DNA of 64,000 nucleotides from Allacma fusca. Lineage: Eukaryota; Arthropoda; Collembola; Symphypleona; Sminthuridae. Each line of letters begins with the position of its first letter. The stretch's first letter is position 1. The DNA lies in the NCBI GenBank assembly GCA_947179485.1, contig OX359249.1, forward strand, positions 34,830,250 through 34,894,249. The letters run 5' to 3'. Shown here piece by piece: positions 1-64,000 of this stretch. Made by a program: the position numbers and the translations under genes. The notes under the pieces are model-generated. The model ran no database searches. It was not told the origin of the DNA and worked only from the letters and a program-made list of their open reading frames with translations.

Positions 1-1
1 A

Positions 2-475
2 GACGACATTAGACTGTATGCGCAAATTCAACAAGAATTTATCCCCTTGCAAATGAGCAAAAACAAGTTGGACTTACTGCTCTCATCAGAAGACAGTTCC
101 TTCTTAGCCAATAAAACACCCGTGAAAACACCCGTGTCAAAAATTCCGAAGCCTACCCCATCCATTCTGAGAAAGTCAATTTTAAAACCTTCAGCATCTT
201 CCATTTGTGGAAATCGGTGTAGTAGCTCAAAATTAAGTAAAATTTGGACTGCTGGTCGTCCTTTCGACCTGCATCGTAGTTCCAGTACCCACAGTTTGGA
301 ACGGAACTACAGGAGACATACCCTTAGCAGTGCTGCGAAGGTTAAGTCAAGCCACTTGCTGCCAGCTGTCTCCATAACGACAGTAGCTATTCCGGAAGTA
401 AGCTCTTCACGAATACCAAAGAACAAAACTGGAACCCATGCAAGTGTCACCAAGCGTATTAAATACCAAAACTAA
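2..475 (+). CDS. 3'-terminal exon of an unrecognised basic, Ser-rich protein with two SxIP motifs (5' end outside window)
   Basis: An open frame runs from the window edge (base 2) to a TAA at 473-475, so this is the C-terminal part of a longer protein; about 157 residues are visible. I do not recognise the family. The visible part is low in acidic residues, rich in Ser, Lys, Arg and Pro, and has no obvious globular domain or membrane segment. It contains SKIPKP and, near the C-terminus, SSRIPK. Both fit the S-x-I-P motif by which microtubule plus-end proteins bind EB1, in the Ser/Pro/basic context usual for that motif. A perfect AATAAA at 731-736 followed by GT-rich sequence fits the polyadenylation site. 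It is convergent with the ITFG1 gene. A microtubule-associated role is inference from motifs only. Confidence 0.7.
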   Translation, partial: DDIRLYAQIQQEFIPLQMSKNKLDLLLSSEDSSFLANKTPVKTPVSKIPKPTPSILRKSILKPSASSICGNRCSSSKLSKIWTAGRPFDLHRSSSTHSLERNYRRHTLSSAAKVKSSHLLPAVSITTVAIPEVSSSRIPKNKTGTHASVTKRIKYQN

Positions 476-730
476 AGAAAGTATTGAAGACCCCCTATTT
501 GGATATACAAATTGTACTATGCACATGTAAAATATTAGTTATTAGATTAGAGTTTCATTTTTGCTGAACTATCAGAATAGATCTCTTAGTATTTTTTTTA
601 CTAAGCCTATTATTAATTACTTTGAATTACGTGTGCATTGTTCCACTGGAAATAATCTTGTGTATTATCATTTGGTATAATCCCTCTTTACCGCAATGAG
701 AAAATGTAACCCCCAGACAATGTATAAATG

Positions 731-736
731 AATAAA
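731..736 (+). terminator. Poly(A) signal AATAAA of the first gene
   Basis: A canonical AATAAA lies about 255 bases after the stop codon of the first gene and is followed by T/G-rich sequence. It is the nearest good hexamer, so a 3' end near 750 is likely. Confidence 0.5.
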
Positions 737-1549
737 TACAAATGTACTTAGTTTATAGTATGTAAAGCGCAATGGAAAAAAATGCATTCATTCATGCATA
801 ATCACAATCTGTGCTATGCGATTTTTAACTCACATTTGCTAATTTTTAATATTGCGACAACAATGATTGAATTTATTAATTTACATATATCATGTTAACA
901 ACATTTACAGGCACAACAGTTGTTATAAATTTGAAACATGTAGCAGTTAGGTATTTGGACAACATCAATAATAATATAATACTAATTAAAACTTTCAAAA
1001 TATATCGGCTTCAGTATATCTGTGAGAAGTTACAGCGCATAACATTATCAGAGATCGTTTATAAAGTGGTACGGCAACAATTTGAATACATACATATAAT
1101 TAAAACAACAATGACTGGAATATATCTGATACAGCAAGTTCGACATCTGGTACGACACGCTACCAGTTACGGACAACAGAATTGGAACGTCCATAAAGAT
1201 GTATAATAAATGCACTCATTTTGCTTCTACCGCGGGTTAAATCAGTATCTCAAAGCTGCAGAACAAAGCATACGTTACCTACGTTGTTACATCTAAAAGA
1301 GAATAAAATTAATTTTTAATAAAGCTTGAAAATTACCTCCAAAGCAAAAATACTTACCACAGATATTATATCCAAGTAAATATCCATTATCTAGTTGTTC
1401 TACAAGCTAAAACGCAAACAATTAACTAATTTAAAGGGTTATCTCAAAAAATTAGTTCGACATTTACCACGAAGTAGATGTACACATGGAGACATATTTA
1501 TAGACAGAAAACACAATCCTATAGCATAAGAAAATTAGCACAGTGGTGT

Positions 1550-1555
1550 TTTATT
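1550..1555 (-). terminator. Poly(A) signal of ITFG1
   Basis: TTTATT on the plus strand reads AATAAA on the ITFG1 strand, about 190 bases after its stop codon. Confidence 0.5.
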
Positions 1556-1741
1556 TTATCACAGCTGACGATGCTTCCAAGTTTAAAAAAAAGGGTACCA
1601 GTGGAGTAAGATAGGATGAGAAAAGACTTATAACACGTCTTTCGTAATTACGGATATTTATAACCTAAATATCACTGAAAGATTGGAATAATTTGGGTAA
1701 CTTGATCAGACAAGAGTAATCGTGAAAGACAAACAAAATAA

Positions 1742-3673
1742 TTACGACAAACGAATAAAATTTAAAGATCCTGCCATCTGAACATTCCTGCGATCTTCCT
1801 TTCGTTCTTTCAGCCAAAATAAAAAGACAATAACACCGTTTATAAAAAGAATCAGTAAAAGAGCTTGAAGAGTTGAAATTGCACCTTCTTTATTTGTGCT
1901 CAAGAAATGTTTCAACTCCCACCCTTTAGAATAAGGTATCACCACCAAATGAGAATTTGGAATTATCTGCCTCCATTTTTGTACTTGAGTGCTTCCACTG
2001 CTTCCTTTCCACTGCGATTTTCCGATCCATACAGTGTCAATAAAATTTGGCGTGGAGCCGGTACCAATCACAACATATGGTAAGTCCATTGGAAAGTATG
2101 CGCTTCGGAAAAATTGCGCGGATTTACTCACTTGCGGAAATCCTTTCTGATTCATCATAGTGTAATTCATGCTTGCTCCAGGAAGCACTGCACCATATGG
2201 CGGACAATGCGGTCTTCGACAATGACCAGACGTCATCATCCATTTCAGAAAATATCCATCATATTTAGGAGTGTTGATTACAGCTTGCACCTTATAAGTT
2301 GTATTCAAACCCTGAGAACTGTTATTATTTTGGATGATTTTCCTTACCAGCATTACATCCAATAGACCATTATCGTAGAAATCGTAGAATACAGCGCTGA
2401 CCACGTCGTCATATGATGCGAGAAGGTCGAAGTTTAAAGAGTAGGTACGGGTATAATTGCATTCTCTGTGTGTACAAGGAACATTTAAAAATACGACAGC
2501 TTGCGATTTATGACTTGAGCTCCCGACAGTGGCAACAGTTCCGATAAGATCTGGAAAGCCGTCCAGATCAAAGTCTCCAACTCGAAGTGTGATAGTTTCC
2601 TCATATGGTGTGTTTATATCAGGTACTAAAAAACCCCATGTAGTATTACGAGAATCCGCAAATTTAATGTTCAAAATTTTGAATTCATCATTATCTAATA
2701 TAATTATCCCACTACGCTGACAGTCCTTGTCACTGCAAAATGGAATCAGAGGAATTATTTTCCCTGACTGGTCTACGTCTAAGAACATCAGGCTCCCTAT
2801 TCGCTGTGGGCTAATTTTCCCTACGCGGATCACCTTATCTAGCTCCTTGGCAAATTTGGGTTTGTTTTGTTTTATTTCCACAACAGCATATTTTTCCAAA
2901 TGTGAATTACGTCGAGAATCTTGCGAGACAATAATAAGTTCCGGACAAAAATCTCCATCGAGATCAGCATATGCGTTGCTGTGTGGAGTTATAATGGGTA
3001 GGCATGTAGTATTACCACAATCAAATTTAAGAGGCTCGGACTTTTCGTTAAAAATCCAAAGTTTCCTCCCTGATGAATCTTCCCCAAATAGATCAGCCAC
3101 CATGTCCCCGTTCCAATCCGTAACTAAAGGTTCTTGTTTCAGTCGCAAAAAAGTATTGCTTCCATTCAAACGAATAGATGAATTTTGGCAGTTAAGACGG
3201 TGAACATCTCCTTCAATGATACGTACCACAACTTCACTGTTCTCTTTCACCGTTACCAGAATATCCAGCACACCATCTCCGGTAAAATCTGCTAAAGAGA
3301 GTCCAGTGATCCGTGCCGGCACGTCTGTTGTTCCGAAGGAGCTTAAATTACATTGAAATCCTGCCCTTGGTCGGAGAAAAGGTACTGTTGCATTTCCGAA
3401 GTAGATTTGAAACGAAGTTGCATTCTTTGAGAGAAACACCGTATCCAAGATTCGGTCAGAATCATAGTCACCGATAGCAACCGGAAACAAGTCGATGTTA
3501 CTTTCTCCGAAAACATCTGCCGTGACGTCATCCGATGAGGTTCCGTAAGTTATTCGAGGCTTCAATACCAGTGTTAATAGGATCCCAGTTCCAACGTACG
3601 CAAGTAACATTTTGAAGATATATTTTTCGTGTATTGCACTTTCCTTTCCACCAGTACAATAGCTAATTGGCAT
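1742..3673 (-). CDS. ITFG1: T-cell immunomodulatory protein / linkin homologue, FG-GAP repeat membrane protein
   Basis: A single uninterrupted frame of 643 codons, close to the roughly 610 residues of vertebrate ITFG1. The family is a type I membrane protein with an integrin-alpha-like beta-propeller outside the cell; in worms (LNKN-1) it supports tissue integrity and binds RUVBL1/2 and tubulin, and in mammals a shed form affects T cells. Visible here: a hydrophobic signal segment at about residues 22-38; repeated Ca-binding-type FG-GAP loops such as DYDSDRILD, DFTGDGVLD, DWNGDMVAD and DFDLDGFPD; many N-x-S/T sites; a transmembrane helix near residues 602-620; then a short basic tail. The ATG at 3673 is directly preceded by an in-frame TAA. 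A second ATG at 3610 (residue 22) would put the signal peptide at the very N-terminus and may be the true start. No intron interrupts it, which is unusual for this neighbourhood; it looks intact. Confidence 0.94.
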   Translation of the reverse strand: MPISYCTGGKESAIHEKYIFKMLLAYVGTGILLTLVLKPRITYGTSSDDVTADVFGESNIDLFPVAIGDYDSDRILDTVFLSKNATSFQIYFGNATVPFLRPRAGFQCNLSSFGTTDVPARITGLSLADFTGDGVLDILVTVKENSEVVVRIIEGDVHRLNCQNSSIRLNGSNTFLRLKQEPLVTDWNGDMVADLFGEDSSGRKLWIFNEKSEPLKFDCGNTTCLPIITPHSNAYADLDGDFCPELIIVSQDSRRNSHLEKYAVVEIKQNKPKFAKELDKVIRVGKISPQRIGSLMFLDVDQSGKIIPLIPFCSDKDCQRSGIIILDNDEFKILNIKFADSRNTTWGFLVPDINTPYEETITLRVGDFDLDGFPDLIGTVATVGSSSHKSQAVVFLNVPCTHRECNYTRTYSLNFDLLASYDDVVSAVFYDFYDNGLLDVMLVRKIIQNNNSSQGLNTTYKVQAVINTPKYDGYFLKWMMTSGHCRRPHCPPYGAVLPGASMNYTMMNQKGFPQVSKSAQFFRSAYFPMDLPYVVIGTGSTPNFIDTVWIGKSQWKGSSGSTQVQKWRQIIPNSHLVVIPYSKGWELKHFLSTNKEGAISTLQALLLILFINGVIVFLFWLKERKEDRRNVQMAGSLNFIRLS

Positions 3674-4700
3674 TTAACGGTACGAATACAGATGGTACTC
3701 TTTCCCCGGAGACTTGACTAGATATTTTCCATGCATTTGATCCGATTCCCAACTCTACATAAAATTAATCACACACTATATAGCAAATCTCAGCAATACT
3801 TTTAACCCATTTCCGTCGCCTACAATTCCGAGTAAAATTCCTACCGGTCAATTCATGGTGTAGCCAATCCTGGTGTGGACCTACTATCATAACATAAAAG
3901 CTGCCCCTAAAATGTAACCGCAATCCAAAGTTCCACAGGAATTAGTCGGCAGTAAAGCTCTACGTTAGGCAGACGCATTGACAACACACCCACAAGCTCA
4001 TCTCATTAGCGGAGCACCTAAAACACAAGTAAATTTGTAAGCAAACCACAGAAATGCAATTCACACAATCGGACAATCCCACCCATGACGTGAGTTCTAA
4101 ATCTAAAGCCAATTAGTCGCCCACACCAACACATTATCTACTTCACTTGCACCCAACAATAGAAATTACACTTTGACCATCTCAAATCCAACTCCTCAAT
4201 AATTACCACTCAATTAACACTACCTCGTCTAAATTAACAAAAAAAACTCAGACATTCCACCTACTTTCCCAACGATAAACGTCACCCCACTGGAGATCAA
4301 CACTCTCTACAATTCACATCAACACTCACAGTCTCAAAAAAAGTTTCAATCTGGAATACACAACAACGTCAATAAAAAAGACACCAGCTCCGTCAAATCC
4401 TATACACATATATATTGACTTCAAATATTAACACAACAGCAACAATTTCAACAAACTCGAACTCGGGGCGACTGAACTCTCCAAACCCACACTGCCCTTT
4501 ATCTATGTACTGCTTCTTTCCTAATACAATACCATAATTAAATAATTTCTGGCATACCACAAGTTTCAAGTTAAAAGGACTTCCTTACAGTCAAACATAT
4601 TTCCCATATGTATGTACATGGCCCAAATGACAACCAGTTTCTAATTCAATTCATACTTAATCACCTGTTCTTCAGAAAGGAGAACCGCAATGGGAAGCCT
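3674..4700 (-). other. Strongly strand-skewed 5' flank or 5' intron of ITFG1
   Basis: There is no credible coding frame. The plus strand is rich in C and A and nearly free of G: 4141-4200 has 20 C and 3 G, and 4201-4260 has 17 C and 2 G. Read on the ITFG1 strand this is G/T-rich, as seen just downstream of many animal transcription starts. I infer transcribed 5' UTR or 5' intron of ITFG1. Confidence 0.4.
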
Positions 4701-5720
4701 CAGGTTTCCGGGAAAAGTTGACACATCGAATCAAGAAGCCAAATATATACGAAATGATGATTTCCAAGAATTTCTTCGGCCCCTCTTATCTATATTTCAC
4801 TAGTCTCTTATTTGTCGTTCGGAATGAATTAAATATTAAATATAGTTACAATATTATTTCACAGTCGAGCACTATACAAAAAAAAATCCGACCTCACAGC
4901 AACGTCAAAATGAATAAGGTAAATTATAAGACTAATTACAAAATACGTATCGTTTGAATTTTCCCTACTTATTTAATTAAATATTTAGTATCAATTTATT
5001 CGCTTCCTCATTAGCTGTGAGATCAAATGAGGACTGAAGGCGTTTCGTATGTTCGTCAAACGGGGCTCCAGCCAATGACTCAAGTAGGACTCCTTTACAT
5101 TTCCCGGCACACCAATTCACTACCTTCCAAGGCTCAAGTGCAGATGGCATTCCAAGCCCTACTATTTACAATACACTCTGAGTCCATCGAGTACACACAG
5201 TGCAGTATAGCATATGTACATTCTAACATTACGGAAGGGCCAATCGATCAGCGTCAGTATGTCCCACTCTTGAGCTGTCCAGGCCCAGGCTTGATTAGGG
5301 GCGACGTGAGACTATCCCTGAAGACCCGACTACCCATGGAAGTTGTAGTAGTTATAATTGTGATTGTGACAGCCTTCCCAGTCGGAAACTCTCAAATATA
5401 ATTTTTGTCCAATTATCTCCCACACAATCCCAAGATATGGTTTCCAATAAAATAATCAAAATTTATTAAACGCTTCGGCGGCCGGGAATGTACTCGCTGA
5501 ATAAAAATCCTTCGTCAGTATCTACTCAATTTCAAGTCATGTAATAAATTAAATACTCAAACGTTTTGAGCATCAATGCCCATCATCGGAAGAAGAGTGA
5601 AGGGATTTTAAATTTACTAGAAAATTGGGCTGTATTTTTATCTGCATTTTACAAAAAAGTACATAAAATAACATCTAAGGAAATGTGGGGGGAACTGGAA
5701 AAGAAATGAGATGAAAAATG
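4701..5720. promoter_or_regulatory. Candidate divergent promoter region between ITFG1 (-) and NHERF (+)
   Basis: The C-over-G skew of 3.7-4.5 kb has reversed to G-over-C by about 5.6 kb, and this region between them is GC-richer than its flanks (5030-5400), with a CpG-dense run around 5470-5505. A 124-codon ATG frame (5027-5401) overlaps it but has no recognisable domain. Placement rests on base composition only; no clear TATA box was found. Confidence 0.25.
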
Positions 5721-8700
5721 TACTGGAATTTGTCAAATTTAACCAAAATAAAATAAAGTAGTTAAAATAGAAAGGAATAGAAAAATAAAGATAAAGTGAG
5801 TGTTAAATTCCCAAAAGTAGGAACGGGAATTTTGAGAGGCCGTACTCACTGTGGTTGATATTGTTAGTTACAGTTATAGGGGGAAATTATTATTGTAATG
5901 ATTCTCAGGATTCCCCAAAATTGTACGGAGGGATGGAAAGTATTGTAAGGATACATAGCACTGATTCAATCAATACCTCATCCAGAAGAGTAGGTCAGGC
6001 CCCCTAAGCCGTAAAGAAAAAAGTAAACTGTTGAGGTGGATATATTTTAATTATTTATGTACATATATACTCACCTCACATCTCCGTCTGCAGCTATAAT
6101 AGTTTGATTGCTAATTAACAATTAAGTTGAAGCGCTGATTGCTACTTTGATAATTAAGTAGATGGTAATAAATGATATTTCTTTTATTGGAGGTAGGAGC
6201 TGTAATGCTTGTTGTTAGCTTTGCTCTATGCTTTTGTTCCGGAACAAGAACGGTTTGTTATTGTACAAGAGTTGCTCTGGCTATACTAAAAATAAATTCT
6301 ATTTCAAGTCTATTTCTCTCTTCTATTTTTCATCCCTGGCTCGTTCCTGTTGAGAGAGGTTCGTGGGGATGGGCAGAATATTAATTTTAATTAATTATAC
6401 GTAACCTGACTACAGGCAGAGAGACATTTGGATGTAATAAATTACTTATTTGGCATTTTTTCCTAAATTTGTATTTCCTTGATTCTGACTCGGCTGGACT
6501 TCTCAAGTAGGATAAGTTTGGGTGCTGAGGATGGAAGACGTCAAAAACTTACACTGACTTAATAAATTCAGCTTCCTGGGGTAATAAGAACTGACCCCAT
6601 ATGTTACTAAAACACAGCGACTCTTACAATAGTATAACTGCATGAGGCTCAGTGAGAGGCATGGACCCCTTGTGGTGAGCCCAACGAAAGAATATTTTTG
6701 TAGTGGGTTCGCATTTCGCAAAAAAAATATATATACACACAGCACAGCACTAACCCCGTAAATAGCTGAATGGCAAGTCTGTTGTTGACTCTCAGAATTT
6801 TTGTCCAGCCCGACCGACCCAACTCACTTGGAAATATAATTACATGAGAGGAGTAATTTCCACTGCAGATTCCAATATTGCTTGACTGTAGCTCGTTAAG
6901 CCTTCAAATTGATAATTTATAGCTACTGAATATTAAACACTATTTATTTTAATGGAATTTATTGGAAATCATTACATTAGGAAATTATGTGAATCCTGTG
7001 GTCTCTGTTCCACTCTGCTGCTTCCATGCCAGGAAAATAAATGAAGTATGAAAATGCTAACAATTTATTTGCATCTTATTCCGTCAAGGTTCATTTCAGT
7101 CATATGAACGCTAATTGATGGGATTATTTCATTTAAGTATATAAATCTAATAGTCTTTTGTGTCTCCGTATATTTTCAGACTCGAGCCATCATGTGTTAC
7201 ATATACATCCCTGAATGGTATCGGGAGTCTGGAGCCCAATTTGGGTAAAATAATTTGAAATGGAATGACAAAAAAAAATTGTAATTTATTAGATGGATGA
7301 TGCTCAGTTTCAGAAGGTTTTCCTCCATTCAAATATAGTCATATAACTACTATTTGATGTACGCGTGAGTCTGTCTCTGTGATAACAATAACTACAGCAC
7401 TTTATCTCCAGGTACACCTGCATTGGTGAATTCTATGATTATTATTTTGTTGGCATGTGTTGACAGGACTTTGGGAACCAAGGGCATTCAGTGTTTTCGA
7501 ACCTCTTGCATTTTAAACATCATTTTTCACCATGGATGAGTTGGATGACAGTCCTCCTGTTGGAAATTTCGAGTGAAGTGGGACGAATCCATAACGAAAA
7601 GACGCGGTTGTGGGGATATGCACAGTATATTAAATGTATATTCCACACGAACGTTTTTGTTTCCATGAAGCAAGCATATATAGTTTCCGACTCTGAAATT
7701 CCGAGTCATCTTCCTCAAAAACCTTTTTTTTACAATGATTTCAATTAATACAACTCCAACTCCTGTTTTTCCGTAAGCTATAACATTTGTGAATGTGGGA
7801 AATTGTGAGGAGAATTTCGCAGATTATTTATACTTTTTTGCTTGAAGCCGCCCATTATGACTGGATGTGAGAGCCTCATTATATGCTTGAATGGAAAATA
7901 CAACGTAGGTTTTGCATATCCACTAGATATGTATGTATTATGTACTGTGATGTAAGAGCCCTTGAATTTGTTGTAAAGATAATATGCACATGGGATTTTG
8001 GTAGCGGAGTAAATGCTAAAGTACTAAAATGTGTTTTATGATTCACACAGTCCGTGTATAGATCATGGATACAGTGGAACAAGAAGCAAATCAAAAGGAA
8101 CCTATGCATGTCCTGAAGTTGTAATAATAATAATTATTATTGTTGGCTCTGTATAGCTGTAGGTTATTATAGTTTTATCTCCAATGTGAGCTGAGCACAT
8201 TAATAAGAAGTTGAGTCCTTTAAGAATTTGCTGCCTTCAAGTTTGGTAGGGATAGGGAGGCATGTACACATGAGCACATAATTTCCACATAATGCAAACG
8301 AACTGGAAACTTCATAAACCGTTTGAGGATATGAAACTGCTCGGAAGGCAGATTACATCATTGCATTACTGCATCAATAAATTTCTATTTATATTGCAAT
8401 TTGCTTTCTGTCGGGCAGAGCCAGATCGTAGACTTCCTCTCTCCACTCTTACTTGTACTCATGTCCATAGAAATATAGATCAACAATGAAGTGTTCGTTA
8501 ATGATGGATCACTTTATTACTCAAATATTAATGATATTTATCACCTACAAGTAAAAATACATTCAGGCCTACTTCCAATCCTTACTCTGACTCATGCGTG
8601 CATATCTGTGGTTAAGTGTTCGGCTTCTCATATGTATCCTCAAGTGATTGATACTTTCTTGCATGAATGAGCAAAGGAAATATAAATAATAATAAGGGTG

Positions 8701-10424
8701 GAATTTCCTTGTTATCATTTGTGAGCCCCTGGTATGCCGTTTGTTTTGTCAGCTACTATACGCCGCTGTTTGTGTACCCTCACATCAAAGCTTATAGAAA
8801 GGAATGAGAAAAAAAAGAGTTAAATATCGTATTTCATAATAAACTTCTTCATAGTAAATGCCGCCCACATTCTCCACAGAAGTTGAAGTAGTATTGATAC
8901 GACTCAAAATCCCTTATTATTCCTGAACAACTTTACTCTATGAATTTAAGGATAGTCAGCTCTGCCTTTTGCAATTTCAATTTTCATTGTTTCCAAGAAT
9001 CTTTTTATCCCAGAAGATTCATTGTAGAAATGTACTTTTAGTGCTGAGCAAAGTACCACATAGGACAGTCGTCCGTTGTAGGGGGAATACATCCACTGTA
9101 ATTATATGTAGATACTACAGGATTTTCATCTCCTTTTTGCCTGATAACTCACGCTTCCACCAAAAGGACAGGAAGACTCAGTCTAATGGGCAAAAATAAA
9201 TATCCTTCAGTGTTGTTAAAAATTTCTACTGTTACCTCAGCATACAGAAGCGTTAGTCACGGGCTAGGGCCCTGATTGAAATTCGCAGAAGGGTCTAAAT
9301 AGAAACCGGAATTTTAAAGACGTTTCCTTTCAACTGTGTATAGGGAAAGGCTCATAATTTAAATGAAAATGGCGATAATTTGTATTCCGATGGTGCCTCC
9401 AAGATGCACTGTTTGATTTTACGAACTCAAAACAAAAACGTCGATCAGTAGTTTGTTGGGAATAGTGTGTATGTTACATGTAGGGATTTATACTTAAACA
9501 TAGGATTACATTTCAGGTGTGTGTGTGTGTGTATATGTATATGTATCTGCTGCAAACAAAATTTTATTACGGCAACTGCCTTAAACTTATAGCTCTGTCA
9601 TTTTTATTACTCAATGCTTGGAATATATTCAGAGTATTTTCATTCTTTTATTTTTAGGAAGCCAATATAGTGAGTGTTTGGTTATGAAAAGTGGAATGTA
9701 GGCAGACATGTGCATATGCATAGGAAGGACCGTGCATGAACTATCTTTTTTCCAGTACTACGTTAATAACAAAGCAGGGGAGAAATCGCCGAGCTGAGAG
9801 CCGTCGTCAGTGTACAACTATAGTCAACGTTAACAACAGTTAATGTAACATACGAGCATAGTCATAAAGTACGTGTTCGCATTCACACAAAATGACTTTT
9901 ACATAGAACCCTCATGAGGGAGTCTTCCTCTGATGAGGGAAAACTTATATATGTTCAATGGAAGTAAATGTCTGGCGGATGAAAAAAGCACTGAACAGAG
10001 GTAGTCAAGTGGGAGTTTTATCATCCTTGGGGTTGTAATGCCACAGGTGGTTTTGTTCTCCAAACATTTTATTCTTGCGTCGAATTTCATAGTCAGTCTA
10101 TGCTTCCCATGCTTTCAATTCCAAAGTTCTCGGGCTCGTCGTGTGATAAGTTTTTGTTCCCCACGCCGTCTTCAGTTTCGTTGGTAAATGGATATTTACG
10201 TGGAATAATTTCGTGCTAACTGTCTGGTGTTTTTTAATCAGTGATTTTTCAAAAGCCTCTCAATCCGTTGCTCCTCTCTACCTTCTCCACAGAGAGTTAC
10301 GTATCTCAAAAGTATTCTCAAAGACTACTTTGAAATATACCCTCGCAAGTTATTTTTTTTTGTGTGAGTTACACAGCAATTGCTATTCCAAGTGTCAGCG
10401 CTTGTAATACAAACAATTGCAGTC
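5721..10424 (+). other. Upstream spacer / possible 5' intron of the NHERF gene
   Basis: No supported coding exon. The plus strand is G/T-rich (5821-5880 has 18 G and 7 C), in keeping with plus-strand transcription. A GC-richer patch with CGCCGAGCTG and a TCAGTG initiator-like string lies near 9785-9820. A (GT)n run lies near 9520-9532. Just before the NHERF start codon, a T-rich tract followed by ACAATTGCAG at 10413-10422 could be a 3' splice site, which would place the 5' UTR exon upstream. The short ORFs here look like noise. Confidence 0.4.
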
Positions 10425-10985
10425 ATGTCAACTAAGGATATACCAGAGGATGCTCCGCAACCACGACTTTGTCAACTTGTGAAGTGGCCAGATTTTGATG
10501 GTTACGGGTTCAATTTGCACGGGGAGAAGACCAAACCTGGTCAGTACATTGGTAAGGTGGATAAAGACTCCCCGGCGGAAACGGCAGGCTTGAAACCCAA
10601 TGATCGCATCATTGAAGTTAATGGAACGAATATTTCAAATGAGAATCATAAGCAAGTCGTTCAACGGATCAAAGCAATACCAAATGAGACAAAGTTGTTG
10701 GTTTTGGACGAGAAGGAGGATCAATACTATAAAAATCTGAATGTGGTTGTTACGGGGAGCATGGCAAATGTCTTGGTTTTGAAGACTCCTGTTCCCAGAC
10801 CGTCCACACTTAATAATGCTGTCATTACTGCCACCAATGGTTCCAATGGAACCAGTAATGATAACGAGTCAGGAACTGGAACTCATAGTGATGAGGATCA
10901 CGACAGGGCTTCTCATGTCTCCGACAGTGGGTCTGGATCATCTATCCCGGTTCGTTATATTTCTGACTTGCTGTATATTCCATAG
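10425..10985 (+). CDS. Possible read-through (intron-retained) isoform of the NHERF gene ending without the ezrin-binding tail
   Basis: If the weak donor at 10950 is not used, the frame continues for only 11 more codons ([11 protein letters not shown]) to a TAG at 10983-10985. The product would be 186 residues with the PDZ domain and Ser/Asp/Thr linker but no ERM-binding helix. No clear AATAAA follows closely. This is an alternative reading, not a demonstrated isoform. Confidence 0.25.
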
Positions 10986-13900
10986 AAATATTTGTGAGTA
11001 AACAAGGGAGCGTTTCCTTCGAGGAACTCTGGGAAAGATTACAGTCGTTGAGATGAGTTAACTGGAATAACGACTCTGAGATTTCTTAATAAATAAATCC
11101 TATGTTGCAATTTCCAGTGTACTATGATGAGGGTGTTGTACAGAGACTCGTACACCAAATTGGAGAAACCATTATTGAAGGGAATAGAGGCAAATGACAG
11201 GATTTGCTCGTTTAGCCTCGTTTCTGTAAAATTACAATAATTTCTCCCCGTAAATATTCCGATGCTGATGCTTTAATTTACATTACGTAATGCTAGTGAG
11301 GTATTGTTTGTCTACAAATGTCTCGCTTATATGTCAACCATAAACTTAGTCCGGTAATCACATTTCCATGGGTAGCTTAAATCACGTACTTGGGAGCCTT
11401 TTCCTCGTCACTTTATCACATGTATCTTATCACATACTTGTCTTGAATCTTCAACTTCAGTAATTGTTCAAACTGGAAAGGAGCTTCCATGTTGACTTAT
11501 CTCACGTTGTCGTAGTCCGTTTGTGAGCCATGTTATGTTCAATGAGCAATTCTTGAGGTCTCGTAGATTTACCTCGGTACGTTCAGGGCACAGTAGAGAG
11601 ATTACAACATGTAACTCCTGCTACTTATCTAAGTACATAATTCTGTTGACTTAAACTACGCAATCTCATTTCCGTAAAGGGTAGTGCACATATGCTCTCA
11701 ATCCCAATCGTATACAGAACCTCAAGTGTTTTCACAGAATGGATTTCATAATTGAATCATTCAAGAACAGATAGATAGGAGTAGACTTCAATATGCAAGA
11801 CTTTAATATGCACACTCACACTATGTCGATATCCTTTGAAACTCAAAGGATGTACCTTTTGGTAACTGATAGCCTACATATTACTCGGTTGATGTTGGCT
11901 CCGCTGATGTAGGAATTATTAAATGTCAAAAGTCAGATGACAGCTTGTATGTTTCAACTAGTCTGACGTTTGCAAATACATAACAAGACAGTCCTTGTGA
12001 GTAATTACACTAAGACTCGAACCTGTTTGGCTGGCTGATTTTTGTGTCACTGTAAGAATAAATAAAGTTAAATTTCCTTTATTGAATTTCATGTAAACCC
12101 TGATAATGAATATTACGGAGGAATTTGTTGTAGTTTTGCCGTGCCTTTCCGCTAGTATTGCTCGTCACTGAAAAATCTAGAATCCTGGGATGGGTAACTA
12201 CCTACATACATACATACTCATGTCAAAGCGGTACATACCATTTTTAACATTAGGATTTGTCTGGAACATAACAGAGAAAAAGGAAATACGCAACCAAAAG
12301 CCTGTATGAAAGTTTTCCATTGGGAAGGAATGTAGGACGGAGGAACTTCATTTGAATATTTGGGAATGATTGGTTGTAAACTGACGTGAAGACTGCTGTT
12401 ATGTATGGAGTGAAATTCCCCTCAACTTCCACCAGACTCACTGCAGATTTTTTCAGAGCGATTAAAATAATATTATCATAATGCTTTTGAAGTCTGAAAG
12501 TGTGCACATAAGTACATTACTATTGGCACTAAATAATTACTTGCATATGTTAATAGTAATGTTCACATGCCTTCTTCATGTTTCGTACCATGTGCATGTA
12601 CATACATACATATGTGGATGTACCACATTGACATGACTGTTGTCTCTGTCTCTGCTTGGCATTAAAACTGGTGTCGGCGTCGACACGGGGACGTCTGTGA
12701 CAAAAGAAAACCTCAAATTTTGGAAGTTCATTTCGCTCTTGACGAATGTCTCTAATTTCGAAATCCGTAGCTAGTCCTGTAAGGATAGGGAAAACATTTA
12801 TGGTCGCTTTTGATGTTTTGATGGCAATAATTATCAGGGCTATAGTGGGGAACATGCTTGTTTTCCCTAACTCATTTGTGCCTCTGACTGCACAGCAGCA
12901 TTTCCTCCTTCTTTTTAATTTACAAGTCAGTGGACGAAATTCTTGTGAAATGTTTTGCTATATTTCTAATAATTATTAAAAACAATGCAGTTCCTCAATA
13001 CTTGGGATTACATCTCGGCAGACACAGGAAGAAACAAGATTTGTGGTAGGAACTTGTAGGACGCCCAGAACCTCTCACTTAACATGTGGAGTCATAATTG
13101 AATATAAAAGTTGTAATATTCGTGTGTTTGTGTGTGTGTGTCTGTGTCTGTGTGTAGCTTCTTACGTTTGTGTACGTCTTCCTGTCTGCACCTCCAAACA
13201 TACATACCAGTTCAGGAAAATAACCATGTGAGATTCCTCGTGGATTTGCATTCCAACCCAAGAAACTACATGAGCATGTATACACTCCTATAACTACTTA
13301 TACTTACAGATAGGTATAGAGAATCCAAGTTCTAACAATAAGTGTTGGGAATGGGAGTTTTTTTTGGGAGCAGACACTATAGACGCATGATTTTGTACGA
13401 GAAAGTGAGACGTCAACTTTGATTTCATTGTGCTTTGCAAACATGAGGCGTTTATCAAATGTGTGGCGTGACGTATCATTGACGTTGTGTGGACGCATAA
13501 AAACAATAGTAAAACGGTAAAATTATTTGAGTGTACATTATTTGCTTACCTTCTTTCATAACTGGAGCTCTGGTTTAGTTATAGCTAGATGCTCGAGTGT
13601 AGGCAATAACAGTAGGTGATCGGGGAGTAATTGCGTCAGAGGCAGGACACATGCAGTATTACAAGTAAAAGTCACCCATTTCCCTCAGATCATTTACATA
13701 AATGTATATCTGAGTGACTACAGGTTACGGAGCTCTATCCTCTATCAGAAATATCCTCAAAAAAAAAAGAAGTTGGAGTTGGAAGAATGTTTTGAATAAT
13801 TTCCGTAACTCTTGTCAGTATATAGATACACTGGCCATGGTTGTATGTATGTATATGACCAGTACGGAACCATCTGGTGTGTACATTCCTGTTATGCTTG

Positions 13901-16900
13901 TATATCTATGCCAGCCATCAATCCTCCTATGCTCATGCTTGACTTGATCGTAATTTATGCAAACGAATTAGTCAGAGACTAGCCGGAATTAAAAAACAGG
14001 AGTTGAAAAGCTTTCCTCTGAAAAAAATGTGAGTAATATGTAAATTTTTTGTCTAGAAATTACATTTATAACTTGAAGTAAATGTGTATGTATGACGTGG
14101 AGGAAAGTAAACTCACTATACAGTAACAAATAATAACCGCATGGGGATGTGAAACAGGTTGAATCTATCGAATCAAGTTGAAATATTGGACATCATTTGA
14201 GGCGCGTACTTTATACTCACCAGCCTCATACAATTTTTGCCAATAAAAACTCCATCAGAGAAGTTTCTCTACCGTCTCTGGGACCCAATAGTATCTACAC
14301 AAAAGCTACTTCTCAATGAAGTTACTTGAGCGATTACGTAAGCAAGATCATGCTTACTTCCTTTCTTTTTAAGGGATTAAATGGAGCTTACTTCATGTAC
14401 GTACATGATAATGATGGTTACTTACGGCCCTCTGAGTCGTTCCCGTTGGAGATGTTTAAGTATTCTAATATCGTTTTGAATGTGAGAGTAATCATTATTG
14501 CCTGCATGTACCAATGGAGGAAAAATTCTCTGATTTACAGCTTGATTATGTTTGTTCAGTATCCTTGTGTATGATGAGTGTGCATGTGAAAGGTCTTAAC
14601 AAAATACCACTTTGCTCCTGCACAATAATACGACCGCAAAGTAGGTCAAGCATTCTCACTTTCCAGAAAAATGTTAGTAAGTCATGGAACGTTCTAATTA
14701 TATCACTCAATCCTTGGCTGTATTAAAGATTAGGTCCTCACTTCTCAATTCGTCCCTGCTTCAAGCACCGATAATATGCAGTCCCGTCAATCAAGATTAC
14801 AGTTCTCACAGCGGAGGATGAACATCATAGCTTTGGCAAGTTCTGCTGTCAAGGGAAATATCATCTGTAAACAAATAATATTATTACGTAATTTCCATTA
14901 AATACCCCAAGACCCCAGCACGACTGCTTCACCCACGTTGCTGACCACTTGCAACCTATGTATGTATATGTATACCCTAAGCTCAACCACGAAAAGTCCT
15001 GGGAGTGAACCTTATCATTCAACTCCGTATTTCCCTTTCATAATTCCTGACAACATTATTTTGTCCTCAGTAGTAATTCATACAAGATAAGCTATGAAAA
15101 CTTATGTGGGTTTGTCATTCTTTCTGTAAAATAATCATGTCTCCCAGAACTCCTGATGATGAGAGGATTAAAAACTAAGTTCCGATAGGTTCGTTGACAA
15201 TATAATTTAAAATACGTGCTAGAGTCCCAGCTGTCCATGACACGCTTAGTCCTGATTAACAAGATCCGTCACGGTTTACAGATATTACACGTTGGAATAA
15301 ATTATTCAAGTTATTGGAATGATTGCTGCTCCATTTGACAGAGAATTTATTGGAGATAAAGACACTTCTCCAACTCTTTCTATGTAGCGTGACACCCCCA
15401 TGAAATTATCATTTATTGAGTATTGTGTATAGGATAGTGTTGTCAATCAATAGTAAATAAGAATTTGTCGTAATTTATGCTCTAGCACTTGACTACACTA
15501 GCACTTACTATACAGTATGTAGTTCAGAGTCGAACCTAATTTTCTGATAAAACAATAGGCACCATCATTACTGTACATTTTGTACATTACCTTTTCATCC
15601 ATACAATTTATTCTGATGGGCTGTAATGCAACCTCTACATTTGGACGTATTAGCAGGTTTTACGTTGTTCAATTCCAGAGGAAACCGCGATGACGGTCGT
15701 GCATTATGTACAAATAATTTATGTGACACTGTAATTAAAAAACTCTTGTGGCATTTATTCCTAATTTTTTAAAATAAATCCACCTCATACCATTTAAAGT
15801 GAGGATTCCAGACGTATTATTTTTTGAATATGATCAAATGAACCAATCCCATTGAGGTCACACAGCCCTCGCAGTCAGAACATAAATGCTTATTTTTGTT
15901 ATAGTCAAATGCGTCAATGTCACAAAATCCCACTTTATAACTATACGTGTAGCATTTATGATAAGAGTGTATCTACTCTAGTCCAGAGTTAGGCGGACCT
16001 CGGAATATTCCAGGAAAACCGTTGGAGCTGAGAAATTGTAAGATAGCCATCAGTAGGAGTTCCATAGTGTGCACTTCGGGAAATGAGGTTTCAGAACTTC
16101 AGAGAGATATTTGAAATAGGTGTAATTAGATGTGCACACGATGCAGAGGTACTTTTGCAGCTGTCACAATTACAAACAGTTAGACACCGTACCCCTTTGT
16201 CTCTCTCGGAGCTATCTCTGGATATTACGTACAGTGTGTAGATACATCCCCTCTGTAAAATTAATCGAAATAGTGGACGTTACAATTGACACAGTATACA
16301 TTTACTATAATTTTTTTTTTAACGTGTGGCAACCAGTACCATCAATTAACCTGCTCATGGTAGTTTAGGAAAACGTGTGCAGGAAGTGCACATGCATGAT
16401 GTTTAAACAGCGGAACAAACACCGTTGAGTCTACAGGAGGATTCAAAGTGTGTGGAATTGACTGGAGTTGGTTAGAACAAAACACATTGAAAAATCTCCA
16501 GAGTAACCTGATCATACACATGCCTACCTTCATATATGTATGTAAGTATATAGAAAGAAAGAATGAGATCCTCCACTTGGAGACATCTGCACCTCAATTG
16601 TTGAGCTTAGTTTCCAGTTACCATGTCCCTATAATAATAACGCATGGAAAAGGTACAGGGACTTTAAAAATACCGACGAAAAAATATTACTACATCCGGT
16701 ATCCGGTCTGTAATTCTGACAATGAGCAAGCGTCTGCAGCTTTTAAAAGGATTCTTATGTTTCCATAAAAAATTGTAGGATCTCATCTGAAAGTATTTCT
16801 GTATACTCTGGCACCTACGATAAATAATTCTTGAAAGAAGATAGCAACGTGCTTGATACTTTAAGTAAGACTTGATGCGTTACAAATTTTTATCATTTGA

Positions 16901-19900
16901 GCTTGATGAACGTGAAGGTTGGGGGGGGGGGGAAGATGATGAAATGAGTTAAGAAAATTTGAAGCATTTAATTGGCAAACCCTTGGATCTTTTAAAAACT
17001 CTGAATCTAGTCATTATTTTTAAAAACAGTGATAATAATACAATTAATGTTTTTAGTTTCAGTGAGACCTTGGAAATTACAGGTTTCACTCAAAATCTGT
17101 GTAATCATCCCAGTTGGGATAAAAAGGGCAAATAATGCCAACCTTATCAAATTGATTACATTTTTTAATTTAAGTGTAATGATTTAATTTCGTGCTATCA
17201 CACACGCATAGATATTCGTAATTATTAGATATAGGAAAAGTAGCAAGCCAAGTTCCTACTTTTAGTTTTCCTCGTCAATTTATTTTGAGCAGGAAGTGAG
17301 CTAAGGCTGTTGTAGTAGATAGGGTGTGAGTATGCGTATAATATACATACTGAGCAGTCATGAGTTTGTAATTTTGTATTATTTAGACACTTAAATGCTT
17401 AACAAAAGATTTATGCTATTTACCATACAGTAGTATAGTTCTGAGAAAGACTAAAGGCTAATTTATTTTCAATTTCATTATTGTTCTTATTTGTATTGTC
17501 TTATACTTGGAAAATGATAATGACAGCTCAAAAATCGCGACCGTGATTCATCCTTAGCATTTTCCAGGGTCACTTTGAATCAACCCAGTTACAAGAAACT
17601 CCTATAATATCACGTAAACCCTGGAAAGGGTTAGTATTTAATTCTGAAGTACTTGAAAATAATTTATGGGACAGGAGGAACGTAACATATAAGAGTGTTA
17701 TTATTCATGTATTTTTATTATACATACCATAAATTACTTCGTACTTGACAAAGTGATGTAAGTCAGAATTTAATGCCTCTTTTTAGACTAATATAACCTT
17801 ATTTGGTCATTTGACTACAACATCCCTGCCTGTGTTTAAAATTTCAGGGAGTAAAAGTGAAACATAGTAACGTTCCTTCCTTCTGACTACAGTAAAATTA
17901 TATTTAACAGTAATTTGTATCTAACAATACCAGATAGATACATATATTTGAAGGGGTTAAAAAAAAATCTACTCCCACAATTTCCTTTTGAGCAAACTTC
18001 CTCAACCATTTTAATCCCAGAAGATTAACACATCATTGTTTACAGAACTACTCTACAGTGTATATGATGTGCGAAGGAATCATGAGCAAGACGAAAAAGT
18101 TGACATATGTTTGATAATAATTGTCGAGAAAGTTTAATAGAAAAATACGACGCTGATTATCCTTTTAATTAAAGATTACTCCACTGCTTCAGTATACTAT
18201 CAACTAACCAAGGGGAAATTTTGAAACCTTGTCCCTGTCCTGTGCCATCATTCAGATTTAACTTGTCAGCTCCTCTCAGCATATCATGTCTATACCAATG
18301 GAGTTCCTTAGAGATTACAGAACCAGAAACTTAAATACACGTGCGACAACAAGAATGCTTTTTTTTTGTTTCATTTTTATTATAGTACGGACTCCAGTGA
18401 GTACACGTAGTTCCTATGGGCTGAAGTTAAAAGCAACAAAATAGTCATAATAAGTTGTGTGACGTGCGTGCTTATACACTTTGGTTTACCTCACAGTTGC
18501 GTGAGGCCAATAAAATGTTTTAATAAGTGTATATGCACACACACATTGTACACACACACACACATTCAACGAGCGAGCAAACAATATGGGATTTTTTTCC
18601 AAACTTGTTTTTACCTTACCTGATGGGACATAATTTTTTTTAGCTCAATGAGCATGAGCACATTAGAACAGTTAGAATGTGATTTTCAGGTAGAGATGAT
18701 TTTTAAAACTTCAATTTGCGTAGACGTGCATGACTACTCCAAGATTTGTACAGTCGGGAAAAAAAATGTGTAAATACAGACAGAATTCTTATTGCTCCTT
18801 GAAAAGAAATCATAATGAATGAAGCCATTTTAAAAATTTGAAACACTGTACAGGTGAGTGGTGGCTCGGCTCAAGTCTGGTAAAATTATGATGAGCTCCT
18901 GTTGTGGTTACTGTAATGCGTTTTCAATTTAATACGATTTACTTGAGCATTCCCACTTGAACGTGGCTTTGTCCCTCAACACTTGTGCCTCGGCTGTGTT
19001 GCGCAGAGTGGATTAGCATTACCCTGTAGTTTGAACAAATGTACCGACAAAATCCTTCCGTTTGACATTTATCAAGGTCAAAAACGGTTTATGTTTATTT
19101 GTCTGTTTTCACTTACCACTTTACCATCATCATTCCTGACTGATGAGTGGAGGTATGTGTGCATCTGCTTGGAGGAGGAAGTACAACCTCAAAGACTACA
19201 ATGCTCCTATATGTACATACATATATATATATATATACTGTAACATAAGTTTTTTTTTCCTTCCCGGGGAAGGGCTCCGTAAACCTTACCATGTTATATG
19301 GCTTGTATTAAGTAAAATTTAAATTCTTTTCCCTTATTGGTAAGGCGAAAATTGCATTTCCCACCTTCGTTTATCATGTGTGGCTTTGTTATTCCCGAGA
19401 GAAAAAATCGATAATAATAGTGAGCTCAATTGGTATTGTTGTGGTGTTGAGACTCATAAAAAACAAAATGTTTTGTCACTTTGAAACCCACACGGCTATA
19501 ATTAGAATATTTAATGTTCCTAACCTTTTTTTTTTCAAGCCTCTGTATAGGGATGTCAGAGTGGGTCCGAAACCCTTGGTATTTTAAAACTTGAAGTGCA
19601 GCCCAAAATCTAGTTTGGTATTGGGCAGTGACTCCATTAAAATTATCTGTGTGTGTGTGTGTGAGGCTCATCTATTCTATTACAGAGACAAACACGGCTT
19701 TACTGGGCAAATCGGGAAGGAAATGTCTGAAACAATAATCATAGCAAGTTATTATTCCCATGTCAGACGTCCAGGGAGTACTCTCTTGATTTTCCTTGGG
19801 CTCAGGCCTTTGTAATTAGTCAAAGAAGTATATCCTGATGGCACATTCTCATTCTTGTCGCACGGTCGGAGTCCACTCTTACTTTCCTTGATAGTGGACC

Positions 19901-21478
19901 GTAACATGTACATTGTTATGAAAAGCCAGTCGTCCTCCTAATATGAAGTTAATTGAACGTAGTATTTTCTTGTCGTGAAAGTGCTAAATGGTGATAATGT
20001 AGGGTTTGGGGATGACGAACATATACAAACTGGTTGTAAATGTGATGATTCCTTTCCGTAATGTGTCTTCCCCTGAGAGAGGGAGTCCCAACAGGAATGG
20101 ACATAGTCAGAGGATGGAATGTGAGGAGTTACGGAATTAATGTTTTAACTTATGGTATCATTAAGATTGAAGAGTTTTCTGCATTACTTCAAGCTTAATT
20201 TGTTAAATCATCGAGGTCTGCCGTCACGACATGAATATGCAGCCCTATATGTGGACATGCCTGTATTTTATACTTTGTTTGCCTCCCCCTATTACTGATT
20301 TGTCTTGATCGTCGTGAGGAAAATTTTTTCCTAGACTGCCCACTCATTCCGTCTCTGAAGAGAATCTCAAGTGAATCTTTTCATCCTTTCTTCCTCAGTG
20401 GAGTCAATCATTTAGAATTAAATTAGCCATTCTCGTCTTCCCCAAAAATTTCTATGAGCGGGTTGATGCGTTATAAATGAGAATAAATGAAGTTGATTTA
20501 GATGAAGTATATGGTACTTGTGTGTACTTGTTCAAGTTATATTTCATTAAGGGAAAAGAACACATAAGCAGACTGTAAGAAGTTCATAGCTGGAGGTTAG
20601 GGAACGTAAGTTCAGGAGGTTCTGTAAGGAAAAAAAACCTACATACTTCAAAATCTGATGACCATCACAGTTGTTCAGTGACCACATACCAAGCTGCCAT
20701 TCTTTCATATCTGTCTTTCCAGAAGGTAGGGTGCTAAAAGCTAAAATTAGGCAGATGCTAATCCTTCGTAGATTAAAAACTACCATTGCACTTTTTATAT
20801 TTGGAGCCTTAACGGTTATAACAATTTGAGGGGAATTTGCAGTCTGGTGATAATTTAATTATTACTTGAATTTAGTTTTATTCTCATGCACATAATTACT
20901 ACTTTGTCATTGCTCCTCGTCTGGCCTATGGAAATCGTAGAGAATGCAATTAATCCTACCGTACTGCACCGTGCATTTTTATACACTCAAAACTATGTAT
21001 CTATGTCAAAGCTGTAGGCTTGTGCACTTTTCTGTGTAGGTTCTCTTGGTCTCAGGTGTACATATGTCAAAATGTGCTGTGCACTAGTAATTTTAAGTTT
21101 TATTGCAGACGTGGTAGTGGGATAGGTAATTACACGAAATGTGTAAAGCATACTTATACATAGAAGGGATTACAAAACCGAGATGATTTCTGCTTGGGTG
21201 AATTTAGTGATTGTATCCGGGAGCGTACTAAAAAACCAGGCTTTTAATTACATTGAATGTGTAATTAAATGCATCAATGGATTTATTTGTACAAGGATGC
21301 TGGCTGCTGAATTATTAGATGGGAAATATCCTTCAAGGGAATAAATACCTACCAGTTGAAAATAAAATCAGCGAGTGTGTGTACTTGAAGTTGAAAAGGT
21401 TCTTTATCTTGCCTTTGTACATCACACACCTGTATACGAGCAGGAGGACAAATCAGGTCGAAGTCCCAGTTGATAAGT

Positions 21479-21519
<41 letters not shown>

Positions 21520-24500
21520 TGAGTGTGATGAGCACGACGACAAACATTTTGTTCACAGACTTTCCACATTGTTTTGTTACATTTCTCGTGCTTCATACAT
21601 GGCATAGTCTCTTTTTTTTCCTTGGTTATGCTTTAAGATTGACAATAATGCCAGCAAATGAACATATGGATTTAATGTATGATAGATGAGTTTGCAGCTC
21701 GGGCGTGCAATTGATTGTAGCAATAAAGTTGCTGCTGCTTTTCAGTTTCATTTGATCCTATACTTCTTTCGCTGTTTCAAAAAAAAACTAACATTGTTTA
21801 TTTTACTTACACATTCCCATTTAGGTTACTTGGCAAAGCATGCTAGAAACAATTGAATTTTATTTGCTTACTTTGTGGATTGGATACTACCTCAACTTTT
21901 GAAATCACGTTTACACGTTGATAATTGCTCGGGATTTTGTAGTCTTGTAGGAAATGAACGCTTAGGCGGTTTTGTTCAGACTAAAGCAGCTTAGGTGTGT
22001 TATGGATTTACGGATGGTATTTCTTTGAGCTTCCCTTCCTGTGTACAGTACGAAGCAGTGGTTGGTACATAAATCCTAATCGAGGCGAGAAATATTAACT
22101 TTTAAAAATATACCGGTTCTATATATAATTATATATATATATCTACACCCTTCCTTGAATGAAAAGGCAACTAGGAATGTACTCCCTTGACACAATGTAT
22201 TTCAGGATTTATATTTTGAAATAGCGTGGGTAATCCCTCCGACAAATGTCTGCGACAGACAGGTAGATAATGTGTAGAGCATACTGGGGAGGGGGGAAAT
22301 ATTTTTCAGCTAAAAATTCGTGGTAAGAATAACTTTAGTCTGAACTTGGTTTCAAATACCAAAAAGACATAAAAAAAATTGTATTATTCCATTGAATAAA
22401 AGGGAGTCAAGAATGTGGAGGTTCTGTGTAAAAAAAAAAGTCTTGAAGTCTTCACCATTTTGACTGTTCTTGATGGAGCCGTGGAGGGAATGGACGTGGA
22501 ATTAACTCGATCACGTTGGTCAGTCCTTGCAGTATTCGGAATTTGAGGAGAAGACAGGGAATAAGAAACATCAACAAACAAAAAAATCCTTCTTCTGGAC
22601 AGTCTCCATATATGAGCAAGGGAGAAATATTCTCTCTGAAATGAACACTCTACATGAACTCACAATCACAAGTTCATCAAGGAAAAATCAAAAGATTTGG
22701 TCTGCTGGTGTAATTTGAAAGGTACCCGTACCTCTGAGTGGAATTTTAAAGAAGCTTACACAAGGCTAGTAGTAGTAGTAGTAGTCATTGCTGTGCATGT
22801 ATAACGTTAAATTCTCAGTTGCAAGGAGATGCATTTGTATGTACATATCTACGCTTCTGGAATTCCGTGACTCTCCAACATCATCTTCTCTCTTGTTTCC
22901 CATCGACCTTCAGCCAGTGCTGAGTGCAAATCTAATACTGTAGGCATCACTGTCCTGACCCGAGTCGTGATCAGGCAACGTAGTGTATTTTTTATTTTAC
23001 CACGGATTTTTTTTTAAATCTCTCACCCTAACGTCTCTCCTGCGGATACGAGTTTTCTGAGTTATTAGCAGATTGATGTACGTATAGAAGACAGGATCAT
23101 TGGGAAAATTCTATGTATGTATCTATACTGTCGATGCTATCATAGCTTGAAATAGCTCAAGTGTACGGGACAATGATTGTAGTCGATGAGTAAGATCATG
23201 CTTGTATCTTTAAAAAATTCTGCTCTTGGTGCCGGATATAATGAACGTGTATATTTTCATTGAGTGAAATATTATTCCTTGTTATTTAATGACTTGTTTC
23301 TGTCATGTATTGGAAAATGTACAACTGTAATTTCTGGGATTGGGTTTGGGAAGAGTATGAAATCTCCCTTTGCTTTTATGAAAACATTTCGACTCTCACA
23401 GAGGACTGAGGAGTCACAGAATCCTCCAGAGAGGTTGGGTTTCTATCTATTTACTGTTCATTTTATAGTAGGTTATTGTTGATTTTGCATGCAAGTACAC
23501 ATTTGAGTCAGTTTACTCCGTCATTATGGGTGAGTCCTACCATTGTGTTTTTTTTTCACTGTAATTGGATGATTTCAAATCTCTCATGGTACTCTGAAAG
23601 GCCTTTCAAAGCCTTGATTACAATTCCAAATTCTTCCATTTGTTTTGGTTATTTGGGATTTTTTTTCCTACCCGATTTTCGCATGAATGTGTATTTCATA
23701 ATCATCTCCTCTGGCCATGCATGCAAGTCAGCATTAAAAAAAAGAGGAAAAAACCAAGACCAACTCATAAGCTTGTATATATAGGGAGGAGTGCAAATCT
23801 TAAATTTTAATATAATATGTAGTTACATATAATTAATTACATGCATACTGTGAAGAAAAAAAAACACATGAGTTGAGATCTGGGCCTCATTGGAATAATG
23901 AAGGATGTAGTGTATGAAGTTGATATAACTATAGAGTCCGAGCCAACACACGGTTTATTACGTTATATGTCTCAACGCAATGGTTCTGTTTGCTTCAAAT
24001 GACTGATGTTATTAAATTGAGTTGTCGATCCAGTTCTTCTTCAAAATAACGTAAACAAATGCTCTACTATTGAACTGTAAAAGGGGGAAAGAAAATTGCT
24101 TTAGTTTTTTCCCCCAATCTTTCCAGACATATTTATCTGCATGTGGGAATCCTGGAACTAATTTTTTCCCCTTGATATATCTACAAAATTGTGGGAGTAC
24201 TTTAGTATGCAGGGACATGCACACACACACACACTCTACATATTCCCTACAATAATGAAGGAAATTCTTTCCAGACGATTAACAAAAGTGTAGTCAGTGA
24301 CGATACTAATACCAGGGAATCTTAATGATATCTCTCTACGAGTTATGGGCAGTGACTTGAATTTCTATAAGAAAAATTGGATAACAATTTAAATTGAAAA
24401 TTGAAATGGATCTCGTGTCTAGAGGATCGTTAAGGGGAGCTGTAATCGTGGATTTATACAAAACTCCGCTCAAATGTTATTCTATGTTGGAGCATATACG

Positions 24501-27500
24501 AGCAAGCATTAATAGGGTATTCAACGAGTCTCGCGTTGATGAGCATTTAACTTTAAAGATTTTTTCTCTAGGATGGCCTTTTAAAATACTTCGTCAATAA
24601 AAAGTATAAAATAGTGGAAAACTTTTTTTTTTTGAACAGGACAAAAGCGACCTCATTAAAAAGCAAAGAATAACAGTGTGATTGCTATTTCAGGGTTGCA
24701 CATTTAGATAAGTATGGTAATAAAGTAGGAACAAAGAGAAGAAACGCGATGAGATTGTTGGAAAGTGAGGAGCACGGGATAATTATATAATGGATGATGA
24801 GCATTCCCAGCTAAAGTGATAAGTTCTTGTTCACTGAAACCATTCTCATCTTGATGAGGTGAGTTGCATGGTCTTGGAATGCAACCGTGCACTTCATTCA
24901 AATCTTTCAACCATCCTCGCCTGCTCGCTCAGCTATATAAAAGACTCATGTTTGTCTTTACCACAGTAGTGTGGGCTCTCGGCTCAAAAACCCTGTATTG
25001 TGTGGAAGAGAAGGGGGGGACTGTATTTATATGGAGACGTCATGCATATTTTATTTCACCTGTAATAGTAGACACAAGAAGATTGTGAGACATGTTGATT
25101 TTCCTATGCACATCTCAGGATTGGACTCCTTCACGTCTCCGTAGGTATTTGATTAGTTGATATGATCTCAGGATACTCGGCGAGTGCTTCCAAGTATTTT
25201 GTGTGTGTGTGTGTTGTGTGTGTGTGTGTGTGTGTGTTTGTGTGAAATGAGCAGGAGTGTAAAGCATAGCCTACGTTCAATTAAACTCTGGTAAAAGACT
25301 GGTAAAACAATAAATGCATAGGGCATTGAGACTTGCGGGTTGGACATGTGCATAAATATATATATTTATACATACATATGGACATTACATACATATATTA
25401 TGCAGAACACTCTCTCAGTCTCTGAGACTCTAACCGTGGCAAATGCATGGAGTTATAGTGGCAGGATCAGCACCGCTGTAAGAAGAATTTACTCTCTCAC
25501 GTGTAAGCATGTGTGACTCGTTTTTCCGAGGGATAATAATGGCCTGTAATTACACTGACTTTGTTATTTTTCCTGTTACCTGATTCACATACGCGGAAGC
25601 CTTTCGGTATATGGTACAATATAAAATTTCACCATCATAGAGACTATTTACTTTTTGTAAGTCTCTCTCTCTCTCTACTCTACTCCACGGACCAATGCCT
25701 TTGTGTAATAAATTAAAAGCGCGACACTTTATGCAGATCACTAGTATCCGGTCTTCATTAAGAAATGCAGCAGAAATCTCCTGATTATTTTTAACCTATT
25801 AATCAGTTTTTATTGATTGTTCTCACTCTAATAAAGAAACGTGTTTAGCGCAATTAACTGTAGTTAAAAAAATCTCTGTATCTCTCTTTTTTTTCTGTAA
25901 AACACATGGGACCTGTATGTACCATCTACGCCAAGAGTAGTACTGTACATAGGGGAGGGTATATGTATGGACCAAAGCCTAGGAGAGAAGGATTGTGGTA
26001 TGGTAAATAGGTTAGATATACTTATACCTTTTGGTACTAAACCCCACCTGCAGTATGTATGTTTGTATGTAGCTCTTAATTCCAAGGGTTTTTCAATGTA
26101 GGGATAGGTATTGTCCAATGTAGTAGGAATTGTAACACTCCAACACTCGTATTGTACAAGCTCAATGGTCATTGACGTTACAGCATGGTTTTGAACTATT
26201 TGTGGATTACATTCCTGTGAGATGAGGGGCGTTTCGCTTGGAAATCTATCACTTGACTGTTGAAGGACTGTTTCTTCCCTACATAAAATATACACATGCT
26301 TACCTTAATACTGATTTCAAAACCCAGATAAACAATCTTCATATGTTTTGGGTCATAGGGGCTGCTTCCTTACTAGTACTTCATGGGAGATTTCGGGGGC
26401 TGGACTTTGATTACAATGTATATAGCGATCAGGTCTTTCTCATGTCCATGAGGAACTGGGGTTTGATTACAGTTTATGTAAAAAAACAAAATCCTTGCTC
26501 AGGTGTTTGTACAGATATCTACTACTGCTAGAGAGGATGCGGAGAGTGTCGACTCATGGAAATGGAATAATAAATTGTATGTATATTACAGTGTGGGAAA
26601 AAAAAATCTTTTGAGTGGCAGTGGATGGTGAAGAAGTATACGCAATTAGCAATTCGCCGGTTCGTTGACTTTATTGCTCCTACTTGAATAATACTCTCTG
26701 TATACAGAGTGTTTCGTGGAGATGGAACAGAGCTGGGTTTGATGAGCCAAGTGAAAACTGATTTATTAGTGTGACTTGCCATTTAGTCAAGTGGCTGTTG
26801 ACACCATGATGCTATATCATGCATACAATATATTTTAGCAAATCATTAAATTTGTCGGTCATTCCAAGGATAAGACATTATTTGTGTTTCCCACTCCAGT
26901 CACATTTCATTTTTGAATAATTATTGAAACTGACAATATTTGGTTGATTTTTTTCCCCCCTCAAGTTACTCAATCGTGCGGGGTTGGTTATTACAAGCTG
27001 CAGTCCGTATTATGTAGTACTAGGGAATGGGAATTGACATTTTGCTGTAATCAGCCCTGTAGCTCATGCAGAATTATGTGTCGTAGAGCCCAACTACAGG
27101 TACGAAGAGTGCTACTGTGAATGGAGCGTAATTTGTCAAACCGCATGATCCCCGTTAGTTGTTCTCACGGAGAGGGCTTATTATTTAATGTCACGCTACC
27201 ACACATCATTCAATAACTGCTATATATGCACCCGTCGAATAAAAGTCTTTTGCCACACATACCCCAGCATGATTCCCAGGTATCTCACTATCTCACAGCT
27301 CCAATTTGTCTCAAGAATCATGGGAAATTAAGCTCCTGCGATCAAATTTGCATATTTGCTTTAGCTCATTAAATATCTTAATCGATGACCTTCAGACCGT
27401 AAGGACTTGAACTGCTTTGACTACTCTGAATACATCCATGTTTATTCCCCTCGCGTTTTTATGCTCGTTTAAACCTTAATAAAGGTTTCCCCTGCTTGAA

Positions 27501-30500
27501 AAACATGTGGATAAAACATCTTTGGAATGGCTTGGGTTTGCTTTATGGCACATTAGTTGCGATTATGAGAGACAAACCATTTGGATTGATTTGCATAATT
27601 ATTTTTATCCTCCCACTCCATCCCTATCTCATTGGAGTCTGAACAATGAGCAAGTTACATGCTAATCTTGAGTCGAGACTGTGTATGTAGAATATATGCC
27701 CTCCATAGGATTTTCCACGGGACAAAAACTATGAATATTTATTTTACTTTTTGTTTGTTGTATGAAGACTCTCGGTCCTCTCTCATTAATGTACCTCTGG
27801 CATGACATACCTGGAAGAACCCTGTAATATTTCAAAATGATAATCAAACTTAGAACTAAAATCTGAACAGTACTTGATTTTGATGTAATACTTCGCGTGC
27901 CAGATTCGAGTAATAACTCTGATAGGATTTCCATGTAGAGCCTGATTACATATCTACTGCACTCTGTAGACGGAGCTGTAGACAGATAGACAGTGCTCAT
28001 TTATTGTTGAGCCAACTTTGCACGTGCTGCAGATGAGCTAAAAAGTGATGTAGTCAGTGGAGCTACGGCTACCTATGGAATGTAAATTTATGTATTGTCC
28101 ATCCAATCATGAGTCTAAAAATGACTTGTTTGACTTGCTACTTTCTTTCCATTTTATCAAGTCAGACGATCACGGTGCCATGTATGAACGTCAGGGCTTG
28201 ATTCATTGATTTGATCAGTATTATCAATTTGTTACGCTTTCGAGTGTCATTTTGCACGTTAGTCAAGTCACTACACAAGTTATTGTGCAATGGGAAAATG
28301 TAAGAAATCAAAGCCCTCTAAATCAATGCTACTCCAAGTCACAGGTGCCCAGTCACAGCTGCAGTTTTGATTGCTTTCCAAGCATTTTGAGTCTGAAAGC
28401 CTACATTAAAAAAAAAACCTGTGAGGACTGAATGTCACTAGTTCGGAGCAGCTTTTTTTTTTTTTTTTTTGTAACGAATTTTAACAACCGAGCCGTAATT
28501 TGTAAGATCGAACATAAAACAACTGATGCTTCCGCTACAATAATAAAAGCTGTTTTATTCAGATGTGAAATTGCAGAGTAGATTATAAATACCTTACTGG
28601 CGACTTTTGACGGCATGATTAAGCTCCTCGTGAAAATTGTGTGTGTGTGTGTGTACCTGTAATCGCATTATTTGGCCGGCTATACAAAGACTGAGCCAGC
28701 CTCAGGCAGCGTCGTCTACAGTACAACACACAGCATATCAAAATAAGCAAGGTGTAAGGGATGGAAGGAGTTGGAAGGAGAGAGATTGTTGTTAATAGAA
28801 ATTAATTACGGTTTTGCAATTCCCTATTGACTTGACTGCAATTTGGTATTGTGCAATAATTGATTGAAATTATTCATTAGGATATACTTTTGGTGAAAAC
28901 GTAATCTATTTCTGTTCAGGTGTAGATGCCGTGTCTCAAATACCGACCAGGAACTGGCGTAGCGCTGAGTCAAGATTGTGCAATCTGTAGTCCTGTACTG
29001 TACCTCTTTTAACTAGCTATATGGCTACTTGGGCAGGTTTACTAGATAGCAATACTGATGTATGGGCACACATCATCCCCAGAGACACTACTCCTCTGTA
29101 GTTAGTTTCAAATTAGAATATACAGAGATATTTCCACCCTTTGTGTGTCAACTTGTTATTCAGGATAGTTACTATTCTGAGCTTTTGAATTTGAAATACT
29201 TTGGTGACGTTGTTACCAAAATTAATTCTGTTTGGATGTCCGTATGTATGTACGTATGATTCCTGACTTGACGGGCCTGTAGAGTATATATAGATAGTCC
29301 ATAGAGAGGAGGAAAAAAAACCCAACGGTCTTTATAGCCACTTGATCCAAGAATGCCATTACTATGCAGATTTGTAACTGGTGACTAAAGTGTAATCTCC
29401 AGGAGGGAATTTGCAATGCGTTATTTTTAATGACAAAATAAATGTTTCAGAAATTAAGCTTTTAGTACTGTAGGAAAAGTTGGAGGTAGAGCCGCATCGT
29501 TTGTAAAACATTTGACGACGACGACGAGCTTGAAGGGAGTATTGCCTTTTGTAATTGCACTCTCAGCTCATTGGGAGTGTTGCTGTTTACTTGTTATCGC
29601 TCAGTAAGCAAATGGATGAGGATGGGGATGGATGGGAGGAAGGAATATAAAGAACGGTTATAGTTTCGATATATGACCATGAATGAAGTCCCAGCCCTGG
29701 CACTGGCACCATGAGCCAGATGTTATTCTATTATTTTGTGTAATCCCGTGCAGATTATGACTACACTTGTAGGGAAGTTGAGAGGATCGAGACATAAAAT
29801 TTAAAGCCCTTTTGTCAAGAGACACACACACACACACACACACACACATGATCATGGGATTCTCCTCTGCCTCAGAGGGTTACCTAAGGGATAAGATACC
29901 CTTTAGTAAAAACCTGTCTCGGGATTGAACGTCCCACAAAATTTATCAAGTCGTTCACTTTGTAGTGATATGGTACGGCTTGGCATGTTTAGAGCCAGTG
30001 CCTCGTCAATAAGGTACAATTACCGCCTGCATATGTTATTACTTTCCCAGAGTTCCTCTACTGCCTCATCCAGCCGTTTTGGTAGGATGCCGGCTGTATA
30101 TGAGTAATTATGCATAGCCTCCTATTCTTTCTTCTTCTTCATTTTTTTTTATATTTTTTTTTGTACTAGGGGATTTGAAGGGAACGAAGGAAAAGAGGGA
30201 TTGTTTCAAGTTAAATTGTGCCTGATGGTAATCATGACTTGTTGTTCTTGTTGTTATATTCTAGAGCAAAAACAACTCCCTGACTAAAAAGGAATCGAAT
30301 GGCTTCTCGATGGATGAGGATGTGAGTTCCAGCGGGCCATCCCCCACACCACCTGGTAGCTCCGCATCCCCCTCACCAACACCGATCATGTCCTTGTCAA
30401 ACGGCAAGTCGAATAAAACCCTGGATTTGAATATGACAGCTCAAGAGATGCGTGCAATACTGGCGGCCCGCAAGAAAGAGAAACTAGATGCCAAGAATGC

Positions 30501-30546
30501 AAAAATTGATTTGCGTAAAAAATACGACATCATTCAAACACTTTAA
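10425..30546 (+). CDS. NHERF/EBP50-family PDZ scaffold with ezrin-binding tail (two coding exons)
   Basis: Exon 1 is 10425-10949 (175 codons) and exon 2 is 30265-30546 (93 codons plus TAA), giving 268 residues. The donor (CCG before GTTCGT) and acceptor (TTATATTCTAG before AGC) are both phase 0. Residues about 13-105 are one PDZ domain with carboxylate-binding loop GYGFNL (26-31) and the [11 protein letters not shown] segment typical of NHERF. The last 40 residues form a basic amphipathic helix (from [10 protein letters not shown] to the C-terminus) matching the ERM-binding end of NHERF1 and insect Sip1. Family role: tethering transporters and receptors at the apical cortex to ezrin/moesin and actin. 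The ATG at 10425 is the first in frame and aligns with the family N-terminus. Only one PDZ is visible, against two in vertebrate NHERF1. The intron is about 19.3 kb and the donor is non-consensus. Additional internal exons cannot be excluded. Confidence 0.88.
13117..13157. repeat. Imperfect (GT)n microsatellite in NHERF intron
   Basis: A GT run with TTT and CTG interruptions. Confidence 0.85.
16921..16932. repeat. Poly(G) tract (G12)
   Basis: Twelve G in a row in otherwise AT-rich intron sequence. Confidence 0.9.
21477..21526. repeat. (TG)n microsatellite in NHERF intron
   Basis: A long TG run with one TATG interruption near the start and GAGTGAGTG at the end. Confidence 0.95.
22767..22784. 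repeat. (TAG)6 trinucleotide repeat
   Basis: Six TAG units in the NHERF intron. Confidence 0.85.
25201..25244. repeat. (GT)n microsatellite in NHERF intron
   Basis: A GT run interrupted once by a TT and ending in TTTGTGTG. Confidence 0.95.
28454..28471. repeat. Poly(T) tract
   Basis: About 18 T in a row on the plus strand. It could be the poly(A) end of a minus-oriented retroposon, but I found no matching direct repeat around it. Confidence 0.8.
29822..29848. repeat. (CA)n microsatellite in NHERF intron
   Basis: A pure CA run of about 13 units, some 420 bases before the NHERF terminal exon. Confidence 0.95.
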
Positions 30547-30590
30547 GTTTTTTTTTTGGGGGGGGGGGAGGGAGGGAGAGAAAAAAGTTA
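30547..30590 (+). other. T-run and G-rich tract in NHERF 3' UTR, possible G-quadruplex
   Basis: Directly after the stop codon lie ten T, then eleven G, then AGGGAGGGAGAG. The sense strand has enough G-runs of three or more for an intramolecular quadruplex in the mRNA. Confidence 0.5.
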
Positions 30591-33500
30591 CAGTTATTAT
30601 TATTTCAAATCGTTTAGTACATTGTAAGGCTGCATAAATGTATTTACTGTATTTTCACATTGCCAATATATCAAAAGGATGGGAAGGATTAGAGGATTTA
30701 CGAGGAAAGCATTAGATTTGACAGGTAACTTCGAGCATGTTATGTGTAAGCTGTATTATAGTATTAGATCATAATTATTAGATAAACATTCATAGAGTTC
30801 TCATTGTAGGGAAAGAAAAATCTTTTCTTTTTTTTTGTTGTTGTCCAAGAGTATATCGCGACACCTTCATTTCTCCATTTAAGTCTCAAGCATGCCAACC
30901 AGCCATCGAGGACATTAAAAAGAACTTTAAGAAGACCACACTCTTCCATATCAGTCTGTAATATTTAGTATATATTTCAAAGACAATATATAATGTATAT
31001 TCCCTTAGTTTGTCCTGCAAAAATTCAATTTCAAGTAGATTAAGATATGTAACTAAAAAATTAATTAAGAGCGTCCTAGTTTTACGTTTAGTGTGTACAT
31101 ATAATTAACTATTACAAGTAATTAAATAATCTGTTTGAATTCGTTGATGGTTTGTACAAAATATAAATAATTACTACTGTAAAAAAATCATGTCTGTCAG
31201 TAATGTCAACCTTTAAAATCATAGAAGATGGAAGGGTATTTCATGTCATGTAATAATTATAAAATATACGAGCGACATACTTTAAAAATGTCATTGTTGC
31301 ACTTTTAATTTCAACCATTTGAAAAACGAAAGGAGAGACCCAGGCAGCATATACTATGAAACCGTCATTTGAATGGGTACAGCTTCGTTGTAAATAATAA
31401 ATACTATAATAATTTTAATCATCATCATATCCCCTATCTGTATATGCTCCATCATAATTTTCCACCCCAACCCTTCAACTTTCAACTGCCTTCATGGCCA
31501 TCTGAAATAATTTCTGAAGTAGACAGACAATATAAGAAGCTGTATACTTGTAAGTTAAACTTGAGTTACTCATCTAAGCAAGTATTACTTTATCCAAGTT
31601 AAGTTCAATCATGACTGGATGCAATCAACCATTCCGTCCTGTATATAGCATTCAAAAAATTTTAAGGTAGCCCATAATTTGTACCATTTTACTCTTACTC
31701 CATCCATGCAGCACTACTACTGGTTAGATTCCGTGAGGAAGGATTTTTGTCGAGCGAGCTAGAGCTAGTAAATGGTCCTTTAATTAATTCCTCGGAATCC
31801 CCTTTGCTTAAGTATGTTCTTAAACGTTCTCTCCTCATAAGACTCGTGTAGAGAGTTTTTCCCATGGATACAAACTTCAAATTCTCAAGGTATAAGGATC
31901 CCGGATGGAACATCTGCTTTACATTGCGGAATGGTTGTTGTGATTTGAACGTCATGTAGTAGGATTTGTTGTAGCAAAAACGAGGAGCATGCAATTGTTA
32001 TCGTAAATCCCAATACACATGCATATGGAATGATGTATTGTATTTTATATGCTAAGATTGACTTTCAATTTCCCACAGCCGATAGCATCAGATTTTTTTT
32101 AAATCCCTTTTATGTATATGTGCAGTGATTCTATTGCACAATATTAATTCTACCAACTCCACGAAAATTATTACATTCAAGGGAAATCAGCAAGCTTTTT
32201 TTTTTTTTATTTTGGCCCATTCACATGCCACCGATGGACACCCTGAATTCCACTTTTGTATTCGTAATTGTACCTACATTTATAATTACAGACTTTAAAC
32301 GCAGCGTGTACTCATTCATTCCTCGCGTAATTTTTAAGAGTAAGCTAGTAGTAGAATTAAGTGTATCTAAAAGTACTGTATGTACGTACATAATATGCAA
32401 CTACAAATATATACTATAGTACTAAGTTTGTATTTTTGCTTAAGTATGAGGATCCCTCATTGGGGTAGATATAATTATGTACATGGGGAAAATGGGCAAG
32501 ATGTTATGAAACGACGTCATTCTTGAATTTTTGGAGGCTATGCTAAATATCACTTGTATTTGTAAAAACCATTGTTCAATTCGAGTTTATTCGTTCATAC
32601 GCGACTTTGTGTCGACGGCTGCAAAAGGACTCATTATATGCATGAGTACATAAAAATTATTTACTCAAAGTAAAAGTATCCAATGGGGGAAGCTCCTGAG
32701 CATATGTGTGTGCTATATGGGACAAATGGTGTAAAAATAAGTGAATTATGTTACACAATGTTGTACAATGGGATGGAAATTACCTTGACTGAGTCATTCA
32801 TGCAAGTTTTCCTTCAAGTGCATTCTCTTCTGCAGTTGAAAATTATTGGGCTGTTAGATACATATATGTGTATGGCATGTATTCCGTTTTTTAAAATAGC
32901 TTATACGAATTGTATTTCTGGGTTCATTTTTATTTCACCTTGAATTGGTAAACTTACGAGATGCTTTATGAGAATTTCCCTATGAATTTTATACAATTAA
33001 ATTGGGATTTTATAGCGTCAAATTCTTTTGCTTTATACTAGCTATTAATTTAATGTTCAAGAGCGTAACAATAGCTTGTCATTTCCACGAGTGCTTCGAC
33101 ATACTCCATGGGAACGTGGCAAGGGCATTTTGTAGCAGGATCACACGAATTTGTTCACAACGAAATTTACTACTTTTAATTATTACCAAGATCTACTAGC
33201 AATTAACTCAATAACTTATGTCACTCGGAAGTCCTAATTGCAAAAATTAATTAGTACCATTTATGTCTACACTAATTCATGTTTCCTATGTCGCATGTGT
33301 ACGAGAGTCTTCCCACTACGCTAAGTTCAAGATATAATTAATTATATGACAGTACCGCAGTGAATGATTATTCAATTTGTAGTATGTAAATATTGTTATG
33401 AAGCAAACCAAATAAAAAACCAAAAAGTATTTACTCAGAATACAGATCCCTTGGTAATTTTCCAATTCAAGTAATTATCTACATGTGAACCGGCTTTGAT

Positions 33501-35792
33501 TTCATAACCTCATTGTAAGGAAATAAAACCTCATTTTTATTTTGCACGTTAGAGAGACTTGAAAATAAAAGGAAGGCCCAGTAATCGTGTATCAAATATT
33601 TTCAGGGAATTATTTCAGACCCAGAAAATATTCTTATAATAGAAGAGGAATGCTAACAGAAAATGCTCACTGAATCTCTATAGTAGCAGAGCATATGCAT
33701 AATATTTTGGAAATTAAACCCACTTATTTTTCTTAATTGAAAAAGAAGAAAAATTTAAGGAACGGGTTTGGTATGATTAATTTAGATTCTCTCCTGGCGC
33801 TAATAACGAAATGTCACATATTTTACACATATGAAAGTTCCATCTGCCCAAAAGTTTACGCATAGATGTAAGTTTAGCATTTTGAATTAGTTTAGTCATG
33901 GATTTGTTGTAATTTCAGGTCTTGTGGGTTTAATGTTTGTGATTTTTAAATAATTATTTTTGCTGGAAAGCTTGATTTTTCTGCCGTCAATAAAGACAAT
34001 GAGAAGTGTCCAAATGTAACTGACGGAAATGTTTTACCGGATTTTAATGTTTTGTTTTATTATTCTTGTAATTCATACTCCCACGATTTTTTGTTGCTCT
34101 AACTAAAACATTTTCAGGTTCATCTATCATGATTAATTTCCCTAATATGTACTATATATGTATGCATGTAGCGTATGTTTATTAGACAGAAGCAAAACTA
34201 GATGTAACTCCTCAAGTAGTTAACATATGTACATACAAGCAATTGCAATACATAATTGAAACGATGGTAGTTCTGATTTTATTAGGGCTTTCAAATTTTT
34301 ACCTGGAATTTTTGAAAAAACAGAAAATCATAAATACTTTTTCCCGTGTCTGGCAAATTCTTGCAAAGAATTGGATACAAAATTTCGGTTCATTTGGAAA
34401 CTATGCACAAGCTCCACCAGAAGCATAATTTTTTAGAACATGGCGGGCACGGCTTTAAAATTTTGAAAAATAGATTGTGGGATGGGTTCCATTGTTAATT
34501 TTGCAAATCCTCAATAACTTTTAGTTAGGATGCCTCTGTCATTAATAGCTCATTGATACGCCATTTAATTGTTTAGCAAGCTAAAAAACCTCACAATCGA
34601 AATCCTAGTTGACCAGGGTTCAAAATTTCCAAATCAAGGATTTTTGCGGGGACATCAAAAGTGCCTGTTTTTGATCAAAATTTCCCATTTCTGTTTCGAC
34701 AAAAAGGATTGATCGGAGATTATCATTTTAAATTTATTCTGAGTTTGGTTAAATCAATTATTATAAATGGAATTGAAAACTCCAAGACAAACTTGCTAGC
34801 AAAATTCTCATGCGTTATAACTTTTGATTCCATACAGTTCTGTAATTTACTTCTTTTATTTCGAATTTGGCAATAGCTTGCTGATATGCTACATGATATT
34901 TGGCTGAGCTGATGTTTGGTCGTGAATTGATGAAAATGCAATTGAAACTGCTTAGAAAACTGAGGACACTTTCAATCCAATAATTTTGACGTTAATTATT
35001 CTGTATTCTTCAATGCATTTGTAACGTTCTGTCGAGTCTCCATTATCTATGAAAATGAAACGAATCCATTATTTGAGGTCTAATTTTTCTTACGAACGGT
35101 CTGTAAAAGAATAAAAATGTGTCTCAATAAAAATGTACCCCTCAAACGAATTTAATTATTAATGAATTTATTTAAAATGCGAATATCCAGGACTTATTAC
35201 TACAATTTAAAAAAGTGGAATAAAAAGTATAAGCCAAACTCGCTGCGCCAATACAAAGGGATAGGAAATCGCATTGAATTGTTTATTGGGATGCTTTATG
35301 ATTATCCCTTGATATTCCGTTTTTTTTACAGTGTCCTTTGGGTACGACTGTCAGATCTCAAAGAAATCACTGCTTAAAAATCAACATGTTTACGGTCAAG
35401 AGCACATTACAATATTCGACTGTCCGCATTAATTATTTTTCAAACTAGTATTACATAATGATCAACACTTGATACTCATAATTACTTTTTTTGCAAAGTT
35501 TAGTGCATTCCAAAACATGTTTATTAGAGTAAATTTTACCATCATATCCGCACGCAGTACTGTAGCACAGTAGAACAAGGAATTTCACAGCCAAATTTAT
35601 CTCCAATTTCACGAGTTGCATATAAAGCAGAAACCAAGAAAAGTCCCAACAAAATAGGGTACATCATTTTTGAAGTTTCTCCAGGCTAAGATTTGAAATT
35701 GGAAAATGACAGGGACTTAATCCAAGTATTTTTGTTTTCCAAGAGTTCGTCGCTTTCTTACAATCCCGTTCTGGAACGTTCGACTGTAACTT

Positions 35793-35967
35793 TCTCAGCA
35801 TAATGTATGTATGTATGTATGTATGTATGTATGTTTATTGTGTTTCTGAGTATGCTCATACACAAGAGTACAGTTATAATTTTACAAAAATTTTTGATTT
35901 CTATAGTTATTTTATAATCAAGTTGTCACAGATTATTTTCTCCGTTGCTGTTTCTCTCAGCATAATG
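35793..35967. mobile_element. Small (about 149 bp) insertion flanked by a 13-bp direct repeat, one end a (TATG)n tract
   Basis: The 13-mer TCTCAGCATAATG occurs at 35793-35805 and again at 35955-35967. Between them lie a (TATG)n tract (to about 35834) and about 120 bases of unrelated AT-rich sequence. A 13-bp direct repeat around a segment with a simple-repeat end is what a short, truncated SINE/LINE-type retroposon leaves, in minus orientation with a (CATA)n tail. No internal promoter boxes were recognised, so the family is unknown. Confidence 0.35.
35803..35834. repeat. (TATG)n tetranucleotide microsatellite, 8 units
   Basis: An uninterrupted run of about eight units of ATGT/TATG. Shorter versions of the same unit recur throughout the window. 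Confidence 0.9.
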
Positions 35968-38900
35968 GTTTGATCTTCTTTAAATACTCCACGTGAGTAT
36001 CAAGTCAATTTATTATCGTTTGCAGGTAAAAACAGAGAGCTTGTCTCATTAAAAAGTTTCCTTCAAAAATAAATATTTTAGTTTTTATTCACTGGCGCCA
36101 TGTGCTTACAAGAGAGACTGCAATTTGTGTACTAAAACACAAGCTTTAGCCACAAAATTTTAAATCAGCTTCACAAATCGAAAAATAAATTTAATGCTCC
36201 AAAGTTTGCTTCAATTTAAGGTGTTCGGTCCCCTCTTGACCCCATTAAAAGTCAATGACCTGACGATCCGATCGGGAACACTAGCGTTTAAAATAATTTT
36301 GGTTATCAACCTTTATGTATTTCATGCAAGTATTGACATGCCATTTTTAAACGTTTTGGTAGCTTTCCGTAATCAAATTGGTTACACAATTTTTCACGCT
36401 ACGTCTTGTGAATCACGATGGATATTATAAAATTACACATGTATTGGACTGTAAATCACATGGAAAATGCCAAGCACGTAATTGTCAACCGTGGATGATG
36501 CCAACAATTTCTAAAAATCCCAAAATCAAGCAACAATTATTTTTAGAGAAGATTTGTGGAGATGGGTGAGGAATGGGCATATAACTTTAAATAATTATTA
36601 GCCAGATCTATGGAAGGATTTATCAGGAAAAATATTGTTTACTTTCAGCATTCCGGGCGAATGATTGTCAATCATTTACATTTTTGCATGCCATTCCCCC
36701 AACTTGTGTACGATTGCAATAATAAAGTTTATGACTTTTGAATACAAATAGATACATATCGGCAGTAATTATGTGTTTGTCTAGGAAAATCTATAACTAA
36801 ATACTTGGACAGAAACATAATTGCAATCAAAGGCTGTTTATGCCACGGGCTGGATTTCAATCACATCACGAAGTCACCATTACTTTTATTGCCGTCGATA
36901 TTCCTGCTAATAGTCGTGGATATGTGTAAGGTGAGTAAAAGAAGTGGAAGTGTTTGCATCTACCTGTACATTTTTATCATGCTGCTATAGTCCTGACACA
37001 GAAATACATACCATCACAAAAATAATTTAAGCTGATCCTTTCAAAAAAGATATTGTCAACTGAGGCGAAATTTTCAAAGTGAACTCATCACTCATTTAAA
37101 ACTAATTGACAACTTAATCAGCGATATCATTTTAATGTTAGATTTGAACCAAGTTGGAGGCAAAAATAGTGAGATGCTTCTGATTTTGTTGATGGCTTCG
37201 TCCCTCCTCTTCCCTTCATGGAAAACTTTGTTTCTGTTTCGCGACCTACTTTGATGAAGGTCTGTAATCATCTACTTAATTGATACTTTCCAAATAAATT
37301 ATGCCTTATTACGGGAAACTCTACATAGACCAATTCCACACCATAACAACATATTCAATTTAGGGCTGAAAATAAAAACATTTAATTCTTCGGGCTGAAG
37401 TCAAAGAATAATAAACTGATCTTGATTTCACTAATGACCTGTTAGGTTTCTGTTAATTTTTGGAGGCAAATTTTGCCCACTGCAGTGTCCTTGCTAAAGA
37501 TTTGCAGCTAGTTACTTCAAACCAATTTCTAACTTCAATTAAAAAGAATTTTAAACTACTCAATTAAAGTCAGTCCGTAGAAACGATTTTTTTTAAATCC
37601 AGATAATTACACACTCCAGTTTCGAATTCAAGTTTAAGGTTGAAGCAAGTTATGTAAGAAAAAAAATATTTTTACCATTCGATTTTCCAGCAGAATCTCC
37701 CAAAGGAAAGAAATGTTACTAACTTAATTTCTACCTCATGCGAACTAAATTGATAAGACTAAGATTTTATCTCATAATAAATACATCATATTAAAACATC
37801 CATGCCGAAAGGAATCGGATTTTACAGTCATCAAATTAAAGCATGATTGAAATGATGGAACTGTCATAATTTTTAGCAAGGATTATAGTGTAAATGGATT
37901 TATTATTAAATGTAGATAATAATCATTTATGCAGAAATTCATGTCAGCCTACGATAATAGTATCTACAATAAAAATACTAGGTAATAGTTCTCTAAGTCA
38001 ATGTATGGCTACTTCTGTTGAGAAGCAGTGAAAATAAAATCTTTCCTTGTATCTATATTTGAGTTCCGGGTTCACATAAATTTAGATACTGAAACTGGGC
38101 CCTGAAAGTTACAGACAGGAATATGGAGTTGAATGAATGGAATTTTTCCGTCCTGGCTCCAGGCGTACATGTCTTAGAAAGCGTAAGTGTGTTACATGGT
38201 CAAAACCCTACTGGTTTCCCAATACTTTTGAAAGTTAATTGAAGAGAGATCTTGGGGTTTTTCCTGCGCTAAGCTTCTTAACTCTCCAAGTATCAACTGT
38301 CTCCAGCCAATAGGGTCTAGGGTGTCAGTAACAGGATATTGGGTCAGTATTTGAAAACTCTCTTTCAAAACTATTTCGTTTGTCTGTTTATATCAGGACA
38401 CCTAAATTCCATCTACATTTTCTAAAAACCTGCTGGAAAAATGCATAGAGAAAATGCAAAATATATGTCACGAACTAAACGAAAAAAAAACTATCTCCTT
38501 GAAGAGGTAAATATGCGGAAAGAGTAGATGGTTCAAAAGGCAGGGCCTCGAAAGATGAACGAATTATTTATTATTTTTTCGCAACAGAATAAATTCACAG
38601 AGCTTTTAGATTTTCAAAAGTTGCATTATCTATAATAATAATAATTATTACAGATAGATTCGTATTTGTCTATCGCATTAAAACTCGAACACATTATAAA
38701 TATATCGTATATTATATGTGTGGACATGGAAAAACATCACATTTTTAGATTACTCAGGAACACAATTTGACAGCATTTACTCTTTCAAATACTGCGTAAA
38801 AAATACAACTTATAGCACGTAATGGTAAGTTTATCTGGCAGGGAACATTGTGACATAGGTAGTATCCACGCTGTGAGTAGTATTTTATAAGCAATACAAA

Positions 38901-39765
38901 CAACAATATGGATATCTCTATCTATAGGATTCATGATTAATTGAGAATTACTAGAATTATTACAACTAGAATCATGGGTATACATAAAAGTATGCTCTGA
39001 GGATCGGACCTTCTCTGGTTAATTGACAATTTGATGAAGGAAACCATGATATGAACTCATATTACAGGGAAATCAACTCATTTTTGGGAGTTGTAATAAT
39101 GTACAGGTTCCTTGAACTTTCACACGGAATTATTTTTTAACAATTTAATTTACTTCGAAAAACTTCACGTGCCCCAGTGTGCTCCGTAGACGTCCGTGGG
39201 TTCACACTTACATATGAGGACCAATTTATCCACACTATATAGAGATGCGTTTCCAAATTACTTGTAATAACAATGATTATTATTAGTTCGACCCGCCCAT
39301 CTTCTCTGATTGACTTGATTGACCATGTAAAGGATGTATGTATGTATGTCTATCCCTTGAGACTCCACTCTGCCCTTGCATGAATGGTGAGCTTATAAAC
39401 TATCGAATGTTTTACATCTCTTGTACCTTTCACACCTACCTACATTGGATTACTTGAGTACTAGCCAATTAGTGCTTATTATTTGTCACTATTTTTCAAT
39501 CTACGGAAAGCTAATGTGTGTTACTATGTATGTATGTAGCCCTACAAGTGTGTTTGTGTGTGTGTACGTGCACTACACCCTCTTTTACCATTATCATCGA
39601 ATTGCAATTAGAACGGTTAGTCCTGTTCAATACTCCACTAAGTAAATTACTATTTCAACATGTACGGTCTAGGATTTTACCTGTGAGAGACATATATATC
39701 TATATATATACCATCTGGCATGGGTTTTTGAACTTGCTCTTTGCATTTAACACTATAGCCCTGGA

Positions 39766-39771
39766 TTTATT
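39766..39771 (-). terminator. Poly(A) signal of the ENPP6 gene
   Basis: TTTATT on the plus strand reads AATAAA on the gene strand, about 310 bases after the stop codon. It is the first canonical hexamer I noticed. Confidence 0.45.
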
Positions 39772-40082
39772 GCTGCAGTAATTACATACATGAGAGTATG
39801 ATTAAATCTAAGTGACTTACAATTAGCGACCTAGTTGGAATTGTTGTCCAATTCCCGTAACAATTTACTGCATATTTTTGGTTAAATAGCATCCTCGTAA
39901 TAACTTGTAATATCAGTCATGTTTTGACCGGAGAGTTTTTTTTTAACACAGTTGGCATAGATGGTTTCGTTAACACGTTTATGATTGGGTTGTGCAATTA
40001 ACAGAACTACCCCTCACTCAGGAGTGAAGTATGGGAGTATCATAGTATTGATTGCAATATGCGTAAAATGACATCACACTTA

Positions 40083-41732
40083 TTATGATGAATTATCCTC
40101 CAATAAAAAAAGAATTGCAAGTCGGCAAGCGATAAAGGCTAAGGCAAGGGTAGATGTGAATGCTGAATGTACGGAAGGAACTGCTCGGTTCACAAGCATG
40201 TGGGAGACACGGCTCCAGGATCCATTGTGGGGTCCGGCGGGGATATCTAAGATTCTTGCAAATATCTGGTAGACGTCTTCAAGGTGAATGGGTTTGTGAA
40301 TAATTCCTTTTTTAAAAGCTGGACAATTTAAAAAGACAAATTATTAAAAATCAGTCTTTTTTTTTTAAACTTAATATTATTTTATAATTTAATATAATTA
40401 TTATTTAAAAGTTAAAAGCAATCCCGGGGGCATGGATCCCGTGAGTATGGTCATAATTATTTGAAATGTACCTGGGCCTTTGGCAAAGAATACTCCTCTC
40501 ATATCAGGCATGTTCGGATATCCATGATTTCCTTCCCAAACATAATTACTCTCTTTATCACGTGGAATTTGCTTGCTAGTGAGCAAACCTCGGATGAAGT
40601 ATTTTTCTTTTGCTACCACCAGAATGTCTTGAGCCAAACGAGCATTTTTGTAATGATACTCATCTGGGATTTCCTCTCTCTTGTATACATCAACCCCTTC
40701 AACTTTTAACAGCCTCTGGTATACCTGGAAAAATATGAGATTCAAGTTATTAATGTCCAAATAATCTTTCAGTTTATTTCCTTGTATTTTTTTTCGTTGA
40801 CGAAGATTTACAGTAAGGGCAGAGTAAGCTACTCACAGAGTCCAGATGTTTTGCAAAAGGAGCTATTGCCATGAAAGATCCTCGATCTACGGATCTGTAA
40901 ACTTCACTTTTATCGATTTGCGAGTCTAAGCTAATATACTGAACTCCAGACCCCATGCCTGTCCAGGTCATGCCATGATCACTGAGAATCACTATATTTA
41001 CCTGTAATAATTATTATTAGAAATCATTAGTAACCCTTAGAATTTAAGATGGATTTACAGTATGTGGTCAAATAAAATTATCAGAGTGGACTCGTACCTT
41101 CTCATCCATTTGGGAGTCAATTAGCTGATCCAAGAGCTCGTTCAGCATGTTGTTAACATCAATTAAAGCCTGTTTTAGCTCATTAGAGTTGGGCCCGTAT
41201 TTGTGCCCAATATTATCAATATGCTCGCCATAAACCTACAAGAACAAAAAAAATTAATGGTCAACGGATTCCCACAGAAGTTCCCAAATCATCCTGTAGA
41301 AATCAATTATTATGGCTGTGATTGCTTCTGATGTTCCTTTCACATGCTATTTTTCTTACCATAACAAGGTCAAAATCCTGCTTTAGTTTCTGAACAGCAA
41401 TGTTGAATGTTTGTCGAATATTTTCAGTTCCCCTGGCTTCCCGGTAGGGTGTGCACTCAAATGGTTTGACTTCATTGAAGGGAACGTCACAACGGGACCA
41501 GAACCGAAGAAACGTTTTCTTTCCATAGCGTGTTGCTGTTGTCCAGATGGGCTCGGAATTCTGCCACCACTCAATTTTTGATGTAGTTTCGTGAGTAAAA
41601 ATATCAAATACAGCTTGGGTGGGGTCAGATATATTGAGGTCAAACATGTAATTGCCAATAACTCCATGTGTTTCGGGGAAACTGCAAATGAGATGATATA
41701 TTAATCGATTTTTCATATACGATAACCCTGTC

Positions 41733-41805
<73 letters not shown>

Positions 41806-44800
41806 TTTCGACCAGAAATATTATTTCTCAAAACTATTGTATATAGATATATAGCAGGCGACATCCCAACTTACACTCCAGTACTGACGGTGGTCCAAGA
41901 AGGATAGGACACGGGAGGAAATATTGGTTCCACCCATTCCACATGGACTCCTTCCGAAATGAAATGTTGGAATGCGTTAAGATGCTTTTTATGCAAGTCA
42001 TAATAATCCCACCGGAATCTGTTAGAATTTTTCAATTAACTCACGTTAGTTTTTCCTCCATCATACTCATTTGTCTTTCTCTATCAAAATCACATTTCAA
42101 ATCGTAGCCACCATGAAATTATATTAATCAAAAAAATCACACTGAAACATTTTTTGTTTGATTGAAACGGAAACCCTTGCCTGTCATCTCTGTGAAAAGT
42201 ATTCTCACAAAATCAATTTCACTTCCGCTTCCCTCTAACCTTATGTGTATACCTAACCAACTGGAAATATGACTTACCACTGGATCCTGGCTACGAGATT
42301 TCATGAGGGTAAAATTCTTTAAATTTTATTATTATATCCTGCAATGCAACTGGCCGGAGCTATGTACATGCTCCTGTTACCTTGGGTCACTCAATTTTCT
42401 ATTATCATTTCAATTGTTAGTTCCTGGTGGAGTGTGTGGCTGACACATGCATAGCAAGATAGTGTTTCCGTATAGTGTTTTCATACAATGTTTTCATACA
42501 ATGTTTTCATACAATGTTCTCATATAGTGTGGGTACAAATGCTTGTGTACGGCATTCAGTAATTACTATAGTGAGGTTTTTCTCGACTCCGTATGTAAAA
42601 AAAAAAGGGAACAGACTGAGTGAAGGAGATAAATTCAATAAAATGCTGTCATGCAGAGGTATACTTATTGTTTTAATAGGACTTATAATAATTACAATCA
42701 GAGCCAAGCACCCATGCTGGAATGTCCATTGATCGCAATTAGAACCGGTAATGTTCCCATTTAAAGTTGAACAGACCGATTTTCCTATTTGATTCGAGTA
42801 AAATGGGCTTTTGTGGGAAGTCCTATTGAAAATCACGTTTTTCCTATCGGGAAGCTAATAAGTGGCTTGAAACGAGACAGGGATAAATCGCGTGTTTTTG
42901 ATTAACTTTGATGAATAAACTTTGGCCCCTTTTGGAATCCCCTATTTGTATTTTTTAGTGAGCACCGATTTTTCAGCAACTCTCAATATTTAAAGAGTAT
43001 CCTACCTCAGACGGGCTCCGCCGTCCTTGCACGTAAGTTTTCTTCGACTAAGAAGTAAAAATAATTATATGATACGTCTCTGTATACATTCGGAAACTCC
43101 GGGACACAACTGTAGAAAATTATACCATGGATTTTAGTCAGACCATTTGGGGAAAATCCAGGTGTCCTATTTCCTTTGCAGAAAATCCCAGCTCAAATAC
43201 GATTTTTAAGCAGTATACTGTAGCTTCAATTTGCAATTTGTCTCTTAACAGTGAAAGGGTTTAGATCTGGAAGTACACAGTTCTCTGGAAACGCGAAGTA
43301 ATTTCCCGAACACAACAGTTTTATCCTTTGTCCTATAAGTCATGTTGCTCTCAATTTCCTAAATTGTTCCAAGTCGTCCGTCCTACATGAGGCTATAGTC
43401 GAGAGTAGGATATTGCACATCCGCCGGTTGGGACTTCCCTAAACTTTTTCTTGATTACAAGATGGAAATGATAGTGACACCGAATGTGACCCATCCATTT
43501 TAGCCCGATAAAATTCCTAGTCTTGAATCACGGAAATCCATTTGTCCCTTTCATGGCAATCATATGGGAAAATCAGACTGCATTTATAAGGTATTTCATT
43601 TATTTATGTATAGCCATGGCCGTACAAATTTCCTCATGTCCTGGTCGCAACACTAAATTTTTTCAGGCCGACTCCCCCAACTTCAAATCAATAGTTCCAA
43701 TTTCTCTGAACCTCCTCGAATGCATAGTCTCTTGCACAACTTGATTTAATTTTACAGTATTAGAAATAAGGAGTCTACTTCCCAAAAGACTACTTGTTCT
43801 GAAAAACTTGTGTAAAAGCGAAATTTTATTTTGAATCCCTCAAAATATAAAGTCATTTGACGAGTTCACTTCGGATGGAAATAAAACTATCAACTCAATA
43901 GTGACTCAATCACGAATGAATGAAGAATGTGTTTATCAAAACAGATATCTATTTCCGTGGTCCTCCACTGGATAAAAGTATAATTTCCAATGCAATTTAC
44001 TTTCCCTCGTCCAGAGAAGTTGCTTTCACTATAGTAATGCCTTAAGTGATGTGGTATTTCCTAGGTAATCATTTTGAATGCCTGCAGGATGAAAAGCATG
44101 TTGAATGATTGATTGGTTAGAGTAAATACAAGGATCATTGTACTTAGCACCCGAATGATTTTCGTCATTAAACTCTTGTTATCGCACTCATTTAATTGTC
44201 ATCCTGTCATTGTGTGAATTTGGGTAGAGTGTTAGCCTGAATGCTCCCCTTTGTACTCCCTATGTTCATCCTATTTGAAGAGAAACGAGTTTTGAGATAC
44301 AAATGTAAACAGACACTTAGACTTTTATGTACTGAATAAAAGGTTTCGTGCTTAAGTTGAAATGAAAATATCCCCTCCTGGCCACGAAACAAAAGTAGGA
44401 AGAGGAGAATAGTATCCGATTATCTCCTCCCCAACGTTTCCTCACACACAGGACAATTAGATTGGGCAATATAATTATGGTATGTACAACTCCAACGGCG
44501 TCTCCTAGTACATGTGTGAGCCTCGTGTACGAAAATAATGTCAAGGTAGCACCTCACACTTCAAACAGTAGTCACAGCCGAATGCTCCGATTGTACATAC
44601 CTACGTGCCGGGGATTGGAGGACTGATTCGGATTTATAATCTAACGGCTTTTATCATTTATTGCCTCTTATTTATTGAGCCCTCCAGATAAGAGTTCCTG
44701 CTGATTGTCAGGGAAGAAGAAGAGTTTTATTAAAAAATAGAGGTGCTTACTATATACATGTATATTCCTTCTCCACACCGGCTCCTCTCACTCAAAATGT

Positions 44801-45081
44801 GTATCTCTCTTGTGTTCTGTCTGTGAACCACGTTGAAGCTCACGGTGGGGGAAACTATACTTTGTACTTTCATTGAGGAGTAAATAGTTTTTTTTTCAGA
44901 GAGCTCACTTAACTTACCCATCCAGCATAATTACTAGTAGCTTCTCCTGAGGCGTTTCTGAATCTGCTTCCGCTCCCGCCTCATCAGTTTCAGCAAAGAC
45001 GGACGGACAGCTGTGGAGGAATCCAAGAGCAAGGCACGCCAAAAGGAGAGAGTCCACCGAAATTAACTTGGTTCCTTTCAT
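40083..45081 (-). CDS. ENPP6: ENPP6-type glycerophosphocholine choline phosphodiesterase, complete, seven exons
   Basis: Exons on the minus strand: 45081-44918, 42018-41875, 41681-41360, 41235-41098, 41001-40837, 40724-40472, 40318-40083; all phases agree and the total is 473 codons plus TAA (human is about 440). The family hydrolyses glycerophosphocholine and lysophosphatidylcholine on the outer cell surface, releasing phosphocholine. Residues 1-30 are a signal peptide. The metal and catalytic set is intact: D54 in VIMLDG, S92 in PPVSYPSW, D217 and H221 in EHIDNIGHKYG, D264 and H265 in SDHG, H378 in GNHGYPN. Serine rather than threonine as nucleophile is the mark of ENPP6 among NPPs. Near the C-terminus, PHNGSWSRV matches ENPP6, followed by a hydrophobic stretch (449-468) fitting a GPI-anchor signal. 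The ATG at 45081 is the first in frame and directly precedes the signal peptide. The gene looks functional. Confidence 0.93.
41737..41802. repeat. (AG)33 dinucleotide microsatellite in ENPP6 intron 2
   Basis: A pure 66-base AG run on the plus strand, so (CT)33 in the transcript. It lies inside the 193-base intron between exons 2 and 3, ending about 55 bases before the exon 3 acceptor, and fills a third of that intron. Confidence 0.95.
42019..44917 (-). other. ENPP6 intron 1 (2.9 kb)
   Basis: The intron has a consensus GTAAGT donor and an AACAG acceptor. The only structured element noticed is a short tandem array at 42472-42523. The frames in it (for example 42475-42732) are non-coding by appearance. 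Confidence 0.85.
42472..42523. repeat. 13-bp tandem array, four copies
   Basis: Four head-to-tail copies of a 13-base unit, consensus ACAATGTTTTCAT. The first copy reads ATAGTGTTTTCAT and the last carries one T-to-C change. It lies in ENPP6 intron 1. Confidence 0.85.
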
Positions 45082-45440
45082 CTTGGAAAAAGTGAGAATA
45101 ATTTCAAAATACAAATCCTCCGTCACTACAACTACCCCCACCAGTTAGCACGTCCTTGTCCAAATGCCAGAGGGAACTTTGAAAAATTGAGGAACTGTTT
45201 ACACCGGATTGATTAGAAAAGTTTATACGCAAATTCCAAAAAAAACTTGAATAAAAAACTCGGTTGTACAGATAATAACTGCCTGACACTGGTTGACAGA
45301 TGATTGAAAATACGCTTGAAAAAAACTTAAATTGGAAACAAATCAGTGTATTTTCGAAAATTATATCCTTCAAAGAATATTCACTTAGTTTCAAGAGAGA
45401 GAGAGAGAGAGAGAGAGAAAAAAGTAGAAGAAGTTGTAGA
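45082..45440 (-). promoter_or_regulatory. 5' flank of ENPP6 with GAGA-type repeat
   Basis: The region just upstream of the ENPP6 start codon. It contains a (GA)n tract at about 45394-45418 and an ATCAGTGT initiator-like string around 45342-45350. GA repeats near arthropod promoters can bind GAGA factor; here that is only a suggestion. The frame upstream of the ATG stays open for 20 codons but has no other ATG. Confidence 0.3.
45394..45418. repeat. (GA)n microsatellite
   Basis: A run of about 12 GA units about 310 bases upstream of the ENPP6 start codon. Confidence 0.9.
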
Positions 45441-48400
45441 AGTCAAGCGAGCAAGTAAACCATCATAAGCCATGGTACATGGTAGAAGATGAAGGACTTG
45501 CATCCAAAGCACATTTCTTCCCAAGCTAAATTTAGTGCTCGTATCAAAACTCTCTAAAGGAATGACAAGGCCTGAGTTCCACCGTTCTTCCGTCGGTAGT
45601 CAGTAGTATATGAAATTTAAACGGGTCTATTCATTTAGGTTATGCCTTTCCTGTCTTATATATGTACATACATACAGGCGTACTCCTAGGCTCCTACCTC
45701 TCTCTTATTAATGCTCCAAAGTCCTCAATCACTAGCATGTCTTCCTTTTCCTTACTCTCAAATGCACTTCCACGGATTTATCCAAAGTTTCGGAAATTCT
45801 GTCAAGTCAACAATACATTTAATGAGACGGTGTTATGCCAGTTTCTTCCCTATCAATCAGTGGGTTTAGTGCTGTTTTTAGCACGTATTCAGTGTCTCTT
45901 GAGGGAGGATAATGCTCGTGCATTAGTATTGGGATGATTACGGGTGTATTTCCCGCATTGCCCTTGCTCCTGGTACCTTTCCACATTAGTATATGACTCT
46001 TGAGAGAGTAAAGTAAAAATGTGACTATCGATGATCAAAAAGGTTCAAGTACTTTACAAGTAATTATTCTTTTTTTTTTGAGACCTATGCTATGGTATGT
46101 GTTATTGCCGGCTCAAATAAATTGTAACTCTTTGACGATATTTCCACCCAAAAGAAATAAACAGTGGGTTTTCTTTTAGTGCCAAAGTTGATACGGAAAT
46201 AGTCAATTTTGCTCGTTCACATAATCTCAACTTAACATTTTTTGGCATTGAGCAGCTCCCTGATTTCCTTATTACATACGAGGGTAAAAGAAAATTTTAC
46301 TGTTTATGACGATATAAATGTGGAGTCAGTCTCTACCATGGAATCCATAGAATTCAACTTCTGCTTTTCGGTGTTCTTTTACTGCACAAACACGACTCCT
46401 AAATGAGATCTTTAATGATTTCATATGTGTTCACCATCCGTCATCCATAATAGTAAACACGGTGGAGGGAAATTACATATTGCTCCTGCTGTTTTCTTTT
46501 TAGACAAATGTTCGCTGTACATTTTTCTCTTATAGTATAGTGTTGAGTGCTGACAGGATTCCTGTACAGTACATATGTCAAGTACCGGCTCAGTGGAGAA
46601 GTCATGTGGGTACTGATTACAACTTAAATTAATTGTAAGCAGAAGTCCTGCCTGCATTACAACATTTAAATAACTTTGAATTGAATTAAGATCCCATTTG
46701 GTTTTAACCAGGGTTAAAAATAACTACGGATACTAATGTGACCTACTGGATACACTAATTAGGAGGAGTAGTTTATATTCTCCACATTTGAATCATATTT
46801 AAGCATCTGCAGTAATAAGTAATTATTTACTGTCAGATTCTTCATCCTGTTTCTTGTATAGTAGTTTCCCTCCAAGCGTGGATTCAGTCCCGGGGCAAAG
46901 GGATACATATGACTGATTCATAATTTGTTTTTCAGTGGAATAACAAAAAAAAAATTGTACACAGTCTGTTTAGATTTAGTACTTACTTTGGAGCACGGAC
47001 ACTTATTAAAGAGCATGAAATGTGAATTAGTGACAGAGATTTGTGTGAAGTTGCAAAGTCATGGTGTCAATTTGTTTACAACCACAAATTATGTGCTGAG
47101 GGACTGAGCTAAAAAAATTCTCACACATAAAGTATGCACTGCACTAAGGAAGACACGGATGGGAACGCTTTTGGAGTAATTAATATAAAATCTTGAAAAT
47201 AAGAGAGCGGATATGCAAAAATTTATAAAAGTGAAACGTGCCCCATTCCTTTTCAGTATTCGACAGATATTTACAAGGACAAATGTAGCTTGATATAAAA
47301 TTATTTTAAAATTGAACAGCTTCTTTTTTTTTATAGTAAATGAATTATAAACATAATAATCCATTGCGATTCGAAGGCTGAGTGACCGGCTAAAAGCTTA
47401 TGAGCCTCATTTTTTTTTTCTGCAAGCGGGTAAACTTTCGAGGCTGCAAAGATTTGATTGCTCTGCCCTTATCCATCTACAAGCTCAAATAAACGTTTTA
47501 TAACTCACGGAAATGCAAATAATCCTCCTGTGTAAAAAGCGTCAGCAGAACCTCATAGTAAAAAAAAACCTATAAAGAGGTCTGAACTAACCCAGACACT
47601 ACTTGAGCCCCCTATGACTCCTTGTTTTTTCAAATCGCGTCAAATATTTATAGGTACTATATCTCCATAGCTTTGCAGAACATTCCCCTTCTGCAGTATC
47701 TACCATGCCTGAATTGAATTACTCTGATCTCTTCTTTAGGCAGTAATCTTTATCTGAGCCAGTTCCTACTTCCGAGCCCTGAAAAGTGTTGTCATGGCTA
47801 AAGAGTTACATACAGAACTGACAGATATGTACAATAAATCACTTTACAGGATTTAAATGGAGCTGGATCAGAGACACAATAGCCGGGGATCTGAGCCTTT
47901 TATCTATTTAGAAAGCAAGTGGGATTTTTTTTCTTCTTCATCCTGGAAAGATTTTGAGTACTTCTAATAACCTTCTACGACATACTTTTATTAGGAATTT
48001 TTCAATTATTTTCCCTACGACAGGAACTGGAACTTCCAGCCTGGAATTATTCCAGTAGTAGTTTGATGAAAAGCATCTCTGTATTTTTATAGTAGGAAGA
48101 TGCAAGTCCTAAATCTCATTAAAAATGTAGCCGGCCTATATTATGTAGGCATAATCCTTCTGTGAAATGAACCGAAATGAAAGCATAGTCCCAAAATTAT
48201 CCTAAGAAGGTTATCAAATAATGGAAATTCATAATAAGGATATGAAAATAGTAGAATATCACTGGAGGATTTTTTTTTACAGTTATAATAATTATTACTT
48301 CCTTACATTGAGGAATTGTGGTACACTACTTCTATTGTAATAATTTTGGACGAGTAAACTAAGCTGGAGTTATAATTTATTTGAGTAAATAATTCTTACT

Positions 48401-50539
48401 TTTGTATCGCCTGTATTCCAGAAGTGGTCTTTCTGCGAGGACGCAATTCAGTTGAAGTAATAATAATTATATCTGGAAAAGAAAATATCAGTCCGAGAAT
48501 TTAAATCCCAACTGTAGACACACAAACATGAATGAACTTTGTGATGAGTGCACCAACTGTCCTTATCCACGTCCGAGACGGATCACGCTACTCACGGAAC
48601 GATGGATTTATGTTGTTCAGTGAAAGTCTGTATATAGCCTGTTGAAAGTTGTTAATAGCATGTGTAAATAGTAGATGGAATCGGATTAGAACTAAACTTG
48701 ACCGAGGGAAAACAGAGCGACTCTAGAGAGCTGGATGACCCGAAGGTGCACGCATGTTTAGTCTCAGTCCAAAGCAGGAAAAGAAATTCTGTGTGTACTT
48801 TCTTCTCATGCTTCCCTCACAGGGAAGAAGTATAGATATGCACACCAAATGTAAACACTCGCCCACAAAGAATTGTTGTATACTTTCATTCAGGAGCTCT
48901 CCCTGGGACTCCGTACTTCCTCGACTATCTTCAGAGTGGTGAGGTCTGCTAAGCTGGAGAGCTGCTTCAAAGCAAATCCCTACCATATCTATAGGTAGCA
49001 GAGCACTCCTTTACATAAATGATTTGCTCTGAGTTGTTACAAACTCCCTCGCGTCTACTGGCTCTCTCTAACAACATGAAGACATTAAGATGTCAATAAT
49101 TCATTCCTTTATGGAGCTGAATCTGAATGGAATGAAAATAACTAATTTTCAGCACAAATACAGGGGAGAAGTAACACTTTAATCCAATTTGTTTTGAGCT
49201 ATTCATCCGTCCTAATAAATTATTAGTGATCGTCTCCCCCCTAAAAAACCGACAGTCCCATAACTCAACCTTAAATTAATTGCTAGCATTATTTAAGACC
49301 AGGGAATCCGCTACAACTACACGATACTCATACTATGAGCATATAGGGAAGACTTACCATCTCCATTTAAATTAATAATAACTTTTTCTCCCAAACTGGT
49401 AGCTGCTTCGTTGAGGTTGAGGACGGAAATCCAGCCATTCACTCCGGAAAGAAATGGCTTACGATTGTGAAATCACAAGTTTATAGTGTCCGTGGAAATT
49501 TAATGTAATTATTATTACTATTATTGCAGGGACATCCGCTCATAAAAAGGATTAATAAAATTAATCAACAGTACGTAATTTCTTTCTTCTTGTAGATTAT
49601 CTTATTTGTCGATCACAAAGAGTCTCAAGATTTGAGGCGAAGGGTACACATTTCGTTGGTTACGTCTCATCATGAGCTACGTAGACTGTACTTAGGATAT
49701 ATGCATCTGCATATGGAGGCTCTTGAGAGAGATTGCTAGAGAACACCTTCCATAGGGAACGCTTATTAAGATATAACCATTGTAGTTGTGGAACAGATGG
49801 TTATAGTTATAATGTTACTTTTATATATTTTTTTTTTGTATAATTATTTATATTTATTTTATATAATATATTTGATTGTTTGAAAGCTCGTTGAACTGTC
49901 TCTGAAGTTGAGTTGTATTGTCTGTGATTGGCTGAAGGACTTGTCACTGGGAGTGCACTTGAAAGTTTTGCTTCAATAAATAAATAATCTGTGGATGCTT
50001 GAGTGCTTGAGAGCCGTATCTGTTTAGGATGGTTAACTGAAGGTAGGTCAGATGAGTTATTGGGGAATGGTTGTACTTTTAGGGAAATGCTGCGCCGGGG
50101 TAAATTCCTTATAGATAAAGCTGCCAATGGATTGGTTTATGATGATTTAGCTGTTTTTTTTTTGTTTTGAGTGAGTTTATGTTTCAATTTCGGGGTGTCG
50201 GGGGCTCTGTGTGTGAACAAGGAGTAGTAGAGTTTGCAAAATAAACAAATACTGAGGGATAATTTGTTATGAAGCCATGGAATAGCAACAATGAAGACAG
50301 AGAAGCTATCTCTGAGGTTCCGCTACTTGATCCGTCTCAATGAGTAAGAATAGGATCTATCCGAAAATCATCTGCATCCGAAAATCTTCGCTGAGCAAGC
50401 GTGCCCGCCACTCCCTATACTCTCAATGTTACTACTCACATTAGAGAATTTGACTTGAGTGCAGGTCGCCCAGACTAGATTCTATCCCATTTGTATACAG
50501 TTGGCTTCATAGCCAAAAAACTTCTTTCTCTTCCTCACT

Positions 50540-50577
<38 letters not shown>

Positions 50578-53500
50578 GATGATGATGGTACATACAACTT
50601 GAGAACTACACAAGCCACAAAACTTTCCGGGGGAGAGCACAGAGATACGTTATTCTCCTCGGTCGTTTTTATGTATCTATGATAAGGACCTTTTGGACTG
50701 TAGCTTAAAGTACGCTCTACTTCTTAGTCCCTACTTGCCCCGAACTGCACCAAATGCTTTTTCTCTGTCCCATTTTCTCCTACTCTCACACATCTTCAGA
50801 TCAATAACGAAAGGAAACTAACTGAAAGTTATATGGAGAGCCATTGTGTGCCCTAAGAACTCCATAGCTCCTGCTCCTATTACTACTACTCCTACTACTA
50901 CTGCCACTGCCTGTGTGTAGCATCATGTAGCAAATAAATGCGATGTGATACTTTACGTGAACAACTTCCAAAATCTCCCTGTCTGTATATACACACACGC
51001 TCTCGTTTATTCCATTGGGTTTACAACTACTCTGTTTCTCTCCTCGGCATTGCATTGTCAAAAGTTTTATCCTGCTCAAAAGAGAATCTTCCTATTTACT
51101 CCGAACTAGCACAGATCTTGAGTACTCCAGTATCTCCGAGCTTGATTCCTTCTTCAGCCTCCGACGTAACAAATATTCGACCAGACACTGCTCAATGTAT
51201 GTAAGTGCATGTACATGGACGTGCTTTTGTACCGTTGTAAATTCAATAATAAAAGTCAAACACAATGTACGGGCATCAACATGTACGTAAAGTATTTCAT
51301 ACTTAACCAAATAGTAGGAAAGATGATGCCAGCTCTAGCTCAAGATGGTAAAGGAATATATCTGGGGCTAAACTTGTAAAAGAGGTATAATTGCAAATCG
51401 TTCCCTTTGAAAGGGAGCAAAGCTGGAGTTTTTGTTAATGTGAAAAGAAGCTATTTTCAAGCATTGATCAAACGGAAATGAGGAACATTTCTGGCGTCCA
51501 AAGTATTAAAATTGCCCTTTTGAGAAGTGTAATTTAGCGCGGGGGGAATGGCACTTGACTATTGTAGAACGATTTCATGATTTTTATCCATTTGTAAGTT
51601 TCGCAACCTTGTTTGCTGGGGTGTTTTCGTAGAGCAGAACTCTGTGTACAGCGGATGAGAAAATAAATTTGCGATTTTATGAGAATGTCGTTCTCCAAGG
51701 CTAGCAGATTATTTTATGAATAAGTTAAGGAGTAGCGCATGTAGCCGGATGTGGAAGATACTTTAATGAAATGACCTTTTTCGGAAGTATACTTGCATGC
51801 CTACAAAAAAAACCGGACATAGCTGTGTTCTCTATAATTCATCCTAATAGAAAATCGTTGTACAAATAAAAGCCGGAGTCAGCGTCCATGCAGGGTTGAT
51901 TGCCTTTCCTTAAAATCCTTAAAAGAATTTAGGGAGCTAATTCCCATGATAACCTTTAGAACTCTTCGTATTGTGTAAAAACATCGGATAGTATTAATAC
52001 CAGGTAGCTCCAGGAATAATTATCAAAGTGACGTCTAACCGGGAAGAAGAACTCCACTGGACCCTTTTTATGTGAAAGATGACTTCGTTGGTGAAACCAC
52101 GAAAGGAGGTATTCTGTGTAACGGATTATGGAAAATTTCTTATAGTTTTGGCTGGAGCAATGATGAAAGAAATGGTTAAATACTCCAGCACTAGCTCAAG
52201 TAATTCATGGATGAATTATGTATGTGCAGTTCTCCCCGTCATTCCCGACATTTTCAAAGGTTACCAATGCTCCACGGGAATTTGTGGAACGTAAATCTGT
52301 GCTCCTCAAAGAAGTCTAACAATATCAGGGCCTCTACCCACCACAAATGTATGCATGTAACTTCCATCCTGTCATGGAAATGGATGGACGTGATTTTGCC
52401 CGCAGAAATCCGCTTATTGCTTGAAGAATAAAGCTCCCTGAAGAGAAATGAGGAGGCGGACTCCGGGAATCTCTATAGATACAAGTACTTATTCAATTTG
52501 ATTTACGCTCAAATGTCAACTGGTTTGTACTAATTAAAAGTCGATTCTGTTACATTACATTTCCCCATACGATCCCATTGATTTAATTGCTTGATAGAAC
52601 TTCCCCGCTCGTTTCAGCTCTCCTACAGTATATCAGCTCTGAAATGCTGACTTATGACACGCTTGTGAAATGATTCATTATCAATATTCATTGCCTCTAC
52701 AGAGATGTAAAAGGCAATTTCACATGCAATGCAGTGTGTCTGGCTTCAATGAAATGATGGGAATCTGGGCGGTGAAAAATTTATTTGACCTGTTTGCTTA
52801 ATTATTCTTTGACATGGGCCTTGCATATACTTCCTCTTGTACTTTGCATCTTTGACGGGTAAAATCTTTCGTTAATACAATTTCTGTGAAAACAACAGGT
52901 CTAGCTGGAAAAGTGATGCAATCGCTGCTGTTGTGAATTCAAAGTGCGGCACACTGATCCTCTGTGTTGAGTCGTCGACCCACTTCTAGGAAAAACTTTT
53001 AGCGTTAGCCTACATGTCATTCTCTTCAGTAATAATTTAATGGAGGTTAATCTATGCATGTAAATAAAACCTCAACTGTACATTGCAACTAATGAGGGTT
53101 TCAGACGGAAGAAAATATGGTGTTAAAGGTTTCAATGATATTTAGATAGAAACATGTTAAGATTAATTAAACTTAATTCGAATTTAGTTTTATTTTGTAT
53201 TAAAATACTCCAGACGAATGGTCATTCATGGGTAAAATCCTCAACATAAACGAAAGACGAGACAGATGTAAAACGGGCTTTTCAGAAATGTTCGGTGCAA
53301 AACGAAAAAAGACCACTTTTCCCACTACGGACTTGTAAGTTAATTTATTAAGAATTTTAATTGTTTTGACTTTTGACTACGTTGTACATGCTTACCGACC
53401 TTTCGTATTTCAGCATGATTTTAAGTTTCTTCAGACATTTGTATGCATAACTACAGTATAATTAGTTATATACGTATATGTAATTATTATATATCACATG

Positions 53501-53900
53501 TATATGTAATATAGTCACTGTAGTATGAACTATGTACCTGAATAAAACCTCGAAACGATAAGTAGTTACTTTGTGCTTCCATTGATTAAAAAGCAATGAA
53601 AGCTTCCCTTGCTTGCAAATGCTTTCGATTAATAGGATTTGTATGCAAAACTAGGCTCGATATATGAAGGCCCTCTAAAATAAGTTTTATTGTCACTTTA
53701 GTAATGAATCTGGATTTTTGGTAACAATAGAATATTGCTGTATTAGTGTTCTCTAATATTAAAAATAAATATTGGAGAAGCTTGTAAGTTGTCGACCCTT
53801 TTGGATTGAAATATTAATTTTTTCTCTTGTAAATTCTTTTTAAATGTACTTACTAATAGACTTTCTTGCATTTATTTATACTATTCAAGCAAAAACAATC
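45441..53900. other. Intergenic region upstream of ENPP6, no supported gene
   Basis: Short frames on both strands have no family signature. A (TC)n run at 50544-50574 is followed by TGTAG and then ATGATGATGG, which looks like a 3' splice site, but the frame after it ends within 36 codons and no partner exon was found. A minus-strand frame at 49807-50127 has fairly gene-like codon use but no ATG near its start and no recognisable domain. CTA/TAG-rich imperfect repeats lie near 50878-50915. Confidence 0.5.
50544..50574. repeat. (TC)n microsatellite
   Basis: A TC run of about 15 units ending at a TGTAG. Confidence 0.9.
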
Positions 53901-53928
53901 CAAACTCTGTGCGTTAACCATAGATTTA

Positions 53929-54015
53929 TTAATCCAAACCTAAAGGATCAGTCCAAAAAGATATTCCATGATCATCATCGGAAGGGGTGCCAATCGTCAA
54001 CTCACTATGAGGCAT
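53929..54015 (-). CDS. Short unrecognised ORF or terminal exon (28 codons)
   Basis: A small minus-strand frame starts at an ATG at 54015 and ends with TAA at 53929-53931. The peptide begins MPHSELTIGT, is acidic in the middle (SDDDHG) and ends WTDPLGLD. Residue composition and local GC content look coding against the very AT-rich surroundings. It could be a small peptide gene, an alternative last exon of the PH-actin gene, or chance. An in-frame stop lies four codons before the ATG. Confidence 0.2.
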   Translation of the reverse strand: MPHSELTIGTPSDDDHGISFWTDPLGLD

Positions 54016-56105
54016 GATTAACGCTTACACAAATTAATACTAACGACACCAAGAAAATTCAGAACAATAATGCAATTTTGCGTTGTATTTTAAAATTTTA
54101 TTACTTCTCATTAACAATAACCATAACAAGATGCAGTAATTCGCTGCTTTGTTTTCGTCATGCACTTCCACAAATGCAAATATGTAGTAATAAACTGAAC
54201 TAACGTAACACACAGCCTGACTACATTCGATTAATTACCACCATGTGCTATCTAAACTTAGCATGCGGTGCGGTAAACAAGACAAGACTCGTATTAATTT
54301 ATGCTTAATTAACCATACATTAACTATATTTTAGGTGCCTTTTTATGTCAAAACCTCGTCTAAACTGTCACACTCCATCTGGGATGGTAAAGTACTGTGT
54401 GACGTCCCAGTTGAGAATGAAAACGAGTTAAATAGATTACTAAAATACTAGAAATCATTCTCATGGAATTTGTCAACTTGGAATTGGAACACTACATCAA
54501 AGACGACAAGCATGAAATATTTTTGTTTAAGTACCACAAATCACAATAGAAAATATATATTCACTTGGGACTTATCTCACACATTGTACCGTAAATACAG
54601 AACATTGAAATTCACGAGGAGTATTTTTTGACACACTTATTCAATTTTCACACACTAACTTGCCACATGGAAGAAATTTAAAAATTTTTGTACAGCAAAG
54701 CAACTACTCGAGAGCTTCTACATCTACGCGAAAACTTTCGCAGATATTTTTGGTATAAATTTGATTGTACTAACATTAAATGTCTTCTGATAAGTAATTA
54801 CATTTAATAAATAAAGACACATTATAAATCATGCGAATATATTAATATTTTTAAACTATTTTTATTTAACTATTTGGAATGCTGCAGTATAGCACTGGGT
54901 CATTCTAACACATCTCTTTTAGAGATAGTGTTCTACCACACAGTCGTGGTAATATAAGAAAAATCAAGCTTTTAGAAAATAACACCAAAACAAGTTTGCG
55001 AATTTTCGACATAGATTTAAATGCTTGAATGAATCCTAATTCTACACCGTAACTTATTTGTTAGGTGCTCAGATACTTTCTAAAGTAAATGCATAGCCGG
55101 AAGTTATTTTGCATACCTTCAGAAACAGACCAACAACTCTGAATGGTATACGCGCGCTATACTTATAGATAAATCGACCAGTAAACTAAAAGTAGAAAAA
55201 ATAACAAACACGATGAAAAATCAAAAATCTTTCAAAGATTAACATTTCATGATCATTACGAAGCGAATCACACTTTACAGGCTTATACTTTCAAACTTTA
55301 GATGTATTTGGAATGTTGGAAACAATACACATCTTTCCTTATGTGGGTGATTAACATTCTAAAATAGCAGACCGAACATTTCATTTTAACATCCAAGTAT
55401 CAAACTATTTACTGCAATGTGAAACACTGCTGCAGCTCTGCAGTCTCCCTACGTTTAGATTCTTGCCCTCACATAAAACATGCTACTATGTACTACTCCA
55501 TTAAGTTTACGTATTGCGTCAAGAATACATCAGTGTATGCATCAGCACTTCTTGGAATTGTGGCAAAAATTAATCAATTTATAACTTAAATGTTTTACAC
55601 AAGGTTGTACCTAGATTTTAACTGTTCCCTTAGTAATTTAATAATAATAATATTAGTAATTAATTTAAGTTTAGTTATATCTTTCACGTTGACTTCAGTA
55701 AGTGTCTCCGATGATTGATACGCACTGATTACAACTGACGTTAGAAGAAAGTTGAAAACAAAAGAAGACGATGCCATGGAAATAAATCGAATAAGACCGA
55801 ACTGCAATGGTCACAACCATGACAAAAAATAGAAGAATAGTTGCCTTATTCACTTTTGGAATGCAAGCGAAATATTCACCTCGAATGAAACCTAAATGAA
55901 GGTACAACTATAACAGCTAGAAAAATCCTTAACAAACAAGATCAATTATCACAAACTTCACAAAAGGAAGTTTGACCACTCCATTTGTTTCGTGCCGGAA
56001 TGTTATAATGACAGTTGACATGAAACAATTGCCAACAAGTCGAAGTGAATGAAAATGGAATGCTTATGTTACAAGCATTAGAATGTTCTCAAGGAACTAA
56101 AATAT
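54016..56105 (-). other. Probable long 3' UTR / downstream flank of the PH-actin gene
   Basis: This AT-rich stretch follows the PH-actin stop codon. The first perfect minus-strand AATAAA I noticed is near 54862, about 1.2 kb after the stop; an ATTAAA variant lies near 55637. A 61-codon frame starting with ATG at 55777 has a signal-peptide-like N-terminus but no further support. Confidence 0.4.
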
Positions 56106-59100
56106 TTAAATAAGCCAATACGAAGGGCCTGGACCATTATCATAATTACTTCTTTTCATCAGCGATTTTTCAAATGCTTCAGTTCCAGCAAGCACCGAAC
56201 TTCCAATGAAAGACGCATGGTAACGGTATGGAGATGACCGAATCTGAAAAATGTTCCCCACAGAGAATTAATACACAGTAATTTACTAATAATTACTACT
56301 TCTAATTTTGAAGATTTATTGAAAAAAGGTCAAAGAAAAAATGGCTTACTTTAGGTTTTAAATGAGGAGGGCATAACTTGGTCAACTCAAATTCCAGACG
56401 TTCCGCAAATCCAGGGATTAAACTGCAACCGCCGACCAAGAAAATATTTTGGGATACCTCTTTGCGGATGTCAACTTCGCAGTTCTAAATTTCATTAAGA
56501 TTTGGAGATTTTATTATCAAACCAGAGCAAGTTTACACGCAGTAATCTTTTGTAACAACAAAAAATCTCAAAATTTTCAACTGAAGTACCTGAATCGATT
56601 GCAATAAAAGCTTAGGAAGCCCGTCGCAGTCTAGTCCGTAGTACCCCGGATCAAAAAAGCCTTCAGCAACACCCCTTAGGACCTCTTGATTTACGCCTAT
56701 CAAATTCGAGAAAGGGAGTACGTCCCTTAAGTCCATCTCAACGACTATCTCTTCAGTTTCCTGGGAAGGCTTCTTACTTCCGCCAGAGTTAACGCAGATG
56801 AAATTTTCAGCAATAAACCGGAGAACTAAATTTTCAGCAGGTGTTGAAAGGTATAGACCGTTCTCCTGTAGTGTAATACATTGGAACGGTTGTCAGTATT
56901 GGAAACTTGTTTTCATAAGCTTAAGCTTCAAAGATCCAAAATAACCGATTAGCAGATACAATATTCAGTAACTCAATCAAAGCATACCTGTGGACCAAGA
57001 CCTTGACGCAATGAGTGCTTTAACGGAGAACCACCTAACGGAGCTCTTTTCCAGGCGTGGCTTATGACAAAACCATGTGTCATTGGGACAATATCTGACC
57101 TCTCTCCAACATCGCAGACCAAACCGTTGTCTACCGAATGGGCCCAAAATGACACAAGAGTTTGATGGTATAATATAGCACTTCGTGCCTGAATGGGGTC
57201 CAAATATAAAGGATTCAATGCATATTATATCCACTAGTATAATTCTTAAAACTATTGTCATAACGATTGGTGTAATCTTACATTAAAATCATTAAATAAC
57301 AGCTGTAAAATTTTCCGTCTACAGTTGCTATCGACTCTTCTAGGTAGGTTTATTATGACTCGGTAGTTTTCAATTTTTATATTTAGCTCGGAGAATATTT
57401 TCACTAAAAATCCTTTTAATGCTACCACATCCAACGAATTCTAAAATAGAACAGAAAACATAGTAATAAGCATTTTTCACCTTCACAATAAAAAAATCTT
57501 CGTTTCTCTAACCCCACCAAATAATTTTATACATATTTTACCTGGCAAAGTTTAGAGGAGCTTTCAAACGGGAACCTTATTTTGGCTCTTTTCCTATTTT
57601 CTGGTAGGTATACTTCATTGCCGTACATAATAGTACCGTCTTCGTTTTCAGACATAACCGCACAAAAGAATTTGGCAGGTAGGGTTGCTACAAGCAAAAA
57701 GAAACCTTATGTTAAAAAACAATACACGGCAGTAATAACTTTGACAAGCGAAACGAAAATATGCCTGTAGCAGTATTTTAAATTTCTGCGCACAAGATTA
57801 AACGCTTTAACTTACGCTGGTGAGTAAGAACTCCAGCTCTCATGTTTGTTGATCCAATATCCACTAAAACAATGTCACGAAAAATAGAGAGACTGCGGGG
57901 AATAATAGGAGTCAAGTAAAAGTCTGTGGAAGTCATTTCTTGTTGAATTGCTTCCGCCCACTTCGCGGCTTCCCCAGTTGATCCACATTGAAAAACGTAG
58001 TAATGGCCACTCTGTGGAATCATCCAAATGCATTTATGATTTTAGGCATTCCTACGTGAAACAAACTTTTAACTGCTAGTACTTAAATAATTAGCTACCC
58101 CGTCGTCAACGCCGATTATCCGGTTGATCATGCTTTTTCCCTTCTCAATCCCAACATATTCAACGGGGTCAAGAAAATCCACTTTCCCACCACTAAGCTG
58201 TATGGCCTGGAAGACAGTCTCACAATCCTCTTTCTGCAAAGTGAAATATCATTAACCATAAGTATGGAGGGGTTCTGAACTTTAAAATTGAAAACTATCA
58301 TATCAACCTATATTAATTATGTATTATATGGCGATATACAATTTTTATGCATATGTATAATTACAAATATAATACATACATATATATATATATATAATTA
58401 TATATATATATATAATTACATAAATTTCAAATACTGGATGTATATCAGCAAAAGAATATTCTAATCTCACGCTTATTTTACCTCATATGCAGTTAATTTC
58501 CCTATATTCAGTACGCAATATTTTCTGCGCCATGCATTCCAGAAAGTTCCTTTTCGTCGATTGCCACTCAAGATTTGCATATGACCTGCCATAAATTCTG
58601 CTGATGTTGAGTGATCCAGAGACGAATGCTTAGGTTCACACATGGCATAGAGGCGTGTAAGCATGGGTTTCTACAAAAAGGAAAACACGACAATGTTAAT
58701 GCATTCTAATTGTCTTCAATAATTAAAATCCTTACACCTTAAATCTTTTATTTATCGTTATTTTTTCTAAAAAAATATACCGGATCCCATTCTGAAGGAA
58801 TTTTGATGTGCTTAGTAACAATTTCATCAAGCAGTCCATTGTTTTTGTTATGGGAATGGGAATTTACAATACTGTTCGAGTACTCCGATTCGGTGGGTGA
58901 AAGCTGGTGGATTATGTCAAAACCATTTGTCCCATTTTCCTTCCGCTGGCGCAGGGTTTCGGCACAAAATTCCACACAGTTATCTAACTCGTGCTCACTA
59001 TCTGAAGCAGACATCTGACTTTCGGTTTCTTCTTGAATAACCTCTAATCCTGTGGGGCATCGTAATAAATGTATGCCGTATTGAGAACTTGCTATCAAAT

Positions 59101-62100
59101 GTTTCATCAGGAATCAGGAAAGGGAAAAGATAACTTGATTTCAATCCACAACCCCAGAGGTCACAGTTGATAACAATGCCACACTTTTATCAGGTCAGGT
59201 GAGGAAATGTGGATTACACCAGGATGGTATTATGAATAAAGGCAATACAAAACATACCGAAATCGTTGAAAGAACTTTCACGGAAGTCGTCACTGTTGAA
59301 CAAATCGTAGTCATCCTCAGGATTACACTCCGGTTCAGTTTCTATAACGACGTCAAAGTCTTCAAAGTCACCTTCCTCATCGTCGACGTTATCTATGTAG
59401 ACTGGTTCTTGTCGATTTTTGCAATTATTCTGAGCAAGAAGTAATTGGGCCGCTGCTGGGATTAAACTCTCTGTTGTCCAAAAAAAAGTTCAAATGTTTA
59501 ATAAAAACTTCAGTAACTTCCTTAAATATATATAGCATAATGCAATGGATGAACATAAAAATAAATGTAGCCGTCACTGCCTTTGCAATTACAAATTCAT
59601 AAATCTTGACAATTTCATTCTCAATTAACAGCAGCACAAATTGTCAGCAAAAAGCAAAATAAGATAGGCGGCAAAACTTACCAACACTTACGGTCGCATT
59701 CGATTTAGGCTGGGCGTAAATGCACTCATTGGATTTAGGAACATCATATATAATGCTCTAATAACACACAAAAATATAAGTGGTGTCACAGCCAGAAAAA
59801 AAATTAACAAACAAAATTATTAAACCAAACAAATTTCAGAAACACAGAGAAAAGGTGAGTCAAGCAGTAAGAAAAGGAAACCAAAAGCTGAACTCTGATT
59901 AGTCTTTAAACAGTGATGACAATTAACTGGGCAGGGACAAGCTTCATTGTCGACATGCTGAGGTAACGCACAAGTTACTTCGTGTGTAATATTTTCATTA
60001 GCATCAACTAGAATATGTGCTGGCAAACTGCGCCATTAATGGAAGGTAAATTCTACTCAAAACCCCTTCTAACTTAACTATCAGCATTGCATGAGAATAT
60101 AGTGACATGTAATAAAAGCGGCACAACAGTCTCGTGTACAGAAAAAAACCATAATTGTATCCTTTCCGCTTTAACCTCTTCTAAATTTCGTTTTTACTGT
60201 AATAATCCTTCCAATGTGTAACAACAACTTGCCATGTACTCCTCTGCTGACAGCTAGCACCAAGTCCTGTTTGGTTTCGCATCACCTCACACATATTACA
60301 CACTATGAACGGTGGAACATCTTAAGAAGAAAGCCAGGCAAGAGTAAGATACTTTGTGCAAAGTCCACACAGTACACACACACACACTCAATCACAAGCA
60401 TTTACACGTGCAGCTTTGTACTCCGGCACCGCTGCTGTCATATTAACGTATACGTACACTTCATATAATAACAATTATTGCTCAAGTTACAGCTAAGAGC
60501 CATAAAAAAACCATTTCGCTTTCGCATTCATTGTAAATTTTACACTAGGAGTCCGTCAGAAAAGTATTACCCATACGATAAAACCTAATCTTTGCTAAAT
60601 TAATGACAGAACTACTATTAAAAATATTGTTCAAACATACTGTCGTGCCACAAGGAACGGAAAAAAGTAATAAACAAAATTTTATCTTATTTCCCTATGC
60701 CCTATCGCCATATAAAAGAGACCGGATTATTGTAAATGAGATAAACGACTAATTAATAATTACTGCAAACCAAAGCAGTACCCTTCTAGAAAAGAGGAAA
60801 TCATGGTATGACTCAATAAGTAGAAAATCGATATGTACACTGACAAGACCCTACTCTACTGTAACAACAACAACAGCAAGTGACAGGGGTACAGTAATAA
60901 AATAAAATAAACGAACTTCAACAATAAAAAAAAATTACAGGAACACCCAAACACCCACACCAATACACAAAATAAATGCTGCATCAGCACATCAGTGCTG
61001 CCAGCATTTAACAGAGCATCACATTGCATTTGCGTTAATCGAACCTATTTTAATACAAGTGCGGAAACAGACATTTCAATTTGAAAAAGATCGAATGAGC
61101 TGACGCGAGAATGTGAAGAGTAAATATGAAACAGATTTTATAGGGAATTTGAGCCCATTTTTGTTATTCCATGTATTTTCAAAACTAACAATAAGGCCAG
61201 TGCCGAGCACGTCAAACAGATTCAACAGAGTAAAGGTATACTTTCAGTCTGTATCAAGATGTAGACCATGTCGGTCTTATACTCACATTGTAAACACACA
61301 GGCAATTTCACCATATGCGAATGGCCAAAACAGCCCCACTAAAACCTAATCACTCCACCCACAATTGCAACAGCTCTAAAATATATTGAAGAGTTTAATT
61401 TTTTCCTCAGAGCGACAAGGAAGGCAGATCCCAACTGTGAACTTCTCATTCCATGAGAGTACAGAGTATTAATTTTTTAATAACATTCAATAAATTCCGT
61501 TTCGTAGGGAAATCAACTACTTATGGTATATGTCTAAAACTTCTGTGATCGACTGGTTTGATGCATTTATACTTTCGTACTACTCAACTGGTACAGATGC
61601 ATTACAGAAAAAACATTACTTGATTTGCTAGTTGAAAGCTTACATATAAAATAAAAATAAAGCCCATACATAATTACATACATGTTGTTGATAAATGAAA
61701 TCTGATGTTTCGCACTTCTTTAACTACATACATATGCAATTATGTGTCTACGTGCTTCGAAATTTGCATTGCTTTAACTGCTACAACCACTACTCACACA
61801 GTCGAGGATAATATTCTCGTCTTATCTTGACTAGGTTAATGATTCTTATGAAGAAGAAGCCGTCGAGAGGGATGCATGATAGTCTGCCTCGAATAGTATG
61901 CCAAGCAGCAAGAAAACAAGCAGATTTTTTTTAAATTTAAGGTTTTCAAGTTACAATCACAAAAAATAAATAAAAATCAGGAAGAGATAATCACCTGGTG
62001 GTTATTGGAATGTCGATGGAAATGAGAGAGATTTTCATAGAGTGCAACTTTGTTTGTGTCAGATCCGTCGAGTGTGTTGACATTTTCATAGAGAGAATCC

Positions 62101-62171
62101 GTCGAAGGTCCATTTGCTTTCACTTTTGGACTGGTTAGAGCGGGGTTACTATGGAGAATTTTCGAGCTCAT
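56106..62171 (-). CDS. PH domain plus actin-related domain protein with N-terminal SH2-type tyrosine motifs, thirteen exons
   Basis: Minus-strand exons: 62171-61995, 59757-59682, 59470-59258, 59091-58781, 58670-58482, 58233-58099, 58011-57816, 57687-57542, 57440-57282, 57188-56988, 56865-56590, 56484-56350, 56243-56106. Phases agree throughout and give 783 codons plus TAA. Residues 1-84 carry YENV (Y28), YENL (Y45), YDVP (Y63) and YAQP (Y73), which fit Grb2-type and Crk-type SH2 ligands. Residues about 112-146 are strongly acidic. A PH domain spans about 286-394, with the C-terminal helix Trp in AAKWAEAI. From about 410 to 783 there is a full-length actin fold: phosphate-1 loop DIGSTNMRAG (418-427), hinge Gln in YHQTLVSFW, phosphate-2 region CDVGERSDIVP, adenine loop VGGCSLIPGFAER, C-terminus aligned to actin's. 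Actin's catalytic His161 is not conserved. An in-frame TGA four codons upstream supports the start. Likely a cortical, phosphoinositide-recruited adaptor; function is inference, and I do not recognise a named family. Confidence 0.87.
58375..58417. repeat. (AT)n-rich microsatellite in intron between the two PH exons
   Basis: Imperfect AT run interrupted by AATTA, in the 248-base intron between exons 58670-58482 and 58233-58099 of the PH-actin gene. Confidence 0.9.
59758..61994 (-). other. Intron 1 of the PH-actin gene (2.2 kb)
   Basis: The donor is CACCAG before GTGATT, the acceptor TTATTAG before AGC. Inside, 59880-60027 on the minus strand is open and codes a Cys/His-rich stretch (ACPCPVNCHHC) that could be a rare exon. 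However, its likely 3' splice sites do not fit the phase-0 flanking exons and no good donor follows. A short CA run lies near 60376. The plus strand is C-rich (60901-60960 has 15 C and 3 G), matching minus-strand transcription. Confidence 0.7.
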
Positions 62172-62208
62172 TTCTATTTTTTGTCACCTCTTCGAGTTGG
62201 AAACACAC
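62172..62208 (-). other. Probable 5' UTR part of the first coding exon of the PH-actin gene
   Basis: TTTCCTTTCACACAG immediately before 62208 is a strong 3' splice site (pyrimidine tract then CAG). The exon that holds the start codon therefore probably begins here, with non-coding exon(s) further upstream, perhaps beyond the window. Confidence 0.55.
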
Positions 62209-62380
62209 CTGTGTGAAAGGAAACGGAAATAAATATTACAAAAATGAATTTACCTATTTGTCACGAATAATCCGTACTGCCGCTAGCAATTTAACTTACA
62301 TTGAGTACCATATTAAAAAATATATAAATTCTCAGTAGCACTTATGAGCTCCGGCCAATTTGTAACTTGTGTGGAATGTA

Positions 62381-62448
<68 letters not shown>

Positions 62449-64000
62449 ATTTAATCAAGGGAATCCTTCCCAGACCATCAAACAAACGACTTTTCTCTGG
62501 TCAGTGGGAATTTTATAGAGCACGAGAACAATTTTAAAAAGCCCAAATGCTGCTCACGTCAATTTTCCCTGATTGCAACAATCGCTAGAGGTTTAAGGTA
62601 AAATGAATAAAAAATCATGGAAAGAACGTGTGTGTGTGTGTGGATCTTAAAAAGAATTCGAGTTCGGTTCACTGAAGCATGAGGCACGACATGACATGAG
62701 AGCGACACGGCATATGCGTCCGGCCGAGTTCCTGGCTTAAAATGCTTGTATGGCTTCTTCTCTATCTCAGGGTATATATAGGAAGTAAAACATTTCATAC
62801 TAGATATGGTACAGCACCAAAACGACATTGATACAATTTACCTCTACAAGAGAGTGGTATCTATAGTAAATTGTACGAATGAGTATCAGCTTGTTACACG
62901 ATACAATATTGCGGACATGGTTTTTTTTACAAACATAGATTTTATTCAATGACAGATATATAGGAATATATTGAAATAACTGAAAGATTTCAAGAATAGT
63001 CAGGTATTGTATTTCAAGATTTTAATGTAGGACCGGATGACGTTGAAGCTGAAGTCACGTAGTGCTACAAACCTTGAAGAAGAAATCTTAAAATGATCTG
63101 TGATACACACACCTGAGTCAAGCAAGTACGTTCCCCTACATAGAAACTGTTTAACTATGTAAATCCAATGTCGAATTGGGCTCAGTTATCGAAGTCCAGC
63201 CATTCCCTTCAAAAATTATTTAGACATCCGTTGTACTAATTTTCTTCACCAGCCCATGAAGGTACAATACACTTTGGAGGAGCAGCACACAACCCAAGCT
63301 TTAAACTTTGGTTCTACCCAAATCGTTAAGTATATAACTGAAGCTTTTGAAATTTATTTAAGCTTGTGATCAAATTACCAGCAAGACAAATTTGATACAA
63401 CCAACACACAAGCCCAATAATCTAATAATTTCCAACACTATAAATCAACCACGTTAATACGCACTAGGAAAGCATAAAAAAAGATTTATTACGAGCGTTA
63501 CAGCATACCATATATATTATAGGTAGTCTTACCAGTATAACCAGACCATACAGACCATAATTAAAATTTTAGAAATCCAAGACATCTATAATAAAGGAGA
63601 ACATTCAACAAACTCTGTTCTATAAATATTCCGAGCCCATCTTTATCAGAACCACAGGAATACAAGTCAAAATCTCATAAGGCAGTCTAGAACCAATACT
63701 GGTTTGATTATGTGGTTTTAACACACCACAACATATCCGTTTAAGACAGAAGAAATGGCATGTAGTCACTTACTTACGTACATGAAGACCTAGCCTATGC
63801 CGTGACCAGGCATACATATATATACTCATACACACGGAACACCATTCTAATTGTTGATAAAAGTTACAGCTAAAAAACATGGAAAGTACACAGTAAAAAT
63901 CCCTATCTCATTTCATTTACATAAACCAAACAGCAGTAGACAGTGATCTACTTTTCACCACTATATCACCGCAATAGCTAATTTCCTCTCTATCTGCCAT
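62209..64000 (-). other. Probable 5' intron of the PH-actin gene
   Basis: No coding exon was recognised. The plus strand remains A/C-rich to the window edge, as in the intron downstream, so transcription from beyond 64000 is likely. It holds a pure (TA)n run and a short (GT)n run near 62629-62642. Confidence 0.4.
62386..62442. repeat. (TA)28 microsatellite
   Basis: A pure TA run of 57 bases. Confidence 0.95.

Follow-up and report, generated by a model that had tools for sequence, protein, structure and literature searches.

Actin-related proteins (Arps) usually localise through partners in a complex, and Arp10/11 caps the Arp1 filament in dynactin. To our knowledge, a PH domain is absent from all Arps of Drosophila, human and nematode. 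Adaptors of the AFAP1, Gab and Dok type combine a PH domain with tyrosine motifs; we know of no actin fold among them. In filactin of Dictyostelium, the partner of the actin domain is filamin-like and not a PH domain. The main text on filactin describes an actin domain that lies behind a long N-terminal extension and is highly like conventional actin (PMC2441452). According to the main text on Drosophila Arp53D, an N-terminal extension of 40 residues sets the location of the protein together with the actin fold, and non-canonical Arps tend to be young and divergent, with expression in the testis (PMC8291977). The terms 'PH domain' and 'pleckstrin' are absent from the main text of both papers.

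We analyzed a window of Allacma fusca DNA (the whole 64,000-nucleotide stretch) with a minus-strand gene that, at the level of sequence, specifies one predicted protein of 769 residues. Its N-terminal tail contains tyrosine motifs and an acidic region and leads into a PH domain, behind which lies a degenerate domain of the actin-related type. The protein shares the full-length fold of conventional actin (PF00022), and every PDB match listed (60 out of 158 in one search, 60 out of 110 in another) is an actin. It differs from conventional actin in being 27% identical to it, in the loss of His161, Lys213, Lys336 and the greater part of the D-loop, and in the PH domain and 245-residue tail that precede the actin domain. 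The long N-terminal extension recalls filactin as its main text presents it, but the actin domain is degenerate here and not in filactin. A divergent actin fold behind a longer N-terminus is also common to Arp53D and the other non-canonical Arps portrayed in the main text of PMC8291977. Arp10/Arp11 of dynactin resembles the protein in its degenerate actin fold, its long branch, a similar SMIPGF/SLIPGF stretch and a phase-0 intron one codon away (at 284 in the PH-actin gene). The combination of tyrosine motifs and a PH domain is that of the AFAP1-, Gab- and Dok-type adaptors. The sequence-only reading knew of no conventional Arp with a PH domain, and in the open-licence literature searched no PH-actin fusion was found by title and start of abstract. 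Automatic annotations of the same domain order may well exist in other arthropods.

The gene has the following features, given in window coordinates.

61995..62171, minus strand: exon 1, residues 1-59, with the ATG, Y28-ENV and Y45-ENL
59682..59757, minus strand: exon 2, residues 60-85, with Y63-DVP and Y73-AQP
59258..59470, minus strand: exon 3, residues 85-156, with the acidic stretch and Y109-IDN
58781..59049, minus strand: exon 4, residues 156-245, without a Pfam match
58482..58670, minus strand: exon 5, residues 246-308, first half of the PH domain (KGTFWNAWRRKYCVL)
58099..58233, minus strand: exon 6, residues 309-353, middle of the PH domain, followed by the weak donor GTAGCT
57816..58011, minus strand: exon 7, the fusion exon, residues 354-419, with the PH end (Trp helix AAKWAEAI) and the first actin strands with the phosphate loop DIGSTNMRAG
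57542..57687, minus strand: exon 8, residues 419-467, actin subdomain 2, D-loop mostly absent
57282..57440, minus strand: exon 9, residues 468-520, actin subdomain 1
56988..57188, minus strand: exon 10, residues 521-587, second phosphate loop DVGERSDIVP, with Q137 retained and H161 replaced by D
56590..56865, minus strand: exon 11, residues 588-679, actin subdomain 4 and plug region
56350..56484, minus strand: exon 12, residues 680-724, actin subdomain 3, with VGGCSLIPGF
56106..56243, minus strand: exon 13, residues 725-769 and the stop, C-terminal part of the actin fold
55637..55642, minus strand: possible poly(A) signal ATTAAA, about 460 bases past the stop codon

The 769-residue frame results from joining the 13 exons of the window sequence from 62171 to 56106. 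All 12 introns have GT..AG borders, and the phases agree throughout. Twelve exons are open in one frame alone, that demanded by the upstream phase, and exon 10 is open in two. The frame starts with an ATG at 62171, just inside an open stretch that begins at 62183, and contains no stop within its 769 codons; exon 13 has one stop, which ends the frame. The 13 phase-matched exons in one frame that the sequence-only reading had proposed therefore stand with their outer coordinates, while its protein length of 783 residues has to be reduced by 14. A profile-guided splice aligner, given the actin profile and blind to the exon list, placed the borders of the last four introns exactly where the model has them (57282/57188, 56988/56865, 56590/56484 and 56350/56243). 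A (TA)n microsatellite lies at about 62386-62442, roughly 215 bases before the ATG.

Several features of the model would also fit two neighbouring genes, or a decaying gene, that had been wrongly joined. The donor of intron 6 is weak, residues 1-245 (exons 1-4) have no Pfam match, and the splice aligner failed to find exons 7 and 8, in whose place it put a spurious piece at 59196-59175. The codon bias is weak as well. Exons 3, 4, 6, 10, 11 and 12 (6 of 13) are significantly different from intron sequence (5% level); the other seven, including actin exon 9, are not, in what is a weak test (exon means against overlapping stretches of 30 codons, or 25 for exon 2, from introns and intergenic DNA of the window). 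We nevertheless consider a wrong join very improbable, given the 769 codons without a stop, an actin match that spans model positions 7-399 of 410, and an exon 7 that encodes parts of both domains without a stop.

A Pfam search of the full protein placed the actin domain (PF00022) at residues 401-760 with 136.9 bits (cut-off 27, E 8.9e-40), a full-length match above the curated cut-off. The PH domain (PF00169) was placed at residues 273-379 with 23.0 bits (E 1.2e-4), below the cut-off of 25.1. When residues 246-397 were scanned alone, it rose above that cut-off (26.9 bits, E 7.5e-6) and covered model positions 3-104 of 105. The complete actin fold of the sequence-only reading is thus present, and the PH domain very probably so, but their limits shift from 286-394 and 410-783 to the Pfam matches above, with the protein ending at 769. 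The only other Pfam hit up to E 10 is to IR1-M and no better than chance (E 0.1, with 13 bits for a cut-off of 25); no filamin-type repeats were found before the actin domain in this listing. The PH part had four weak matches among PDB chains up to E 10 (CAPS, beta-spectrin III, pleckstrin 2 and myosin X), the best at E 0.1, and we rejected a PH subfamily assignment by this route.

The two domains meet in exon 7, which runs from the PH end into DIGSTNMRAG, as had been read from the sequence. Without this exon the PH score drops to 14.4 bits, so that exon 7 contributes 12.5 bits. Taken alone, exon 7 has no Pfam match, as expected because it holds two half-domains. Because both domains meet in one exon, in one frame and without a stop, the fusion does not depend on any guess about splicing between the domains. 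We are highly confident that the PH domain and the actin fold are fused in one protein.

To describe the state of the actin fold, we aligned it to springtail actin and used the functional roles of actin residues known from the actin literature. The two sequences are 27.2% identical over 360 columns, a divergence like that of non-canonical Arps and far from filactin's close likeness to conventional actin. Subdomain 3 is best preserved (36% identity), followed by subdomains 1 and 4 (25% each) and subdomain 2 (7%). Retained residues (human numbering) include D11, G13, S14, Q137, D154, G156, R210, E214, G301 and G302; the alterations include N12I, G15T, K18R, D157E, G158R, H161D, K213A, T303C, M305L, Y306I and K336Y. 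The D-loop spans columns 39-51, and nine of these 13 are empty in the alignment. Measured against the marks of conventional actin (the D-loop and the catalytic Gln137 and His161), the domain has thus lost most of the D-loop, has Asp at 161 and retains Gln137. This pattern suggests a phosphate cleft that is partly retained, an altered adenine pocket and hydrolysis that is unlikely. It also suggests that the domain would make no ordinary filament contacts on its pointed-end side. At the barbed-end cleft, 4 of 12 sites are identical to actin, with Y143W, Y169F and I345V as conservative changes. The barbed-end surface is not specially preserved, because the Arp2 and Arp3 rows have 5 of 12 identical sites each. 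The fold is thus degenerate, and the actin-like surface proposed earlier is that of a pseudo-actin rather than of polymerising actin.

We profile-searched the Allacma fusca assembly (392,743,791 bases in 91 contigs), in which the gene's contig of 55,591,601 bases corresponds to chromosome X1. The PF00022 profile gave 52 exon-level matches, two in the PH-actin gene and the others in 13 further loci, whose exons were joined with the profile-guided aligner. These are four actins (96.5-100% identical to the reference actin), two actin-like genes (L013 and L015, 64% and 67% identical to actin) and seven Arps. Comparison with the PDB confirmed Arp1 (E 1.2e-214) and Arp10 (E 4.8e-60; its gene model is without its N-terminal part) as loci separate from the PH-actin gene, and by our own reading the others are Arp2, Arp3, Arp4, Arp5 and Arp6. 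Arp8 was not recognised among the PF00022 matches in the genome, where insertions may hide the gene rather than it being absent. Two of the actin genes, L009 on contig C10 and L011 on C9, encode an identical protein over 374 modelled residues.

The PH-actin gene is single-copy. Its protein had 24 matches in the genome, of which 13 are its own exons and 11 fall in the actin, actin-like, Arp1 and Arp10 loci. No PH paralogue was found in the genome up to E 10, all three matches being the gene itself. Among viral contigs, none of the 23 pattern matches is a relative, for a single-sequence query that finds close relatives only. The NCBIfam models syringactin (45.6 bits, cut-off 300) and MamK (16.9 bits, cut-off 400) were also rejected, both being far below their cut-offs.

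The sequence-only reading had called for a tree of the actin part against the Arps. The resulting tree of 14 rows is poorly resolved: just one inner branch out of ten carries a star, and both the PH-actin branch (2.85) and the Arp10 branch (3.18) are long. AU tests rejected none of the nine constraints tried, in which PH-actin was grouped with a single Arp, with Arp5 and Arp6 as a pair, with either actin-like gene or with the actins (p-AU 0.142-0.418). The genome has its own Arp10, and a clade of it with PH-actin, at p-AU 0.418, is neither supported nor rejected. As nine of nine tests reject no grouping, membership in an Arp family is not shown either, and we did not retain an assignment to a known Arp. 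The actin part contains six introns, of which one (at 329, phase 0) has the same position as in Arp1; intron positions of L013 are unreliable, since the model rebuilt for it did not agree with its row in the alignment. The protein is a divergent member of the actin family.

The fusion could be real and its actin fold nonetheless be a structural module of a stable complex, as in Arp4, Arp5, Arp6, Arp8 and Arp10, which does not touch filaments; the PH domain may then make protein contacts. The divergent Arp rows of the alignment have also lost active-site residues, each differently: His161 in Arp4 and Arp10, Gln137 in Arp4, Arp5, Arp6 and Arp10, Lys213 in Arp4, Arp5 and Arp10, and 10 of the 13 D-loop columns in Arp4, 7 in Arp6 and 3 in Arp5. 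The long branch, like that of Arp10, points the same way. The loss patterns differ, however, in that Arp5 and Arp6 keep His161 and PH-actin keeps Gln137. Among the PDB matches of the actin domain below E 1e-29, those listed (60 of 110) are all conventional actins, with no Arp among them. We also know of no PH domain in Arp4, Arp5, Arp6, Arp8 or Arp10, and on balance we find such a module rather unlikely.

The comparison with Drosophila Arp53D raises the possibility of a lineage-specific germline Arp whose N-terminal extension, including the PH domain, would target germline actin structures. The gene is divergent and single-copy in Allacma fusca, in keeping with the young, divergent and testis-expressed genes and the location-setting extension depicted in the main text of PMC8291977. 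L013 and L015, however, are nearer to actin and therefore more Arp53D-like in that respect, and we judge a germline Arp improbable. Males lose one copy of chromosome X1 in early embryogenesis, according to the sections of PMC10427803 used here; the X1 location of the gene neither excludes nor supports this alternative.

The two actin-like genes also differ from each other. L013 (G000:C12:46220800-46224000) has Asn in place of His161 and a D-loop four residues shorter, and is probably another pseudo-actin. L015 (G000:C9:22769800-22774000) retains Q137, H161 and both phosphate loops and has a four-residue insert after the D-loop. Its contig, C9 (48,059,808 bases), is close in size to chromosome X2 (48.07 Mb in the sections used of PMC10427803).

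The tail in front of the PH domain has five tyrosines within residues 1-125, in YENV, YENL, YDVP, YAQP and YIDN. Four of these five lie in YxN or YxxP motifs, which 101 of 20,000 shuffles of residues 1-125 matched, although we note that motif types and stretch were picked after the sequence had been seen. YxN is a docking motif of Grb2-type SH2 domains and YxxP of Crk/Nck-type domains, and the N-terminus is perhaps tyrosine-phosphorylated. Residues 108-200 contain 32 acidic and 4 basic residues. Phosphoinositide targeting by the PH domain is plausible, but its basic motif K-x7-R-x-K is, as we read it, just partly canonical and short of the full phosphoinositide motif.

Our preferred reading, which we hold tentatively as somewhat short of probable, is a membrane-tethered, non-polymerising actin-related adaptor. 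The PH domain would hold the protein at the membrane, the phosphorylated YENV, YENL, YDVP and YAQP motifs would recruit SH2 adaptors, and the actin fold would be a docking surface that neither polymerises nor hydrolyses. Rather than being a filament subunit, the actin domain may dock on the pointed end of a filament or bind actin regulators. We propose pointed-end docking because the D-loop, on the pointed-end side, is mostly lost and subdomain 3 is best kept, and we favour this form for a first test by its likeness to Arp10/11 on the Arp1 filament. Several points count against the adaptor reading: the PH domain is below the Pfam cut-off in the full-length protein and has no PDB match better than E 0.1, the basic motif is partial, the codon bias is weak, exons 7 and 8 escaped the splice aligner, and the barbed-end cleft is no better kept than in Arp2 and Arp3. 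A stronger version, a new kind of membrane-tethered Arp with its PH domain on phosphoinositides, phosphotyrosine-bound adaptors and a D-loop-less pseudo-actin that caps or templates pointed ends at the membrane, seems improbable. If true, it would unite signalling and filament anchoring in one polypeptide.

With a PH domain in its own chain, an actin fold could be brought to a membrane directly. A fold that lacks the catalytic His and the greater part of the D-loop, and in which subdomain 3 is best kept, would also offer a natural experiment on the surfaces of actin that are usable without polymerisation.

Elsewhere in the window, a single open frame of 643 residues at 1745-3673 (minus strand) has FG-GAP repeats and an ITFG1 C2 domain and is ITFG1-like. 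A PDZ domain at 10368-10982 (plus strand) is NHERF-like by eye, and two open stretches at 40404-41827 (minus strand) match type I phosphodiesterase/pyrophosphatase and are ENPP-like by eye. The cuticle chitin-binding domain has at least 150 matches in the genome, as expected of an arthropod. Four cuticle-protein matches at G000:C8:28175298-28204934 are spaced by exactly 9,813 bases and form a recent tandem array.
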